Below, in pieces: positions 1 to 64,000 of a stretch of DNA of 64,000 nt. Numbering within the stretch: the stretch's first letter is position 1; every line of letters starts with the position of its first letter. Both the position numbers and the translations under genes were made by a program. Origin of the DNA: Actinocatenispora comari (GTDB lineage Bacteria > Actinomycetota > Actinomycetes > Mycobacteriales > Micromonosporaceae); the NCBI RefSeq assembly GCF_017312725.1, contig NZ_BOPO01000127.1, positions 1 to 64,000 on the forward strand, in the 5' to 3' direction. Under the pieces are notes generated by a model. The model made no database searches and was not told the DNA's origin. It worked only from the letters and a program-made list of their open reading frames with translations.

Positions 1-1020
1 GGCGGGCGGCGGGTGCTGCTCGCCGGCCGGCCCACCGGCACCGGTGACGGCGTCGTGCTGGCTCAGCCGGTACCGCGGCTGCTGCCGGCGGCGGCAGTGC
101 TGCCGCTGGCGTTGGCGCTGGTCGCCGGGCTGATCGCCGGCCTGCTCGCCGGGGTGTTGCTGGCCCGCCGGCTGTCCGGCCCGATCCGACGGGCGGCCGG
201 TGCGGCGCGGCGGATGTCCGCCGGGGACCGGAGCGTACGGCTGCCGGTGGAGGATCCGGCCGAGGTGGCGGAGCTGTCGTCGGCGCTGAACCAGCTGGCC
301 GGCGCGCTGACCGAGAGTGAGGGCCGGCAGCGCGAGTTCCTGCTGTCGGTGTCGCACGAGCTGCGTACCCCGCTGACCGCGATCCGCGGCTACGGCGAGG
401 CGCTCGCCGACGGCGTACTGCCGGACGAGGCCGCGGTGCGTTCCGCCGGCGCCACCGTGCTCGCCGAGTCGGCCCGGCTGGACCGGCTGGTGACCGACCT
501 GCTCGCGCTGGCCCGGCTGGCCGCGCAGGACTTCCCGATCGAGCTGGTCGACGTCGACCTGGTCGACCTGATCACCGCGGCGTCGACCGCCTGGGCCGCG
601 CGGTGCCGGACCAGCGGCCTGGTGCTGCGCACCGAGGTACCGCCGGGTCCGGTCGGCGTGCGCACCGACCCGGGCCGGCTGCGGCAGGTGCTGGACGGCC
701 TGGTGGAGAACGCGTTCCGGGTGGTACCGCCCGGCGGGCCGGTGGTGCTCGCGGTGCGCACCGACGGCCGGCAGGCGGTGCTGGAGGTACGCGACGGCGG
801 GCCGGGGTTGTCCGACGACGACCTGGCGACCGCGTTCGAGCGGGGCCGGCTGTACCGCAAGTACCGCGGGGTCCGCCGGGTCGGCACCGGGCTGGGGCTC
901 GCGCTCGCGGCCCGGCTGGTGGACCGGCTTGGCGGCCGGATCACCGCCGGCCACGCCCCCGAGGGCGGTGCCGCCTTCACTGTGACCCTGCCGGTCACCG
1001 CGCCACCCGCGGCACGGTGA
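1..1020 (+). CDS. Sensor histidine kinase, C-terminal part (cut by window start)
   Basis: The reading frame is open from base 1, so the true start and the sensor part lie outside the window. What remains has a membrane segment (about residues 25-50 of the visible part), a HAMP linker, a HisKA dimerisation domain with the phospho-acceptor histidine in SVSHELRTPLTAIRG, and a HATPase domain with N box (LVENAFR), G1 box (DGGPGLS) and G2 box (GTGLGLALA). It should autophosphorylate on the HisKA histidine and pass the phosphate to a response regulator, which is probably encoded just upstream and not visible here. The signal cannot be told from this part. Confidence 0.95.
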   Translation, partial: GGRRVLLAGRPTGTGDGVVLAQPVPRLLPAAAVLPLALALVAGLIAGLLAGVLLARRLSGPIRRAAGAARRMSAGDRSVRLPVEDPAEVAELSSALNQLAGALTESEGRQREFLLSVSHELRTPLTAIRGYGEALADGVLPDEAAVRSAGATVLAESARLDRLVTDLLALARLAAQDFPIELVDVDLVDLITAASTAWAARCRTSGLVLRTEVPPGPVGVRTDPGRLRQVLDGLVENAFRVVPPGGPVVLAVRTDGRQAVLEVRDGGPGLSDDDLATAFERGRLYRKYRGVRRVGTGLGLALAARLVDRLGGRITAGHAPEGGAAFTVTLPVTAPPAAR

Positions 1021-1193
1021 CGCAGCCCTTCCCCGCGCCGGGTGTGCGGCGCCGCCACCGCCCCGGCCGATCCTTACCTGATCCGAACATTCGCCTGACG
1101 CCAGCCGCGTCCGCGGGCGGCAGGCTGTCGCTGTCGTGTTCGGCTACGAGGTGTCGACAGCCCTTCCTGTCGGCGCCCGGCGAAGGAGGAACG

Positions 1194-1739
1194 GTGCGGG
1201 ACAGGAATCGTACGGGTCGGCGCTGGGCACTCGCCGCGACCGCGGGCGTGGCCGGGTTGGTCGTCCTCACCGGCTGCGGTGCGGCCGCGACCACCGCCGG
1301 CGACGTGGACTCGGTGGACCAGCAGGCGATGTCCGCGCTCGGCATCTCGACGACGGACACCTCGGACGTGTCCACCACGACGAGCCCCAGCGCGTCCGCC
1401 ACTCCGGGCGGCCAGCAGGCCCGGCACAAGCATCCGCGGCTGCGCCGGTACCTGCGGAAGCACACCCTGCACGGCAGCGTCACGGTGCAGACCAAGAAGG
1501 GCCCGCAGACGGTCGCGGTACAGCGCGGCACCGTGGTGTCGGTGACCTCGACGGAACTGACCGTCAAGTCCTCCGACGGCTTCACCGAGACCTGGCGGCT
1601 GACCGACAAGACCCGGGTACGCGCCCACCAGCAGCGCACCGCGGCGTCCGCGGTGAAGCCGAACGAGCAGATCGGCGTCGCCGGCCGGGAGCAGGGCAAG
1701 ACCGACACCGCCCGCCTGGTCGTGGTGGTCGACAAGTAG
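1194..1739 (+). CDS. Putative lipoprotein, DUF5666-like
   Basis: 181 aa from GTG 1194, which has a good ribosome site (GAAGGAGG) 5 bases upstream; the open frame runs much further 5' but only as a shadow of the kinase. The N-terminus is a lipoprotein signal: basic residues, a hydrophobic stretch and the lipobox LTGC. A Ser/Thr-rich linker follows, then a small beta-rich part (GSVTVQTKKGPQTVAVQRG, then TELTVKSSDG) that resembles DUF5666-type domains. It lies 173 bases after the kinase in the same direction. A periplasm-side partner of that signalling system is possible but is only an inference. Confidence 0.8.
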   Translation: MRDRNRTGRRWALAATAGVAGLVVLTGCGAAATTAGDVDSVDQQAMSALGISTTDTSDVSTTTSPSASATPGGQQARHKHPRLRRYLRKHTLHGSVTVQTKKGPQTVAVQRGTVVSVTSTELTVKSSDGFTETWRLTDKTRVRAHQQRTAASAVKPNEQIGVAGREQGKTDTARLVVVVDK

Positions 1740-1896
1740 ACCACCGGTCGCCCGACCGGCCACCGCCGGCGGGTACGACGGGGGCTCGGGGCCGAGCCGG
1801 TGTCGGCGACGTTGGTGGACGCCCACAGCGCGATCGGAGATTTCTTATCCGGCTCCGTCTCCGTCGGTGCCGGGCATGCCGCGGGACAATCGGTCG

Positions 1897-2490
1897 ATGA
1901 GCCGCCCGACCGGCGCGAAGGCACGAGACCCGGCCAAACCGGATCCGACGATCACCGGTGCCAAGATCGCGCTGGTCGGCGCCATCGCGGCGGCCCTGAT
2001 CGGGGCGGCGAGCACGATCACCGTGGCGCTGGTGCAGCGGCGCGGCTCCGACGCCGCGCCGGGGGCCGTCGACGCGGCGCCGTCCGGCCGGTCGACGGCG
2101 CCCCGGACGCCGACGGCCGGGACGACGCGTGCCGCACCCGCCGACCCGCACGGAGCGTCACCATCGGCAACCGGGACGGCCCCCGACGGCGTGACCTACC
2201 GCTGCACCGGCTCGGCGCCGGCCGGAATCGACATCTCCTACGGGCCGTCCACCGGAGGATCGCAGGCGGCCAGCCTCCCCTTCACCGCGCGCGAGCGGCT
2301 CACGGTGTCGGCGCGGTACTACTCGATCACCGCGCAACTGAACGGCAGTGGCCACGTCAGCTGCACGATCACCCTGACCGACGCCGGCCGTACCGTGTCC
2401 GCCAGCGGTACCGCCCGGGGCGGCTTCAACAGCGCGCGCCCACAGATCTGCTCCGGCTTCGACGAGCACCGCTGGAACACCTGCGGCTGA
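1897..2490 (+). CDS. Hypothetical membrane-anchored protein
   Basis: 197 aa if read from ATG 1897; GTG 1867 and ATG 1876 are in frame and possible, and no start has a convincing ribosome site. A short basic N-terminus precedes one membrane segment (about residues 20-42, rich in Ala/Ile), then an Ala/Pro/Thr linker and a C-terminal extracytoplasmic part with three cysteines near the ends (YRCTGS, SCTI, QICSGF). Family not recognised. Coding is supported by strong third-position GC bias and a defined C-terminal fold-like region. Confidence 0.7.
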   Translation: MSRPTGAKARDPAKPDPTITGAKIALVGAIAAALIGAASTITVALVQRRGSDAAPGAVDAAPSGRSTAPRTPTAGTTRAAPADPHGASPSATGTAPDGVTYRCTGSAPAGIDISYGPSTGGSQAASLPFTARERLTVSARYYSITAQLNGSGHVSCTITLTDAGRTVSASGTARGGFNSARPQICSGFDEHRWNTCG

Positions 2491-2625
2491 CCCACGGTGC
2501 GGGGTACGTCGGGCCGCGCCGGATTCGGCTTCCCGAGGCCCCGACGGAACGGCGTGGGGACCTCTTATCCGAATGAGATCGGTGCGGTCTTTTCGGTTCG
2601 GCGTGGATTGCGGTACACACAGGGC

Positions 2626-3456
2626 ATGGCAGGCGGAGTCCGGCGGGCGGCACTGTGCGCGGTGTCGCTCGGCGCCGTGCTGTTCGCCGCCGCCGGCTGC
2701 GTCCGTACCTACCTGCCCGAGGCGCCGGTCGTCAGCAAGTCACCCACGCCGGTGGGCAGCAGCTGCAGCGCGTCATCGACCGGCCTGCCCGGTCTCGGAG
2801 TCACCCCCGACGGCTCGACCCCCGGGGCGTACGGCGGACTGCCGACGGCCGGGGCGCAGCCGGGTGCCGGTGCGCCGACGACCGGGGCGCCCGGCGCCGG
2901 CGGCGGGGAAACCGACGGACCGGTGCCGCCGACCGCCACCGCCCCGCCGTACCCGACCGGCACCTACCGGCCGCCGGGCGGGGCCACCGGAACGCCCGGC
3001 ACCGGGCCGCCCACCGGCGGCATCGGCACCCCCAACCCCGGCGTGCCCGGCGAGACCGGCTGCCCGAGCACCTCGCCGGCGCCCAGCCAGCCCGGTACGG
3101 GCCTGCCACCCGGCCCGGGGACCACGGTCCCGCTGCCCACCGGTACCGGACCGATCGGCGGTGCGCCGGCGCCCGCGGTGACGGCGTGCCCGGCGTACGC
3201 GCCGAGCGACCGGACGATCCTCACCCTCGCCGCGCTGAAGGCGACGGACGGGCTGCCCACCGGTACCACGGTGGCGGCCCGGCGCTGCGCCGACGAGTAC
3301 CTGGTCGCGGACCTGTCCGCGCCGAAGGTGGGCACCATCCGGGCGGTGCTCCAGCACGGCACCGGCGGCTGGCACGCGGTGGCGGTCGGCTCGTACCCGT
3401 GTCACGCGCTGAGCACCGCCCCACCCGCCGCCCGCAACCTCCTCGACTGCACCTGA
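2626..3456 (+). CDS. Pro/Gly/Thr-rich lipoprotein
   Basis: 276 aa from ATG 2626. The N-terminus reads as a lipoprotein signal ending in lipobox AAAGC. Residues about 40-190 are low-complexity Pro/Gly/Thr/Ala, a likely cell-wall-spanning spacer. The last 85 residues look folded (ACPAYAPSD, then RRCADEYLVADLSAP, then a C-terminal pair SYPC...LLDC). Those cysteines may form disulfides outside the membrane. It is the third exported small protein in a row. The function is unknown; a cell-envelope role is inferred from the signal only. Confidence 0.8.
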   Translation: MAGGVRRAALCAVSLGAVLFAAAGCVRTYLPEAPVVSKSPTPVGSSCSASSTGLPGLGVTPDGSTPGAYGGLPTAGAQPGAGAPTTGAPGAGGGETDGPVPPTATAPPYPTGTYRPPGGATGTPGTGPPTGGIGTPNPGVPGETGCPSTSPAPSQPGTGLPPGPGTTVPLPTGTGPIGGAPAPAVTACPAYAPSDRTILTLAALKATDGLPTGTTVAARRCADEYLVADLSAPKVGTIRAVLQHGTGGWHAVAVGSYPCHALSTAPPAARNLLDCT

Positions 3457-3492
3457 CCCGTCGAACGCCGTCGCCGGCGGCGGTCGGATCGA

Positions 3493-4074
3493 TCAGGACG
3501 GGGCGGCGTAGGAGTGGCGGTCGGCGACCATGAGCCACTCGTCGCGGGCGACGCCCTCGTGCACTTCGGCGTCGGGTACCAGGCGGACCCGGCGGAAGCC
3601 GGCCTTCTGGTAGGCGCGCTGCGCCCGGTAGTTGTGTGACATCGCGGACAGTGCCACGCGCCGGGCGCCGAGGGTGCCGAACAGGTGGTCGAGGGTGAGC
3701 CGGAGCATCCGGGTCCCGAGGCCGGCGCCCCAGAGCTCGGGCCGGCCGACGAACAGATCCATCCCGTACGGGTTGTCCAAAGTGGACAGTCGCAGCACCG
3801 CGGCGTCCGCGGCGAAGTCGCGCCAGCGGTAGAACTGCAGGTAGCCCACCGGCATCCCGTGGTACTCGGCGATCAGGCAGTGGATCGGCACCGTGCCGGC
3901 GAGCCGCGGTGTGTACTTCGCGGTGACGTCGAGCAGTGACATCGGGCGATCCCGGCCGCCGAACCAGCTCAGCACGCGCGGGTCCGACAGCCAGCCGGCC
4001 ATCGTGGCGAAGTCGCCCTCGCCCATCGGCCGCACCGCCAGGTCCCCGTCCACCAGCACATCCACCCCACCCAT
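3493..4074 (-). CDS. GNAT N-acetyltransferase, AAC(6')-like
   Basis: 193 aa. It has the GNAT fold pattern of the aminoglycoside 6'-acetyltransferase type: an N-terminal LAVRPMGEGDF strand-helix, a middle GYLQFYR strand, the acetyl-CoA loop GRPELWGAGLGTRMLRL (motif A, Q/RxxGxG/A-like) and the motif B segment NYRAQRAYQKAGF. It transfers acetyl from acetyl-CoA to an amine. Similarity to aminoglycoside-resistance enzymes is at family level only, so the substrate is unknown. It is convergent with the upstream lipoprotein gene and divergent from the helicase gene. Confidence 0.9.
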   Translation of the reverse strand: MGGVDVLVDGDLAVRPMGEGDFATMAGWLSDPRVLSWFGGRDRPMSLLDVTAKYTPRLAGTVPIHCLIAEYHGMPVGYLQFYRWRDFAADAAVLRLSTLDNPYGMDLFVGRPELWGAGLGTRMLRLTLDHLFGTLGARRVALSAMSHNYRAQRAYQKAGFRRVRLVPDAEVHEGVARDEWLMVADRHSYAAPS

Positions 4075-4210
4075 GCTCTCGTACCGGCACCACGCCGCCG
4101 GCAGCCACCCGCGGGTGTCCCGGTCCGGTACCGGGGGAAACGAGCGTCCGGCCGGGCCGGCCGCGCCCTACCGGCGAGCCCCGGTAGGTGACGCAGAGTT
4201 TCATGGCAGG

Positions 4211-7627
<3,417 letters not shown>

Positions 7628-7892
7628 GCAACGGCCGGCGCCACCAGCCGAAGCCGGAACGGGGTGTGGTTGAGCGCACCGTCGACCGCGGTGACGACGC
7701 GGTGGCCGGTCGATGCAGCCCATCCTGCCCACGGTGCGTAGCCGGAAACGGTTCGGGTTGCGCCGCCCGTACGGCTGGGGCGCGTTCTCCGGTTACCGTG
7801 ACGGGGACAACGGTCGCACGCCTCGCGCTGGTGACGACCGACGCGGGGTGCGGCGGGGTGCCTCGGGCCGGCGACCGTGGCGAGGAGGAACG

Positions 7893-8825
7893 ATGTCGAA
7901 CTACGGACCGCCCGGCGGCTACCCGGGAGCGCCGCAGGACCCGTGGCAGCAGGGTGGCGGCCAACCCGGCGGTTCCTCGCCGTACGGGCCGCCCGATCCC
8001 GCGGCGAACCCGCCCGGCCAGCCGCCGTACGGGCAGCCGAACGGCCCCGGTTACGGGGGTCAGCCGAGCGGCCCCGGTTACGGGGGTCAGCCGAGCGGCC
8101 CCGGTTACGGCGGCCAGCCGAGCGGGCCTGGGTACGGGGGTCAGCCGAGCGGGCCACCCGGGTACGGCCAGGATCCGTCCAGCGGCGCCGGCTACGGCCA
8201 GCCCAGCGGGCCGGGATACGGGCAGCCCGGTCCATACGGCCAGGATCCGTACGGGCAGACCACGCCGATGCCGCCGGGGCCGGGCGGTCCCGGCATGCCG
8301 CCCGGTGGCGGACCGCCGCCGTACGGCGGGGGTGGCGGCTGGGGGCCCGGCGGTTTCAACCAGCCGCCGAAAAAGAGCAAGGGCCCGATGATCGCGATCA
8401 TCGTGGTGGTCGCGGTGGTGCTGCTCGGGGTGGTCGGCGTCGGTGTCTGGGCGATCGCCGGGCGCGGTGGCGGCCCCGACCCGAACCCGACCCCGACCGC
8501 GCGGCCCACCAGCGCGAGCCCGTCGCCGACGTCGGAGAGCCCCAGCCCGTCCGAGTCACCGACGCCGTCGGCGACGCTGCCGGGTGGCGACGCGTACTCG
8601 GTCCAGGAGGGTCAGTGCGTCAAGAACGAGGGCACCGACTCGAAGCCGAACCTGAAGATCGTCGACTGCGCCAAGGGCACGTACAAGGTGCTGAAGAAGT
8701 ACCGCGGCACCCACGACACGGACAAGTGCAAGAACGTGGCCGGCTCGGACAGCAGCTACTACCAGAAGTTCGGCAGCGACCTGTCCAGCCTGGACTTCGT
8801 GCTCTGCCTGCAGAAGCAGGACTGA
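7893..8825 (+). CDS. LppU-like membrane protein with Tyr/Gly/Pro repeats
   Basis: 310 aa from ATG 7893 with ribosome site GAGGAGG. The N-terminal 160 residues are Pro/Gly/Tyr/Gln-rich and carry four 9-residue units of the QPSGPGYGG type. One membrane segment follows (MIAIIVVVAVVLLGVVGVG, about 167-190), then a Thr/Ser/Pro linker and a C-terminal domain of about 75 residues with four cysteines (GQCV, VDCA, DKCK, VLCL). That tail matches the LppU/SCO3897-type domain of actinobacteria. The long cytoplasmic part before a single membrane segment is common in this group. Function unknown. The next gene is a paralog. Confidence 0.85.
   Translation: MSNYGPPGGYPGAPQDPWQQGGGQPGGSSPYGPPDPAANPPGQPPYGQPNGPGYGGQPSGPGYGGQPSGPGYGGQPSGPGYGGQPSGPPGYGQDPSSGAGYGQPSGPGYGQPGPYGQDPYGQTTPMPPGPGGPGMPPGGGPPPYGGGGGWGPGGFNQPPKKSKGPMIAIIVVVAVVLLGVVGVGVWAIAGRGGGPDPNPTPTARPTSASPSPTSESPSPSESPTPSATLPGGDAYSVQEGQCVKNEGTDSKPNLKIVDCAKGTYKVLKKYRGTHDTDKCKNVAGSDSSYYQKFGSDLSSLDFVLCLQKQD
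8034..8141 (+). repeat. In-gene tandem repeat, four 27-bp units
   Basis: Four consecutive 27-bp units encode QPSGPGYGG-type nonapeptides, with a fifth degenerate unit after them. Differences between units are mostly silent, so the amino-acid pattern seems to be kept by selection. Confidence 0.9.
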
Positions 8826-8980
8826 CCGGCATCACACGCTGAAGAGCGACACCGTCACCGTCCGTCGAGCATCGTTCCCGACGGGCGGTGCGGTGTGCGT
8901 ACCGGCACCGGGGGACCTGACAGCGCCGGTTACCGTTGCTGTCCAGTTCGCGCGGACGCGGATGTAGCCGAGGAGGATCG

Positions 8981-9817
8981 ATGTCGCACTACGGGCCGCC
9001 AGGTGGTGACCGGCCGTACGGGCAGCCGGACGGGTCCTGGCCCGGGCCACCCCCCGGCCCGCCGGAGCAGTCCCCGTTCGGTGGGCAGCCCGGTGGCGGT
9101 TTCGGCGGTCCCCCGCCGGCCGGCCCGCCCGGGCCGATGCCCGACGAGTCCAACCCGTTCGGCGGTCCGCCGCCCACCCCGCCGCAGGGCGGCTTCGGCG
9201 CTCCGCCGCCGGATCCGGGTTTCGGTGCCCCGGCGAACTCCGGTTTCGGTGCGCCGCCGCCGGACGGCGCGTTCGGTGCCCCGCCGCCGGACGGCGGTTT
9301 CGGTGCGCCGCCGCCGGACGGCGGGTTCGGCGGCTTCGAGGCGAACCCGGCGGGCCCGCCGTCGTGGGACGGCGGTGGCGCGCCGATGTCGCCGCCGCAG
9401 CAGCCCAAGAAGGGCAAGGGTCCGCTGGTCCTGGTCATCGTGCTGATCGTGGTGGTGCTGCTGGGCGGCGGTGGCGCCGGCTGGTACTTCTTCTTCGGCC
9501 CCGGCAAGTCGCACTCCAGCACCGAGGCGAAGGGCGGCGACAAGGGCAAGGGCTCGGCGAGCCCGTCCACCAGCCCGAGCGGTGAGGTCAAGGCGGCCGG
9601 CGTGCAGAAGGGCGACTGCGTGGTGCCGCCCAAGACCGGCAACAGTGTCACGCCGTCGAAGTGCTCGGCGAAGGGCGCGTTGAAGGTCATCGACCGGATC
9701 AACGGCACCACCAACGACGCCAAGTGCCCGAAGCCGGAGACGAACTACACGTACAAGTTCACCTCCTACGCGGACAGCAAGAAGTCGTTCGTGCTGTGCC
9801 TGGCCACCCAGAAGTGA
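8981..9817 (+). CDS. LppU-like membrane protein, paralog of the preceding gene
   Basis: 278 aa from ATG 8981 with ribosome site GAGGAGG. It has the same plan as the previous gene: a MSxYGPPGG start, a Pro/Gly-rich cytoplasmic part with nonapeptide repeats (FGAPPPDGG type, about residues 70-118), one membrane segment (GPLVLVIVLIVVVLLGGGG, about 147-166), a Ser/Lys linker and a C-terminal domain with four cysteines (GDCV, SKCS, AKCP, VLCL). The repeat sequence differs from its neighbour although the period is the same. A tandem duplication followed by divergence of the repeats is likely. Its last codons are part of a 17-bp tandem array. Confidence 0.85.
   Translation: MSHYGPPGGDRPYGQPDGSWPGPPPGPPEQSPFGGQPGGGFGGPPPAGPPGPMPDESNPFGGPPPTPPQGGFGAPPPDPGFGAPANSGFGAPPPDGAFGAPPPDGGFGAPPPDGGFGGFEANPAGPPSWDGGGAPMSPPQQPKKGKGPLVLVIVLIVVVLLGGGGAGWYFFFGPGKSHSSTEAKGGDKGKGSASPSTSPSGEVKAAGVQKGDCVVPPKTGNSVTPSKCSAKGALKVIDRINGTTNDAKCPKPETNYTYKFTSYADSKKSFVLCLATQK
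9190..9330 (+). repeat. In-gene 27-bp-period repeats (GFGAPPPDG type)
   Basis: About five 27-bp units encode variants of the nonapeptide FGAPPPDGG. One unit is altered to FGAPANSG. The period equals that of the neighbouring paralog, but the unit sequence is unrelated. Confidence 0.85.
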
Positions 9818-9852
9818 CGGCCACCCAGAAGTGATCGCCACTCAGAAGTGAC
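9802..9852 (+). repeat. Three tandem 17-bp units across a stop codon
   Basis: Units 9802-9818, 9819-9835 and 9836-9852 follow GGCCACCCAGAAGTGAC with 0, 1 and about 2 changes. The first unit contains the last codons and TGA stop of the LppU-like gene, so the gene's 3' end has been copied twice beyond the stop. Confidence 0.9.
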
Positions 9853-9904
9853 CGCCACGTAATCGGATGGTGCTCCCCCGGCGGGCGGCTTAGCCTTGCG
9901 CCCC

Positions 9905-11164
9905 ATGGGGGAGCCCGGGTCGACACGTGGTCCCGGGTCGACGCGCAGCCCTGGGCCGCTGCGCAGCACCGGGTTCCGGCGCTACCTCGGTGCCCGGCTG
10001 GTGTCGGTGCTCGGCAGCGGGTTCGCCACCATCGCGCTCGCGTTCGCGGTCCTCGACCTGACCGGCTCGTCCGCCGACCTCGGCCTGGTGCTCGCCGCAC
10101 GCAGCGTCCCGCTGGTGGTGTTCCTGCTGCTGGGTGGCGTGTTCGCGGACCGGCTGCCGCGGCACCTGGTGATGGTCGCGGCCAACCTCGTCTCGTTCGC
10201 CACCCAGGCCGTCGCCGCGGCCCTGGTGCTCACCGGCGTGGCGCAGATCTGGCAGCTCGCGGTGATCGAGGCGGTCAACGGTACGGCGGTCGCGTTCATC
10301 ATGCCGGCGATGACCGGGGTGCTGCCCCAGCTGGTACCGCGGGAGCAGTTGCAGCAGGCCAGCGCGCTCGGCGGGTTCGCCCGCAACGGCGGCAGCATCG
10401 CCGGTGCCGCGCTCGGTGGCATCGCGGTGGCCGCGTTCGGTTCCGGCTGGGGGCTCGCCGTCGACGCCGCCTCGTTCGCGGTCAGCGCGGCGCTGCTGGT
10501 CGGCCTGCGGTTGCCGGCAGCGGACCGGGCCGAGGCCACCTCGGTACTGCGCGACCTGCGGGACGGCTGGCGCGAGTTCGCCTCCCGCACCTGGCTGTGG
10601 GTGGTGGTACTGGCGTTCGGCGTGATCAACGCGGTCGAGGCCGGCGCCTGGACCACGCTCGGCCCGGTGATCGCGGACGAGACGTTCGGTCGCAAGGTGT
10701 GGGGGCTCGCGGTCTCCGCACAGTCGGCCGGCCTGCTCGTCGCGATGGTGGTGCTGCTCCGGTACCGGCCGCGCCGGCCGCTGCTGGTCGGCATGGCCGG
10801 GGTGTTCGGGCTGGTACCGGCCATGGCGGCGCTGGGGCTCTGGCCGCACGGCTGGCCGTTGCTGCTGGTGCTGGCGCTGGCCGGCGGGTTCGGGATCGGG
10901 CTGTTCTCGGTCACCTGGGAGACGTCGCTCGCCACTCACGTGCCGCTGGACGCGCTGTCCCGGGTCTCCTCGTACGACGCGCTCGGCTCGTTCGTGGCAC
11001 TGCCACTGGGGCAGGTGGCGGCCGGCTGGCTCGGCGCCGCGTTCCCGGCCCGGGCGGTGGCCGGGCTCGGCGCGGTGGTGGTCGCCGTGACGGTGGCGGC
11101 CGGACTGCTGAGCCGGTCGGTACGGGACCTGCCGGCGGCGCCGCCCGCCGTGCCGGGCCGGTGA
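9905..11164 (+). CDS. MFS transporter (exporter type)
   Basis: 419 aa from ATG 9905; TTG 9896 is an in-frame alternative. About 12 hydrophobic segments are visible. The MFS motif A between segments 2 and 3 reads GGVFADRLPRH (G-x-x-x-D-R-x-x-R/K type). The first 25 residues are a hydrophilic Gly/Ser/Pro tail. It resembles the drug or macrolide-efflux branch with a YRPRRPLLVGM loop before segment 8. Substrate unknown. It is followed by a small DUF6314 gene 42 bases later on the same strand. Confidence 0.92.
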   Translation: MGEPGSTRGPGSTRSPGPLRSTGFRRYLGARLVSVLGSGFATIALAFAVLDLTGSSADLGLVLAARSVPLVVFLLLGGVFADRLPRHLVMVAANLVSFATQAVAAALVLTGVAQIWQLAVIEAVNGTAVAFIMPAMTGVLPQLVPREQLQQASALGGFARNGGSIAGAALGGIAVAAFGSGWGLAVDAASFAVSAALLVGLRLPAADRAEATSVLRDLRDGWREFASRTWLWVVVLAFGVINAVEAGAWTTLGPVIADETFGRKVWGLAVSAQSAGLLVAMVVLLRYRPRRPLLVGMAGVFGLVPAMAALGLWPHGWPLLLVLALAGGFGIGLFSVTWETSLATHVPLDALSRVSSYDALGSFVALPLGQVAAGWLGAAFPARAVAGLGAVVVAVTVAAGLLSRSVRDLPAAPPAVPGR

Positions 11165-11206
11165 GCCGAGCTCGGTGGCGGCCGGGCCGGATGCGACGCT
11201 GGAGCG

Positions 11207-11641
11207 GTGAACGACGTGCGTTACCCGGTGCCGGACACGATCGCCTACCTGGCCGGCCGGTGGCGGCTGGACCGCGGGCTCACCGACGCGCGCGCCGGCC
11301 AGACCGGCACGTTCACCGGGTTCGGCGAGTTCGTGCCGGTGCCCGGCGGCCTCGACTACACCGAACGCGGCGAGTTGACGTTCGGCCCGCACCGGGGCCC
11401 GGCCTGGCGGCGGCTGCGGTACCGCGGCGACGGCGCGCTGGTCCGGGTCGAGTTCGAGGACGGCCGGTTCTTCCACGACCTCGATCTGCGCGGCGGCGCC
11501 TGGTCGGTGACGCACCCGTGCCGTGCGGACGGGTACGCCGGCGGGTTCCGGGTGACGTCGGCCGACTCGTTCGTGCAGGACTGGACGGTCACCGGGCCGG
11601 CGAAGGACCTGCACCTGCTGACCACGTTCGACCGGGTCTGA
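11207..11641 (+). CDS. DUF6314 family protein
   Basis: 144 aa from GTG 11207. The sequence matches the DUF6314 pattern: an N-terminal YLAGRWRLDR, a G-E-x-x-F segment (FTGFGEFVPV), a paired Y-x-E-x-G-E-L (YTERGELTFG), a DGRFFHDL strand and HPCRADGYAGGF near the end, all suggesting a single lipocalin-like beta barrel. Role unknown. Its position just before an ArsR-type gene may reflect co-regulation, but that gene has its own promoter-operator. Confidence 0.85.
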   Translation: MNDVRYPVPDTIAYLAGRWRLDRGLTDARAGQTGTFTGFGEFVPVPGGLDYTERGELTFGPHRGPAWRRLRYRGDGALVRVEFEDGRFFHDLDLRGGAWSVTHPCRADGYAGGFRVTSADSFVQDWTVTGPAKDLHLLTTFDRV

Positions 11642-11661
11642 CCGCCCCTCGTCGAGCGGTT

Positions 11662-11688
11662 CTTTGCAAAGCTGGTAGCTTTGCAAAG
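11662..11688 (+). promoter_or_regulatory. Double palindromic operator before the ArsR-type gene
   Basis: Two copies of the perfect palindrome CTTTGCAAAG (11662-11671 and 11679-11688) sit 17 bp apart, the second ending 1 base before the ATG. This is a natural autoregulatory operator for the ArsR-family protein encoded next. Confidence 0.7.
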
Positions 11689-11689
11689 C

Positions 11690-12253
11690 ATGACGGAGGA
11701 GGAGCGGGCCCGACGCGTCGAAGGCGCAGCGCTCCGCCATCCCATCCGGGCCCAACTGCTCGACCTGGTGCGCGAGCTCGGCACGGTGACCTCGACCGAG
11801 GCGGCCCGCCGGCTCGGCCACAGCAGCGGCCTCTGCTCGTTCCACCTGCGCCAGCTCGCCCGGTACGGCTACCTCGAACCGGCGCCGGCTCGCGGCCGGG
11901 TGCGGCCCTGGCGGTTGCGCGGGGTGGAGCCGGCGGCCGAAACGGCCCCGGTGACCGGGCTCGGCGAGCTGTCCCGCGAGCTGGAGGACGAGGGGTACCG
12001 GCGCTGGTTGGCGCAGCGCGCCGACGCACCGCCGGAGTGGCAGGCCGACGCCGCCGACAGCGCGGTCCTCTACCTGACCCCGGCCGAGCTGCAGGCCCTG
12101 GCCGGGGAGATCCGTGGCGTGCTGCACCGGTACGCGGGCCGGGAGCACGACCCGAGCGCCCGCCCCGCCGGAGCCGGACCGGTCGGCGCGGTCCTGCGGC
12201 TGTTCCCGCTGCTGCCCGAGACACCACTGCCCGAGACGAAGGATCGACCATGA
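11690..12253 (+). CDS. ArsR-type winged-helix regulator
   Basis: 187 aa from ATG 11690; TTG 11681 in frame would lie inside the operator. The N-terminal winged helix is clear: RHPIRAQLLDLVREL, then TSTEAARRLGHSSGLCSFHLRQLARYGYLEP. A longer C-terminal region (about residues 85-187) has Glu/Arg-rich helices typical of the subgroup with an added dimerisation or ligand domain. No metal-binding CxC pattern is seen, so a metal sensor is unlikely. Palindromes overlap its promoter, suggesting self-repression. Its stop overlaps a 21-codon ORF (ATGA), and def follows. Confidence 0.9.
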   Translation: MTEEERARRVEGAALRHPIRAQLLDLVRELGTVTSTEAARRLGHSSGLCSFHLRQLARYGYLEPAPARGRVRPWRLRGVEPAAETAPVTGLGELSRELEDEGYRRWLAQRADAPPEWQADAADSAVLYLTPAELQALAGEIRGVLHRYAGREHDPSARPAGAGPVGAVLRLFPLLPETPLPETKDRP

Positions 12254-12315
12254 GCGAGCGTGCGAATCGCCGGGGTTGCCCGGTGGCCGTTCCGACGAAG
12301 GAGGAGCGGTCGTGA
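12250..12315 (+). CDS. 21-residue linking ORF between regulator and def
   Basis: ATG 12250 overlaps the stop of the ArsR-type gene as ATGA, and its own TGA (12313-12315) overlaps the GTG start of def as GTGA. The peptide begins MSERANRRGCPVAVPTKEERS. The AAGGAGGAGCG near its end is the ribosome site for def. It may be a leader for translational coupling rather than a functional peptide. Coding is inferred from the double overlap only. Confidence 0.45.
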   Translation: MSERANRRGCPVAVPTKEERS

Positions 12316-12851
12316 GCATCCAGGAGTTGCGGCACTTCGGTGACCCGGTGCTGAAGACGATCTGCGACCCGGTCACCGACTTCGGCCCGCGGACCGCGGA
12401 GCTCGTCACCGACCTGCTGGAGACGGTGGAACTGCCGGGCCGGGCCGGCCTCGCCGCGAACCAGATCGGCGTGAGCCTGCGCGCGTTCAGCTACAACGTC
12501 GACGACCAGTTCGGGTACGTGCTGAACCCGGAGATCGTCGAGCTGTCCGAGGAGCGGCGGGAGATCGACGAGGGCTGCCTGTCGGTACCGGAGCTGTGGT
12601 TCCCGACCGTGCGTGCGGTGCGGGCGGTGTGCCGCGGCGTCGACCTGCGCAACGAGCCGGTGGTGGTCAGCGGTACCGGCGTGCTCGCGCAGTGCCTGCA
12701 GCACGAGACGGACCACCTGGACGGCCTGCTCTACCTGGACCGGTTGGACGTGACCGAGCGGCGCAAGGCCATGCGGGCGGTGCGGGAGTCGTCCTGGTTC
12801 CTGCCCGCCAGTCGCCGGGAGCCGGCCGGCGCTCCCTGGCGCCTCGGCTGA
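12312..12851 (+). CDS. def: Peptide deformylase
   Basis: 179 aa from GTG 12312, preceded by AAGGAGGAGCGG. It removes the formyl group from the N-terminal methionine of nascent proteins. All three signature motifs are present: GLAANQIG (motif 1, about residue 54), EGCLSVP (motif 2, metal-ligand Cys, about 88) and QHETDHLDG (motif 3, HExxH, about 131). The length fits type I enzymes. It is the last gene of the regulator-def unit and ends before a strong inverted repeat. Control of a deformylase by an ArsR-type neighbour is unusual; this may be a second, accessory copy. Confidence 0.97.
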   Translation: MSIQELRHFGDPVLKTICDPVTDFGPRTAELVTDLLETVELPGRAGLAANQIGVSLRAFSYNVDDQFGYVLNPEIVELSEERREIDEGCLSVPELWFPTVRAVRAVCRGVDLRNEPVVVSGTGVLAQCLQHETDHLDGLLYLDRLDVTERRKAMRAVRESSWFLPASRREPAGAPWRLG

Positions 12852-12881
12852 CGCCGCGCCCGATGCTCCTGACCCGCTGAG

Positions 12882-12944
12882 CGTCGATCATGGCGCGGTA
12901 CCGAACGGAAAGCGATTTCCGTCCGCCCCGCGCCATGATCGACG
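12882..12944. terminator. Bidirectional terminator, nested inverted repeats
   Basis: A perfect 17-bp inverted repeat (CGTCGATCATGGCGCGG at 12882-12898, complement at 12928-12944) encloses a second perfect 7-bp hairpin (ACGGAAA 12905-12911, TTTCCGT 12916-12922). It lies between two convergent genes, def and the 12968 gene, so it can end transcription from both sides. Confidence 0.7.
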
Positions 12945-12967
12945 ACGGTCGGCCCCGGGCCGAGGGG

Positions 12968-13306
12968 TCACTGCCCCGGGAGCTCGGGGTAGCCGCGGCC
13001 GTCGAGGAACTTCTTCCTGGTCTTCTGCAGCGACGTGGCCGCCGCGTAGCCGCTGCCGGCGCCGATCAGCAGGCCGACGATGTCGGCGAACGCGCCGCCG
13101 CCGGTGAAGGCGAGGCCGATCAGCGCGCCGACGGTGGCGAGCACGGCGATCGGCCAGCGACCCCGAACGAACCGGGCCACCGGCTCACCGCCGGCCCGCT
13201 TCTTCGCGGCAGAACCGAGCAGCAGCAGGTAACCGTCGTGGCCGAGCGCGACGAGCAGTCCGACAACGGCAACGACCGTGGCGATGAGGTCGATGATGGT
13301 ACCCAT
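12968..13306 (-). CDS. Small membrane protein
   Basis: 112 aa from ATG at 13306; a longer frame upstream overlaps the next gene's leader and is not needed. Segments at about 3-21 (IIDLIATVVAVVGLLVAL) and 52-88 (PIAVLATVGALIGLAF then ADIVGLLIGAGSGYAAA) suggest three membrane helices with a basic linker between. Family not recognised. It converges on def and diverges from the reductase gene. Confidence 0.75.
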   Translation of the reverse strand: MGTIIDLIATVVAVVGLLVALGHDGYLLLLGSAAKKRAGGEPVARFVRGRWPIAVLATVGALIGLAFTGGGAFADIVGLLIGAGSGYAAATSLQKTRKKFLDGRGYPELPGQ

Positions 13307-13425
13307 GACTCCAGTGTGCGTGCTCGGGGCGGCTTCGCCATGGTGCTGGCACCCTGAATCGACCCCGAGTTTGTCGGGGGTCCGACGCGGCGCGCCGGCG
13401 TCGGCGGCCGTCGGGAGGCGGCGGG

Positions 13426-14112
13426 ATGCCTGATTCACGGCCGTACGTGATCCTGAGCGCGGCGATGTCGGTCGACGGCTTCCTGGACGACCCCAGCGAC
13501 GAACGGCTCATCCTGTCCGGTCCGGCCGATCTGGACCGGGTCGACGCGGTGCGGGCCGAATGCGACGCGATCCTGGTCGGCGCCGGTACGGTGCGGGCCG
13601 ACGACCCGCGCCTGGTCGTCGGCGCGGTACGGGCCGAGCACCGCACCGCCGACGGGCGCCCCGCGCAACCGGTCAAGGTGACCCTGACCAGCACCGGTGA
13701 CCTGCCGGCGGAGTCCCGGTTCTTCACCTTCGGCCCGGCCTCCAAGCTGGTGTACGCGCCGAGCGGGGCCGCCGCCGCGCTCGCCGACCGGCTGCACGGA
13801 TCGACCACGGTGATCGACACCGGTGCGTCGGTCGAGCTGCCGGCGCTGCTCGCCGACCTGTCCGACCGCGGCATCGGCCGGCTGCTGGTCGAGGGCGGCG
13901 GCGAGGTGCACACGGCGTTCCTGACCGCCGGGCTGGCGGACGAGCTGCAGCTGGTGGTGGCGCCGCTGTTCGTCGGCGCCGAGTCGGCGCCACGGTTCGC
14001 CGGCCCGGGCCGGTACCGCTGGGATGCCGGGCACCGGATGCGGCTCGCGGAGGTGCGCCAGCTCGACGACGTGGTACTGCTGCGCTACCTGCTGGGAGAC
14101 GACGGTGACTGA
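13426..14112 (+). CDS. RibD C-terminal/dihydrofolate reductase-like reductase
   Basis: 228 aa from ATG 13426. It has the RibD reductase fold: AAMSVDGFLDD at the start, DAVRAECDAILVGAGTVRADDP, LLVEGGGEVHTAFL (the GG-nucleotide loop) and DELQLVVAPLFVG near the end. This family reduces the ribosylamino group of a pyrimidine with NADPH in riboflavin synthesis. The next gene encodes the matching deaminase half and overlaps by 8 bases, so the two probably work in one pathway. Whether it is true riboflavin synthesis or a specialised pathway cannot be told; no other rib genes are near. Confidence 0.88.
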   Translation: MPDSRPYVILSAAMSVDGFLDDPSDERLILSGPADLDRVDAVRAECDAILVGAGTVRADDPRLVVGAVRAEHRTADGRPAQPVKVTLTSTGDLPAESRFFTFGPASKLVYAPSGAAAALADRLHGSTTVIDTGASVELPALLADLSDRGIGRLLVEGGGEVHTAFLTAGLADELQLVVAPLFVGAESAPRFAGPGRYRWDAGHRMRLAEVRQLDDVVLLRYLLGDDGD

Positions 14113-14593
14113 TCGGGACTGGCTGGCCGCGGCGATCGAGGAGTCGCGGCGCTGCCCGCCGTCGGCGACCGCGTTCTCGGTGGGCGCGATCGTGGTCGGT
14201 CCGGACGGCGCGGAGCTGGCCCGCGGGTACTCGCGGGAGGGTGACGAGAAGGTGCACGCGGAGGAGTCGGCGCTGGCGAAGCTCGCCGACGCCGACCCGG
14301 CGGCCGCGGTGCAGCTGTCCGGTGGCCAGCGGGTCGGCCGGGTGCCACCGGGGAGCACCGTCTTCAGCTCGCTGGAGCCGTGTTCGCAGCGGGCGTCCCG
14401 GCCGCACACCTGCGCCGAGCTGATCCGTACCGCCGGGGTGGCGCGGGTGGTGTTCGCCTGGCGGGAGCCGGTGATCTTCGTCGCCGGCGACGGTGCCCGG
14501 GTGCTGGCCGACGCCGGCGTGACGGTGCTCCAGTTGCCGGAGCTCGCGGCCGAGGTGGCCGACATCAACGTGCACCTGCTAACCCACGGTTGA
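14105..14593 (+). CDS. RibD-type/cytidine-deoxycytidylate deaminase
   Basis: 162 aa from GTG 14105, overlapping the reductase stop by 8 bases. Zinc-deaminase motifs are visible: KVHAEESAL (HAE) and SLEPCSQRASRPHTCAEL (PCxxxxxxxxxC). The latter spacing is that of the RibD deaminase, which acts on a pyrimidinedione precursor of riboflavin. In usual RibD the deaminase is the N-terminal half and the reductase the C-terminal half; here they are separate and in reversed order. Confidence 0.88.
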   Translation: MTDRDWLAAAIEESRRCPPSATAFSVGAIVVGPDGAELARGYSREGDEKVHAEESALAKLADADPAAAVQLSGGQRVGRVPPGSTVFSSLEPCSQRASRPHTCAELIRTAGVARVVFAWREPVIFVAGDGARVLADAGVTVLQLPELAAEVADINVHLLTHG

Positions 14594-14618
14594 CAAGTGA
14601 AGCTAATAGCATTAGCTT
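14590..14618 (+). promoter_or_regulatory. Promoter with TetR-type operator
   Basis: A -35 TTGACA (14590-14595) and -10 TAGCTT (14613-14618) are spaced by 17 bp. The perfect palindrome AAGCTAATAGCATTAGCTT (14600-14618) fills the spacer and covers the -10. Transcription would start about at the ATG (14626), so the mRNA is probably leaderless. The TetR protein encoded by the second gene of the operon is the likely binder. Confidence 0.75.
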
Positions 14619-14625
14619 ACTGGCT

Positions 14626-15426
14626 ATGGCGAACACAGAGTTTCTTGACGTGCCGGGTGGACAGCTGGCGTACGAGGTGGTCGGGCCGGTCGACGGCCCG
14701 CTGGTGATCGCCCTGCCGGGGACGGGCGACCTGCGGCAGAGCTACCGGTTCCTCGCCCCGCGGCTGGCCGAGGCCGGCTACCGGGTGGCCAGCGTCGACC
14801 TGCGCGGCCAGGGTGAGTCGAGTACCGGGTGGGACAGCTACCGGCCCGAGGCGGTCGGCGCCGACGTGCTGGCGCTGATCGAGCACCTCGGCGGGCCGGC
14901 TGTGCTGGTCGCGACGTCGTTCTCGCCCAGCGCGGCGGCCTGGGCGGCCGTGCAGGCGCCGGTGCAGGTCGCCGGGCTGGTGCTGCTCAGCATGTTCACC
15001 GACAACCCGACGATGAACCCGGTGATGCGGCTGGTCAGCGGGCAGGTGATGGGCCGCCGCGCGCTGTGGCTGCCGTACTGGAAGTCGCTGTTCGCGACGC
15101 TGCCGGCCGACTTCGCCGCCAACCGCGAGCTGGTCAAGCGCAGCTTCGGTCGTACCGGCATGACGGCGGTCCGGGCGATGGGCGACGCGGACAAGACCGA
15201 GGCGAACAAGGCGCTGGCCGAGGTGCGGGTGCCGACCCTGGTCATGTACGGGTCGAAGGATCCCGACTTTCCGGATCCGGCCGCGCAGGCCGAGCGGGCC
15301 CAGGGACTGCTCCCGCACGCCACCGTGCAGCTCGTCGACGGCGTCAAGCACTACCCGGCCACCGAGGCGCCCGACGTCGTGGCGCCGGCCACGTTGGCGC
15401 TGCTGAAGGAGGCGTTCGGTGCCTAG
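14626..15426 (+). CDS. Alpha/beta hydrolase
   Basis: 266 aa from ATG 14626. It has the alpha/beta hydrolase core: VIALPGTGDLRQSYRFLAP (HG-like oxyanion region, here PGTGD), the segment DLRGQGES, a nucleophile elbow at VLVATSFSPSAAAW (TSFSP, Ser likely nucleophile), then TLVMYGSKDPDFPDP (acid) and GVKHYPATEAP (His). It probably hydrolyses a small ester or amide; the substrate is unknown. It overlaps the TetR gene by 8 bases and shares its operator-controlled promoter. Confidence 0.9.
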   Translation: MANTEFLDVPGGQLAYEVVGPVDGPLVIALPGTGDLRQSYRFLAPRLAEAGYRVASVDLRGQGESSTGWDSYRPEAVGADVLALIEHLGGPAVLVATSFSPSAAAWAAVQAPVQVAGLVLLSMFTDNPTMNPVMRLVSGQVMGRRALWLPYWKSLFATLPADFAANRELVKRSFGRTGMTAVRAMGDADKTEANKALAEVRVPTLVMYGSKDPDFPDPAAQAERAQGLLPHATVQLVDGVKHYPATEAPDVVAPATLALLKEAFGA

Positions 15427-15988
15427 GGCCGGCCTCAACCCCGCCGCGGTCGTCGACGCCGCGCTGGCCGTACTCGACGAGGCCGGCGTCGAGGGGCTGA
15501 CCCTGGCCGCCGTCGCCGCGCACGCCGGCGTCGCCACCCCGTCGCTGTACAAGCACGTCAAGGGGCTCGGCGCGCTCCGCGACCTGGTCGGCGTCCGGGT
15601 ACTGGACGAGCTCGCCGCGAGCTGCGAGCAGGCGGCGATGGGCCGCAGCACCGACGACGCGCTGGCCGCCGTGCTGCACGCGTACCGGCGGTACGGGCAG
15701 GAGCACCCGCACCGCTACGCCGCCCTGCCGCAGCAGCCGGCGGACGATGCGGAGCTGACCCGGGCCGGTGACCGCGCGGTGGCGGTCTTCCTCGCCGTGC
15801 TCCGCGGGTACGGGCTGGACGGCGCCGACGCGATCCACGTGACGCGGGGGCTGCGGGCCGCCGCGCACGGGTTCGTCCTGCTGGAGATCGGCGGCGGGTT
15901 CGGGCTGCCGGAGAAGCTCGACGACAGCTACCGGGTCCTGATCGACACGTTCGTCGCCGGGCTGCACGAGATGCATAGGTCCGTCTAG
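15419..15988 (+). CDS. TetR family regulator
   Basis: 189 aa from GTG 15419, inside the end of the hydrolase gene. The N-terminal helix-turn-helix reads NPAAVVDAALAVLDEAGVEGLTLAAVAAHAGVATPSLYKHV. The C-terminal half matches the WHG/TetR_C_33-like ligand domain (HRYAALPQQP, then GLRAAAHGFVLLEIGGGFGL). It is co-transcribed with the hydrolase and very likely represses the palindrome 5' of that gene. Confidence 0.92.
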   Translation: MPRAGLNPAAVVDAALAVLDEAGVEGLTLAAVAAHAGVATPSLYKHVKGLGALRDLVGVRVLDELAASCEQAAMGRSTDDALAAVLHAYRRYGQEHPHRYAALPQQPADDAELTRAGDRAVAVFLAVLRGYGLDGADAIHVTRGLRAAAHGFVLLEIGGGFGLPEKLDDSYRVLIDTFVAGLHEMHRSV

Positions 15989-16014
15989 GAGAATCTAGTG
16001 TCAGAGCTAGACGG
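15981..16014 (+). promoter_or_regulatory. Inverted repeat between TetR and AAA ATPase genes
   Basis: CCGTCTAG (15981-15988, containing the TetR stop) is repeated inverted as CTAGACGG (16007-16014), with another TCTAG at 15994-15998 between. It ends 9 bases before GTG 16024. It could be a weak terminator or an operator of the ATPase gene; the sequence alone does not decide. Confidence 0.4.
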
Positions 16015-16023
16015 TGCGATACG

Positions 16024-17223
16024 GTGCGAGACGTGGATCCGATCCGGAACCCGTACGCACCGGGTGCCGGCCAGCGACCGCCCGAACTCGCCGGCCGGGA
16101 CACCGAGGTCACCGCGTTCGACGTGGTGCTGGAGCGGGTCGCGCGCGGCCGGCCGGAGCGCAGCCTGGTGCTGACCGGGCTGCGCGGCGTCGGCAAGACC
16201 GTCCTGCTCAACGCGCTGCGCAGCCAGGCGATCGGCCGGCTCTGGGGCACCGGCAAGATCGAGGCCCGGCCCGACCAGCCGCTGCGCCGGCCGCTGTCCG
16301 CCGCGATGCACATGGCCGTCCGCGAGCTCGCCCCGCGGCACCGCGCGCCGGACCGCATCGACGAGTTCCTCGGCGTGCTCAAGGCGTTCGCGCTCCGGTC
16401 CAACCCCGCCAACGCGAAGCTGCGGGACCGCTGGCAACCCGGCATCGACGTACCGGCCGCGACCGGTCGGGCCGACTCCGGCGACATCGAGATCGACCTG
16501 GTCGAGCTGTTCACCGACGCGGCGGCGATCGCGACCGACGTCGGTACCGGGATCGCGCTGTTCATCGACGAGATGCAGGACGTCGGGCCGGCCGACGCGT
16601 CCGCGCTGTGCGCCGCCTGCCACGAGCTGTCCCAGCTGGGCGCGCCGCTGATCGTGGTCGGCGCCGGGCTGCCGCACCTGCCCGCCGTGCTGTCCGCCTC
16701 GAAGTCGTACTCCGAGCGGCTGTTCCGGTACACCCGGATCGACCGGCTGGAGCGGGACGCCGCCGACCGCGCGCTGACCGCACCGGCCGACCGGGAGGGC
16801 GTCGACTTCGAGCCCGCCGCGCTGGCGGAGCTGTACCAGCTGTCCGGCGGCTACCCGTACTTCGTTCAGGCGTACGGGAAGGCCACCTGGGACCACGCGC
16901 CGACCTCGCCGATCACCGCGGCCGACGTTCGGGTCGCCGGGCCTGCGGCGGAGGCGGAACTCGCCGTCGGCTTCTTCGGCTCCCGGTACGACCGGGCCAC
17001 CCCGGCCGAGCGGGAGTACATGCGCGGGATGGCCGAGCTCGCCGACGCGGACGCGCCGGTGGCCACCGCCGAGATCGCGAAGTCGTTGGGGCGCAAGCCG
17101 TCCAGCCTGTCCCCGGCGCGCGACTCGCTGATCAAGAAGGGGCTGATCTACTCCGGCGAGCGCGGCACGGTCGCGTTCACCGTCCCGCACTTCGCCCGCT
17201 ACCTGCGCACCCAGCCCGGCTGA
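16024..17223 (+). CDS. AAA-type ATP-binding protein with C-terminal winged helix
   Basis: 399 aa from GTG 16024 (GTG 16033 is an alternative). Near residue 48 is Walker A GLRGVGKTVLL, and near residue 178 Walker B ALFIDEMQDV. The first 25 residues (NPYAPGAGQRPPELAGRD) match the start of a family of actinobacterial ORC/Cdc6- or STAND-like ATPases. The last 80 residues contain AEIAKSLGRKPSSLSPARDSLIKKGLIYSGERG, a winged helix followed by the PHFARYL tail usual in this family. Function unknown; DNA binding is inferred. Confidence 0.88.
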   Translation: MRDVDPIRNPYAPGAGQRPPELAGRDTEVTAFDVVLERVARGRPERSLVLTGLRGVGKTVLLNALRSQAIGRLWGTGKIEARPDQPLRRPLSAAMHMAVRELAPRHRAPDRIDEFLGVLKAFALRSNPANAKLRDRWQPGIDVPAATGRADSGDIEIDLVELFTDAAAIATDVGTGIALFIDEMQDVGPADASALCAACHELSQLGAPLIVVGAGLPHLPAVLSASKSYSERLFRYTRIDRLERDAADRALTAPADREGVDFEPAALAELYQLSGGYPYFVQAYGKATWDHAPTSPITAADVRVAGPAAEAELAVGFFGSRYDRATPAEREYMRGMAELADADAPVATAEIAKSLGRKPSSLSPARDSLIKKGLIYSGERGTVAFTVPHFARYLRTQPG

Positions 17224-17319
17224 CCCCCGGTGCTGCCGGCCGCCCTGCGCGCGGGGCACCCACGCCCGCCAGACGGCCGGGCCAGCCCCCGGGGCACCCA
17301 CGCCAGCCGAGCTGCCGGA

Positions 17320-18036
17320 TCAGCCGCCCGGGGCGTACCGGTCGAGGAACGACGAGATGGTCCGCAGCACCGGCTTCGGCGCGTCGTAGGTGGCCATGTC
17401 GATGCCGTGCCGGGACCCGTCGGTGAGCACCTGGTGCCGGTACCGGGCGGGCACCGCGGCGGCGATCGCCTTCGCGTCGGCGGCCGGCACCCAGCTGTCC
17501 TGCCGCGCCGACGCGATCAACGTCGGTACCCGCAGCTTCGGCACCGCGGCCATGACGTAGTCGCGGCGCTCCGGCGAGAGCGCGATCACCGCGTCCACCC
17601 GCGGCGTGATCTTCGTGGCGGCCACCAGCGAGTCCCGCGCGCCCGCCGAGGCACCCACCACCACGACGTGCTTCGCGCCGCGCCGCCGGAGCTCGGCGAC
17701 CGCGTTGCCGATGTCGGCGACGGTACCGGCCTTGGCGGTGTCGAAGCCCAGGTACATCCGGCCCTTGCCGGCGATCGCCTTCGGCAGCGGGAACCAGCCG
17801 CACCAGTCCCGGTCGCTCTGGTTGACCAGGACCACGCCGCTGCTGCCCGACCCGTACAGCGGGCCGGTGGCGTGGTCGGCGCCGAAGCTGATCCGTCGGC
17901 CACCCGCCTCCGGACAGCTCACCGTCGGGCTCGGTACCGCCCGCGGCGACCGACTCGCTCCCCTGCTGCCGGCGGCCGTACCGCAGCCGGCGAGCACCGC
18001 GACCGCGACCAGCAGAATCCCCGTGAATCTGCGCAT
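17320..18036 (-). CDS. Lipid-anchored alpha/beta hydrolase
   Basis: 238 aa from ATG at 18036. A lipoprotein signal ends at LAGC. The mature protein has a hydrolase core: GSSGVVLVNQSD, VVVVGASAGARDSL (nucleophile elbow GASAG), VPTLIASARQDSWVP (acid) and DGSRHGIDM (His). It belongs to the dienelactone-hydrolase-like secreted group. It would act outside the membrane on an ester whose nature is unknown. It is convergent with the ATPase gene. Confidence 0.85.
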   Translation of the reverse strand: MRRFTGILLVAVAVLAGCGTAAGSRGASRSPRAVPSPTVSCPEAGGRRISFGADHATGPLYGSGSSGVVLVNQSDRDWCGWFPLPKAIAGKGRMYLGFDTAKAGTVADIGNAVAELRRRGAKHVVVVGASAGARDSLVAATKITPRVDAVIALSPERRDYVMAAVPKLRVPTLIASARQDSWVPAADAKAIAAAVPARYRHQVLTDGSRHGIDMATYDAPKPVLRTISSFLDRYAPGG

Positions 18037-18107
18037 GCGTCACGATAGGTACGCGAAGGTGGCCCACCGATCACGCCCCGGCAACGAACCCGCCACGCGG
18101 CGGGCCG

Positions 18108-18974
18108 CTACAGGAGCGTGGTGGCGGCGGCGAGGACCTCGTCCCGGTACGCCGCGCCGAACAGTGCGGTGTGCGCGAGCAGCAGGTACAGCTGGTGCAG
18201 CGGCACGCGCTCGGCGGCGCCCGCGGCCAGCGGAAACACCTCCTGGTAGGCGGCGAGCACCCGATCGAGGTGCGGCAGGCCGCCCCACAGCCCCAGCAGC
18301 GCGAGATCGGTCTCCCGGTGCCCGCCGTGCGCGGCCGGATCGACCAACCAGGCCCGGTCGGTCGACCACAGCACGTTGCCGGGCCACAGGTCGCCGTGCA
18401 GCCGGGCCGGCGGCTCCGGCGGGCCGGCGAGCGTCTCGATGCGGTCCAGTACCGCGTCGATCCGGCCCGCGTCGGTGCCGTCCAGCGCGCCGTTGTCGAC
18501 CGACCGCCGCAGGTACGGGCGGAGCCGGTGCTCGGCGAACCACGCCGGCCAGGCGCTGCCGGTGGTGTTGTCCAGCGGCAGGGTGCCCAGGTAGCCGTCC
18601 CGCTCGGCGCCGAACGACGGCGCCCCGGACCGGTGCGTCGCGGCGAGTTCCCGGCCGAACCGGTCCGCCGCCGCCGGGGTGGGCTCGGCCGGCTGGACCC
18701 AGGTCAGTACCAGCATGTCCGGGGTGCTGGCGAGGACCTCCGGGACCGGCGCGCCGGCGGCGTCGCGCAGCCAGCGCAGCCCGGCCGCCTCGACGGCGAA
18801 GAAGTCGTCGGGTGCGCCGGGCCGGCTCTTCGCGAACACGTCCGTACCGTCGTCGAGGGTGAGCCGTTCGGCCTGGCAGATCGAGCCGCCGGCGACCGGC
18901 GTGGTGCGGATGCGCTGGTGCTTGAGGAACGTGGCGAGCTGGTTCGGGTGCTCGCGCAGGTAACCGAGGTCCAC
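18108..18974 (-). CDS. Fructosamine kinase family protein
   Basis: 288 aa from GTG at 18974; longer frames upstream have no coding signal. It has the fructosamine-3-kinase/APH fold: GSICQAERLTLDDGTDVFAKS (ATP loop and Lys), FFAVEAAGLRWL (Glu), VPEVLA, LVLTWV (hinge), LHGDLWPGNVLW (catalytic loop), AWLVDPAAHGGHRETDLAL (metal Asp) and an LYLLLAHTALFG end. It probably phosphorylates sugar amines on glycated proteins or small molecules, promoting deglycation. It is divergent from a GNAT gene. Confidence 0.93.
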   Translation of the reverse strand: MDLGYLREHPNQLATFLKHQRIRTTPVAGGSICQAERLTLDDGTDVFAKSRPGAPDDFFAVEAAGLRWLRDAAGAPVPEVLASTPDMLVLTWVQPAEPTPAAADRFGRELAATHRSGAPSFGAERDGYLGTLPLDNTTGSAWPAWFAEHRLRPYLRRSVDNGALDGTDAGRIDAVLDRIETLAGPPEPPARLHGDLWPGNVLWSTDRAWLVDPAAHGGHRETDLALLGLWGGLPHLDRVLAAYQEVFPLAAGAAERVPLHQLYLLLAHTALFGAAYRDEVLAAATTLL

Positions 18975-19116
18975 GCCGGAAGGGTACCCAGGAATCCCGT
19001 TCGCCCTGCTGTGTCGCCGGAATTCGCTACCTGGCCCGGGCCGGCTCCGGCTGGTCCTGCCCGGCCCCGGCCGGCAACAACAGGCGGGAACGGCGCCGGG
19101 AGAGTATGCAGAAGTA

Positions 19117-19650
19117 ATGGCAGAGACCGCGACGGGAACCCCGATCAACGCGCAGACCACGATCCGGTCCTTCCGCCCGCTGGACCATCGGGCCTGCCGT
19201 GACCTGTGGGCCGAACTGACCGACGACGACCGGCGCCGCTACGACGCGCCCCGCCAGGACGACCCGGGCGCCGGGTTCGAACACTTCATGGCGCGGCTGG
19301 AACTGTCCGGGATGTGGGTCGCCGACCATGCCGAGGCGGGTGTCATCGGCTTCACCGGCCTGATCCTGCACGGCCGGCGCGGTGAGGTCGACCCGATCGT
19401 GGTGGCCGGCCCGTACCGGGGGGCCGGGGTGGGGCGTGCGCTGCTGGACCGGGTCGCCGCCGAGGCGCGCCGGCGCCGGCTGAGCGAGCTGTCCATCTCG
19501 CCGTCGACCCGCAACCTGGACGCGATCCGTTCCTTTCACCGCGCCGGGTACGACGTGCTCGCACACCTGACGCTGACCCTGGACCTGACCGAGTCCGGCC
19601 GGGCCTGGCGCGACGGTATCGACCTGCACGACCTGCGCTTCCGGTACTGA
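19117..19650 (+). CDS. GNAT family N-acetyltransferase
   Basis: 177 aa from ATG 19117. The acetyl-CoA motif reads VVAGPYRGAGVGRALLDRVAAEA (about residues 91-113) and motif B NLDAIRSFHRAGY. The N-terminal strand is TIRSFRPLDHRACRDLWAEL. Substrate unknown. It is transcribed away from the fructosamine kinase gene. Confidence 0.9.
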   Translation: MAETATGTPINAQTTIRSFRPLDHRACRDLWAELTDDDRRRYDAPRQDDPGAGFEHFMARLELSGMWVADHAEAGVIGFTGLILHGRRGEVDPIVVAGPYRGAGVGRALLDRVAAEARRRRLSELSISPSTRNLDAIRSFHRAGYDVLAHLTLTLDLTESGRAWRDGIDLHDLRFRY

Positions 19651-19651
19651 C

Positions 19652-19666
19652 CGTCCACAGTGGACG
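19652..19666. repeat. 15-bp palindrome after the GNAT gene
   Basis: CGTCCAC-A-GTGGACG is a perfect 7+1+7 palindrome starting 2 bases after the stop. It shares the GTCCACAG core with the longer hairpin at 19741-19771. Confidence 0.6.
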
Positions 19667-19740
19667 ATCGAGGTCACGACCGACGGTAGCTGGCTGCGCC
19701 GTTCCACGCTGGCGTAGCGGTAACCACGGTCACGGACGGT

Positions 19741-19771
19741 GCGTCCTGTGGACGGTTCGTCCACAGGACGC
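19741..19771. terminator. 13-bp perfect hairpin upstream of the DUF4192 gene
   Basis: GCGTCCTGTGGAC (19741-19753) and its exact complement (19759-19771) form a stem with a 5-base loop. It is GC-rich with no T-run, which is common for actinobacterial terminators. It may end the GNAT transcript; an operator role for the next gene is the alternative. Confidence 0.5.
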
Positions 19772-19816
19772 GGTGGTTGCTGGCCGGCGCCGCGCCGCGG
19801 CCGGACGCTGGGCCGC

Positions 19817-20851
19817 ATGACCCGCGCACCCGACACCACTCCACCCGGCGCCCCGCACCCCACGCCGGCCATCCGCCTCGCCGGGCCGGCCGACCTGCTC
19901 GCGGTCCTCCCCTACCTGCTGGGCTTCCACCCCACCGACAGCCTGGTCGTGGTCGGCCTGCGGGAAGGCAGGATCGCGTTCTGCTTCCGCGCCGACCTCG
20001 CCGATCCGCCGGCGACAGACCGGATCGTCGCGATGCTCTCGGCCCAGTCGCTGACCGGCGTCATCCTCGTCGGGTACGGGCCCGCCGAGCGGGTCGACCC
20101 GATCAGCGCACCGGTCGCCGCCGCGCTCGGCGCTGCCGGTCGACCGGTGCTGGACCGACTGCGTACCGAGGCGGGGCGGTTCTGGTCCGAGTCCTGTCGC
20201 CGGGCCGACTGCTGCCCACCGGACGGGCAGCCGCTCGGCCCGCCGTCCCGGGTCGCCGCCGAGGCCACCGTCGCCGGCCTCGTCGCCCTGCCCTCCCGGG
20301 ACGAGCTGGCCGCCCAGCTCGCGCCGGTCACCGGCCCCGCCCGGGTGGCGATGGAGCGCGCCACCCACCGCGCCGAGCTGCGCCTGCAGGCGCTGCTGGA
20401 CAACGCGCCCACCCCCGCCGCCGCGGCCGAACGGATGCTCGCCGACGGGTTGGCCGCGGTGCGCGACGCCGCCCGGCGGTACGGCGCGGATCCGGCCACC
20501 CGGCTCACCGACGACGAGGTCGCCTGGCTCGGCATCGTGCTCGCCGCCACTCAGGTTCGAGACGAGGCGTGGCTGCTCGCCGAGGCCGACCTGGCCGGCC
20601 ACCGGGCACTGTGGACGGACGTGCTGCGCCGGGTCACCGACGAGTACCTGGCGGCGCCGGCCGCGCTGACCGGGTTCGTGTGCTGGCAGCAGGGCGACGG
20701 CGCGGTCGGCATGATGGCGCTCGGCCGGGCGCTCGCGGTGGATCCGGGCTACTCGATGGCGCTGCTGCTGGCTCAAGCACTGGCCGGCGGGCTGCCGCCG
20801 ACCGCCTGGCGGCCCACGCCGACCTCCGCCGCCGACGGGGCCGAGTCGTGA
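19817..20851 (+). CDS. DUF4192 domain protein
   Basis: 344 aa from ATG 19817. The family start is clear: [30 protein letters not shown], followed by FRADLADPP. The typical actinobacterial DUF4192 signatures [21 protein letters not shown] and [14 protein letters not shown] occur in the C-terminal third (TPR-like). Function unknown. Its last 79 bases overlap the end of fdhD on the other strand. Confidence 0.92.
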
Positions 20852-21666
20852 CCGGCCACCACCCGTTCGGCGCCGGTGTAGACGTTCATCCGGTTGCCCC
20901 GCAGGAAGCCCACCAGGGTCATGCCGACCTCGGCGGCGAGATCGACCGCCAGCGTGCTCGGTGCGGACACCGCGGCGAGCATCGGAATCCCCGCCATCGA
21001 CGCCTTCTGCACCAGCTCGAAGCTGGCCCGCCCGCTCACCAACAGCACGCTGCCGCGCAGCGGCAACCGGTCGTTGCGCAGCGCCCAACCGATCACCTTG
21101 TCGACCGCGTTGTGCCGACCGACATCCTCCCGCACGCACCACGCGGTGCCGTCCGGGGCGAACAGACCGGCCGCGTGCAGGCCGCCGGTGCGATCGAAGA
21201 TCCGCTGCGCCCCGCGCAGCCGGTCCGGCAGCGCGGCGACCGTCTCCACCGGTACCCGCAGATCGTCGTCCGCGACGGGATAGACCGTGCGGGTGCGCAC
21301 CGCGTCGATGCTCGCCTTGCCGCACAGCCCGCAGCTGCTCGTGGTGTAGAAGTTCCGGGTCGGATCGACGCTCGGCGTCGGGGTGCCGGGAGCGAGCGCC
21401 ACGTCCAGCACGTTGCCGGCGTTCGCCTCGCCGACGACATTGCCCGCGCAGTGCCGCGCCGTGCGCACGTCGTCCCTGCTTCGCACCACACCTTCGGTGC
21501 ACAGGAAACCGACCGCGAGATCGATGTCGTCCCCTGGGGTGCGCATGGTGACCGCGAGCGGGCTCCCGTCCACCCTAATCTCCAGCGGTTCCTCGACCAC
21601 CAGCGTGTCCGGTCGGTGCGACGCCCGATCGTCGACGACCCGCACGGTCGGCCGCCGGTCCGTCAT
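20773..21666 (-). CDS. fdhD: FdhD, formate dehydrogenase sulfurtransferase
   Basis: 297 aa from ATG at 21666; the frame runs on 5' for 1.8 kb without being coding. FdhD carries sulfur from cysteine desulfurase to the molybdenum cofactor of formate dehydrogenase. The conserved segments are visible: [17 protein letters not shown], the catalytic CGLCGK (Cys pair), [40 protein letters not shown] and PSTLAVDLA. It is divergent from mobA, so a formate-dehydrogenase maturation set is present although the dehydrogenase itself is not in the window. The last codons overlap the DUF4192 gene. Confidence 0.96.
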
Positions 21667-21949
21667 CCTGCCCACCCACCAGACGCTAGACCGCATCGCG
21701 ACGGCCTGCCACCTCTCACCCGCACACCGCTCAGGACGCCCGAGGTGTCGACATCGGCGTGGTGCAGCCGGGGGAGGTACCGGCGAGCTCACCTCGGATC
21801 GGACAGCACGCCTGAGCGTGCTGTCCGGTTGGACCGGCGGCGCCTCTGAGGGCCCTGTCCGGTTCGCACCAGCCCCGACGCCGAGGGTCGTCCCCCGCGA
21901 TCCCGCACACCCGACCCTCGGCGTCGGCCCCTCCCACCCCTCCACCCGC

Positions 21950-22262
21950 CCACCCCGATGGCCCGAGCACCCGAGCGCCGAGAGTGCCGGAGGAGTCGCG
22001 AGCACCCGAGCAGCCGCGAGCACCCGAGCGCCGCGAGCACCCGAGTGCCGCGAGTGCCGCGAGTGCCCGAGCGCCCCGAGTGCCCGAGCGGCTCGAGCGG
22101 CTCGAGCGGCCCGAGCGCCGAGTGTCCTGAGCGCGCCGAGTGCCAAGTGCCCGCCGAGCACCCCGAGTGTCCGGAGTGCCGAGTGCCCCGAGCGCGGAGT
22201 GCCCCGAGCGCGGAGTGCCCCGAGCGCGGAGTGCCCCGAGCGCGGAGTGCCCGGAGCGACTG
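21950..22262. repeat. Degenerate low-complexity array between fdhD and mobA
   Basis: Within the 699-base gap between fdhD and mobA, about 310 bases consist of GAGCxCCGAG/GAGTGCC-type words. The best-ordered part is four exact 16-bp units (GAGTGCCCCGAGCGCG) at 22181-22244 plus a degenerate fifth. No spacer structure, so it is not a CRISPR. The rest of the gap shows no gene. Confidence 0.9.
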
Positions 22263-22365
22263 AGTGCCCTGAGCGCGGAGCGCCCCGATGCGACCGAGCG
22301 CTCCGATCGGCCTGGCTGCTCGCCGAGAGCCGACGTGCCAGCAGGACGGGCCATAGGCTCGGGGC

Positions 22366-23049
22366 GTGGGTCCGGACCTTGCGGCCATCGTGCTTGCCGG
22401 TGGCGCCTCGCGGCGGTGGGGTGGCCGGCACAAGCCGGCGATCCCGGTGGCCGGCACCCCGATGCTCGACCGGGTGCTGGCCGCGGTGCCGCAGGCCTGG
22501 CCTCGGGTCGTGGTCGGGCCCGACCAGAAGGTCCCCGACGACGTCGTGGTGGTGCGGGAAGACCCGCCCCTCGGTGGCCCGGCAGCGGCGATCGCCGCCG
22601 GTGTCGGCGCGGTGCTGTCCGTGGCCCGCCACAGCGCCGGCACCGGCCGCTCGGGCGGCGGGCCGTCCTGCGTCGCGGTGCTCGCGGGTGACCAGCCGCT
22701 GCTCTCGGTCGAGACGGTCGCCGTGCTGGTCGACGCGGTACGGGCGGCGCCGGGCGACGTCGCGGGCGCGGTCTACGTCGACGGCGGACGCGCGCAGCTG
22801 TTGTGCGGCGTGTGGCGACTGCCGGCGTTGACCCGACGCTGCGTCGAGGCCGCCGGAGCGGACGGGAAAGCGTTTGCTGGAAGCTCGGTCCGGGCACTGT
22901 TGGCCCCGCTGCGCCACGTGCCGGTGGTTGCCTCCGCCGACCCCCCGCCCTGGTATGACTGCGACACCCCCGCCGCCGCCGCCCATGCCGCGGCGACGCT
23001 GCGCGGTACCCGGCCCGACCGGCCCGGAGCAGCCGGGCCGAACCGGTGA
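22366..23049 (+). CDS. mobA: MobA-like molybdenum cofactor guanylyltransferase
   Basis: 227 aa from GTG 22366. The nucleotidyltransferase signature is [31 protein letters not shown] (LAGGxSxRxG...K). [14 protein letters not shown] and VLAGDQPLL are the other NTP-transferase motifs, and WYDCDTPA near the end is the MobA-type DIDTPED-like segment. It would attach GMP to molybdopterin. It is divergent from fdhD and followed by a DUF6457 gene, a set common in actinobacteria. Confidence 0.88.
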
Positions 23050-23094
23050 TCCGAACCCGCTCTGGCGGCGGCACCGATGGCGAATCATGGCGGC

Positions 23095-23481
23095 ATGACC
23101 GATGACCACGACACGACCCACGGCCACACCACGACGCACGGCCACGACACGGACCACGGCCATAACGCGGCCCATGGGCGCCGCGCGGCCGACGACCGCA
23201 CCATGGCCGACCGACCAGGCGCGACGGACGACCGCAACACGCTCGACGCCTGGACCGACACCGTCTGCCGGGAGCTCGGTATCGCGGGGCCGGTCGACCG
23301 GGCGGCGATCCTCGACCTGACGAAGGACGTGGCGCGCGGCGTGGCCCGGCCTGCTGCGCCGCTCACCGCGTACCTGGTCGGGCTCGCGGTCGGTGCCGGC
23401 GGAGACCCGGCCGACGTGGCCGAGCGGGTCGGTCGGCTCGCCGGTTCCTGGCCCACCTCGCGCACTGCGCCCGAGCACTGA
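23095..23481 (+). CDS. DUF6457 protein with His-rich N-terminus
   Basis: 128 aa from ATG 23095; ATG 23077 in frame is an alternative. The last 85 residues are the DUF6457 domain: [43 protein letters not shown] and [14 protein letters not shown]-like end (here [19 protein letters not shown]). The first 40 residues are a hydrophilic extension with repeated T-H-G-H units (about nine His), which could bind metal ions. It lies 45 bases after mobA and probably belongs to the same operon, hinting at a role in molybdenum-enzyme maturation. Confidence 0.85.
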
Positions 23482-23487
23482 TCACCG

Positions 23488-23640
23488 GCCCGGCGGCTTA
23501 CGGCGCCCGAGCGCTGGCCACGGGCCCGGCGGCGCCCCACGCCGGAGCGCTGGCCACGGGCCCGGCGGCGCACCACGCCGGAGCGCTGGCCACGGGCCGG
23601 GCGGCGTATCGCGCCCGAGCGCTGACCGCCAGCCCGCCGG
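23488..23640. repeat. Four tandem 36-bp units after the DUF6457 gene
   Basis: Units 23488-23523, 23524-23559, 23560-23595 and 23596-23631 start with GCCCGGCGGC and end with GAGCGCTGGCCACGG, the fourth being degenerate. They fill much of the 341-base gap before the YbjN-like gene, where no coding gene is seen. Confidence 0.9.
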
Positions 23641-23822
23641 CGCACCGCGCCGAGCGCGGACGCGCGCCGGGCCATCGGCTTGGCCGTACCGGGCGTCCGA
23701 TATCGCCTTGGTCGTCCGGGTGGCACCGACCCGACTGCGGGGCGGACGGGAGTGGATAGGGTGGGCGCGTGAGGCCCGCCGGCGGCGCTCGATGGCGGGT
23801 CGGCCCGGGGAGGGGAGACCAC

Positions 23823-24866
23823 GTGAGCGAGCGGCCCGAAGCTGCGCGCGCGGAGCGCGCGACGCTGACCCAGCGCACGGTGATCGGCGATCCGGCCACC
23901 GTCGACCTGCGAGGCAAGGTCGACGGCGCCTGGTCCGACTTCCGTACCGCGCTGGAGGCGGCGTTGCCGGCGATGCCGGTCGGCAGTCGGCTCACGGTGA
24001 CCCTGGACCCGACCGCCACCGGTACCGGCGAGGCGGTGTACGACGTGGTCCTGCGGGTGCTGCCGCAGTCGACGGTGCACGCCGACGCGGTGGGCAACGC
24101 GGGCCTGCCGGAGGAGTACCGGCTGGATCGGGTCGCGGTGGGTGACCTGGTGGCGCTCGGCTGGTCGCCGCCCGGTGTGGTCGAGGAGACCGCGGACCGG
24201 TTCGGCCTGCGGGTGCCGATGGACGAGGCGCCCGGGGTCGCCAGCGTGGTCACCCGCACCCTGCGCGACGTGTACGGGGCGCCGCACCCGGCGTTCCTGA
24301 CGTACACGGTGAGCGGCGACGACGTGCTGCCCGCGCTGGGGTCGGCCCGGCCGGTCGCCGCTGGTACGGTGCTCGCCGCGCACACCCCGTCCTCGGCGGT
24401 GGCGGCGTACGACATTCCGCTGGAGGAGCAGGTTCGCACGGTCGTGGCGAGCCTGTCGAAGACCGACCCGGACGCGCTCAACCCGGACGACGACGGTGAG
24501 TTCAGCGTGCGGGCCGGCTCGGCGATGGTGTTCGTGAAGATCAACGACAACCCGCGCCTGGTCGACGTGTACTCGCCGATCCTGACCGAGGTCGAGCCGG
24601 ACGAGCGGCTCTACGAGCGGCTGTCCCAGCTGACCCAGCGGATGCCGATCGGCCGGCTGTACTGCACCGAGAGCACCGTGTGGGCGTCGGTGCCGGTGTT
24701 CGGCCGCGACTTCCAGCCGACCCACCTGCTGCTCGCGCTGCAGGTGATGACCCGGCTGGCGGACGAGTTGGACGACCGGCTGCAGGGCGACTTCGGCGGC
24801 AAGCGGTTCTTCGGCGAGGGCGACAAGGGTGTCAGCCGCGCCGAGCGCACCGGCATGTACCTCTGA
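23823..24866 (+). CDS. T3SS/YbjN-type peptide-binding chaperone-like protein
   Basis: 347 aa from GTG 23823, behind GGGGAGGGGAGACC. Two related alpha/beta domains can be seen: residues about 35-140 (LPEEYRLDRVAVGDLVALGWSPP) and about 200-345 (IPLEEQVRTVVASLSKTD, GSAMVFVKINDNPRLVDVYSPIL, LNQLTQ-like YERLSQLTQRMPIGRLYC). This is the pattern of the YbjN/TY-Chap group of actinobacteria, thought to bind peptides in secretion or toxin contexts. Its partner is not evident here. Family assignment is by pattern, not by search. Confidence 0.75.
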   Translation: MSERPEAARAERATLTQRTVIGDPATVDLRGKVDGAWSDFRTALEAALPAMPVGSRLTVTLDPTATGTGEAVYDVVLRVLPQSTVHADAVGNAGLPEEYRLDRVAVGDLVALGWSPPGVVEETADRFGLRVPMDEAPGVASVVTRTLRDVYGAPHPAFLTYTVSGDDVLPALGSARPVAAGTVLAAHTPSSAVAAYDIPLEEQVRTVVASLSKTDPDALNPDDDGEFSVRAGSAMVFVKINDNPRLVDVYSPILTEVEPDERLYERLSQLTQRMPIGRLYCTESTVWASVPVFGRDFQPTHLLLALQVMTRLADELDDRLQGDFGGKRFFGEGDKGVSRAERTGMYL

Positions 24867-24917
24867 CCCGACCGGCCGATCGCGGGGCCGTGCGTGCCGA
24901 AGCGCCCGCCGATCTTG

Positions 24918-24934
24918 TTGCAAGTATCTGGCAA
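24918..24934 (+). promoter_or_regulatory. Nur-like box (downstream of sod)
   Basis: TTGCAA-GTATC-TGGCAA fits the Streptomyces Nur consensus (tTGCaa-N5-ttGCAA) with one change in the right half. It is the centre of a longer palindrome (TTGTTGC 24915-24921, GCAACAA 24931-24937). A -10-like TAGGCT lies at 24943-24948, so it may control a short plus-strand transcript. Confidence 0.55.
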
Positions 24935-24954
24935 CAACGGGCTAGGCTGGATGT

Positions 24955-25050
24955 GCCGGTGGCGGGTGCCCGCCGTCGGACCTGGTCGTCGGCGCGGCAG
25001 TCGCGGATCAGGTGCCCCGGCCGGCGTTTGGTCACGCCGGCCGGGGCACC
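24955..25050 (+). ncRNA. Candidate small RNA between Nur-like box and hairpin
   Basis: A promoter-like TAGGCT (24943-24948) under a Nur-like box is followed about 100 bases later by a strong hairpin (25011-25050), with no convincing ORF between. The transcript would run toward, and stop short of, the 3' end of the superoxide dismutase gene on the other strand. This is inference from sites only. Confidence 0.3.
25011..25050. terminator. Strong hairpin downstream of sod
   Basis: GGTGCCCCGGCCGGCG (25011-25026) and its exact complement (25035-25050) form a 16-bp stem with an 8-base loop. It can end the dismutase transcript about 100 bases after its stop, and also any plus-strand transcript. Confidence 0.8.
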
Positions 25051-25153
25051 CGCGTCACCCCCGCGCAGTGACCCGATCGCGTCGCCGGGAGGTGGCCGGC
25101 GCGGTCAGATCACCGGGCCGATCGTGTCACCATGGGTGACCGGGGCGGCCACG

Positions 25154-25771
25154 TCACCGTGGGGTGAGCAGGATGCCGCGGGCGGCGGTGAAGCGTTCGA
25201 TCACGTCGGCCCAGTTGACGATGTTCCACCAGGCCGCGACGTAGTCGGCCTTGACGTTGCGGTACTGCAGGTAGAACGCGTGCTCCCACATGTCGAGCAG
25301 CAGCAGCGGGTGGAGCCCGGCGGGCAGGTTGCCCTGGTGGTCGTAGAGCTGGCAGATGATCAGCCGCTGGCCGAGGGTGTCCCAGGCCAGGATCGACCAG
25401 CCGGAGCCCTGGATGCCGAGCGCGTTGGCGGTGAAGTGGGCCCGGAACGCGTCGAACGAGCCGAAGAACTCGTCGATCGCGGCGCCGAGCTCGCCGTCCG
25501 GCTTGTCGCCGCCGTCGGGTGACATGTTGGGCCAGAACACCGAGTGGTTGACGTGGCCGGCCAGGTTGAACGCGAGGTTCTTCTCCAGCAGATTGACGGT
25601 GCGGCCGATCGATCCGGTGTCTCGCGCCTCGGCGAGCTGGTCGATCGCCTCGTTGGCGCCCTTGACGTACGCCTGGTGGTGCTTGGCGTGGTGCAGCTCC
25701 ATGATCGAGCCCGAGATGTGCGGTTCCAGGGCGCCGTAGTCGTAGGGCAGGTCTGGCAGTGCGTAGGACAT
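25154..25771 (-). CDS. sodA: Iron/manganese superoxide dismutase
   Basis: 205 aa from ATG at 25771. It converts superoxide to oxygen and peroxide in the cytoplasm. Metal ligands are in place: His in [18 protein letters not shown], His in [12 protein letters not shown], and the [11 protein letters not shown] motif (Asp and His). The sequence is close to the iron-type actinobacterial enzymes (SodA of mycobacteria, SodF of streptomycetes), but metal choice is not certain from sequence. Upstream, a Nur-like box suggests repression by nickel, as for Streptomyces sodF, which is replaced by a nickel enzyme when nickel is plentiful. Confidence 0.97.
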
Positions 25772-25798
25772 GGCTCGCCTCTCGCCTATGAATAGTTA

Positions 25799-25815
25799 TT
25801 GCAAACCATAGGCAA
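25799..25815 (-). promoter_or_regulatory. Nur-like box in the sod promoter
   Basis: On the plus strand it reads TTGCAA-ACCAT-AGGCAA, matching tTGCaa-N5-ttGCAA with two changes and almost equal to the box at 24918. It lies 28-44 bases upstream of the dismutase ATG, with TATTCAT between as a possible -10. Confidence 0.6.
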
Positions 25816-25864
25816 CAAGGTCGGGTCAGGGGCAACCCCGGGGTGATCGACACCATTGCCGCGG

Positions 25865-26323
25865 TCAGGACGGCGTGAGCCCCGAGGCCGGTCGGTCCAC
25901 CAGCCGGGACAGCACGATCATCGACCGCGTCTGGGTCACGAACGGCTCGGCACGCAGCCGCTCCAGCGCCTGCTCCAGGTGGCTGATGTCGGACGCGCGC
26001 AGGTGCACCAGCGCGTCCGCACCGCCGGACACCGTGTACGAGCCGACCACCTCCGGGTGCCGCCGGGTGGCGCGCTCGATCTCCGCCGGCGTGGTGCGCC
26101 CGGTGCAGAACAGCTCGACGAACGCCTCGGTCGACCAGCCCAGCGCCGCCGGGTCGACCAGCGCGGTGTACCCGCGGATCACGCCGGTGGCGCGCAGCCG
26201 GTCGACCCGCCGCTTCACCGCCGGTGCGGACAGCGCGACCCGGGCGCCGATCTCCGCGTACGAGAAGCGGGCGTCCTCGCAGAGCAGCGCAACGATCCGC
26301 CGGTCGAGCTCGTCAAGACGCAA
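25865..26323 (-). CDS. Lrp/AsnC family regulator
   Basis: 152 aa from TTG at 26323, chosen because TAGGAG lies 8 bases upstream and the family starts here (LRLDELDRRIVALL). The helix-turn-helix is DARFSYAEIGARVALSAPAVKRRVDRL, followed by GVIRGYTALVDP and the RAM ligand domain (VVGSYTVSGGADALVHLRA). It is divergent from dimethylargininase with 67 bases between, a pairing seen in other actinobacteria, so control of that gene is likely. Confidence 0.93.
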   Translation of the reverse strand: MRLDELDRRIVALLCEDARFSYAEIGARVALSAPAVKRRVDRLRATGVIRGYTALVDPAALGWSTEAFVELFCTGRTTPAEIERATRRHPEVVGSYTVSGGADALVHLRASDISHLEQALERLRAEPFVTQTRSMIVLSRLVDRPASGLTPS

Positions 26324-26390
26324 CGGAATGCTCCTATCCCGCAACGGAACCGCGTATCCGTGAACCGCCAGCGTATCTACCTTCGTAAGC

Positions 26391-27293
26391 GTGATCGACA
26401 CGCCACGTGCCGGCCAGTACGAGGTGGTACCGGCCGACTCTCCCCTCGCCGCGCCGGCGGACGCCGCGCCCCGCCCCGTCCGTACCCGCGAATACCTGAT
26501 GTGCCCGCCGGAGCACTTCGCGGTGGAGTACGCGATCAATCCGTGGATGCACCCCGAGCAGCCGGTCGACGCCGAGCTCGCGGTCAAGCAGTGGGACGGC
26601 CTGCGCGAGACGCTGACCCGGCTGGGCCACCCGGTGCACGTGCTCGATCCGCAGTCCAGCCTGCCGGACATGGTCTACGCGGCGAACGGTGCGTTCGTGG
26701 TGGACGGCACGGTCTACGGCGCGCGGTTCCGCTACCAGCAGCGGCGGGCCGAGGCCGGCTACCACCGCGCCTGGTACCTGGCGAACGGCTGGACCGACTT
26801 CCACATCCCGGAGCACACCAACGAGGGCGAGGGCGACTTCGCGTACCTGCCCGCAGTGCCCGGGGTCGGCGGGGTCGTGCTCGCCGGGTACGGCTTCCGC
26901 ACCGCGATCGCCGCGCACGCCGAGGCGCAGGAGGCGCTGGCCCGGCCGGTCGTCTCGCTGCACCTGACGGACCCGCGGTTCTACCACCTGGACACCGCGC
27001 TCGCGTCGATCGACGACTCGACCATCGCGTACTACCCGGGTGCGTTCAGCGCCGCCTCGCAGCGGGTGCTGCGGCAGCTGTTCCCGGACGCGCTGCTCGC
27101 CGACGAGGCGGATGCGCTCGCGTTCGGCCTGAACCTGGTGAGCGACAACCGGCACGTGGTGCTGAACTCCACCGCGACCGGGATGGTCGCCAAGCTGGCC
27201 GCCCGCGGGTACGAGCCGGTGCCGGTGGAGCTGACCGAGCTGCACCGCGGCGGCGGCTCGGTGAAGTGCTGCATCGCCGAACTCCGCCGCTGA
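26391..27293 (+). CDS. ddaH: Dimethylargininase/amidinotransferase-like hydrolase
   Basis: 300 aa from GTG 26391. Family signatures: TREYLMCPPEHFAVEYAINPWM near the start (in the text, key CPPxxF...NPWM), SLPDMVYAANGAFV, EGEGDFAYL (substrate-binding Glu/Asp), RFYHLDTALASID (catalytic His) and the C-terminal GGGSVKCCIAEL with the nucleophile Cys at about 294. It would hydrolyse dimethylarginine or arginine-like guanidines to citrulline-type products. Exact substrate is not certain; related arginine and ornithine enzymes share these motifs. Confidence 0.88.
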   Translation: MIDTPRAGQYEVVPADSPLAAPADAAPRPVRTREYLMCPPEHFAVEYAINPWMHPEQPVDAELAVKQWDGLRETLTRLGHPVHVLDPQSSLPDMVYAANGAFVVDGTVYGARFRYQQRRAEAGYHRAWYLANGWTDFHIPEHTNEGEGDFAYLPAVPGVGGVVLAGYGFRTAIAAHAEAQEALARPVVSLHLTDPRFYHLDTALASIDDSTIAYYPGAFSAASQRVLRQLFPDALLADEADALAFGLNLVSDNRHVVLNSTATGMVAKLAARGYEPVPVELTELHRGGGSVKCCIAELRR

Positions 27294-27362
27294 TCCTGCG
27301 TCGCCGCCGCCCTGGCAGCCCGACCGACGCCGCCGGTACGAGGATCGCCGGCGGCGCGGTGG

Positions 27363-28112
27363 TCAGGCCTCGGCGCGGCGGGCGAGCAGCTCCGGCGCGA
27401 GGATCCGGACGGTACCGCCGTCGACGGCGATCAGGCCGTCGCGGCGCAGCCGGGACAGCTCCCGGTTGACGGTGACCCGGGTGACGCCGAGCAGTTCGGC
27501 CAGGACCTGCTGGCTGCCCGGCAGCGCGACGACCACGCCCGGCGCCGGACGATCGCCCGGATCGTCCACCGGGGTCCCGGTCCGGCCCGCATCCTCCCTC
27601 GGGCCGGCCGGGGTCCCGGCCTCCGTGAGCAGCCAGGCAGCCAGCCGGGCCTGCGCCGAACCTGTCCCGTCCGTCCAGCGTCGTTGCTGGTCCCGGGCCT
27701 GCCGGGCGAGCAACCGCAGGACGTGCCGGCGGACCGCCGGGGCGGTGTCGACCAGCGCGAGGAACCTGTCCCGCGGCAGCAGCCGGACCCGGCACGGTGT
27801 CTGCGCGACGAACGTCGCGGTGTGCCCGCCGGCATCGATCACGGCGACCTTGTCCAGCGCGCACGGCGCGGCCCATTCGCCAAACCGGAGCGTACGGCCG
27901 GCCGCGGTCACGGCCGTCGCGGCGACCCGCCCGGCGAGCAGGATCGCGAGCCGGTCGGCCGCGTCGCCGGCGTGCCACAGCGGCTGACCCGGCCGGTACC
28001 GCCGCGGGGTCGAGCCGTCGAGCACCGCCCGCAGCCGCGCGTCGTCGAGCCCGGCGAACAGCGGGACGCCCCGCAGCCGGGTCGGTGTATCGCCTGTTAC
28101 AGACCCGGTCAC
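27363..28112 (-). CDS. Crp/Fnr family regulator
   Basis: 249 aa from GTG at 28112. A cyclic-nucleotide-binding-type barrel covers about residues 10-130 (LFAGLDDARLRAVLDGSTPRRY, GQPLWHAGDAADRLAILLAGRV). A Crp-type helix-turn-helix follows near 205 (SQQVLAELLGVTRVTVNRELSRL). An insertion of about 25 Pro/Asp/Gly-rich residues (AGTPAGPREDAGRTG) separates the two domains, which is longer than usual. The canonical cAMP-contact motif is not clear, so the effector is unknown. Confidence 0.9.
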   Translation of the reverse strand: MTGSVTGDTPTRLRGVPLFAGLDDARLRAVLDGSTPRRYRPGQPLWHAGDAADRLAILLAGRVAATAVTAAGRTLRFGEWAAPCALDKVAVIDAGGHTATFVAQTPCRVRLLPRDRFLALVDTAPAVRRHVLRLLARQARDQQRRWTDGTGSAQARLAAWLLTEAGTPAGPREDAGRTGTPVDDPGDRPAPGVVVALPGSQQVLAELLGVTRVTVNRELSRLRRDGLIAVDGGTVRILAPELLARRAEA

Positions 28113-28134
28113 GGATCCACCGTACGGTCGGCGG

Positions 28135-28395
28135 ATGGTCGTCGTCGAACTCGCCTTCACCGCCGCCCCCGAACGGCTCGCGGCCCGCCCGGCGCACCGC
28201 GCGTACCTGACCAGGCTGCGGGACGAGGGCTTGCTGCTCGCCGCCGGCCCGTGGGCCGACGACTCCGGTGCGCTGCTGGTGTTCACCGCCGACCGGGACG
28301 CGGTCGAGCAGGTCCTCCGCACCGACCCGTACTACCGGACCGCCGGCGTCGAGGTCACCGCGGTCCGGGACTGGCGCCCGGTCGTCGAGCGCTGA
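28135..28395 (+). CDS. YciI family protein
   Basis: 86 aa from ATG 28135, divergent from the Crp/Fnr gene. It has the YCII ferredoxin-like fold with RPAHRAYLTRLRDEGLLLAAGPW (the His is the proposed active-site residue), DDSGALLVFTADRDAVEQVL and DPYYRTAGVEV. Family members act as small hydrolases or dehydrohalogenases, but most are uncharacterised. Confidence 0.88.
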   Translation: MVVVELAFTAAPERLAARPAHRAYLTRLRDEGLLLAAGPWADDSGALLVFTADRDAVEQVLRTDPYYRTAGVEVTAVRDWRPVVER

Positions 28396-28493
28396 ACCGT
28401 CCCGGCCGGGCTGGGCCCGCCGCGGACGGCGGTGTCGCTGCGCCGGCGGTGTCGGTTCGCCGGGCCGCCGGGGCGACCTCGTAGAGTCGTCGG

Positions 28494-28991
28494 ATGGCCG
28501 TACCCGAGTTCGTCACCCGCATCCGGTCGAAGCTGGGCCACGACCCGCTGCCGCTGCCCGGGGTCACCGCGGTCGTCCGACACGACGACGGCCGGATCCT
28601 GCTGGTACGTCGGGCGGACGACCTCCGGTGGACCCTCGTCACCGGCTGCCTGGAACCACCCGAGCAGCCGGCCACCGCGGTGGTGCGCGAGGTGTGGGAG
28701 GAGGCCGGCGTCCTCGCCGAGGTGCAGAGCCTGCTCCGGGTCGAGTCGATGGACCTGATGACCTGCCCGAACAGCGACCAGGTGTACATGCTGGACCTGG
28801 CGTTCGGCTGCCGCGCCGTCGGCGGGGAACCGCGGGTCAACGACGACGAGTCGATCGACGTCGGCTGGTTCGAGCTGGACCGGCTGCCCGACATCCCGCC
28901 GCGTCACCTCGCCTGCATCACCGCCGCTCTGCACCCCGCCGGTACCTCCTGGTTCGCCCCGCCCGTACCGCTGGTCGCCGAGGTCGACTGA
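28494..28991 (+). CDS. Nudix hydrolase
   Basis: 165 aa from ATG 28494. The Nudix box GCLEPPEQPATAVVREVWEEAGV fits Gx5Ex7REUxEExGU exactly (key residues G, E, REVWEEAG). It hydrolyses nucleoside diphosphates linked to another group. The N-terminal FVTRIRSKLGHDPLPLPGVTAVV is common to an actinobacterial subgroup sometimes annotated as NAD-pyrophosphatase-like. Substrate unknown. Confidence 0.92.
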   Translation: MAVPEFVTRIRSKLGHDPLPLPGVTAVVRHDDGRILLVRRADDLRWTLVTGCLEPPEQPATAVVREVWEEAGVLAEVQSLLRVESMDLMTCPNSDQVYMLDLAFGCRAVGGEPRVNDDESIDVGWFELDRLPDIPPRHLACITAALHPAGTSWFAPPVPLVAEVD

Positions 28992-29112
28992 CCGCGCCGA
29001 CCGCTGGTGCCGACCGGCGGCGCGGACGCCCCGGCCCAGGTCGGTCGGGCCGGCGGGTGCGGGGCCGGCAAACGGCTGGCGGCGCCGTCGGCGGCTGCCT
29101 ACGCTGCGGCGC

Positions 29113-29670
29113 ATGCCCGAACTGATCGAGCCGACGGCCCGGCTGGCCGCGTCCTGGCGAGCCGCTCGCGACGACTGGGGCCGCGGGGTGCACCAGGACG
29201 GCAGCGGCCTGCACGACACCGACGACGTGGAGACCGATGCCGGCTTCGCCGCCTGGGTCGAACGGTTGCGCCGGCAGGCGGACGAGTCGGTACCGGTGGC
29301 GCCGGACCGGGTGCACGCGAGCTACTGGTGGATCGGGTCGGGCGACGAGATCCTCGGTGCCATCTCGCTGCGGCACGAACTCAACGACTTCCTGCTGCGG
29401 GCCGGCGGCCACATCGGGTACGGCGTGCGCCCGTCCGCCCGCCGCCGCGGCCTGGCGAGCTGGGCGCTCGCCGCGGTGCTCGACCGGGCCCGGGGCCGCG
29501 GCATGAACCGGGTGCTGGTCACCTGCGCCGACGACAACGTCGCCTCCGCGCGCACCATCGAACGCGCCGGCGGCGTCCTCGACGACGTCCGGGACACCGA
29601 GCTCGGCCGCACCCGCCGGTACTGGATCACCTTGTCCGGCCACGAACCCGTTCGGTCCACAACGGACTGA
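29113..29670 (+). CDS. GNAT family N-acetyltransferase
   Basis: 185 aa from ATG 29113. GHIGYGVRPSARRRGLASWALAAVLDRA is the acetyl-CoA-binding motif A (RRRGLA), and DDNVASARTIERAGGVLDDV is motif B. The long N-terminal 60 residues (LAASWRAARDDWG...) and the phrase SYWWIGSGDEILGAISLRHELN place it in the group of small-molecule N-acetyltransferases often called YjcF/acetyltransferase_3-like. It is convergent with the next Nudix gene (2 bases between stops). Confidence 0.9.
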   Translation: MPELIEPTARLAASWRAARDDWGRGVHQDGSGLHDTDDVETDAGFAAWVERLRRQADESVPVAPDRVHASYWWIGSGDEILGAISLRHELNDFLLRAGGHIGYGVRPSARRRGLASWALAAVLDRARGRGMNRVLVTCADDNVASARTIERAGGVLDDVRDTELGRTRRYWITLSGHEPVRSTTD

Positions 29671-29672
29671 GG

Positions 29673-30074
29673 TCAGTGGAGCTGGCCGGACGCGTGCAGG
29701 TCGGCGAAGATGATCCGGTCCACCGGCGAGACCCGGTCCCGGTCCGCGTAGCCGAGCCAGCGGACCTCCTCGATCTCGCTGCTCGCCGTCGGTGTCCCGA
29801 CGTGATCGGCGGTGTAGCAGGTCATCCGCACCAGCACGCCCTCGTCGTGGCCGTGCGCCTGCGCCTCGTACGTGCCGGCGTGCACCGCCGTCCCCGCGGC
29901 GATGTCGACGGCGAGCTCCTCGGCGATCTCGCGTACCAGGGTCTGCACGTCGCTCTCGCCCGGCTCCCGCTTGCCGCCCGGCAGGTAGTAGGTGTCCTTG
30001 CCCTGGGAGCGGGTGCTCAGGATCCGCCCGTCCTGCACCTTCAACCAGGCAATCTTGTCGATCACGCGCACCAT
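29673..30074 (-). CDS. Nudix hydrolase
   Basis: 133 aa from ATG at 30074; a longer frame lacks a coding signal. Nudix box: GGKREPGESDVQTLVREIAEELAV (key G, E, REIAEEL). The N-terminal VIDKIAWLKVQDGRILSTRS and the GKDTYYLPGG lead-in are typical of the 8-oxo-dGTPase-like small Nudix proteins. Substrate not known. Confidence 0.92.
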   Translation of the reverse strand: MVRVIDKIAWLKVQDGRILSTRSQGKDTYYLPGGKREPGESDVQTLVREIAEELAVDIAAGTAVHAGTYEAQAHGHDEGVLVRMTCYTADHVGTPTASSEIEEVRWLGYADRDRVSPVDRIIFADLHASGQLH

Positions 30075-30240
30075 CGCAGTCTGCCACCCGCCCCACCCGA
30101 CCCCGCCAAGCGGAGCAATGAAGGAACCCCTTTTTGCCCTGTCCGGTGGCATCCAGGTACCGGCGGGGTATCAGCGGTTCCTGCTCGCGGCGCTGGACGG
30201 TGGGGCGGCGCCGGGTGGGGCGGGCTGGCAGGATCGGCGC

Positions 30241-30615
30241 ATGGCTGAGAGTTGTCCGGAGGCGTGGCGGCGGATCATCGTCGGCGCCGGGAAATCCTGG
30301 GTCGTGTTCGCCCAGGGCACCTGCGTCGTGCTGCCGAACCCGGACCCGGCGACCGACCTCGCCGCGGCCGCCACCGCGCTGCTCCGGGAGTACGGCCCGG
30401 TGCACGTCGGCAGCCCCGCCGGCGACTTCGACGTCGTGACGCTCGATCCGGGGCCGGGTTGGGCGGTCACCTGCCACCATCCGGACATCCTGACCTACGT
30501 CGCCCCCGACGAGGTGCCGGGCGGGGAGGACCTCGTCGTCGGCCTGCACGGCCGCGGCAAGCGCGACCAGGACGCGCACGAGCTGAAGGTCCTGCACGTC
30601 GAGGACGCCCGCTGA
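30241..30615 (+). CDS. Hypothetical protein
   Basis: 124 aa from ATG 30241 (ribosome site weak). Not recognised. It is a compact globular protein, with no signal or membrane segment, containing WVVFAQGTCVVLP, ATALLREYGPVHVGSPAGDF and a C-terminal VGLHGRGKRDQDAHELKVLHVEDAR. Similar small proteins of unknown role occur in actinobacteria. It converges on the phosphatase gene (4 bases apart). Confidence 0.75.
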   Translation: MAESCPEAWRRIIVGAGKSWVVFAQGTCVVLPNPDPATDLAAAATALLREYGPVHVGSPAGDFDVVTLDPGPGWAVTCHHPDILTYVAPDEVPGGEDLVVGLHGRGKRDQDAHELKVLHVEDAR

Positions 30616-30619
30616 CCTG

Positions 30620-31174
30620 TCACTCGCCGGATCCGTTGCGGTGAAACGTGATCGCGACGAACCCGGTACCGTCGAAGGCCAGCCGGGCGCCGTCGCACGG
30701 AGCCAGCGGCGCACCCCAGGACGCGTGGTCGGCCTGCGGCAGGCAGTGCACCAGGGCCGGTTCGATCGCGCCGCCGTGCGAGACCACCAGTGCGGCGGCC
30801 CCGTCCGGTACCGCGCGGGCCGCGTCCGTCCACAGCGCGACGTGCCGGGCCGCGACCGCGCGCAGCTCCGCCGATTCGGCAAGCAATGCGGCGTACCGGG
30901 AGTACGGCGCCGGCCAGCGCCACTGGTCGTGATGCGCCACCACGCCGGGCAGATAACCGGACGGCATCTCCATGGTGTCGTCGCAGGCGAACCCCATCGC
31001 GAGCGCCGTCTCCACGGTCCGCGGCACGGTGCTCGCCAGCACGTACCCGAACGGTCCGGTGCGCGCGCCGACCGCGCGGGCGAGTCGTACCCCCTCGGCC
31101 GACAGCGCGCTGCCCCGGCCCCGCGCGGGGCCCTTCTTCGTCAGGGAGTGTCGCCGTACCTCCAGCCACCGCAT
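30620..31174 (-). CDS. Histidine phosphatase family protein
   Basis: 184 aa from ATG at 31174. The catalytic-site start reads LEVRRHSLTKKG rather than RHG, but Arg and His are kept. LSAEGVRLARAVG, VLASTVPRTVETALAMG (R-x-x-x-T) and VVSHGGAIEPAL (second His) complete the pattern. It should remove phosphate from a small molecule or protein through a phospho-histidine. Substrate unknown. It is divergent from a membrane-protein gene. Confidence 0.85.
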   Translation of the reverse strand: MRWLEVRRHSLTKKGPARGRGSALSAEGVRLARAVGARTGPFGYVLASTVPRTVETALAMGFACDDTMEMPSGYLPGVVAHHDQWRWPAPYSRYAALLAESAELRAVAARHVALWTDAARAVPDGAAALVVSHGGAIEPALVHCLPQADHASWGAPLAPCDGARLAFDGTGFVAITFHRNGSGE

Positions 31175-31235
31175 TCGGTGCAGCGTACCGACAGGTTCGG
31201 TGCGCACGGTGGCGGCGGCAGGTCAGGATGGTGGC

Positions 31236-31835
31236 ATGTCCACCGCTGCCGGCAGAAGCCCGGGCCAGGTCGTCGGGTCGCTGATCGCGATCGCGTTCGG
31301 GATGGTGTTCGTCGTTGTCAACAGCGGCGGGCTGGCCACACCCTGGCCGACGGTGGTCCGGCTCGCCGGCGTCGCGGTGGCCGCCGGGCTGCTGATCGCC
31401 CTGGTCGTCCGCCGTCCCCGCCCGGCCCCGCGCGCCCGCGAGGCCGGAACACGTGCACGCGACGTGGGAACGCCCGGGTCGACCGAGCGGGCCGGCGCCG
31501 GTGCGACGTTCTTCGGGTACCGGCGGTTCTGGGTGATCGTCGCTATCGAGGCGGTGGCGCTGTTCGCCGGGCTGTACGTGATCAACGGGGTGCTCGGCCA
31601 CTCCGAGGTCGCGGTGGCGTGGGTCGCGGTCGTCGTCGGCGTGCACTTCGTCGGGCTCGGCCGGGCGTTCCGGCTCACCCGGTTCCACGTCCTCGGCGCC
31701 GCGATGACCGCGCTGGGGGTGGCCGGCTTCGTGCTCGGCGCGTTCGGCGCCGGCGCGCCCGTCATCGGCCTGGTCTCCGGCGTGCTGTCCGGCGTCGCGC
31801 TGTTCGCCACCGCCGGCTACTCGCTGGCCCGCTGA
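31236..31835 (+). CDS. Membrane protein, about six helices
   Basis: 199 aa from ATG 31236. Hydrophobic segments at about 10-30, 38-58, 93-113, 119-139, 146-166 and 170-190, with a basic, disordered loop (RRPRPAPRAREAGTRARD) between the second and third. Resembles actinobacterial integral membrane proteins of unknown function. Its 26-base spacing to the next gene suggests an operon. Confidence 0.8.
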   Translation: MSTAAGRSPGQVVGSLIAIAFGMVFVVVNSGGLATPWPTVVRLAGVAVAAGLLIALVVRRPRPAPRAREAGTRARDVGTPGSTERAGAGATFFGYRRFWVIVAIEAVALFAGLYVINGVLGHSEVAVAWVAVVVGVHFVGLGRAFRLTRFHVLGAAMTALGVAGFVLGAFGAGAPVIGLVSGVLSGVALFATAGYSLAR

Positions 31836-31860
31836 CCCGGAGGTCGGCGAGACTGGGCGG

Positions 31861-32412
31861 ATGGAGTTTCTCTGTTATCACCGGGATCGGCCCGGATCCG
31901 GGCCGTTGCGGGACGAGCTGGTCGAGACGCACTGGTCCTACATGGACGGGTTCGCGGCCGAGATGATCGCCCGCGGGCCGACCCTCGCCGACGACCTCGA
32001 CACGGCGACCGGCAGCGTGCACATCCTCGACCTGCCCGACCCGGCCGCGGCGCGCCGGTTCGCGTTCGACGAGCCGAACTACCAGGCCGGCGTCTACCGG
32101 GACGTGCTGTTGCGCCGGTGGCGCAACCTGCTGGGCCGCACCATGTGGGAGTTTCCCGGCGGCTACACCGAGCGCAACCACTACCTGGTGTTCGGCCTCG
32201 GCGCGGGCGAGCCCGTGGACGATGCGCTGCCCGCCGACCCGGACGAGCTCGTCGCGTACGGTCCGCTGCTGTCCGACGACGGCGCGCACTGGCTGGGTAC
32301 CGCGGTCGTGCTCCGCGCCCCCGACCCGGACGCCGCGCGCGCCGTCCTCACGGCCGACCGCTACGACGCGATCGAGGTGCACAACTGGCACTTCGGCGGC
32401 CGCCCCGAGTAA
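31861..32412 (+). CDS. YciI-like protein, two domains
   Basis: 183 aa from ATG 31861. The first half (MEFLCYHRDRPGSGPLRDEL, HWSYMDGFAAEMIARGPTL, SVHILDLPDPAAARRFAFDEP, YQAGVYRDVLLRRW) is a YCII domain. The second half (HYLVFGLGAGEPV... LVAYGPLLSDDGAHWLGTAVVL, DPDAARAVLTADRYDAIEVHNW) repeats the same fold more loosely. Single-domain YciI proteins are about 95 aa, so this is a duplication-fusion. Function unknown. Confidence 0.85.
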   Translation: MEFLCYHRDRPGSGPLRDELVETHWSYMDGFAAEMIARGPTLADDLDTATGSVHILDLPDPAAARRFAFDEPNYQAGVYRDVLLRRWRNLLGRTMWEFPGGYTERNHYLVFGLGAGEPVDDALPADPDELVAYGPLLSDDGAHWLGTAVVLRAPDPDAARAVLTADRYDAIEVHNWHFGGRPE

Positions 32413-32486
32413 CGGCCGGCGGCTTCGGGGACGCCGGACGCTGCGGCGATCGGCCCGAGGCGGTACCGACGGAAGGGGGCGGTGGC

Positions 32487-33044
32487 GTGGCCGACGACTC
32501 GCTCGTCGACCTCGTTCTGTCCTATCTGGACGACGACGAGGTCGCCCTGATGCCCGGCGACCCGGCCGCCGAGGTGCGGGCGAACACCTGGGGCTACGGC
32601 GTACCGGCCGGCGCCGTCGACGTGCCCGCAGTCGGCGCAGCGCTGGAACGGGTCACGAGCGTGTTGCGCGTACGCCTCTCGCGACGTGGCGAGGCCAGCA
32701 CCTTCTACTCGTGGTACGACGCGCAGGCGGGTCAGCTTCGATGCTCGCTGTCCTCCGCGCCGCCGGACCGGCTCCCGTTCGGTGGCCCGTACCGCCTGGC
32801 GGCCCGCGCCACCGAGGTCGTCGCGCTCGCCGCGGCCGACGACCAGCCGGGCCTCGTCGCCTGGTCGGATCTCGCCGACGCCGACGCCGACGCCGAGTCC
32901 GAGCCCGACGCCGAGTCCGAGCCCGACGCCGAGTCCGACGACAGTGACGGTGACGACGCCGCCGATGACGGCGGTGACGACGACGCCGGCGACTCGGTGG
33001 AACCGGTACCGCCGTTCCCGGTGTGGGCGGTGGCACTGCCCTGA
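32487..33044 (+). CDS. Hypothetical protein with acidic tail
   Basis: 185 aa from GTG 32487, after the ribosome-like GGAAGGGGG. The first 125 residues look folded (LVDLVLSYLDDDEVALMPG, ASTFYSWYDAQAGQLRCSLS). The rest is almost all Asp/Glu/Ala/Ser with DAESEP repeated twice exactly, then SDGDDAADDGGDDD. Such tails can bind basic proteins or cations. Family not recognised. Confidence 0.7.
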   Translation: MADDSLVDLVLSYLDDDEVALMPGDPAAEVRANTWGYGVPAGAVDVPAVGAALERVTSVLRVRLSRRGEASTFYSWYDAQAGQLRCSLSSAPPDRLPFGGPYRLAARATEVVALAAADDQPGLVAWSDLADADADAESEPDAESEPDAESDDSDGDDAADDGGDDDAGDSVEPVPPFPVWAVALP

Positions 33045-33144
33045 TGATGTGCCGTCGTGTCGAGTGTGGGGGATGTGGGTGGGTCCGTGGTCGGCTCGGT
33101 GGTGAACCGGGCCGGAGGCCGGGAGTCACCCTACGCTGCGGGCC

Positions 33145-33804
33145 GTGATCGTTGGGGCGGAAGGGAACGCGCCGGAGCCGGCGCGGCAGTGGCCGGCCAG
33201 GCTGTCCGGATCGTTGCTGCTGGGCCAGGGTGCGGTGCTGCTCGTCGCGGCCGGGTGCGCCTGGTGGCAGCTGCGGTCGGCCGGGCAGTGGGTCGCGGCG
33301 GCGACGGCGGCACATCCGCTGTCCGCCGCGGACACCCGCGAGGCGACCGCCGCCGTCGCCGCCATCGCCGAGGACGTGGTCGCCTACTCGCTCGCGACGG
33401 CACCGCTGTTCCTGCTCGGCGGTGTCTGGCTGCTGCTCGCCCGGAGCCAGCCGTCCCGTACCGTCGCGCTCGTGGTCGTTGCGATCGGCAGCATGTGCTG
33501 CATCGCGAACGAGGCCTGCATCGGCTCCACCACGCAGAGCGAGACTGCCGACGCGATCATGGTCGCGGTGCCATCGCAACCGGCGTGGCAGAACTTGATC
33601 GGCGCGCTGGCCGACGGCTGGCTGCTGACGCCGCTCGTGTCGCTGGTCGTCGCCGTGCTCGTCGGTGTGCAGCGGTCCTGGGACGGAGACGCGGACGCCC
33701 GGATGACCGCCTTCCTGGGCCGCGCCCGGCCCGGGCCGATGGCCGGTGAGTTGGCGCGACACCGACCCGAGACGGGCTGGCCCCGGCCACCGGCCGGCCG
33801 GTGA
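33145..33804 (+). CDS. Membrane protein, four helices
   Basis: 219 aa from GTG 33145. Segments at about 22-44, 80-98, 104-124 and 152-172, with hydrophilic N- and C-termini of 20 and 45 residues. Not recognised. It does not share strong similarity with its neighbours. Confidence 0.75.
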   Translation: MIVGAEGNAPEPARQWPARLSGSLLLGQGAVLLVAAGCAWWQLRSAGQWVAAATAAHPLSAADTREATAAVAAIAEDVVAYSLATAPLFLLGGVWLLLARSQPSRTVALVVVAIGSMCCIANEACIGSTTQSETADAIMVAVPSQPAWQNLIGALADGWLLTPLVSLVVAVLVGVQRSWDGDADARMTAFLGRARPGPMAGELARHRPETGWPRPPAGR

Positions 33805-33994
33805 GCTGTCCGACCCCGACCCCGACCCCGGCCCGGGCAAGGGCCGGGCTCGGTCGCAGGCCGCCCGGTGAGCTGCTCGACATCGACCTGGGTCGGAGCC
33901 GCCGGGCGGTGAGCTGGCTCGGCCCCGAAAACGGCGGGAGACCGTACCCGACGTCTGGGACACTCGGCGCCTGGCCTTCGGCGAAGGAGCGACG

Positions 33995-34804
33995 GTGGGT
34001 GCGGAGCGGCGGGCTCTCGGGCGGGTGTTCAACGAGGTACCGGAGCTGTACGAGCGGGTCCGCCCAGGCTACCCGGACGAGCTGTTCGCGGACCTCGCCG
34101 AGCTCGCCGGCCTGACCGACGGGTCGGCGGTGCTGGAGGTCGGCTGCGGCACCGGCCAGGCGACCCGGTCGCTGGCCGCGCGCGGCTGGCGGGTCACCGC
34201 GGTCGAGCCCGGCGCCGAACTGGCGGCGTTGGCGCGCCGACGGCTGCCCGGCGTCGAGGTCGAGACGTCGACGTTCGAGCGGTGGGACGACCGAGGTCGG
34301 CGGTACGACGCGCTGGTCGCGGCGTCGTCCTGGCACTGGGTGGATCCCGCGGTGGGCTGGCCCAGGGCGTACCAGGTGCTGCGGCGCGGCGGGTGGGTGG
34401 CGCTGCTGGGGCACGTCGTGGTGCGGCGGCCGGGCGAGCCGGAGGTGTACGCGGAGACCGCCGACCTGCACGAACGGTTCTCCCCCGGGAACCCGGACTG
34501 GGGTCACCCGCCGAGCGAGGACGAGGTCCGGGCCACCAGCGCGGGGTGGGGCCAGGTCGAGGATCCGGGCCCGCTGTTCGGGCCGACGACGGTCCGCTGG
34601 TACCCGACCGTGCAGTGGTTCGACGGCGCCGGCTTCGCCGACCTGCTGCGCTCGATGTCGCCGTACCGGCGACTGCCCGCCGCCGTGCGCGAACCACTGC
34701 TGGACGCCGTCGCCGACCGGATCCGTACCCGCCTCGGCGACCGGGCGCCCCGGCGCCACCTCACCGTGCTGCGCGCCGGCCGGCGCAACGTCGTACCTGG
34801 GTAG
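33995..34804 (+). CDS. Class I SAM-dependent methyltransferase
   Basis: 269 aa from GTG 33995 with GCGAAGGAG upstream. It binds S-adenosylmethionine through VLEVGCGTGQATRSLA (motif I, residues about 47-62), followed by VTAVEPGAELAALAR (motif II) and the SSWHWVDPAVGWPRAYQVLRRGGWVALLGH stretch typical of the Methyltransf_11 family. The start VFNEVPELYERVRPGYPDELF is shared by a large bacterial subgroup annotated only as methyltransferase. Substrate unknown. Confidence 0.93.
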   Translation: MGAERRALGRVFNEVPELYERVRPGYPDELFADLAELAGLTDGSAVLEVGCGTGQATRSLAARGWRVTAVEPGAELAALARRRLPGVEVETSTFERWDDRGRRYDALVAASSWHWVDPAVGWPRAYQVLRRGGWVALLGHVVVRRPGEPEVYAETADLHERFSPGNPDWGHPPSEDEVRATSAGWGQVEDPGPLFGPTTVRWYPTVQWFDGAGFADLLRSMSPYRRLPAAVREPLLDAVADRIRTRLGDRAPRRHLTVLRAGRRNVVPG

Positions 34805-34865
34805 GGGGTGGGGTTGGCTCCGCGCGGTGATGTGCCGGGCCGGCGCCGGCCAGCAGGATGTCGGC

Positions 34866-35440
34866 ATGAGCGAGCTGACGATCGACCGGGCCGACCACCG
34901 CTTCCTGCGCCTGCTGTTCGCCCCGCTGCGGGACTGGCGGCGCAACGTCTACGCGCTGACCACGCTGACCGGCGTGGCCTGGTTCGTGCTGTCGATCGGC
35001 ACGATCACCGGACTGGCCGGCACCCGGCTGGCGGCGCTCGGCGTACCGGTGGCGGTCGGGCTGGCGTTCGCCCTGGCACTGCCCGCGGCCCGGGTGGAAC
35101 GCCGCCGCCACCGGCTGCTCGGTACCGCCGTCCCCGGCGCCGGCGCGGGCTGCTGCGCGCGGTGGCGCACCTGCTGCTGTCGGTACCGTTGGGCGGCCTC
35201 GGCATCGGGCTGATCGTCTTCTGGGCGCTGGTCTCGGTACGGAACCTGATCCTGTTCCCGTTCGTGTACTCCTGGGCGATGGACCTGACCACCTCGTGGG
35301 GCGGCCCCACCGCGGCCGGTGCGGTGGCCCTGCACATGGCCGGTGGGCTCGCCGCGTTCCTGGTGATCCCGCACCTGGTCCGCGGCGTCACGACCCTGCA
35401 CGCCGCCCTCAGCCGGCGCCTCCTCGGCCCCGCCGAGTAG
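34866..35440 (+). pseudogene. Sensor-domain membrane protein, frameshifted
   Basis: ATG 34866 opens a frame (MSELTIDRADHRFLRLLFAPLRDW... then two membrane segments) that loses its coding character near 35145. From there the next frame continues the protein (GLLRAVAHLLLSVPLGGLGIGLIVFWALVSVRN and two more helices) to the stop at 35440. Joined, it is a sensor-domain protein of the kind that sits in front of actinobacterial histidine kinases, but no kinase follows. A single-base change in the run CGGCGCCGGCGCGGG would restore it. It could be a true mutation or a sequencing error. Confidence 0.7.
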
Positions 35441-35447
35441 CGCGGGG

Positions 35448-36437
35448 TCAGCGTTCGCTGTCGAGGTCGGCCATGAACGCGGTCGGGTAGCGGTCGCCGC
35501 GGACCGCACCGCGCGGTACCAGTTCGTCGATCCGGGCCAGGTCGTCGGCGTCCAGGACGGTCCGGTCGGCACCGAGCATGGTGGTCACCTGCTCGGGCCG
35601 GCGGGCGCCGACGACCGGGACGATGTCGTCGCCCTGCGCCGACACCCAGGCGATCGCGAGCTGGGCGAGGGACACGCCCTTCGCCTCGGCCATCCCCCGC
35701 AGTCGGGCGACGAGCGCGTGGTTGTGCTCCCGGTTGCCGTCCTGGAACCGGGGGAACATGGTCCGGGCGTCGCCCCGCACCGGGCCGCCGCCGATCAGCC
35801 CCTTGGCCAGCACCCCGTACGCGGTGATGCCGATGCCGAGCTCCCGGCAGGTGGCCAGGATCTCGTCCTCGATGCCGCGGCTGAGCAGCGAGTACTCGAT
35901 CTGCAGGTCGCTGATGGGCGCGACCGCCGCGGCCCGCCGGATGGTCGCCGCACCGACCTCGCTCAGCCCGATGTGCCGCACGTACCCGGCGTCGACCAGC
36001 TCCGCGATCGCGCCGATGGTGTCCTCGATCGGTACGTTCCGGTCCAGCCGCGCCGGCCGGTAGATGTCGACGTGGTCGGTGCCGAGCCGCTGCAGCGAGT
36101 AGGCGAGCGAGTTGCGTACCGCGTCCGGGCGCGCGTCGAAACCGCGCATCCCGCCGCCCGGGGCGAGGATCGCCCCGAACTTGACCGAGAGGACGACGTC
36201 GTCCCGGTTCCGGGTGCGCAGGGCCCGGGCGATCAGCTGCTCGTTGTGCCCGGCCGCGTAGAAGTCGCCGGTGTCGAGCAGGGTGCCGCCGGCGTCCAGG
36301 TAGTCGTGCACGACGCGGACGCCCTCGTCGTCGTCGACCCGTCCGTACGCGCCGGACAGGCCCATGCAGCCGAGGCCGGGCGTGGAGACGGTGGGGCCGG
36401 TCCGGCCCAGGGTGCGGGTGTCGAGTGCTGTGGTCAT
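35448..36437 (-). CDS. Aldo/keto reductase
   Basis: 329 aa from ATG at 36437. TIM-barrel reductase using NADPH: GLGCMGLSGAYG, LLDTGDFYAAGHNEQLIARAL (Asp and Tyr), VVLSVKFGA (Lys), VDIYRPARLDRNVPIEDT and SEVGAATIRRA, then IEYSLLSRGIE. The catalytic His usually in a Y-x-x-H-R-x-D motif is replaced: here Y-R-P-A-R-L-D has Ala. That variant is found in a group of actinobacterial members, so it may be a real subfamily feature. It is divergent from a regulator gene that probably controls it. Confidence 0.92.
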   Translation of the reverse strand: MTTALDTRTLGRTGPTVSTPGLGCMGLSGAYGRVDDDEGVRVVHDYLDAGGTLLDTGDFYAAGHNEQLIARALRTRNRDDVVLSVKFGAILAPGGGMRGFDARPDAVRNSLAYSLQRLGTDHVDIYRPARLDRNVPIEDTIGAIAELVDAGYVRHIGLSEVGAATIRRAAAVAPISDLQIEYSLLSRGIEDEILATCRELGIGITAYGVLAKGLIGGGPVRGDARTMFPRFQDGNREHNHALVARLRGMAEAKGVSLAQLAIAWVSAQGDDIVPVVGARRPEQVTTMLGADRTVLDADDLARIDELVPRGAVRGDRYPTAFMADLDSER

Positions 36438-36537
36438 GCCGCCAGCGTGGGCCGGACCCGGATCGGCAACCAGGCACGGCGCATCCAGGGACCGCCTCTC
36501 CCTGGCAGCCGTCCCGGCCGGCGCGCAGACTGGACCG

Positions 36538-37383
36538 GTGATCGACCGTACCGGCCTGGCCGACTTCCTGCGTCGCCGCCGCGAGACGCTGCGCCCGGCC
36601 GACGTCGGCCTGCCGGCCGGTGCCCGGCGGCGTACCCCCGGGCTGCGGCGCGAGGAGGTCGCGCAGCTCGCCGGCGTGTCCACCGACCACTACTCCCGGC
36701 TGGAGCAGGCCCGCGGCTCGGCGCCGTCCGACTCGGTGGTGGCGGCCCTCGCCCGCGCGCTGCGCTGCGACATCGACGAGCGCGACCACCTGTTCCACCT
36801 GGCCGGGCTGTCCGCGCCGGCCCGGGTGGCCGGCAGCCACGTCCGGCCCGGCCTGATCGACCTCGCCACCCGGCTGGTCGACGTACCGGTCTGCATCAGC
36901 ACCGACGTGGGCGAGGTGGTGTGGCAGAACGCGCTGTTCGCCGCCGTCGGCGGGCTGGGCGAGCTGCGTCCCGGCCGGGACAGCAACCTGATCTGGCGCT
37001 GGTTCACCGAACCGTCCGCGCGGGAGCGGCTGCCGGCGGCCGACTGGGCGCGGCTGTCCGCCACGAGCGTCAGCGACCTGCGCGCCACGTACTCCCGCCG
37101 CGCCGGCGACCGTGACGTCACCGAGCTGGTACACGACCTGCTGGAACGCAGCGCCGAGTTCCGCGAGCTGTGGGAACGGCACGAGGTCTCGGTGCGCCGC
37201 TCCGACCGGAAGGACTTCCAGCATCCCGAGGTCGGCCTCGTCCACCTGCGCTGCGAGATACTGCTCACCCCGGACGAGGGCGTGCACCTGCTGGTGTTCT
37301 TCCCGGTCGACCCGGCCGACGACGGCGCGAAGCTCGACCTGCTCCGCGTCATCGGCACCCAGGACCTGCACACCACCGCCTGA
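36538..37383 (+). CDS. XRE regulator with MmyB-like ligand domain
   Basis: 281 aa from GTG 36538. The N-terminal HTH_3/XRE region is FLRRRRETLRPADVG..., TPGLRREEVAQLAGVSTDHYSRLEQ, which is the signature of MmyB-like regulators. The C-terminal PAS-like part (VCISTDVGEVVWQNALFAAVGG, LIWRWFTEP, WERHEVSVRRSDRKDFQHPEVGLVHLRCEIL) binds a small ligand, probably a fatty acid or related compound. It diverges from the aldo/keto reductase, a pairing that is common. Confidence 0.95.
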   Translation: MIDRTGLADFLRRRRETLRPADVGLPAGARRRTPGLRREEVAQLAGVSTDHYSRLEQARGSAPSDSVVAALARALRCDIDERDHLFHLAGLSAPARVAGSHVRPGLIDLATRLVDVPVCISTDVGEVVWQNALFAAVGGLGELRPGRDSNLIWRWFTEPSARERLPAADWARLSATSVSDLRATYSRRAGDRDVTELVHDLLERSAEFRELWERHEVSVRRSDRKDFQHPEVGLVHLRCEILLTPDEGVHLLVFFPVDPADDGAKLDLLRVIGTQDLHTTA

Positions 37384-37478
37384 CGCGCGCTCGTCGGAAC
37401 GGGTGCTCGCCGGCGTCGTACCGTCTCCGGGCGGTGCGCGCCGCCGAAGCGCCGGTGACCTCGTACCGCACCTGCTCC

Positions 37479-37633
37479 GGCGCCGAGGTGGCGCTGGCCC
37501 GGGCGGTTCCGGCGGTGAGCCGGTCTTTCCGGCGCCGAGGTGGCGCTGGCCGGGCGGTTCCGGAGGCGAGCCGGTCAGCCAGGCGGTGAGCCGGTCTTTC
37601 CGGCGGTGAGCCGGTCAGCCAGGAGGTGAGCCG
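37479..37633. repeat. Degenerate tandem array after the MmyB-type gene
   Basis: A 52-bp period (starting at 37479 and 37531, unit start GGCGCCGAGGTGGCGCTGGC) merges into shorter 20-21-bp units of the type GGCGGTGAGCCGGTC. It reaches the stop codon of the phosphotransferase gene on the other strand. Confidence 0.85.
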
Positions 37634-37639
37634 GTCATC

Positions 37640-38566
37640 TCAGGCGGTGAGCAGGGCGAGCTCGGCCGTCAGCAGGTCGGTGAGACGGTCGTGGCGGCCG
37701 TCGTGGCGCGCGATCCCCCGGCTCGGGCCCTCGGTGATCATCAGTACGTAGAGGTGCAGCCGGTACAGCGAGAGCCGGGTCCGGGCCGCCGCGTCGAACG
37801 GCCCCGGCCGGTAGCCGCGCAGGAACGGGTGGTCCGGCTCGTCCTCGATGCGCCGGAACAGCGCCGGGGACACGAGATCCAGCAACGGATCCCCGTACAG
37901 GTACCGCTCGCCGTCGACCAGGCCGGCGAGCCCGCCGGCCGGGGACACCAGTACGTTGCCGTCCCACAGGTCGAAGTGCAGCAACGCCGGCCGGGTCACC
38001 GCGGCGAGCACACCGCGGTGGCGTTCGAGCACCCCGTCGAGCGGCGGCAGCGGCACGTTCCACTCCGCGGCGTCCGCCCGCAGCGCCGCCACGATCGCGC
38101 CGAACGCGGTCGGCCAGTCCGCCCCGGACGGCCGGTCGCCGGAATAACCGAAGTACGGCCCGGAGATGCCGTGCACCGCGGCGATCGCGGCGCCCAGCTC
38201 GGTACGCGCCCGCCGCGCGTCCCCGCCGGTCAGCGGCCGACCCGGCAGCAGCGTCGTGATGATCCAGCCGTCGCTCGCCGCCAACACCGACGGCACCGGC
38301 ACCCCGGGCACCCGCTCGCCGACCAGCCGGAAGTACTCCGCCTCGGCCGGGATCAGCCCCCGCTCGTACCGGAGGAGCCGCGTCCCGGGTGGCGGCCCCA
38401 CCTTGACCACGACGTCCCGGCCGTCGGCCAACGACACCCGCCAGACGGCGGCGAACGTACCGCCGCTCAACTCCACCGCGTCGACGACGTCGACCGCGCC
38501 CAACCCGTCGACCACCATCGCCGCGACCTCGGCCCGCGACAACACCACCTGAGTCGGACTCCGCAC
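37640..38566 (-). CDS. APH-type phosphotransferase
   Basis: 308 aa from GTG at 38566; TTG at 38572 is in frame. It is an aminoglycoside/choline-kinase fold: TFAAVWRVSLADGRDVVVKVGP (ATP Lys), IPAEAEYFRLVGERVPGVPVP, WIITTLLPGRPL (hinge), LLHFDLWDGNVLVS (catalytic loop) and GLVDGERYLYGDPLLDL (metal Asp). Substrate unknown; similarity to resistance enzymes is at fold level. It is divergent from a second phosphotransferase of the same type. Confidence 0.9.
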   Translation of the reverse strand: MRSPTQVVLSRAEVAAMVVDGLGAVDVVDAVELSGGTFAAVWRVSLADGRDVVVKVGPPPGTRLLRYERGLIPAEAEYFRLVGERVPGVPVPSVLAASDGWIITTLLPGRPLTGGDARRARTELGAAIAAVHGISGPYFGYSGDRPSGADWPTAFGAIVAALRADAAEWNVPLPPLDGVLERHRGVLAAVTRPALLHFDLWDGNVLVSPAGGLAGLVDGERYLYGDPLLDLVSPALFRRIEDEPDHPFLRGYRPGPFDAAARTRLSLYRLHLYVLMITEGPSRGIARHDGRHDRLTDLLTAELALLTA

Positions 38567-38638
38567 CCCCAAACCCTATGCCGCCCATGGCGGCGGGGCT
38601 TCCGATCTGGTGTGCGGCCGTCGGTACCGTTGCTTCGC

Positions 38639-39568
38639 ATGACCGACGCCGAGATCGAGGTCACCGCCGAGCTGGTCCGTGAGCTGCTGTGGGAGCAACA
38701 TCCCGACCTGGCCGGGCTGGCCATCCGCGAGGTGCCGGGCGGCTGGGGCAACCAGATGTGGCGCCTCGGCGACGAGCTGTCCGTGCGCATGCAGCGCATG
38801 GACGCCACGCCGGAGTACCAGCTCAAGGAGCGGCGGTGGCTGCCGGTGCTGGCTCCGCGGCTGCCGCTGCCGGTACCGACGCCGGTGCGGTTCGGGGAGC
38901 CGTCCGCGCGTTTCCCGAAGCACTGGACCGTGATGACCTGGGTACCCGGCGAGCCGCTGGACGACGGCTCGATCGACCGCGGCGCCCACGCGGCCGACAC
39001 CCTGGCGGGCTTCCTCCGCGCGCTGCACGTCGAGGCACCCGCCGACGCGCCGGTTGCCACCGACCGCGGTGCCCATCCCCGGGACTGTACGGGCGGCTTC
39101 GAGCACTTCCTCCAGGCCGTTGCGGTGGCGTCGATGCCCCGCCGCGGTGACCTCGCGCCCGACGACATCGTCGCCGAGGTCCGATCCGTCTGGGACGACG
39201 CCGTCGCGGCGGATCCGTGGGCGGGACCGCCGGTGTGGGTGCACGGCGACCTGCATCCCGCGAACGTCGTCGTCTCGGCCGGAACGCTCGCCGGCGTCGT
39301 CGACTTCGGCTCCCTGTTCGCCGGCGACCCGGCCTGGGACCTGGCCGCCGCCTGGCTGCTGCTCCCCGCGGGCACCGCCGCCCGGTTCTTCGACGGGTAC
39401 GCGGCTGCCGACGAGGCGACGATCCGCCGCGCCCGCGGACTGGCCGCCCTGAAGTGCCTCTTCCTGATGCTGATGGGCCAGAACGGCGTCCGCGGCCTCC
39501 CCGGCGGCAAGCCGCACTGGCTCCCCGCCGGCCAGGCCGCCCTCGACCGCGTGCTGGCCGGCGTCTGA
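38639..39568 (+). CDS. APH-type phosphotransferase
   Basis: 309 aa from ATG 38639. ATP and substrate motifs: GGWGNQMWRLGDELSVRMQRM, LPLPVPTPVRFG, WTVMTWVPGEPL (hinge), VWVHGDLHPANVVVS (catalytic loop) and GVVDFGSLFAGDPAWDLA (metal Asp), then a CLFLMLMGQNGVRGLPGG tail. It belongs to the same family as the divergent neighbour, but with little close identity. A macrolide- or aminoglycoside-type substrate is possible but not shown. Confidence 0.92.
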   Translation: MTDAEIEVTAELVRELLWEQHPDLAGLAIREVPGGWGNQMWRLGDELSVRMQRMDATPEYQLKERRWLPVLAPRLPLPVPTPVRFGEPSARFPKHWTVMTWVPGEPLDDGSIDRGAHAADTLAGFLRALHVEAPADAPVATDRGAHPRDCTGGFEHFLQAVAVASMPRRGDLAPDDIVAEVRSVWDDAVAADPWAGPPVWVHGDLHPANVVVSAGTLAGVVDFGSLFAGDPAWDLAAAWLLLPAGTAARFFDGYAAADEATIRRARGLAALKCLFLMLMGQNGVRGLPGGKPHWLPAGQAALDRVLAGV

Positions 39569-39678
39569 CCGATGCTCCTTCGATCCGCCGGAGTCGCGAA
39601 CCGCCAACCCGATCCGCGCTCAAGACCCTGCGCATCCACCTGGCGGGTACCGACGCACCCCGGTTTCGTGCGGGCGCG

Positions 39679-40272
39679 TCACGGTTGGTCGAGCTGGCGC
39701 GCCGTCTCGTGGTGGAAGGCGACGAGCTGGTCGATCGGAATCGGGGTTCGGGACGCGGTGGCGAGGTTCTGGCCCTCGACGGACCAGGGCGGTGGCCAGG
39801 TGTGGATACCTTGGTTCGGTTGCAGGGCGGACACCTCGTCCTCCCACCCCGGCCATCGGAGGCTCTCGTAGAAGCGGGTGAGCGAGCCGGCGAGGACGGC
39901 ACCGAGCCAGTCGGCATACCCGGTACCGAGGTCCTGCCAGCCGAGGTCGTCCGGGCCGAAGTAGTGCACCGTCGGAGCCTCCGCCGGCTGCGCTGGCCGC
40001 CAGGCGAACTGCCCACCCAGTACGTCGTGCGCGATCACCAGCGTCCTGGTGGCGGGGTCGGCGACGGTGGTGACGTCGGGCAGCGTGTCGGTACCGCCTC
40101 CGTTGACGCGCAGCCAGCCGTGGTCGACGAGCAGCCCACCGCTGTGCCGGGTGAGCGCTCCAAGCCAGGACCGTACGGTGATCCCCAGCGTCGCCAGGCA
40201 CCGTTCCGCCCGCGCGTCGTTGTTGGGTAACAGGGCGGTCGGGTAGGGCGCTGCTGCGATGGCGGCCCGCAC
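39679..40272 (-). CDS. DUF2625 family protein
   Basis: 197 aa from ATG at 40272. DUF2625 features: CLATLGITVRSWLGALTRHSGGLLVDHGWLRVNGGG and VIAHDVLGGQFAW, then VHYFGPDDLGWQDLGTGYADWLGAVLAGSLTRFYESLRWPGWE. The family is of unknown function and sometimes lies near toxin-immunity genes, but no toxin is seen here. Confidence 0.85.
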   Translation of the reverse strand: MRAAIAAAPYPTALLPNNDARAERCLATLGITVRSWLGALTRHSGGLLVDHGWLRVNGGGTDTLPDVTTVADPATRTLVIAHDVLGGQFAWRPAQPAEAPTVHYFGPDDLGWQDLGTGYADWLGAVLAGSLTRFYESLRWPGWEDEVSALQPNQGIHTWPPPWSVEGQNLATASRTPIPIDQLVAFHHETARQLDQP

Positions 40273-40385
40273 CTCGGGTCAGGCGGAGTCGGTCACGGCA
40301 GTGAGCGTGGCACATCCGTTCGCGCACGGCGTCCCGCCGGATGCGGTGCCCGCCGGCCCGACGACCCCGGATGGCCGGGCCGCGC

Positions 40386-40892
40386 TCACGGCTTGGGCTC
40401 GTGGTACTCGCGCCAGGGCAGTTCGCGAGGGTGCGTGGGTCGTTTGCCGGCGATGAGGTCGGCGAGCAGCGGGGCCAGGCCGTGCGGGTACACGAGATCG
40501 TTGGTGGTGGCGAGGTCGGTCAGCTGCCACCAGCGGTGGCCGGCGTGTTCGCTGCGCTCGTGCGGTGTCTGGCCGCGGATGTCGACGGTGTGGGTGCGGA
40601 TGCGGAGGAAGAAGAAGTCGTCGCGGTACAGCCCCGCGACCCCGCCGAGTTCGTCCCGGCCGGCGGTGACGGCGACGGGCTGCCCCAGGTTCGTTGCGGC
40701 GGTGGCGAGGCCGATCTCTTCCCGGAGTTCCCGGGCGGCGGCCTGCGGCAGGGTCTCGCCGGGTTCGACACCGCCGCCCGGCGTGACCCATCCGGCGCTG
40801 GTCGGTGCCCGGAAGCGCAGGAGCAGGACCCGATCGTTCGCGTCGACCACCAACACGCGCGCCGACCGTCGGGTGTACGGGCCATTTAGCAC
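40386..40892 (-). CDS. Nudix hydrolase
   Basis: 168 aa from the start at 40892 (MLNGPYTRRSARVLVVD). Nudix box GGGVEPGETLPQAAARELREEIGL (key residues G, E, RELREEIG). A C-terminal part of 60 residues, HRWWQLTDLATTNDLVYPHGLAPLLADLIAG, is usual for the Nudix branch acting on larger nucleotides. Substrate unknown. It is the last intact chromosomal gene left of the island. Confidence 0.92.
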   Translation of the reverse strand: MLNGPYTRRSARVLVVDANDRVLLLRFRAPTSAGWVTPGGGVEPGETLPQAAARELREEIGLATAATNLGQPVAVTAGRDELGGVAGLYRDDFFFLRIRTHTVDIRGQTPHERSEHAGHRWWQLTDLATTNDLVYPHGLAPLLADLIAGKRPTHPRELPWREYHEPKP

Positions 40893-41029
40893 CCCGCGAC
40901 CCTACGACGTACCCCCGCCCAGGCCGACCGGTGCCGCCCGGCGCGTGCCGGGCCTCCGCGGCGGCCTCGACGACGTGACGGCGCGGCACGCCGTGGTGAC
41001 CGAGATCGGAAAGCCGGCGCCGCACGTTG

Positions 41030-41240
41030 ATCGGGAAGCCGCCGCCGCACGGTCACGACCTGCCGCACACGGCCGACACGCTGGCGTCGTCGGAGGCGGG
41101 CCTTCAGGCGCCGTTGGCGCGGGAGCGCATGAACGCTGATCTACCAGTACGCGGGTCCGTGAGCGCACCGGGCCATCGCCGAGGCGCTCTCCCGGCGGCG
41201 CGGGCGGCAAGCCGCGCGACCCGCCCGCGGGTGCACTGGT
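41030..41240 (+). pseudogene. Decayed tyrosine integrase, C-terminal fragment
   Basis: In one frame PHGHDLPHTADTLASSEAG matches the H-D-L-R-H-T box of actinobacterial phage-type integrases, with Arg changed to Pro. After a frame change, LIYQYAGP, a stop, then AHRAIAEALSRR match the LIYQHA...AIAEAL end that carries the catalytic Tyr. Frameshifts and the stop make it non-functional. It points 5' to 3' toward the left attachment repeat, as integrase genes do. The surrounding 40893-41649 gap has no intact gene. Confidence 0.65.
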
Positions 41241-41463
41241 GCCGACAGGCTGGCGCAAGACCAATCAAAGGAGGTCGCCAGGGCGAGAGCCCGGCCAGCG
41301 GTCTCCTTCCCAGGGCGGAGCGCAGTAGCCGGGTGGAGACACGGAGCGCCGCGTCGTGCCCTTCAGCGATCGCGGGCCACGCGATGGGGGTGCCGGGGGC
41401 GGAGCCCGCCGGTGCGGGGTCTGGGGCTGCGCCCCCAGAAGGCGTGGCGAGCGATGAAGGCTC

Positions 41464-41536
41464 GCGCTTTCCGCAAGCACACGTGCCGAATCGCGAGCGG
41501 GTGACGGGAATCGAACCCGCACTGTCAGCTTGGGAA
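41464..41536 (-). repeat. Left attachment site, partial tRNA-Gly copy
   Basis: 73 bases identical to 49542-49614. Bases 41496-41536 are the 3' 41 nt of the tRNA-Gly (from the anticodon loop to the discriminator); the 5' part is missing. A looser match continues left to about 41373. Confidence 0.88.
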
Positions 41537-41649
41537 CCGCACCACGATCAACGATCAAGCCCCTGACCAGCGCATCCATCTGGCCGCTACCGGCCTGGAC
41601 TACCCCTCGTTGGCCACCCCGAATGGCACGCCAATGGCACGCGCGGGCA

Positions 41650-42276
41650 TCAGCGCCACTTGGAAGGACGGTGGTACGTCTGGCCGGTCTTAGGGTCGGT
41701 CACGACCGCGGGGAGCAGCGAGTTGCGGATGTCGGCCTGGGCGAGGGTGAACGTCGATGCGAGCGTCCTCAACTCGTGGCTCTGGCGCCTGGGCGGGAAC
41801 GCCGCGATGACTCCGAGGTGATTGCCAAGGTTGGTTGCAACCGTGCGAGCGGTGCGTATGGCGGGGCACAGGTCGGAATCGGCGCTGATGATCAGGGCCA
41901 TGTCGGAGACGGCCTGGGCGGCGTCGGCGACGAGGGAGACCGCGATGTTGACGTCGGTCTCCTTCTCCTCGTAGCTGGTCCACGTCGCGCCGCATGATCG
42001 GCACCGCTGGTTCTTGGACTGGTACCGGCCGCGGACGATCTGGACGTCGGCGCCGTTGTGTGCTTCGAGCGCGGCGAGGTAGGCACGCTGGCGGGCCTCG
42101 GCGGGCGGATCGTCACGGACCATGGCAGTGAAGTACCGGACGGCGGTGATGCTGTCTCGTGGCCGGAGCCGTCGCACCAACGCTGGCAGGTCCAGCCAGA
42201 GGTAGCGGTGTTGGTAGCGGGCGCGCAGGCCGTGGTACAGGTTGAAGCCGTCGATGTAGGCGGTGACGGTCGCCAC
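41650..42276 (-). CDS. NYN-domain (PIN-like) nuclease
   Basis: 208 aa from GTG at 42276, behind GGAGGACCA. NYN/LabA-type fold: VTAYIDGFNLYHGLRAR (first Asp and Asn), VRYFTAMVRDDP, a middle EEKETDVNIAVSLVADAA (acidic pair) and ALIISADSDLCPAIRTA (S-D-S-D-like last Asp). A CRSCG knuckle before the EEKETD motif may hold zinc. These are metal-dependent RNases. In an island, a defence or toxin role is possible, but the family is also found in RNA turnover. Right after the left att site. Confidence 0.9.
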   Translation of the reverse strand: MATVTAYIDGFNLYHGLRARYQHRYLWLDLPALVRRLRPRDSITAVRYFTAMVRDDPPAEARQRAYLAALEAHNGADVQIVRGRYQSKNQRCRSCGATWTSYEEKETDVNIAVSLVADAAQAVSDMALIISADSDLCPAIRTARTVATNLGNHLGVIAAFPPRRQSHELRTLASTFTLAQADIRNSLLPAVVTDPKTGQTYHRPSKWR

Positions 42277-42356
42277 TGGTCCTCCGCGATGTCCTCGAAC
42301 GTCCGATTGGACAAGACGGCACTCTAGACCCTGGCAACGACACGTCGGCGGTGCGC

Positions 42357-42424
42357 TATGATTAGACCAACTCCGCTGGGGGTCTCGTACCTTCAGCCTG
42401 ACGGCCCCGCCTCGGCGGGGCCGT
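42357..42424 (+). ncRNA. Candidate small RNA: promoter -10 followed by hairpin
   Basis: A perfect TATGAT (42357-42362) is followed about 40 bases later by a 10-bp perfect stem (ACGGCCCCGC 42401-42410, complement 42415-42424), tetraloop CTCG, then CGTTGT. A transcript of about 55 nt would fit. It is divergent from the NYN gene. No coding is seen in the 42277-43075 gap otherwise. Existence of an RNA is inference. Confidence 0.35.
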
Positions 42425-43075
42425 CGTTGTATGCGGCCCCGCTCACAGATCGCAGTAGAGCGGTCGGCGAAGTTGACAGCGCCCACAGCATCCGTGCCAA
42501 GCTGGCCCTGGGCTTGGGCCGGCTTGGCGTCGATCGCCCGGGAGCACGGATCACGGTGACCGCGCAGGGCGATCGCAGGCGGTGCCCCGATTCGATCCTC
42601 TGGTCTTGGCTACCGGACAACGTGATGGGCGGCGGTTCGGCGGCGGCGCTCCGGCCCCGTAGGCGTCAGCCGAAGGGGCCGGGCCTTACCGCCGTCGGGC
42701 CGCCGCCGCGCCGCGCTCGCGCGGCGCCTTGATCATGTAGAGAACGAATCGGCAGTACAGCGACTTACAACGGACCTACGCGATTCCCAAGAGGCGTGAG
42801 GTCACGTTAAGCCACCACGGATCGTCACCGACGAGATCGGGAACAGGCATCTGGTTGGTCGGACCGTAGCCCTGCGGAGGGCTCCCACGAACCCAACATA
42901 GCGACGTGGAGCCATGACAACCAACCATAACGTGGACAACATGTCGGATAGCCGTCAGATGGTGGTGGATGGGATGTCTGCACTGTGAGAGTTAGCGTGT
43001 GCCGCCGCCGAGAAGATCGCAGATCAGACAGTTCGCCACTCAGCAATGAAGCTACCAAGCCCGCGGAGAGTCACG

Positions 43076-43603
43076 ATGGATTTAGGCTTTGGCGCCGCGC
43101 TTGCGGCAACAATTTCCCCGACGTTTACGTTTCTATATGGGCGCCTTACCGCGCTACTAGATCGGGGCAAACGAGACGCAACAGTCGAGAGCACGCCGGA
43201 GGAAATTGATACGCCCGGAGTTCTGGAGGGCCAGCTCGAACCGCTAATTGTTGACGAGGCAATGCTGTCCGAACGGTGGCACGACCTGCAAGTACTCGCC
43301 GCCACGCTCGGCAGCTATGAAAGGAATCCGGAACGGATTAGCGCAGATGATGACGACCTGATAGCAAGCCTGAATTCTTTAAGACTGGCTCTTGAAGCAA
43401 TTTACGAGCAGCGCTTCACATTCCGTGGTGAGTCGCGCGAGAGAAGCGGTACAAAGATCTCTCAGAAAGTCGACAGGATCACTGGAAGCGTAATTGGCAA
43501 GTATGGAATCGCCTCCGAAAGCGATCTAGAGGTGCGCCAGTCCTCTAATGAGGTTGGTCCCGGTGGCTCAATGATCGGCGTATGGACTGATCAGCCGCAG
43601 TAA
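43076..43603 (+). CDS. Unrecognised small protein, first gene of island operon
   Basis: 175 aa from ATG 43076, chosen for GGAGAG 7 bases upstream; ATG 43046 is in frame but lacks one. A weakly hydrophobic N-terminus (LGFGAALAATISPTFTFLYG) could anchor it in the membrane. The rest is helical and charged (SERWHDLQVLAATLGSYERN, DDDLIASLNSLRLALEAIYEQRF). Base composition and codons (many A/T third positions) are unlike the chromosome. Followed after 64 bases by the large protein. Family not recognised. Confidence 0.8.
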   Translation: MDLGFGAALAATISPTFTFLYGRLTALLDRGKRDATVESTPEEIDTPGVLEGQLEPLIVDEAMLSERWHDLQVLAATLGSYERNPERISADDDDLIASLNSLRLALEAIYEQRFTFRGESRERSGTKISQKVDRITGSVIGKYGIASESDLEVRQSSNEVGPGGSMIGVWTDQPQ

Positions 43604-43667
43604 ATGCGTTGCGATTGAAGTTTGCCTACAGGAGCCATGGGGCACGACCGCACCTTTTGGAGAAACT

Positions 43668-45926
43668 GTGGACGACGAGATTGGCCCGAATTCCCTTAAC
43701 GGCACCGCGCGATACCCTGCGGAGGCGGTCGAGTCGACACCCAATCCGCCGCCACAGCCGGTTCCAGATCCGCGTCAAGCAGGAAGATCAAGTACGTATA
43801 GTGACCCGGATAAGCGAATAGGATCTGTTTCTGAAACGTCGACCAGTAGTGGCGACCTGAGCGCTGATGCGCTGACTAATCGGTCTAGTAATACACAGCG
43901 CATAGGGGCCAATTACGGGTATGCCGCAAACGTCCTCACGATCGTTCGGCGCAGCCTTGATGAGATCTTGCTTCCAAACAGTTATGTTGAACGCAGCGTC
44001 CGCTATTTTGTAGAGCCACACGGGTTCGTCGAAGCGAAGCGGATCCTCAACGATCGCCGAGTACTTGTATTGGTGTCTGATCCGGACCGTGGGCGGCACG
44101 ATGCGGCGTTGAATGCGCTAGATTCTATGGGCGGCCTGGCGATTCGTGAAGTCAAACGTGAGCCAGGCGAGTCGGTGCGGATCACCGAGATCCCAACGCG
44201 ATCGAATGCTGGATGGATCCTCGATCTTAGGCAGGACGAGACCGTCCCTTCTTCGCTTGGACGTGACCTCGCTTCGCCAGAAACGCGCCAAACGCTAGAG
44301 GTCAGCAAATCCTATTTGATAGTCATACTCTCTCCGCGCCTCTGGAACGAATGTAGCGCAGGGGGGAATAGTCTCCAGCACTACTTGAGGCGTCCATCAG
44401 CCCTGAGTATCATCCAGCGACGCTTGAACGGACATCTCCCAGAGGATGTTATTCACCGCTGGCTGGGGGATGAGAGAATCCGTCAGCGTCTCGCGGACGC
44501 AACGCCAACTGATGCGCTTGAGTGGGTCTCGCGAATCCTAGAAGTGCAGGCCATTCCTAATTCCACGTTGACATTGCCAAAGAGTCTTGAGAGCGATCCG
44601 AACGAAGATGACTTCCAAGCCGCAAGAGTACGAACAGCGTTGGAAGCTGCATCGAACTGGCGCACTCATCTACTCGATTGGTACCGAAATAACGAGGATT
44701 GTCAGACGAGAGACTACCTCGTAGCTGCCGCCATATTGGAGTGGCACGGTGCGGGAGATATATTCACGGCTGCAGATAGGCTCAGCGCAGCGCTCAAGGG
44801 ACCGGCGCATAATTCATCCGGGCAACAGGGTCCAGGCGTCCTAGAGCTCATAGACAGAATCGGTGCCGAACATAATGGCACCTATTTAAAATTTGATAAA
44901 CTAGGATATAGGGAAGCTGTCTTAGATTATGTCTGGGCTGATCGCCCGCACCTACAGACAAACCTTCTGAAATGGATGTGCGACGAGTCATTGAGGGTGC
45001 CGGAGGACCCGGCGCTCTCTGATCGCGTGGTTGCGTATGTGCTTCGGTGGACTCTTCGTTCAAAAGATCTGTGTCATCTGAAGGAGGTCGCTTACTCGTG
45101 GTCGTCCTACCCTGAGTTGCGGTCGAGAGCTGTAGACCTCTTTACTGCCGCAGCCCTGGACAGCGAGCTGGGAAAGGCCGTTCGCGATCTTTTGTTGGAT
45201 TGGTCCAAGCCTGAGGCAGACGTCTCGGGTGACCTGCGTGCATTGACGGCTGAGATCTGCGGTGGCCATCTTGCATTGGTCTACAAGAAGATGATGCTTT
45301 TCAGGCTCGGGAACTTGGCCTCCATCGAAGATGACAGGATTTCCCAGGCGGCGCAACACAAGATTTCGTCTTTGTGGGATAACGTAAAGTTGCGTTCGGA
45401 GATTGTCTCACATGTTTTGCGATGGCTGAGCTCTAAGGACCGAACGATCGAAGCTGGCCGGTCGACATTCACGGTCCTGATGAGTATTAATGAACAGGAT
45501 ACACAGATTCCTGCTATACTTTCGTACGTCTCGACTAATCCCGAACAATTGGATGCGTTGGCTAGAGGGCTTCGCGTCGTGTTGGAATATTCTCCACTAG
45601 AAAGAGAAGTTTCTCTGGCATTGTGGTCATGGCTGACTGCCGCGACGAGAAATGTAGAAGTCCGCCAGATTTTCGAAAGCCTCGCAGTTGCGGCTAGTGC
45701 ACCGCGTGGGCCGAGTGATTACGATGCGCAAGCGCGAATTGCCTTGCTAGATACTGTGATTCTTTGGCTGCATAACTGTCCACACGAGAATCAGGCGGCT
45801 GCTGAACAAGTCCATAATACTGTAACTAAGAGGCTGGTAGCGTTTGATCCGTACAGAAACAGGCAGGACGTCACTGGGGCTTCACAAATTAGTTATCAGC
45901 AGAATGTGGTTCGGGATGGCCAGTGA
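43668..45926 (+). CDS. Large NTPase-like protein with degenerate P-loop, second gene of island operon
   Basis: 752 aa from GTG 43668 with TTGGAG upstream. Residues 1-85 are disordered (Pro/Ser). From about 105 the pattern YFVEPHGFVEAKRILNDRRVLVLVSDPDRGRHDAALNAL is like the entry to STAND-type ATPases, but the P-loop is broken (SDPDRGRHD in place of GxxxxGK[ST]). Next come WILDLRQDE and SYLIVILSPRLWNE, like Walker B and sensor strands. The rest (about 300-752) is all-helical, repeat-like and similar to HEAT/TPR solenoids (YVLRWTLRSKDLCHLKEVAYSW, VSHVLRWLSSKDRTIEAGRS). Low GC. Not matched to a named family. Confidence 0.85.
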   Translation: MDDEIGPNSLNGTARYPAEAVESTPNPPPQPVPDPRQAGRSSTYSDPDKRIGSVSETSTSSGDLSADALTNRSSNTQRIGANYGYAANVLTIVRRSLDEILLPNSYVERSVRYFVEPHGFVEAKRILNDRRVLVLVSDPDRGRHDAALNALDSMGGLAIREVKREPGESVRITEIPTRSNAGWILDLRQDETVPSSLGRDLASPETRQTLEVSKSYLIVILSPRLWNECSAGGNSLQHYLRRPSALSIIQRRLNGHLPEDVIHRWLGDERIRQRLADATPTDALEWVSRILEVQAIPNSTLTLPKSLESDPNEDDFQAARVRTALEAASNWRTHLLDWYRNNEDCQTRDYLVAAAILEWHGAGDIFTAADRLSAALKGPAHNSSGQQGPGVLELIDRIGAEHNGTYLKFDKLGYREAVLDYVWADRPHLQTNLLKWMCDESLRVPEDPALSDRVVAYVLRWTLRSKDLCHLKEVAYSWSSYPELRSRAVDLFTAAALDSELGKAVRDLLLDWSKPEADVSGDLRALTAEICGGHLALVYKKMMLFRLGNLASIEDDRISQAAQHKISSLWDNVKLRSEIVSHVLRWLSSKDRTIEAGRSTFTVLMSINEQDTQIPAILSYVSTNPEQLDALARGLRVVLEYSPLEREVSLALWSWLTAATRNVEVRQIFESLAVAASAPRGPSDYDAQARIALLDTVILWLHNCPHENQAAAEQVHNTVTKRLVAFDPYRNRQDVTGASQISYQQNVVRDGQ

Positions 45927-46648
45927 GGATCTTACCTTACTGGAGAGTCCATGATGCAATGGTGTATTCGACTACTCTACCGACGCGAATTCCTGGTGTG
46001 TCAGTAACTTGCCAGTTTCGCATTACGTGGTCATTCCGTGGACCTAAGCAGCGTCGTGATGCTGGCCGTTCGTGCGCGCGGTCTACGGTAGTCCAAGTCG
46101 CCCATAGTTTTTTAGGTCAGGAACTACATGATCTCTCGGCTATAGAAGTGACGGAGTGTCGCTTAAATGAAGTGTTAAGCCGCATTAGTGATACGGTTCA
46201 TAAGGATACACGTCTAGTCTCCGCACAGGCAAAAATCGCTCTGGACGCTAGGTCGATGGAAACATATAGCTCTTTTCAGAGCGACCTTCGGGCCCAGTAC
46301 CTTGCTGATTTGCAGCAGCGGCTGGAGATTGCGCGTCTAGATAGATTCAAGGCGCAGGTATTGAATAATGCCGGCAACTTGCTCTCGTATCGACTCATGC
46401 GTAACCCGGATCAGAGATTGACTGACGTAAAGAGCTCTGAGGTAAACGACTTCCTTGAAAAGCTTTCCGAGCATGACTCGTCGCTCTTCTGGGTTCGAAT
46501 CGCCAAAATCCTAGAAAGTCTGTTGAAGAACCTAACTGCTGGTCAGCGTAACGATCTTCTTCAGACGCTAAGCTTCTTTGCTCGGCGGTATGGAGGGTAC
46601 GAGGAAGGCGCTGAAGTGGAGAGGCTGAAGCGAGAGTTTCTAGATTAG
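45923..46648 (+). CDS. SPFH-like coiled protein, third gene of island operon
   Basis: 241 aa from GTG 45923, overlapping the previous stop (GTGA), so it is translationally coupled. A beta-type start (VHDAMVYSTTLPTRIPGVSVTCQFRITW) is followed by long helices (VQVAHSFLGQELHDLSAIEV, then DARSMETYSSFQSDLRAQYLADLQQRLEIARLDR). That order resembles the SPFH/band-7 fold, where the beta domain lies on a membrane and the helices form coiled coils. No membrane segment is visible. Recognition is tentative. Confidence 0.8.
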   Translation: MRILPYWRVHDAMVYSTTLPTRIPGVSVTCQFRITWSFRGPKQRRDAGRSCARSTVVQVAHSFLGQELHDLSAIEVTECRLNEVLSRISDTVHKDTRLVSAQAKIALDARSMETYSSFQSDLRAQYLADLQQRLEIARLDRFKAQVLNNAGNLLSYRLMRNPDQRLTDVKSSEVNDFLEKLSEHDSSLFWVRIAKILESLLKNLTAGQRNDLLQTLSFFARRYGGYEEGAEVERLKREFLD

Positions 46649-46663
46649 CGGATCTGGCTCGAC

Positions 46664-47140
46664 TCACTCTGCGGGAAGGCTCTGGCCATTTTCGAGATAG
46701 GCGAATTTTTCTTCCATGGCGGCCGAGTGGGCGGTCTGTAGCCGCTGCGATAGCCTCGGTATTGTTAGTTCGGGTACCTCAAGAAGGTTCACATATCGGT
46801 AATCAGAGAGTTCATCGGCTTGGAGCTTGATGAATTTGTGCTGTTCCGGTGTTAGGTAGCCGCCGTTGAAGATGAAGAGGATTTTGTCGCCATCTCGCTT
46901 CGAGGGGGCCCAGTCGGCGACGAGGAGGCGGCCGATGGTGGGGCGGATGCCGAGTTCTTCTTCGACTTCGCGTACGCAGGCTTCGTAGGGGGTCTCGCCG
47001 GGCTCAACGTAGCCGCCTGGGATGTCCCAGTAGTCCTTGTAGGTGGGGCGCACCATCATGATGCGGCCCTCGGCGTCGGTGAAGAGGGCTCCGGCTGCTG
47101 CCGCTGCGCGGGTGGGGTTGTGCGGTCCGGGTGTCGTCAC
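46664..47140 (-). CDS. Nudix hydrolase (island)
   Basis: 158 aa from GTG at 47140. Nudix box GGYVEPGETPYEACVREVEEELGI (key G, E, REVEEELG). AAAGALFTDAEGRIMMVRPTYKDYWDIP precedes it. The downstream NGGYLTPEQHKFIKLQADELSDYRYVNL matches the branch found beside XRE-TPR regulators in actinomycetes. It starts 19 bases after the stop of the upstream regulator, so both are one operon. Substrate unknown. Confidence 0.92.
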   Translation of the reverse strand: MTTPGPHNPTRAAAAAGALFTDAEGRIMMVRPTYKDYWDIPGGYVEPGETPYEACVREVEEELGIRPTIGRLLVADWAPSKRDGDKILFIFNGGYLTPEQHKFIKLQADELSDYRYVNLLEVPELTIPRLSQRLQTAHSAAMEEKFAYLENGQSLPAE

Positions 47141-47159
47141 GTGGTCGAGGGTATGCGGG

Positions 47160-48383
47160 CTATTCGGCGACCTGCATCCGGCGGGCGAGGCCGGTGAGTT
47201 GGTGGCTCGGTGTGCCTCGGCTGCGGCGTACCCACGTGCGGACCAGGTTGCGGCTGGCGGCGTGGTAGCGGATCTGCTCGGGGGCGAACTGCTCGGCGTT
47301 GAGTAGCGCGGCCATGGCGTCGTCGGTGCGGTTCCACGCGTTGTACGCGCGAGCGGTCTCGATGGCGTGCCGTGCGCGGCGCTCGGCCGGGAGGCTGGAC
47401 GTGTCGACTCCCGGGGCAAGGTCCATGGCCACCTGTACGTCGCCGAGTTCGAGTGCGGCCTGCACACGGTGAATGGCGACGTTGGTGGGACCGAACGCGG
47501 TCCAGAGGTGGTTGGCGTCTTGGCCGATGCGGCGGGCTGCCGAGTCTGCTTCGGTGAGGAAGGTCTGCGCCGCGGCTCGGTTGTCGCTGCGGGAGGCGGC
47601 GACTGATCCAGTGAGGAACAGGGTTCCGTACACCGACAGGTAGGTCGGGGTGGCCTTGCTGAGGCCGGGTTCGAGGAAGTTGGCGGCGTCTTCGACCAGG
47701 CGGACGGCGTCGGCGTAGCGGCCGGTGGCGAGCAGCGTGTGCGTGAGCGATCGGAACAGGGAGCCGAGTACGACGGGGTTGCCGGCGTCCTGGGCGAGGT
47801 GGAAGCCGCGTTCGGCGGAGATCCATGCGAGGTCGGTTTCGCCGAGCTTGGTTAACAGGGTCGCGGCGGCCTGGTAGGTGAGGGCGAGCGCCTGGCGGGC
47901 CTGGTCGCGGTCGTCGCCGGTCGAATTGCGTACCGCGGTCTGCGCGTCGGACAGCACGGCCGGCAGGCGGTTGACGACGTACCCGAACTGCGACTCCTGG
48001 TAAGCGGTCCACAGGTCGTCGACGCTGGACTTCAACACCGGTAGCGCAACCGGCTCGTCCTCGGCGGTCGACAGGAACGGGGACAGCTGGCGGTAGTCGA
48101 GCAGCGCCTCGCGCAGTGCGGGGACGGTGCGGGTGCCGCTGTCCGGGGACCACTGCATCATCGTCGGCTCGCCGAGCAGATCGCCGACGCTCACGTCCAG
48201 GCAGTCGGCAAGCGACCGCAGTACCGAGAGCCGGTCGAGGTGGATCTTGTTGTTCTCGACCTTGCTCAGCCAGTCCTCGGTACGGCCGACGAGACCGGCC
48301 AGCACGCCCTGGGACATGCCGCGACGGCGGCGCTTCCACGCGATGCGCTCGCCGATTGTCAACGTGTCTGGCGCGTCCGGCAC
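47160..48383 (-). CDS. XRE regulator with TPR-like C-terminus (island)
   Basis: 407 aa from GTG at 48383, with GGTGGAG upstream. N-terminal XRE helix-turn-helix: LTIGERIAWKRRRRGMSQGVLAGLVGRTEDWLSKVENNKIHLDRLSVLRSLADCL. The remaining 330 residues are helical repeats of TPR style (ARQALALTYQAAATLLTKLG, DLAWISAERGFHLAQDAGNP, RYADAVRLVEDAANFLEPG). This class usually senses a peptide or small ligand. A 7-5-7 inverted repeat (CCCGGAA/TTCCGGG, 48418-48436) in its promoter region is a likely operator shared with the divergent zinc-ribbon gene. Confidence 0.9.
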   Translation of the reverse strand: MPDAPDTLTIGERIAWKRRRRGMSQGVLAGLVGRTEDWLSKVENNKIHLDRLSVLRSLADCLDVSVGDLLGEPTMMQWSPDSGTRTVPALREALLDYRQLSPFLSTAEDEPVALPVLKSSVDDLWTAYQESQFGYVVNRLPAVLSDAQTAVRNSTGDDRDQARQALALTYQAAATLLTKLGETDLAWISAERGFHLAQDAGNPVVLGSLFRSLTHTLLATGRYADAVRLVEDAANFLEPGLSKATPTYLSVYGTLFLTGSVAASRSDNRAAAQTFLTEADSAARRIGQDANHLWTAFGPTNVAIHRVQAALELGDVQVAMDLAPGVDTSSLPAERRARHAIETARAYNAWNRTDDAMAALLNAEQFAPEQIRYHAASRNLVRTWVRRSRGTPSHQLTGLARRMQVAE

Positions 48384-48417
48384 GCTCCACCGTCCCGCAA
48401 GGCTGTCCGGCAACGAC

Positions 48418-48436
48418 CCCGGAAAAGTATTCCGGG
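48418..48436. promoter_or_regulatory. CCCGGAA-N5-TTCCGGG operator between divergent genes
   Basis: Perfect inverted repeat (7-bp arms, 5-base spacer AAGTA), 35 bases from the XRE start and 33 bases from the ATG of the small zinc-ribbon gene. Location and symmetry suggest binding by the XRE-TPR protein. Confidence 0.6.
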
Positions 48437-48468
48437 TTGTTCCTGCACAGTGACCATACGTTGCCGCT

Positions 48469-48648
48469 ATGACCGAATCCAATGCCTCACGCGGTACCTG
48501 CCAGTCCTGTGGCGGTAGGGGCTGGAAGTACGAACGCCCGATGCGGGCCGTGGTCACCGACCGGCTCGGCTCCGAGCAAGCTTCGACGTGGGCGAAGCGC
48601 CCGTGCGCCGTCTGCAACGGGACCGGCTCGGCGACGGACGCGCGATGA
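48469..48648 (+). CDS. 59-residue zinc-ribbon peptide (island)
   Basis: From ATG 48469 to TGA 48648. Two knuckles, CQSCGGRG and CAVCNGTG, follow the CxxCxGxG pattern of DnaJ-type zinc fingers and are 28 residues apart, with WKYERPMRAVV between. ATG of the next gene overlaps its stop (ATGA). A peptide of this type could bind zinc or act as an adaptor. Divergent from the XRE-TPR gene. Confidence 0.75.
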   Translation: MTESNASRGTCQSCGGRGWKYERPMRAVVTDRLGSEQASTWAKRPCAVCNGTGSATDAR

Positions 48649-48947
48649 CTGGCCGGTACTGGACCGATACTCCGGCACCGTTCGGGTCGCGGTCCGACTG
48701 GTACCGGGTCCGTCGTGCCGTCGACCTGATGCCGACCGGCGTTGCGGTTGCGACCGTCGTTGCCTACCCGGCCGACGCGATGGTGGCGCTACACATGCCG
48801 ACCGGGTCCATGGCCCGGCTGTCGGCCGGCGATGCGCTGGGTATCGCGGCGTGCCTGTCCGCGGCGGTCGAAGGAAGCATCCCGGCCGCGAACGGTGACG
48901 GCCTGGTGCTCGAAGCCGATCTCGGCGACGGCTGGCACCGGATCTGA
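48645..48947 (+). CDS. Hypothetical protein (island)
   Basis: 100 aa from ATG 48645, overlapping the zinc-ribbon stop by 4 bases. No family recognised. It seems to be a small globular protein (RYWTDTPAPFGSRSDWYRVRRAV, SMARLSAGDALGIAACLSAAVEG, LEADLGDGWHRI). The pair with the zinc-ribbon peptide is a common sort of small accessory operon beside XRE regulators in actinomycete islands. The 48948-49541 gap after it holds no gene I can support. Confidence 0.7.
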   Translation: MTGRYWTDTPAPFGSRSDWYRVRRAVDLMPTGVAVATVVAYPADAMVALHMPTGSMARLSAGDALGIAACLSAAVEGSIPAANGDGLVLEADLGDGWHRI

Positions 48948-49541
48948 CATGAGGCTCCCGGCCGGCGGCTCATCAGCAGCGGTCATCGCCGACCGGGTAC
49001 GGGGCAGGACGGGCGCGGCGACACAGCCCTGTCGTACCCAGGGCGCCGAGGGTGCCCCGCGTCCGTCCTGCTCCCGTGACAAGACCGGCACCGGGCCGGG
49101 CGCCGGCATCCCCCGTACGCCACTCCCCTGGCGTACCCAAGCCCGCCCGCCCGGTGCCATCCAACGCCAGGAGACACGGATGGCAGCGCCCGTCGCCTCA
49201 TTCGTCGCCGTTCGCGGTCAGCGGTCTACCTGAGCCACAAGGCATCCGCGCGGATCGGTGGCTGACCAAGGCGATTACCGATCTCGAAGGAGCCGGGTTA
49301 TCCGCGCATGGGCCAGTCGGGGCCACACCGTGATCACCCGCCGACGAGTCCTGTCACGTCCGGCGAGGCGAGACGGTCACAGCCTCGGACGGGTTTGTGA
49401 CGACGACGGATGGTGCCACGAAGCCACGGCGTTGTGTCTGTGCCCGATGGCGGGCCACCTGCCGGGGTGTCGGGGGCGGAGCCCGCCGGTGCGGGGTCTG
49501 GGGGCTGCGCCCCCAGGAGGTGTGGCGAGCGATGAAGGCTT

Positions 49542-49614
49542 GCGCTTTCCGCAAGCACACGTGCCGAATCGCGAGCGGGTGACGGGAATCGAACCCGCAC
49601 TGTCAGCTTGGGAA
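49542..49614 (-). repeat. Right attachment site, within intact tRNA-Gly
   Basis: 73 bases identical to 41464-41536; the part 49574-49614 is the 3' portion of the intact tRNA. The homology extends left, imperfectly, to about 49451, including a GGGGGCTGCGCCCCC hairpin downstream of the tRNA. Confidence 0.88.
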
Positions 49615-49644
49615 GCTGAAGTTCTGCCATTGAACTACACCCGC
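49574..49644 (-). tRNA. tRNA-Gly (anticodon CCC)
   Basis: 71 nt without CCA. Acceptor GCGGGTG pairs with CACCCGC; the D-arm is AGTTCAATGGCAGAACT, the anticodon arm TCAGC-TTCCCAA-GCTGA (loop position 33 is T, anticodon CCC), and the T-arm GCGGG-TTCGATT-CCCGT. CCC reads GGG glycine codons. The gene serves as the attachment site for the island at 41464-49614. Confidence 0.95.
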
Positions 49645-49752
49645 GTGCTCGCTCGACCGGGTCGAGTGAACCGCTCACACTCTACAGGGCCGAGGCGGGG
49701 GCGCCCGGCCCACCCCGGGGGAGGGTGGGCCGGGCGGGGGCGAGGAGTGAGG

Positions 49753-50274
49753 TCAGTGGTGGGTACGGCGGTGCCGGCCCTGCGGTCCGTCGATGAGGCG
49801 GCGGATCGAACCGGTCAGGCCGCGGCGCCCGGGACGCCGGTCCTGGTCGGGACGGTCGGAACGGCGCGGGTCGTCGCCGCTGCGCTGCGGCGGGATGAAC
49901 GACGCGCCGCCGCCGTCCGCGGCGCGCATGGCGGACGCGAGGAACGCACCGGAGCCCCAACCACCGGCGACACCATCGCCGGCGGCGCCACCGTCGGCCG
50001 GGCTGTCGGGCGTGGCGCCGTGGTGCGCGGCGCCGTCCGGGGACGCCGTCGGGTGGCCGGCGGTATCGGCCGACGGCGCGCCGGGGCGGCCGTGGTCGCC
50101 GGCGGGGCCCGGGTCGGATCGGACGGTGCGGAACGCGCCGGTCGGGCCGACGGTGACGCCGAGCCAGCGGACCGACATGCTGGACAGGTCGGATCCGCTG
50201 CGGGAGTCGAGGTCGACGATCTCGCCGACCAGGGTGATGCCGGCGCCGGTTGCGGATGCGGCGAAGCTGGTCAC
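49753..50274 (-). CDS. Hypothetical protein with disordered C-terminus
   Basis: 173 aa from GTG at 50274 with GGAGG 5 bases upstream; its GTGA overlaps the stop of the gene above, so translation is coupled. Residues 1-45 look folded ([35 protein letters not shown]). The rest is low-complexity Gly/Pro/Asp/Ala/Arg. Family not recognised. Confidence 0.65.
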
Positions 50275-50852
50275 GGAGCCTCCATGATCGTGGACGGTGC
50301 GCCTGGCGCGATGGAACGGTGGGGCGTGGTGGAACCGCGCGGCGCGGTTCGGCTGGGCGGCGCGGTCGGGCCGCACAGTGTGTTGGGTGCATGCCAGACG
50401 GTGATGTGGGCGGAACCGGCGCCCGGGCGACCGGGCGTGACGGCTGGGCGGTCGCGGCGACCGACCATCGCGGCATCGATGAGGAACTCGAACAGGCGCC
50501 AGTCGACCGTGCCGGCGGCGCGGCCGAGCTGGGCGAGCCGGGCCAGCCGACCGCGGTCTCGAACCGGGATCGCGGTGCCGGCCAGGTATGCCTCGTCGTC
50601 GCGGTCGTCGGCCGGGAACGAGTGCAGCGCGTAGCGCCCGTCACGCTCGAGGTCGTGCCGCTTCGGCGAGTCGATCAGGAAGCAGAACAGCCCGTCATCG
50701 GTGATCACCGGGCTGACCGGATGGACCCGCGGCCCGCCGTCGCGGCGGACCGTGGCGAGGAAGCCGAAACCCTGCCCGAACTGGTGCACGAGGTCGCGGA
50801 TGGCCTCGGCCAGCTCGGGTGCCGCATCGGCGAACTCTGCCCAGGTGACCAT
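50271..50852 (-). CDS. Pyridoxamine 5'-phosphate oxidase-like FMN protein
   Basis: 193 aa from ATG at 50852. FMN-binding split barrel: [51 protein letters not shown] and [12 protein letters not shown] are the family segments. C-terminal 70 residues are extended and Pro/Thr-rich. Such proteins bind FMN or F420, or degrade heme; which applies cannot be told. A perfect LexA/SOS box (50866-50881) lies 14 bases upstream of the start, so DNA-damage control is likely. Confidence 0.85.
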
Positions 50853-50865
50853 GGGTCTGATTCTA

Positions 50866-50881
50866 TCGAACATATGTTCGA
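50866..50881. promoter_or_regulatory. LexA/SOS box
   Basis: TCGAACATATGTTCGA is a 16-base perfect palindrome and an exact match to the actinobacterial LexA site TCGAAC-N4-GTTCGA. It is just upstream of the PPOX-like gene (minus strand). The next plus-strand gene starts 254 bases away, so the minus gene is the likely target. Confidence 0.85.
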
Positions 50882-51134
50882 ACAACCACTGTTTTGGCAC
50901 CCCCGATCGGACGATTCGAGCCGGCCCCGACGCCACACCCGGCGGGGACTCCGCACCGCGGCGAACCCGTGGCGGTCCACCGGCGCACACCGAACGGTGG
51001 AACGGCGGTACCGGGTGCGGGGTCGGCCGGCGGTTCGCCGGTGTGGAGATCGCCTGCCGGGCGGCGGTGTGGACGCTGAGATGGCAGAGTCTCGCTGCGA
51101 CGGGAGCGACGAGTGCGACGAGGAGGAGACCGCG

Positions 51135-52298
51135 ATGCCCGCATTCGGCGACTACCAGAACGAGCTCTACTTCCAGGCGCTGTTCGGCACTCTGCCGGAC
51201 CTGCCGATGGCGTACGCCGAGCTGGCCGCTCGGGCCGAGCAGGCGCTGCCGTCGTCGGTCTGGTCGTACGTGGCGGGCGGCGCGGGTGACGAGCACACCC
51301 AGCGGGCGAACGTCGCCGCGTTCGAGCGGTGGGGGCTGGTGCCGCGGATGTTCGTCGGCGCCGCGCAGCGCGATCTGTCGGTACGGCTGTTCGACCTGGA
51401 ACTGCCGGCGCCGGTGTTCCTGGCCCCGATCGGCGTGCTCGGGCTGTGCAGCCAGGACGGGCACGGTGACCTGGCGGCGGCGCGGGCCGCGGCGCAGACC
51501 GGCGTACCGATGGTCGCGTCGACGTTGAGCGAGGACCCGCTGGAGGACGTGGCCGGCGCGTTGGACGCGACGCCGGGGCTGTTCCAGCTGTACACGCCGA
51601 CCGACCGGGAGCTCGCCGCGAGCCTGGTGGGCCGGGCCGAGGCCGCCGGGTACCAGGGGATCGTGGTCACGCTGGACACCTGGGTCACCGGCTGGCGGCC
51701 GCGCGATCTCGCGACCGGCAACTTCCCGCAGCTGCGCGGGAAGTGCCTGGCCAACTACACGTCCGACCCGGTGTTCCGGCGGCTGCTCGGGCAACCGCCG
51801 GAGCAGGACCCGCGGGCCACCGTGCTGAAGTGGGTGCAGCTTTTCGGTAACCCGCTGACCTGGGACGACCTGCCGTGGCTGCGGTCGCTGACCACGTTGC
51901 CGCTGGTCGTGAAGGGCATCTGCCACCCGGACGACGCGCGCCGCGCCCTGGACGGCGGCGCCGACGCCATCTACTGCTCCAACCACGGTGGGCGGCAGGC
52001 GAACGGCGGGCTGCCGACCCTGGACGTACTGCCGGAGATCGTCGCGGCGAGCGACGGCAAACCGGTGCTGTTCGACTCGGGCATCAGGTCGGGCGCGGAC
52101 ATCGCGAAGGCGCTCGCGTTCGGCGCCACCGCGGTCGGCGTCGGCCGGCCCTACGCGTACGGGCTGGCGTTGCGCGGCACCGCCGGCGCGGTGCACGTGC
52201 TGCGCTCGCTGCTCGCCGAGCTGGACCTGATCATGGCGGTCGACGGCTACCCGACCCTCGCCGACCTCACCCCCGACGCCCTCCGCCGCACCGGCTGA
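51135..52298 (+). CDS. FMN-dependent alpha-hydroxy acid oxidase (lactate 2-monooxygenase type)
   Basis: 387 aa from ATG 51135, with AGGAGGAG upstream. TIM-barrel flavoenzyme oxidising L-2-hydroxy acids. Features: [20 protein letters not shown] near the start, [61 protein letters not shown] (Lys), [13 protein letters not shown] (catalytic His) and [32 protein letters not shown]. The [12 protein letters not shown] segment is closest to the lactate 2-monooxygenase branch, which releases acetate and CO2 rather than pyruvate. Substrate inferred from family. Confidence 0.93.
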
Positions 52299-52319
52299 CG
52301 CGGCCGCTGGCGCCCGCCG

Positions 52320-52712
52320 CTACTCGATCTCCTTGTGTACCGCCTCGATGTTGTTGCCGTCGGGGTCGCTGACGAACGCGCAGTAGGCGCGGTACTCGGG
52401 CCAGAAGCGCGGGGCGTGCCGGGAGGTACCGCCGGCCGACACCGCGACGGCATGGAAGGTGTCGACCGCGTCCCGGTCGTCCGCGGCGAACGCGAGGTGC
52501 ATCCCGCGGGTGGCGTCCCGCGCCCTCTCCGCGGTCTCCAGCGACAGCGACGGCGTGTCCCGCTCCGGATGCCAGTACTCGGCCACCGTCTCGGTCCGGT
52601 ACCCGGCGACGATGCCGAGCGTCTCCAGCGCGGCGGTGTAGAACCGCTCGCTCGCCTCGAAGTCCGACGCGAACACGCCCAGGTGATGAATGAAGGACGT
52701 CGATGCTTCCAT
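52320..52712 (-). CDS. VOC (glyoxalase-like) family protein
   Basis: 130 aa from ATG at 52712. A single VOC module: SFIHHLGVFASDFEASERFYTAALETLG, MHLAFAADDRDAVDTFHAVAV, YCAFVSDPDGNNIEAVHKE. The DPDGNNIE end is the typical metal-site Glu. Function may be dioxygenase, isomerase or resistance binding; not known. Confidence 0.9.
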   Translation of the reverse strand: MEASTSFIHHLGVFASDFEASERFYTAALETLGIVAGYRTETVAEYWHPERDTPSLSLETAERARDATRGMHLAFAADDRDAVDTFHAVAVSAGGTSRHAPRFWPEYRAYCAFVSDPDGNNIEAVHKEIE

Positions 52713-52799
52713 GGCGGCGCAGCCTACCGAAGCGCTCCGACACCCACCGATGATCGCGTCCGCGACCACGCCCCGCCGGTCACCACAAGACGCCCGCAA

Positions 52800-53100
52800 C
52801 GCCATGACGCGCCCACCGCCACGCGCCGCCCCGCCGGGCACAAGCGCCCCACCGCGGCACAAGCGCCCCGCCGCGGTGCAAGGAACCGCCGGGCACAAGG
52901 AACCCGTCGGCACAAGGAACCGCCGGGCACCGGGAGCTTGCCGGGCGCAGCGAGCCCGCCAGGCACAGCGAGCCTGCCGGGCGCAGTGAGTACGCCGGGC
53001 ACGGGGAGCCCGCGGGGCACAGCGAGCCGGGCACAGCGAGCCCGCACCCGCGACGCCGCTGCCGACGACCCGGCCAGCACGAGGTGCCCGGCACGACGAG
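52800..53100. repeat. Degenerate array before the MFS gene
   Basis: The 451-base gap between the VOC gene and the MFS gene is largely built of short words such as GGGCACAGCGAGCC, CACAAGGAACCGCCGGG and CACGAGGTGCCCGG repeated loosely. No gene is seen. Confidence 0.8.
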
Positions 53101-53163
53101 GTGCCCGGCACGACGAGGTTCCGCCACCGCGAGGTCCGCCACGGGACGATCGGGCCGCCACTG

Positions 53164-54438
53164 CTACCCGGTCGTACCGGCGGGGTGCAGTTCGGCCCGG
53201 CGGAGGGCGCGGGCGGCGAGGCCGACGGCGGCGGCGACCAGGCAGATCGCGGCGCAGCCGGTGAAGAACACGGCCGGTCCCCACGCGGCGACGGTGAGGC
53301 CGACCGCGGGGAACAGGATCGGCGCGAGCCCCAGCGTGCCGAGCGTGGTGACGGCGATGATCCGGCCGAGGTGGCCGGGGTCCGCCTCGGTCTGCACCAG
53401 CGCGCTGGTCAGGGTGCTGGTGACGCCGCTGGTCAACCCCATCGACCCGCCCAGCAGTACGGCCAGCGGCAGGCTCGGCGCGAACCCGATCCCGGCCGTA
53501 CCGGCGGCGGTGGCGAGCAGTGCGCCGGTGGCGACGAGCCCGGCCCGCGGGATCCGGCTGCGCGCCGCGACCAGCAGCGCGGCCGCGGCGCCGCCGACGC
53601 TGAAGGCGCTGGCGATCCAGCCCATCCCGGCGGCGCCCCAGCCGCGCTCGTCGGCGAGCAGCACCAGGCCGAGCGCGACCGGGCCGCTGAAGCACATCTC
53701 GCTCAGGCCGACGACCACGACGAGCGGCGCCAGTACCCGGTGGCCGCGCAGGTAGCGCAGGCCCTCACCGAGCCCGCGCCAGGCCGGTACCCGGGTGGCG
53801 GCCGGGGCCGGGGTGGTGCGCACCGCCAGCAGCAAGACCAGGGAGATCGCGAACAGCGCGCTGGCCGTGCCGAAGGCCGCCGGTGCGTCGCCCGCGGCGA
53901 GGACGACGCCGGCCAGCGCCGGGCCGACCGCGTTGCTGAGCCGGATGGACAGCCCGCGCAGGCCCTGCAGCCGGGCGAGCTGACCGGTCGTGGTGATGCG
54001 TGGCGGGAGAGCGCCGACGGCCGGCATGAACAGCGCGTCGACCACGCCGAAGACGATCGCGGCGGCGATCAGCAGGCCGATCCCGGGCGAGGTCAGCAGG
54101 ATGGTCGCGGCGACCGCGCCGATCACCAGGCAGCGGGTGGTGTCGCTGGCGACCGCGATCCGGCGCGGGCCGAACCGGTCGGCGACCACGCCACCGGCGA
54201 GCATGAGTACGGCTCGGGGCACCGCACCGCACGCCACCACCAGCCCGACGTACGAGGGGCCGGCGATGCGGGTGGCCGCCCAGGACAGCGCGAGGAAGTA
54301 GACCACGTCCCCGGTCACCGACGCGGTGTACGCGGTGAGCCAGCGCAGCACGTTCGGGTCGCGGTGCGCCGGCCGGGCGACCGCCGTCCCGGGAGCTCCG
54401 CCGCGGTGGGACTGCTGACGCGCCGCGGCCCCGCTCAT
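53164..54438 (-). CDS. MFS exporter
   Basis: 424 aa from ATG at 54438, overlapping the ArsR stop (ATGA). Twelve hydrophobic segments. Motif A reads GGVVADRFGPRR. It has no clear substrate sequence, but the order with an ArsR-type regulator and a strong operator suggests an inducible efflux pump. A basic Pro/Arg/Gly N-terminus of 25 residues precedes the first helix. Confidence 0.92.
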   Translation of the reverse strand: MSGAAARQQSHRGGAPGTAVARPAHRDPNVLRWLTAYTASVTGDVVYFLALSWAATRIAGPSYVGLVVACGAVPRAVLMLAGGVVADRFGPRRIAVASDTTRCLVIGAVAATILLTSPGIGLLIAAAIVFGVVDALFMPAVGALPPRITTTGQLARLQGLRGLSIRLSNAVGPALAGVVLAAGDAPAAFGTASALFAISLVLLLAVRTTPAPAATRVPAWRGLGEGLRYLRGHRVLAPLVVVVGLSEMCFSGPVALGLVLLADERGWGAAGMGWIASAFSVGGAAAALLVAARSRIPRAGLVATGALLATAAGTAGIGFAPSLPLAVLLGGSMGLTSGVTSTLTSALVQTEADPGHLGRIIAVTTLGTLGLAPILFPAVGLTVAAWGPAVFFTGCAAICLVAAAVGLAARALRRAELHPAGTTG

Positions 54439-55013
54439 GCCGGGTCCGCGTCGAGGGGCACGGTGCCCGGCACCGGGAACGCCTGGACCTGCACCGACAC
54501 CGGCGCGCCGCCCTCGGTGGCGGGCTCGTCCCGGTACCGGCGGATCACGTCGAACAGCTCGGCGCGCAGCCGGGCCACCTCGGCCGGGGTGAGCGTCAGG
54601 GTGAAGTCGCCGTACGTGCTGACGTCGGCCCACTCCCGGGGCAGCAGCGGGACCTCCTGCGCGGCCCGGCGCAGCTGCTCGATCCGGGCCAGCACGAGCG
54701 CGTGGGTGTACGAGCGTCCCGCCGCGCGCTGGTCCGCCGGCCCGGCCGACGGGTCGTGGATCGACTGCCGGTGCGCCGCCTTCCACCAGCGGTCTCGCCC
54801 GCTGCCGAGCTCCTCGTCCTCGATGATCAGTCCGCCGGCGGCGAGCCGGCGGAGGTGGTAGCTGGCCGCGCCCGGGTTGATGCCCAGCTCGGCGGCGATG
54901 CGGGTGGCGGTGGCCGGGCCGCCGTCGCGGAGCAGGTTGAGCACGGTCAGCCGGATCGGGTGGGCCAGCACCCGCAGGGTGGCGGTGTCGAGGCGGATGT
55001 CCTGCTCGTCCAT
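54435..55013 (-). CDS. ArsR-type regulator of the MFS exporter
   Basis: 192 aa from ATG at 55013; the in-frame TAC/ATG further up is inside the operator side. Winged helix: [55 protein letters not shown]. The remainder ([19 protein letters not shown]...) is the C-terminal ligand part seen in helix_turn_helix_20 regulators of MFS pumps. It overlaps the exporter by 4 bases and binds, by inference, the operator upstream. Confidence 0.92.
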
Positions 55014-55027
55014 GGCCCGACGGTACA

Positions 55028-55061
55028 CCTACAACAGTTGTTTCAAAACATCTGTTGTAGG
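55028..55061. promoter_or_regulatory. 34-bp operator with 10-bp arms
   Basis: CCTACAACAG (55028-55037) and its perfect complement CTGTTGTAGG (55052-55061) enclose the AT-rich TTGTTTCAAAACAT. It begins 15 bases upstream of the ArsR gene start on the minus strand and is 50 bases from dcd on the plus side, so it most likely controls the regulator-exporter operon. Confidence 0.75.
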
Positions 55062-55110
55062 TTCCAGGGTGGGTTGGGCGTTGCCCGGGCACTGTCGGTA
55101 CGCTGCGCGA

Positions 55111-55689
55111 ATGCTGCTGTCCGACCGGGATCTGGCCAAGGAGATCGACGGCGACCGGCTGCGCCTCGACCCGTACGATCCGGCGCTGATCCAGCCGTCC
55201 AGCATCGACGTGCGACTGGACCGCTGGTTCCGGGTGTTCAACAACTCGCGGTACACGCACATCGACCCCGCCCGCCAGCAGGACGACCTGACCAGCCTGC
55301 GCGAGGTGCCGGACGGCGAGCCGTTCGTGCTGCACCCCAACGAGTTCGTACTCGCGTCCACGCTCGAGGTGGTCACGCTGCCGGACGACCTGGCCGGCCG
55401 GCTGGAGGGCAAGTCGAGCCTGGGCCGGTTGGGGCTGCTGACGCACTCCACCGCCGGGTTCATCGACCCGGGCTTCTCCGGCCACGTGACGCTGGAGCTG
55501 TCCAACGTGGCGAACCTGCCGATCATGCTCTGGCCGGGGATGAAGATCGGCCAGCTGTGCCTGTTCCGGCTCTCCTCGCCCGCCTCCGCGCCGTACGGTT
55601 CGGCCGTGTACGGGTCGCGCTACCAGGGCCAGCGCGGCCCGACGCCGAGCCGCTCCTGGCAGAACTGGCGCACCTGGCCCACCAGCTGA
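55111..55689 (+). CDS. dcd: dCTP deaminase
   Basis: 192 aa from ATG 55111. It turns dCTP into dUTP (or directly dUMP in the bifunctional actinobacterial form). Signatures: [13 protein letters not shown] at the start, [58 protein letters not shown] (catalytic Glu) and [12 protein letters not shown], then [18 protein letters not shown]. Length is standard. The Mycobacterium Dcd is a bifunctional deaminase-diphosphatase, so this one could be too. Confidence 0.98.
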
Positions 55690-55702
55690 CCCTTCGACCC
55701 CC

Positions 55703-55765
55703 CAGCCCCAGCCCCAGCCCGAGCCCTGGCCATGACCCTGGCCATGACCCTGGCCATGACCCCGG
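55703..55765. repeat. Short tandem repeats after dcd
   Basis: CAGCCC-type hexamers at about 55703-55722 run into three exact 12-bp units CCCTGGCCATGA (55724-55735, 55736-55747, 55748-55759). The rest of the 313-base gap to the amidase gene holds GGACA/TGTCC near 55913 and a TTAGCGT -10-like word, a possible promoter. Confidence 0.85.
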
Positions 55766-56002
55766 CCTCGGCCTCGGGTGGCCGTGCCGCTTCCCACCGG
55801 CGCCGCGTGCGGGGCGATTTCCGCCGCTTCGGTAGGAGCTGCCGTCACCGGGCGGTGAAAAATTCTTCCCAAACTCCCCCCTTGGACCGGCGGGTGTTGA
55901 CGTCGGCGCAAGGTCGGACAAGTGTGTCCACAAGCGGTTAGCGTCAGATCAACCGCCATACCCGAAACGACGGGTGACCATCGCCGACGAGGAGATGAGG
56001 CT

Positions 56003-57943
56003 GTGCGACGCATCGTTCGAGCCGCCGCGGTCGCCGCGGCCGGAGTGCTGGGCGCCGGGGCCATGGCCACCGGCGCCGGCGCGCAGGGCAGTACCGGTCC
56101 GGCGTCCGGGCCGGGCCAGCGCCAGGCCGAGTTCACCGCGGCGGCGAACCGCTCCGGCGTACCGGCCGACGTGCTGCTCGCCGTGTCCTACCAGGAGACG
56201 CGCTGGGAGGCGCACGCCGGCGCGCCGAGCACCTCGGGCGCGTACGGGCCGATGGCGCTCACCGACGTGGCCGCCGCGACCCGCGGCGCGAAGGCCGCCG
56301 CGCCGGAGCACAACCAGCGCGGCGACGGCGTGCCCCGGCCGGCGGCGACCCCCGCGGGCGCCGGCGTGGACGGCGCCGCGCAGCACACCGCCCGTACCGC
56401 GGCGGCGCTGCTCGGCGTGGACCCGGCGACGGTGCGCGGCGACGAGGCGACGAACATCGACGCCGGCGCCGCGCTGCTCGCCCGCTACGCCCGCGACCTC
56501 GGCCACGGCAGCCTGCCGGGCAGCGTGGACGGCTGGTACGGCGCGGTCGCGAAGTACGCGCAGGCGTCCACCCAGCAGGGCGCGCAGAGCTTCGCCGACG
56601 CGGTGTACGGCACGATCGCGGCCGGCGCGCACGCCACCACCGCGGACGGCCAGCGGATCACCCTGACCGCCCGGAAGGTGACGCCGAAGCGGGCCGAGGC
56701 GGCGAGTCTGGGCCTGCCGAAGCCGGCGAGCAGCGAGCGGCCGGAGTGCCCGCGCGGGCTCGACTGCGACTTCGTCCCGGCCGCGTACCAGCTCGACGGC
56801 GACGGGTCGGACCCCGGCAACTACGGCAACTACGACCTCGCCGACCGGCCGAAGCAGGTGAAGATCGACACGATCGTCCTGCACGACACCGAGGAGACCT
56901 ATTCCGACACGCTCGACACGTTCACCAACCCGGCGAGCTACGTGTCCGCGCACTACGTGGTGCGGTCCGGCGACGGGCACGTGACGCAGATGGTGCCGAC
57001 CAAGGACGTGGCCTGGCAGGCCGGCAACTGGTACATCAACTCGCACTCGATCGGCATCGAGCAGGAGGGGTTCGCGGTCGCGGGCGCCACCTGGTTCACC
57101 GAGCCGCTGTACCACTCGACCGCCCGGCTGGTGCGCTACCTCGCCGCGCGGTACGGGGTGCCGCTGGACCGGCAGCACATCCTCGGCCACGACAACGTGC
57201 CGGGCATCAACGCCGCCGGCATCCCGGGCATGCACTGGGATCCGGGCCCGTTCTGGGACTGGAACCACTTCATGAACCTGGTCGGCCGGCCGACGATCCC
57301 GCTGCCGGGACGGCACGTCGTCACGATCAACCCGCGGTTCGCGGCGAACGAGCAGCAGGTGCGCGACTGCGAGCAGAACACGCCGGTGGCGAAGCAGGCC
57401 AGCTCGTTCGTCTGGCTGCGTACCGGGCCCAGCGACGACGCGCCGCTGTTCGACGACCCGGGGCTCGACCCGAAGCAGACCGGCGGCACGGACTGCGCCG
57501 CCGACTGGGGTGACAAGGCCAGCGCCGGCCAGCAGTACGTGGTGGCCGGCCGCGACGGCAGGTGGATCGCGATCTGGTACGACGGGGCGAAGGTCTGGTT
57601 CGACGGCACCCGCGCGGTCTCGCCGACCCGGGCTCTGGTGGTCCGGCCGAAGCCGGGCAAGGACAGCATCCCCACCTACGGCGTCGCCTACCCGGAGAAG
57701 TCCGCCTACCCGGCCGAGATCCCGCCGGCGAGCGTCACCCCGCTCACCTACACCATCCACTCCGGACAGTCCTATGTGTACGGAGGTCGGGCGGTCACCG
57801 ACTACTACTACGCGAAGACGATCGACGACAGCATCCCGGGCGATCACACCGACGTGCACGGGCACGACCGGTACCTGCGCATCCAGCTGGGGCACCGGAT
57901 CGCGTTCGTGAACGCCGACGACGTGGTCGTCGTCCCCGCCTGA
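56003..57943 (+). CDS. Secreted N-acetylmuramoyl-L-alanine amidase
   Basis: 646 aa from GTG 56003 with GAGGAGATGAGG upstream. A signal peptide (about 1-30) is followed by a domain like lytic transglycosylase (residues about 35-80, VSYQETRW, SGAYGPMALTD), an Amidase_2/PGRP fold from about 285 (VLHDTEETY, HVTQMVPTKDVAWQAGNWYINSHSIGIE, HILGHDNVPG, MHWDPGPFWDWN, zinc ligands His, His, Asp) and a C-terminal SH3-like region. It would cut the bond between MurNAc and the peptide in cell wall. The gene that follows is a full paralog. Confidence 0.92.
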   Translation: MRRIVRAAAVAAAGVLGAGAMATGAGAQGSTGPASGPGQRQAEFTAAANRSGVPADVLLAVSYQETRWEAHAGAPSTSGAYGPMALTDVAAATRGAKAAAPEHNQRGDGVPRPAATPAGAGVDGAAQHTARTAAALLGVDPATVRGDEATNIDAGAALLARYARDLGHGSLPGSVDGWYGAVAKYAQASTQQGAQSFADAVYGTIAAGAHATTADGQRITLTARKVTPKRAEAASLGLPKPASSERPECPRGLDCDFVPAAYQLDGDGSDPGNYGNYDLADRPKQVKIDTIVLHDTEETYSDTLDTFTNPASYVSAHYVVRSGDGHVTQMVPTKDVAWQAGNWYINSHSIGIEQEGFAVAGATWFTEPLYHSTARLVRYLAARYGVPLDRQHILGHDNVPGINAAGIPGMHWDPGPFWDWNHFMNLVGRPTIPLPGRHVVTINPRFAANEQQVRDCEQNTPVAKQASSFVWLRTGPSDDAPLFDDPGLDPKQTGGTDCAADWGDKASAGQQYVVAGRDGRWIAIWYDGAKVWFDGTRAVSPTRALVVRPKPGKDSIPTYGVAYPEKSAYPAEIPPASVTPLTYTIHSGQSYVYGGRAVTDYYYAKTIDDSIPGDHTDVHGHDRYLRIQLGHRIAFVNADDVVVVPA

Positions 57944-58006
57944 TTTCGGCCGTCCGTCCCGGGGTGCCCAGCCACCCCGGGACGAACCCTGTGAGGGAGG
58001 AACCCG

Positions 58007-59959
58007 ATGCACCGACCGCCATCCCGAAGACTCGCCGCCGCGATCGTGGCCAGCGCCGGTCTCGTCGCCCTGGTACCGGCCGCGGCCGGTACGGCGGCGC
58101 CCGCGCCGGCCGCGACCGGGGCCGACCGGCAGCAGCAGTTCGCCGCCGCCGCGGCCCGCCACCACGTACCGCTGTCCGTCCTGTTGGGAGTGTCCTACCT
58201 GGAGTCCCGGTGGGACGCGCACGTGGGGCAGCCGAGCAGTGCCGGCGGGTACGGCCCGATGCACCTCACCGACGTGACCCGGGTCGCGGCGCCGGCCGCG
58301 CGCGGGGACGCCCGTGGTGACGACGCGCGGCCGATGACCACGCCGGCCCAGCCGTCCCGTACCACCGACGATCCGGCGCTGCACACGATGGACGCGGCCG
58401 CCGCGCTCACCGGTGCGAGCACCGCCACCCTGCAGACCGACCCGGCGGCGAACATCGACGCCGGTGCCGCGCTGCTCGCCGACTACCAGCGGCAGCTCGG
58501 CGCGGGCGGCGGCGACGCGGCCGACTGGTACGGCGCGGTGGCCCGCTACTCGGGTGCCACCGACGCGGCCGGCGCGCGCGAGTTCGCCGACGAGGTCTAC
58601 CAGGTGATCCGCACCGGCGAGACCCGCCGCACCGACAGCGGCGACACGGTACGGCTGGCCGCCCAGCCGTCGGTGGCCCCGAAGACCGGCCAGCTGTCCG
58701 CGCTGCACCTGAGCAGCGCGAAGGCCGAGGCGGGCACCCCGACGCCGGAGTGTCCGTCCAGTATGGACTGTGACTTCGTGCCGGCCGCCTACGCGCAGAA
58801 CAGCGCCGACAAGGGCGACTACGGCAACTACGACCTCGCCGACCGGCCGAGCAAGCTGAAGATCCAGTACATCGTGATCCACGACAACGAGGGCTACTAC
58901 AACGGCACGCTGAGCTGGTTCCAGAACCCGGCGGCGTACGCGGCGGCGCACTACGAGCTGCGCAGCTCCGACGGCCACGTGACGCAGATGATCCAGAACA
59001 CCAACGTCGCCTGGCAGGCCGGCAACTGGTACATCAACGCGCACTCGATCGGCATCGAGCACGAGGGGTTCGCCGCCACCGGCGCCACCTGGTACACCGA
59101 GGCGATGTACCGGCAGTCCGCGAAGCTGGTGCGCTACCTCGCCGCGAAGTACCGGATCCCGCTGGACCGGCAGCACATCATCGGCCACGACAACGTACCG
59201 GCGACCACCGCCGGCGGGATCAAGAACATGCACTGGGACCCGGGCCCGTACTGGGACTGGAACCACTACATGAACCTGGTCCGCGGGCACGCGCAGCGGC
59301 CCGGCCGCACCGGTGGCCTGGTGACGATCTCGCCCGACTTCGCCACCAACCAGCAGCCGGTCACCGGCTGCGACAAGTCCGGCTCCGGCACGCCGTGCGA
59401 CGCGCAGGGCACCAACTTCGTCTACCTGCACACGCAGCCGAGCGCCGACTCGCCGCTGGTGTCCGACCCCGGCCTGCACGCCGGGCCCGGTACCACCGAC
59501 ATCGCCGACTGGGCCGCCCGCGCGGTGGACGGCCAGCAGTTCGCGCTGGCCGGGCGGCACGGTGACTGGACCGCCATCTGGTACGCCGGGGTCAAGGGCT
59601 GGTTCCTCGACCCGCACCGCAGCCCGACCGCGACCGCGGCGCACGGGTTCGTGGTGACGCCGAAGCAGGGTGCCACGGTGCCGATCTACGGCAAGGCGTA
59701 CCCGGAGGCCAGCGCCTACGACGGCACCCCGGTGCCGGTGCAGTCGGTCACCGACCTCGGTTACACCATGACCGCGGGGCAGCGGTACCCGCTGGGGTTG
59801 ACCAACGTGGTCACCGACTACTACTACGCGCCGACGATCGACAGTTCGCTGCCCGGGGACCACACCGTCGTGGTCGGGCACGACCGGTACTACGAGATCC
59901 AGTTCGGCCACCGCATCGGCTTCGTCCGCGCCGACGCGGTCACCATCCGCCCGGTGTAG
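58007..59959 (+). CDS. Secreted N-acetylmuramoyl-L-alanine amidase, paralog
   Basis: 650 aa from ATG 58007 with GAGGGAGGAACC upstream. It has the same plan as the previous gene: a signal peptide (about 1-33), a transglycosylase-like domain with VSYLESRWDAH and GGYGPMHLTD, the amidase domain from about 285 (IVIHDNEGYY, NVAWQAGNWYINAHSIGIEHEGF, HIIGHDNVPATT, MHWDPGPYWDWN) and SH3-like end (TAIWYAGVKGWFLDPH). Both copies carry CPxxxDCDFVPAAY just before the amidase. A tandem duplication of a cell-wall hydrolase. Confidence 0.92.
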   Translation: MHRPPSRRLAAAIVASAGLVALVPAAAGTAAPAPAATGADRQQQFAAAAARHHVPLSVLLGVSYLESRWDAHVGQPSSAGGYGPMHLTDVTRVAAPAARGDARGDDARPMTTPAQPSRTTDDPALHTMDAAAALTGASTATLQTDPAANIDAGAALLADYQRQLGAGGGDAADWYGAVARYSGATDAAGAREFADEVYQVIRTGETRRTDSGDTVRLAAQPSVAPKTGQLSALHLSSAKAEAGTPTPECPSSMDCDFVPAAYAQNSADKGDYGNYDLADRPSKLKIQYIVIHDNEGYYNGTLSWFQNPAAYAAAHYELRSSDGHVTQMIQNTNVAWQAGNWYINAHSIGIEHEGFAATGATWYTEAMYRQSAKLVRYLAAKYRIPLDRQHIIGHDNVPATTAGGIKNMHWDPGPYWDWNHYMNLVRGHAQRPGRTGGLVTISPDFATNQQPVTGCDKSGSGTPCDAQGTNFVYLHTQPSADSPLVSDPGLHAGPGTTDIADWAARAVDGQQFALAGRHGDWTAIWYAGVKGWFLDPHRSPTATAAHGFVVTPKQGATVPIYGKAYPEASAYDGTPVPVQSVTDLGYTMTAGQRYPLGLTNVVTDYYYAPTIDSSLPGDHTVVVGHDRYYEIQFGHRIGFVRADAVTIRPV

Positions 59960-60012
59960 GTGACGAGCTAAAGGCCACCTCTGTTCGCCTTTCAACCCCC
60001 CGTGGGGGAAAC

Positions 60013-60076
60013 GTGGGGAGGGGACTTCGCCCCTCCCCACACCCCTCCCCGTCAAGGGGGCAGTCGCCCCCTTGAC
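60013..60076. terminator. Two tandem hairpins after the amidase pair
   Basis: First hairpin GTGGGGAGGGG (60013-60023) with loop ACTTCG and complement 60030-60040; second GTCAAGGGGGC (60051-60061), loop AGTC, complement 60066-60076. Both stems are perfect 11-bp. They lie between the amidase gene and the convergent CNNM gene. The rest of the 59960-60298 gap shows no gene. Confidence 0.75.
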
Positions 60077-60298
60077 CATCCCCCGCCGGAAACGCGGAGA
60101 CGAGATCGCGACCCCGCCTAGCCGCCTCGGAACATCGGGGTACCGGCGAGGTTTCGCCGACGCCGCCTGGCCGCCACGGAGCTGCTCTTCTCTCGCACGC
60201 ACCCAGCGGTGGGCAGCCGGCAACCGCAGGGTGCGTGCGGGTCGGGACCAGACGACACACGCAGTGCAGGGCTGACCGCAACCACCAGCGCCGCAGGG

Positions 60299-61336
60299 TC
60301 AGCGGGTTCGGGGGGTGGCGGACTCGGACGTGCCGACGATGGCGGAGAGGACGTCGTCGAGGGTGACGATGCCGATGGGTGCGCCCTCGGTACCGACCAG
60401 GGCGATGTGGTGCCGGCCGCGGCGCATCGACAGCAGCAGGTCGGCGAGCGTACGGTTCGGCGCCACCACCGGCAGCGGCCGGATCGCGGTGGCGGGCAAC
60501 GGTTTGCGCCGGGCCGGCCCGGTCACCTCCAGCACGTCCTTGACGTGGATGAACCCGAGCACCCGGCGGGACGAGCGGGCCACCACCGGGAACCGGGACC
60601 GGTGGGTACGGTTCGCGGTCAGCTCCAGCGCCGCCGGCGAGATGTCGTCCGGTACGGCGACCACGTCCATCCACGGCAGCAGCGCGTCGGCGGCGGTCAG
60701 CCGGCCGAGCGCGAGCGCGCCGGCGAGCCGGGCGTGCTCCGGTTCGGCCAGCAGCCCCTCGGTGCGCGACTCGCTGACCAGCCCGGCGAACTCGTCGGCG
60801 TTGAACACCGACTTCGCCTCGTCCGGCGGTTCGATCCGGAACAGCTTCAACACCAGCCGGGCCAGCCACTGCACCGCCACCAGCAGCGGGCGGGTGATCG
60901 TACAGAAGCCGAGCAGTGGCGGCGCCAGCCACAGCACCGCGCGTTCCGGCCCGACCAGCGTCAGGTTCTTCGGCACCATCTCGCCGAGCACCGTGTGCAG
61001 GTAGGTGACGATCGCGAGCGCCAGCACGAACGACACCGGGTGCAGCACCCCGTCCGGTACGTGCGCCGCCTCGAACGGGATGCGCAGCAGGTGCGCGATC
61101 GCCGGCTCGGCCGCGGCGCCCAGCCCCAGCGAGCAGATCGTCACGCCCAGCTGGGTACCGGCGACCATCAGCGGCAGCTGGCTCATCGCCGACAGCGTCC
61201 ACCGGCCGCGCCGGGACCGCCCCGCCTCCGCCTCGATCTGGGTACGCCGGGACGCGATGATGGCGAACTCGCCGGCGACGAAGAACGCGTTGCCGGCCAG
61301 CAGCACCACCGTGACGATCAGTGCTCCGACGTTCAC
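60299..61336 (-). CDS. CNNM/DUF21-CBS membrane protein
   Basis: 345 aa from ATG at 61336. DUF21 region with four membrane segments (VTVVLLAGNAFFVAGEFAIIASRRTQIE, GTQLGVTICSLGLGAAAEPAIAHLL, VLALAIVTYLHTVLGEMVPKNLTL, LLGFCTITRPLLVAVQWLARL), then a CBS pair (WMDVVAVPDDISP, RFPVVARSSRRVLGFIHVKDVLEV and HHIALVGTEGAPIGIVTLDDVL). The C-terminal CorC/HlyC domain of the next gene is absent here. These proteins are linked to magnesium or other divalent-ion efflux. Confidence 0.93.
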   Translation of the reverse strand: MNVGALIVTVVLLAGNAFFVAGEFAIIASRRTQIEAEAGRSRRGRWTLSAMSQLPLMVAGTQLGVTICSLGLGAAAEPAIAHLLRIPFEAAHVPDGVLHPVSFVLALAIVTYLHTVLGEMVPKNLTLVGPERAVLWLAPPLLGFCTITRPLLVAVQWLARLVLKLFRIEPPDEAKSVFNADEFAGLVSESRTEGLLAEPEHARLAGALALGRLTAADALLPWMDVVAVPDDISPAALELTANRTHRSRFPVVARSSRRVLGFIHVKDVLEVTGPARRKPLPATAIRPLPVVAPNRTLADLLLSMRRGRHHIALVGTEGAPIGIVTLDDVLSAIVGTSESATPRTR

Positions 61337-61412
61337 CCGGTCACCTCCCCGACCGCGCGCCGGTCGGCAGATCCGGGGCGGTCTGCGCCGGTCGGGCGGT
61401 GCCGGGCGGCGG

Positions 61413-62777
61413 TCATGACGGCTCCTGCGGGACGTACTCGCTGGGCGGTTCCCAGCCGGCCGGTGGACGCACCCGGACCTGCTCGATCCGGTGCTTCTCC
61501 ACCGAGGTGACGGTGAACTCCCAGCCGTCGTGCTCGATGCTCTCCCCGGCCACCGGGATGTGCCCGAGCTGCGCCATGACGAACCCGGCGAGCGTCTCGT
61601 ACGGGCCGTCGGGCAGCCGGAAGCCGCACTGCTCGTACAGCTCGTCGGCGCGCAGCACGCCGGGCATCAGCTTCGCCGGATCGACACCGGGCGCGGTGAT
61701 CTGCACCGTCTGCGCCGACGCCGACTCCTCCTCCGGCCGGTCGTACTCGTCCTCGATGTCGCCGACCAGCTCCTCGACCAGGTCCTCCAGGCTCACCACG
61801 CCGTCGGTCCCGCCGTACTCGTCGACCACCACGGCGAGGTCGCGCCCGCCCTGCCGCAGCGCCTCCAGCACCTTGTCCAGCCGCAGGCTCTCCGGCACGA
61901 ACACCGGCTCGCGCGCGTACCGGCGCACCAGCGTCGCCCGCCGTTGGTCCGGCGGTACCGCCAGCACGTCGGAGATCACCGCGACTCCGACGATCGAGTC
62001 GAGGGTGTCCACGTACACCGGGAAGCGGCTGCGGCCGGACTCGTTCGCCAGCGCCAGCATGTCGGTGACGGTGGCTTCGGCGGGCAGCGCCACCACGTCC
62101 ACCCGCGGCGTCATCGCCTCCGCGGCCCGCTTGTCGCCGAACCGGATCGTTCGCTGCACCAGCATCGCGGTCTCCCGGGGCAGCGCGCCGGCGCGCGCCG
62201 ACATCGCCGCGAGCAGCCCCAGTTCCTCCGCCGACCGGGCGCTCGCCAGTTCCTCCTGCGGCTGCACCCCGAACCGGCGGACCACCGCGTTGGCGGAACC
62301 GTTCAGGATCCGGATCAGCCAGCCGAACACGGCCGAGAAGCCGCGCAGGATCGGGGTCACCGCCCGGACCGCGCCCATCGGCCTGGCCAGCGTGGCGTTC
62401 TTCGGGACCAGCTCGCCGAACAGCATCGAGAACAGCGTCGCGACCACCAGCGCGAGCACCGCCGCGATGCTTGCCGCGACGTCCCCGCCCAGCCCGGCGA
62501 ACAGCGGCCGCAGCAGCTTCGCCAGCGCCGGCTGGGCCAGGTAACCGGTCAGCAGCGCGGACAGTGTGACGCCCAGCTGGGCGCCGGACAGCTGGAACGA
62601 CAGCCGGCGGAACGCCGCGAGCACCTGCCGGGCCCGCCGGTCGCCGGCCGACGCCTGCCGCTCGATGCTGACCCGGTCGGCCGTCACCAGCGCGTACTCG
62701 GCCACCACGAAGAAGGCGTTCGCCCCGGTCAGCAGCACGAAGGCGGCCAGCGGTAGCACCGTCGACAGCGCGATCAC
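61413..62777 (-). CDS. CNNM/DUF21-CBS-CorC membrane protein
   Basis: 454 aa from GTG at 62777, which overlaps the stop of the gene above (GTGA). Four DUF21 membrane segments (LPLAAFVLLTGANAFFVVAEYALV, LSGAQLGVTLSALLTGYL, AAVLALVVATLFSMLFGELVPKN, VTPILRGFSAVFGWLIRIL), two CBS repeats (TVTDMLALANESGRSRFPVYV and LDKVLEALRQGGRDLAVVVDEYGGTDGVVSLEDLVEELVGDIEDEYD) and a C-terminal CorC/HlyC domain (GFRLPDGPYETLAGFVMAQLGHIP). Both CNNM genes lie in one minus-strand operon, 76 bases apart. Confidence 0.93.
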   Translation of the reverse strand: MIALSTVLPLAAFVLLTGANAFFVVAEYALVTADRVSIERQASAGDRRARQVLAAFRRLSFQLSGAQLGVTLSALLTGYLAQPALAKLLRPLFAGLGGDVAASIAAVLALVVATLFSMLFGELVPKNATLARPMGAVRAVTPILRGFSAVFGWLIRILNGSANAVVRRFGVQPQEELASARSAEELGLLAAMSARAGALPRETAMLVQRTIRFGDKRAAEAMTPRVDVVALPAEATVTDMLALANESGRSRFPVYVDTLDSIVGVAVISDVLAVPPDQRRATLVRRYAREPVFVPESLRLDKVLEALRQGGRDLAVVVDEYGGTDGVVSLEDLVEELVGDIEDEYDRPEEESASAQTVQITAPGVDPAKLMPGVLRADELYEQCGFRLPDGPYETLAGFVMAQLGHIPVAGESIEHDGWEFTVTSVEKHRIEQVRVRPPAGWEPPSEYVPQEPS

Positions 62778-63406
62778 CCGTCCGAGTCGACGCGCGCGCT
62801 GGCCACCTGGGTCGCGGTCGAGCCGTCGACGCGGAACAACCGCAGGTGGTACTCGCCGGTCGGGAACGGCATGGTGAAGTGGCCGACGTACCGGCAGCCG
62901 GACAGTGTCGCCGGTTGCCGCACCACGAACGCCTTGCCGGCGGCCATCGACTCGCTGCCGACCGGCTCGACCTTCCCGCCGACGATGCGGGCGGAGGTGG
63001 CGCCGAACGTCACCGCGTACGTGTCGGCCCTGCCGGTGGCCGCCCAGTACACCGGGTTGCCCTTTTTGACGTGGCCGACCGAGCCGGTGACCTTGGGGGT
63101 GCCGCACTGCGCCTTCGGCGGCCACGTGCCGTGCCGGGCCGCGAGTGCCACGGCGCCGACGAACACCACCACGATCAGCACCGCGAGCAACACCCGCGGC
63201 TGGTACCAGATGGGCGGCTTGTGCCGTTGCCAGATCGGCTGCTCGGGATCGTCCGGATGTTCGGGCGGCTCCTCGTCGGCCGGGCGTCGCGGGTCGTCGC
63301 GCAGCACCGGATGCTTCCCGTTCGTCCGGCCGGTCTCGGCCGGGGCGGGCTCGGCCGACGATCGACCCGGACCAGGTCGATCGTCGCCGCCGGCTGCGTG
63401 CTCCAC
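62774..63406 (-). CDS. Single-helix membrane protein heading the CNNM operon
   Basis: 210 aa from ATG at 63406. A hydrophilic Pro/Glu/Arg-rich first 60 residues, one membrane segment (VLLAVLIVVVFVGAVALAA, about 72-90) and an extracytoplasmic part of 115 residues with two cysteines (KAQCGTP and LSGCRYVG). Family not recognised. It is coupled by GTGA to the CorC-type gene and may be an accessory part of that transporter. Confidence 0.8.
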   Translation of the reverse strand: MEHAAGGDDRPGPGRSSAEPAPAETGRTNGKHPVLRDDPRRPADEEPPEHPDDPEQPIWQRHKPPIWYQPRVLLAVLIVVVFVGAVALAARHGTWPPKAQCGTPKVTGSVGHVKKGNPVYWAATGRADTYAVTFGATSARIVGGKVEPVGSESMAAGKAFVVRQPATLSGCRYVGHFTMPFPTGEYHLRLFRVDGSTATQVASARVDSDG

Positions 63407-63748
63407 GAGGTGCAGGCTACGCCGTGCCGGCCCGGTGACCGCACCAGCCCGCCCGCGTGACAGCCGCTTCGGGACCGTTTCGGTACGCAGGCCGCCGGAT
63501 CCGATCCGTGGCTGATCGCGGCGTTGGGCCGATACGCACTGTTGGCCCGGAACGCCGGTCTGCGTCGGAAAGTTTCAATCACGTATAGAAGATGGTGAAT
63601 ACCACCGGTCCGGTCTTGTCTTGATCTTCCTCGGGTAGATGAATGCGGGCGGTAACTGTCCAGACCGATCAATCCGATCCATCCGTATCGATGGGACTGC
63701 TCCTCGAACAGCGTGGACGGGTTGGGCGAAGACGACAGCGAGGAACCC
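63407..63748. other. Intergenic region with probable divergent promoters
   Basis: 342 bases with no gene seen. TATAGA (63584-63589) looks like a -10 on the plus strand and would give a leader of about 160 bases before the GH25 gene. I see no convincing riboswitch. Confidence 0.4.
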
Positions 63749-64000
63749 ATGACAGGACCGCAATCACGCGGCGTACGCGGACGGCGCCGGTGGCGGCTCG
63801 CGACCATCGCGGGAGTGGCAGCGGCCGCGGCCCTCACGTTCATCGGCTCCGGTACCGCCAACGCCGCACCGTCGGGGCCGCACGGCGTCGACGTCTCCCA
63901 CCACCAGGGCTCGATCGACTGGGCCGCGACCGCCCACGGCGGGGTGAAGTTCGCCTACATCAAGGCGACCGAGGGCACCACCTACCACGACGCCGCCTTC
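63749..64000 (+). CDS. GH25 lysozyme, N-terminal part (cut by window end)
   Basis: 84 residues are visible from ATG 63749 (GCGAGGAACCC upstream). A Tat/Sec-type signal peptide with RRRWRLATIAGVAAAAALT is followed by the GH25 start HGVDVSHHQGSIDWAA (catalytic Asp in GVDVS) and FAYIKATEGTTYHD. GH25 enzymes hydrolyse the MurNAc-GlcNAc bond of peptidoglycan. The gene continues beyond the window. It is near the amidase pair, so this region is rich in cell-wall hydrolases. Confidence 0.92.
   Translation, partial: MTGPQSRGVRGRRRWRLATIAGVAAAAALTFIGSGTANAAPSGPHGVDVSHHQGSIDWAATAHGGVKFAYIKATEGTTYHDAAF

What the first reader, a model, noticed from the sequence alone, without database searches (positions are those of the whole stretch)
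43076..46648. Low-GC three-gene operon of unrecognised proteins in a tRNA island: best candidate for a new system
Three genes in tight order (64-base gap, then GTGA overlap) encode a small, possibly membrane-anchored helical protein, a 752-residue protein that looks like a STAND-type NTPase with a lost P-loop plus a long helical solenoid, and an SPFH-like beta-plus-coil protein. Seen: compact order, foreign composition, island location beside a NYN nuclease. Inference: a multi-protein complex at the membrane, perhaps sensing phage or stress, in which the NTPase-like part has become a structural receptor. The combination is not one I can name.
Basis: partly seen in the sequence, partly recalled or inferred. 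Interest (0 to 1): 0.78.

Follow-up and report, generated by a model that had tools for sequence, protein, structure and literature searches.

The report
Modular bacterial immune-receptor operon
Three neighbouring genes in an actinomycete genomic island look like one version of a plug-and-play alarm system, in which the same sensor pair is wired to different output proteins in different bacteria through matching short protein tails; what it senses and does is not yet known.

Summary
The operon is real: three genes, a 64-base gap, a GTGA overlap, 52-55% GC in ~73% surroundings, in a variable site beside tRNA-Gly; 3 of 3 congeners lack it there. Genes 2 and 3 form a conserved pair: gene 2 relatives in 63 of 300 family genomes (own included), gene 3 in 42 of 49 gene-2 loci. 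Gene 2 resembles a STAND/NLR receptor with an altered P-loop and helical repeats. Gene 1 is the exchangeable part: in its place relatives carry a class III cyclase-like protein (34 of 49 loci; 32 with a Crp-like gene, 13 with a Pycsar-type membrane gene), a gene 1 relative (7, window included), another small protein (5) or an Mrr-type nuclease (1); 2 unassigned. C-tails of the upstream protein match gene 2 N-tails of the same locus (0 of 20,000 permutations; three of four controls flat), as in bacterial amyloid-signalling (BASS) pairs. Gene 1's tail repeats also occur on a cyclase and inside neighbouring NLR-type NTPases. In the window itself the gene 1/gene 2 tail match is not significant. 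Best reading: an NLR-like signalosome with a swappable effector, probably anti-invader; function untested. New variant of a known kind.

The parts
43076..43603 (+). gene 1: small putative effector; N-terminal hydrophobic stretch (about 43082-43138), middle part that looks helical by eye (no model run), C-terminal tail of two pseudo-repeats (alternative upstream ATG at 43046)
   Evidence: relatives in 19 of 354 family genomes, own included, two of them by the tail only
43457..43507 (+). tail pseudo-repeat R1 of gene 1 (ISQKVDRITGSVIGKYG)
43532..43588 (+). tail pseudo-repeat R2 of gene 1 (VRQSSNEVGPGGSMIGVWT)
   Evidence: same module on a cyclase and in adjacent NLR-type NTPases of other loci
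43668..45926 (+). gene 2: STAND-like receptor candidate, disordered-looking N-tail, altered P-loop domain, long helical-repeat region
   Evidence: structure model of low confidence
43890..43946 (+). N-tail motif of gene 2 (NTQRIGANYGYAANVLTIV; residues 75-93) with the family-conserved N82 (29 of 38) and G84 (33 of 38)
   Evidence: coupling site in relatives
44070..44105 (+). altered Walker A of gene 2 (LVSDPDRGRHDA, residues 135-146); G142 invariant in 38 of 38, the usual Lys is Arg
45923..46648 (+). gene 3: constant partner of gene 2; strands in the N part and helices in the C part by a low-confidence model; no family match
41387..41536 (.). left copy of the direct repeat, holding 42 nt of the tRNA-Gly end (candidate attachment site)
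49464..49614 (.). right copy of the direct repeat, overlapping tRNA-Gly
49573..49644 (-). tRNA-Gly(ccc)
41650..42486 (-). NYN-domain gene (PADLOC HEC-09); island neighbour, not found with the trio elsewhere

Best explanation
The trio is a small NLR-like signalosome carried on a tRNA-anchored island. Gene 2 (STAND-like, altered P-loop, helical-repeat sensor arm), probably in complex with its constant partner gene 3, recognises an invader or damage cue and multimerises. Its clustered N-tails then template or gather the C-terminal tail of gene 1, whose small head with an N-terminal hydrophobic stretch attacks the membrane or otherwise stops growth. In most relatives examined the same receptor pair has a class III cyclase-like protein instead, whose cyclic nucleotide would be read by a Crp-like protein and, in a minority, a Pycsar-type membrane protein. 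Shown by sequence: conserved gene order, exchange of the upstream gene, matched tails at family level. Inferred: oligomerisation, tail coupling in this particular operon, its amyloid-like nature, membrane attack, defence role.
For: Gene 2 family in 63 of 300 family genomes, own included. Gene 3 profile found in 42 of 49 gene-2 loci, directly downstream on the same strand; in 6 named plasmid loci that were not used to build the profiles and have a gene 2 match, gene 3 was found in 5 and a cyclase-family gene upstream in 6. Upstream of gene 2 in the 49: cyclase 34, gene 1 type 7, other small proteins 5, Mrr-like 1, unassigned 2. Of the 34 cyclase loci, 32 have a Crp-like and 13 a PycTM-like gene (profiles; Pfam PF00027 2.3e-18 and PF18967 7.3e-11 for one locus); same-strand Crp-like hits occur in none of the other 15. 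Tails: 21 cluster representatives, own-locus score 1029 against 596 +- 42 permuted, 0 of 20,000; 13 of 21 rank first; effector body, gene 2 interior and gene 3 N-end show no such signal. Six named plasmid pairs: own 291 against a mean of 202, 4 of 720 permutations as high. Gene 1's tail module recurs on a cyclase (L191, 5.7e-7) and inside the NTPases next to tailed genes in L130 (4.9e-6) and L191 (0.0021); a genome-wide search recovered the L130 pair (G175) and one further receptor-side copy beside a tailed gene in G334. Gene 1 relatives sit beside AAA_16/NPHP3_N NTPases, some with WD40 or TPR repeats.
Against: In the window itself the gene 1 tail / gene 2 N-tail match is weak (score 26, rank 3 of 21). 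A leave-one-out profile of the gene 1 repeats has its best site in the gene 2 N-tail in only 3 of 7 gene-1-type loci (one of these below p 0.05 by shuffling), not in the window; in L031 its best site is inside the domain. A longer profile also finds nothing in the window's N-tail. Restricted to the 7 gene-1-type loci the pairing signal is marginal (651 of 20,000). The last 60 residues of gene 3 also showed a slight own-locus excess (170 of 20,000). The hydrophobic stretch of gene 1 is below a usual transmembrane threshold (1.31). The cyclase call rests on motifs, context and a non-significant PDB match (E 0.07); no Pfam hit in 19 members. Structure models are unusable (pLDDT 40 and 42). No phage or defence data; PADLOC gives the trio only a chance-level match (E 0.025).
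Confidence: 0.5

Rival explanations
1. The shared tails are small folded homotypic domains (in the manner of effector-associated domains, EADs) rather than amyloid-type motifs; the logic of receptor and swappable effector is the same but coupling is by ordinary beta-solenoid or domain docking.
For: Gene 1 tails have two regular about 20-residue repeats with conserved glycines, and in L130 and L191 the receptor copy also has two repeats and lies inside the NTPase domain (residues 109-169) rather than at an N-terminus. Kaur et al. describe EAD coupling by homotypic pairs (PMC7159879, PMC8195603; passages only).
Against: Many of the matched stretches are short (about 12-25 residues), at the very ends of linker-like sequence, with little in common between distant loci.
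Confidence: 0.3
2. The genes are a regulatory or stress-signalling complex with housekeeping-like function, not defence.
For: 32 of 34 cyclase loci carry a Crp-like regulator, which could mean transcriptional signalling.
Against: Patchy presence (63 of 300), low GC, tRNA-anchored site, absence there in 3 of 3 congeners, exchange of the output gene including an Mrr-type nuclease and PycTM-type proteins.
Confidence: 0.2
3. The trio in this genome is a decayed remnant: P-loop and tail match were lost because it no longer works.
For: P-loop more altered than in most relatives (SDPDRGR against forms such as GGPGTGR); weak tail match.
Against: All three frames are open over their full length, with plausible start sites and a tight operon; the Walker-A Lys is missing in 35 of 38 members anyway.
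Confidence: 0.12
4. Gene 1 is an inhibitor or antitoxin-like partner rather than the effector.
For: Its position first in the operon and small size would also fit (inference).
Against: Its place is taken by cyclases and a nuclease-like protein elsewhere, and its tail occurs on a cyclase and on proteins with a strong hydrophobic segment.
Confidence: 0.1

Closest known systems
Bacterial amyloid-signalling (BASS) signalosomes: BELL-type effector plus NLR (Dyrka et al. 2020, not read; known here through passages of PMC7889193, PMC8086366, PMC12261475)
   Same: Adjacent effector and NLR-like genes in an actinomycete; shared short stretch at effector C-end and receptor N-end at family level; small effector with N-terminal hydrophobic stretch; repeated motif on the effector side; gene 1 relatives next to ordinary WD40/TPR NLR-type proteins.
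   Different: Gene 2 has an altered P-loop and an additional constant partner gene; the partner is a cyclase in 34 of 49 loci; the match is not demonstrable for the window pair; the passages read name BELL, CHAT and TIR effectors, not cyclases.
Pycsar (cyclase plus PycTM/PycTIR effector; definition recalled, abstract listing PMC11224242)
   Same: 13 of 34 cyclase loci carry a PycTM-like gene; class III cyclase-like motifs.
   Different: The window has no cyclase next to the trio; relatives add a receptor pair and usually a Crp-like protein; PADLOC did not recognise the one cyclase scanned.
EAD-coupled and nSTAND/iSTAND conflict systems (Kaur et al. 2020, 2021; passages)
   Same: Homotypic coupling of exchangeable effectors, including cNMP cyclases, to an NTPase core in multicellular bacteria.
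   Different: nSTAND3 reaches only 1 of 21 gene 2 members; coupling stretches are short tails; no vWA-MoxR, VMAP or EACC1 gene came up, but these were not searched for.

Membership tests
BASS/BELL NLR signalosome | effector gene adjacent to NLR-like receptor gene | tested here: met
BASS/BELL NLR signalosome | same short motif in effector C-tail and receptor N-tail of the same locus | tested here: inconclusive
   family level 0 of 20,000; window pair weak
BASS/BELL NLR signalosome | receptor with an ordinary NB-ARC or NACHT-type P-loop | tested here: not met
   no NTPase family match in P0002; Walker A altered
BASS/BELL NLR signalosome | BELL domain in the effector | tested here: inconclusive
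   N-terminal hydrophobic stretch present but no BELL profile was at hand
BASS/BELL NLR signalosome | amyloid assembly of the tails | not testable with these tools
   needs purified peptides
Pycsar | pyrimidine cyclase gene in the operon | tested here: not met
   no relative of the cyclase family found in the window
Pycsar | PycTM or PycTIR effector in the operon | tested here: not met
   none among the trio and no PycTM relative in the window
nSTAND3 | match to PF20720 | tested here: not met
   P0002 no hit; 1 of 21 members at 9e-5
SPFH/Band_7 (gene 3) | match to PF01145 or to a Band_7 profile | tested here: not met
   no Band_7 hit in 20 members; profile-profile probability 0.5% against 11 closely similar Band_7 sequences, a weak test
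Known anti-phage system in PADLOC 2.0 | significant match of trio proteins to a PADLOC model | tested here: not met
   (best: LmuB, E 0.025, for gene 3)

The most novel reading that the evidence does not exclude
A distinct class of prokaryotic immune receptor: a two-protein, P-loop-altered STAND-like sensor that serves as a universal socket for exchangeable effectors, so that Pycsar-type cyclases, membrane-active proteins and nucleases are all switched on by prion-like tail templating from the same receptor pair. Cyclic-nucleotide defence and amyloid NLR signalling would then be two outputs of one machine.
Probability: 0.35. Interest if true: 0.85.

Novelty: new variant of a known kind. Interest (0 to 1): 0.66.

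Why it matters
How Pycsar-like cyclases are switched on, and how bacterial NLR-like proteins pass a signal to very different effectors, are open questions as far as I know. A receptor pair that keeps its place while the partner changes, with locus-specific matching tails, makes both directly testable: swap tails between loci and see whether the output follows. It also offers a way to find new effectors by their tails, and a bacterial parallel to fungal HET-S and animal RHIM signalling.

Tried and rejected
Searches that led nowhere: pattern scans of genome contigs with P0002 and P0003 and of viral contigs with three gene 2 relatives found no relatives; tblastn of P0002 found none in phages and 3 plasmid records; PHROGs none for the trio. 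Rejected: SPFH identity of gene 3 (the alignment falls in a plausible register but without significance); NYN as part of the system; a plain 8-kb insertion story, because congener G070 carries pieces of the flank in another order next to the tRNA, so only 'tRNA-anchored variable site, trio absent there in 3 of 3 congeners' is claimed. Congener G012 does have two distant gene 2 relatives elsewhere (23-24% identity). A gene 3 tail as a further motif carrier is left open (N-end 3367 and C-end 170 of 20,000). In the phylum search (24 of 396 genomes at E <= 1e-3, own included) many hits are near 1e-4. The nSTAND3 family search matched all 14 control genomes, 7 over the cut-off, and was not used as evidence. 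One small-protein hit, in L131, lies 2.5 kb away on the other strand and is counted as unassigned. The PycTM count is 13 at E 1e-4 and 14 at 1e-3. The weak tail matches inside the NTPases of L124, L125, L126 and L128 are not significant one by one, and L122's lies elsewhere. Papers: PMC7889193, PMC8086366, PMC12261475, PMC7159879 and PMC8195603 were seen as found passages only; all others as search listings. The original BASS and Pycsar papers were not read. No description of this operon appeared in my seven paper searches, which does not prove that none exists. Rows dropped before the tail test: of 41 loci (window plus L031-L070) 36 were used; L043 (cyclase frame broken), L064 (partner not yet identified), L055, L057 and L060 (gene 2 split or cut) were left out; the 36 were collapsed to 21 clusters at 45% identity and one representative of each was scored. 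L117, L127 and L131-L136 came later and were not in that test, though L117 and L127 entered the gene-1-type subset. In the test on six named plasmid loci the N-tail stretch of L187 and L189 was cut at a default place for want of a landmark, which misplaces L187's visible match and makes L189 unreliable; L190 and L191 were not included. Presence of Crp-, PycTM- and cyclase-like genes was scored with profiles grown from one locus each.
Full report
What is there. Three genes on the + strand at 43076-43603, 43668-45926 and 45923-46648 form a tight operon with a 64-base gap and a 4-base GTGA overlap. The stretch is 52-55% GC in surroundings of about 73%. It lies in a variable site next to tRNA-Gly(ccc): direct repeats of 114 and 40 nt flank 8.08 kb, and the left copy holds 42 nt of the tRNA end. 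The three other genomes of the genus lack the trio there: left-flank sequence lies 94 nt from the tRNA end in G050 and 163 nt in G012, and in G070 only short rearranged flank pieces lie there.

No direct annotation. Pfam, PADLOC, NCBIfam and PHROGs give no meaningful match to any of the three proteins. The NYN gene on the other strand matches PADLOC HEC-09, but no relative of it was found in the 60 other loci scanned.

Genes 2 and 3 are the constant core. A protein search found gene 2 relatives in 63 of 300 genomes of the family, own included, and an alignment in 24 of 396 across the phylum, many of these weak. I fetched 40 neighbourhoods and 20 more; with the window they give 49 gene-2 loci. 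A profile of gene 3 was found in 42 of the 49, directly downstream on the same strand, in many with a 4-base overlap; it was not found in L064, L069 and L132-L136. In eight named plasmid loci fetched later, six have a gene 2 match, of which five have gene 3 and six a cyclase-family gene upstream.

What gene 2 looks like. In 38 aligned members G142 of the P-loop is invariant and the Walker-A lysine is arginine in 29, lysine in 3 and something else in 6; I see no clear acidic Walker B. Of 21 members one or two reach AAA_16, nSTAND3 or HEAT models. The low-confidence model (pLDDT 40) shows an N-tail without structure, a small strand-helix region and a long run of helices. I take it as a STAND-like protein with an altered nucleotide site; this is inference from weak matches.

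Gene 1 is one of several alternatives in its place. Of 49 loci, 34 have upstream a protein with class III cyclase-like motifs (VDxxGF, GDG, HxGP; motif reading recalled; alignment), 7 a gene 1 relative (window, L031, L032, L067, L070, L117, L127), 5 another small protein (L061, L062, L064, L065, L068) and 1 an Mrr-type nuclease (L069, Pfam 1.4e-5); L060 ends at the contig edge and L131 is unassigned. Of the 34 cyclase loci, 32 have a Crp-like gene and 13 a PycTM-like gene (profiles; Pfam support for one locus). Among the other 15 no same-strand Crp-like hit was found. The cyclase call is by motif and context: the four PDB matches listed are class III cyclases, but at E 0.07 and worse, and none of 19 members has a Pfam hit. 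In two named plasmid records NCBI annotates 'Pycsar system effector family protein' and 'Crp/Fnr' genes next to the unnamed cyclase.

Matched tails. The last 60 residues of the upstream protein and the 80 residues before the gene 2 domain were scored within and between loci. Over 21 cluster representatives the own-locus total is 1029 against a permuted mean of 596 (sd 42), reached by 0 of 20,000 permutations; 13 of 21 rank first. The upstream protein's body (15,895 of 20,000), the gene 2 interior (6,109) and the gene 3 N-end (3,367) give no signal; the gene 3 C-end gives a slight one (170). The non-cyclase subset of 10 (0 of 20,000; 1 of 20,000 with longer stretches) and the cyclase subset of 11 (0 of 20,000) each show it. 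Six named plasmid pairs, tested afterwards, give 291 against a mean of 202, with 4 of 720 permutations as high, the true one included; L184, L185 and L186 score best with their own partner, L188 does not, and L187 and L189 were poorly delimited. By eye L187 couples the cyclase through another matching stretch to a different, TPR-type receptor.

Gene 1's tail module. It has two pseudo-repeats with conserved glycines. Gene 1 relatives occur in 19 of 354 family genomes, own included, two of them by the tail only. Besides the seven with gene 2, others sit beside proteins with AAA_16/NPHP3_N NTPase domains, some with WD40 or TPR repeats (L122, L124-L126, L128). A profile of the tail finds a cyclase-family protein with the same tail (L191, 5.7e-7) and copies inside the NTPase next to it (0.0021) and in the NTPase of L130 (4.9e-6), at residues 109-169; weaker, singly insignificant matches lie at similar positions in L124, L125, L126 and L128, and L122 has none there. 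In L129 and L130 the tail sits on proteins with stronger hydrophobic segments (2.3-2.4). A search of 354 genomes with the tail alone found matches in 23, own included; it recovered the L130 pair (G175) and one further receptor-side copy beside a tailed gene in G334. So the tail looks like a transferable coupling module whose heads change.

The gap. For the window pair itself the match is weak: score 26, rank 3 of 21. A leave-one-out profile of the repeats has its best site in the gene 2 N-tail in 3 of 7 gene-1-type loci (L070, L067, L127; shuffling p 0.03, 0.19 and 0.59), not in the window, and in L031 inside the domain. Among the seven gene-1-type loci the own-pair excess is marginal (651 of 20,000). 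The window's gene 2 does keep the family's N-tail residues N82 and G84 (29 and 33 of 38). Coupling in this operon is therefore inferred from its relatives.

Mechanism. Best reading: gene 2, with gene 3, senses a cue and clusters; its N-tails gather the tails of gene 1, whose head then acts, probably at the membrane. Conservation, exchange of the upstream gene and family-level tail matching are shown; clustering, templating, membrane action and defence are inferred. The exchange of cyclase, small-protein and nuclease outputs, the PycTM-like neighbours, the patchy distribution and the island setting favour defence over housekeeping signalling.

Against what is known. It works like the BASS/BELL-NLR pairs described in PMC7889193 and PMC8086366 (passages) and like the EAD coupling of Kaur et al. 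(passages). It is not filed as a BASS system because the receptor's P-loop is altered and the motif match in the window is inconclusive, nor as Pycsar because the window trio has no cyclase. The word 'cyclase' has no occurrence in the main text of the three BASS papers I searched, and my seven paper searches showed no description of this operon; the original BASS paper was not read. I rate it a new variant of a known kind.

Noticed in passing
41650-42486 (-): NYN-domain gene matching PADLOC HEC-09 (226 bits) and phrog_7929, a separate candidate defence gene on the same island.
   Followed up: partly
46664-48617 (-): NUDIX hydrolase gene and an XRE-type helix-turn-helix protein with weak similarity to NsdA-family regulators, within the repeat-flanked stretch; I noticed no integrase there but did not search for one.
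   Followed up: no
G050:C1:1059258-1059299: A second exact copy of the 42-nt tRNA-Gly end lies about 15 kb from the tRNA in a congener, suggesting another element at the same site.
   Followed up: no
L186:5762-9265: In Streptomyces sp. NBC_00055 a gene 2 relative is split by an IS701-family transposase.
   Followed up: no
L187:4950-10546: A cyclase of the same family followed by a TPR-repeat receptor-like protein with a matching N-end by eye, with a Pycsar effector and Crp gene next to it.
   Followed up: partly
L191:4839-8887: A cyclase-family protein carrying a gene-1-type tail beside an NTPase (NPHP3_N/NACHT) that holds two copies of the same repeat inside its NTPase domain.
   Followed up: partly
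L069:7132-9847 (-): A gene 2 relative whose upstream partner is an Mrr-type restriction endonuclease-like protein.
   Followed up: no
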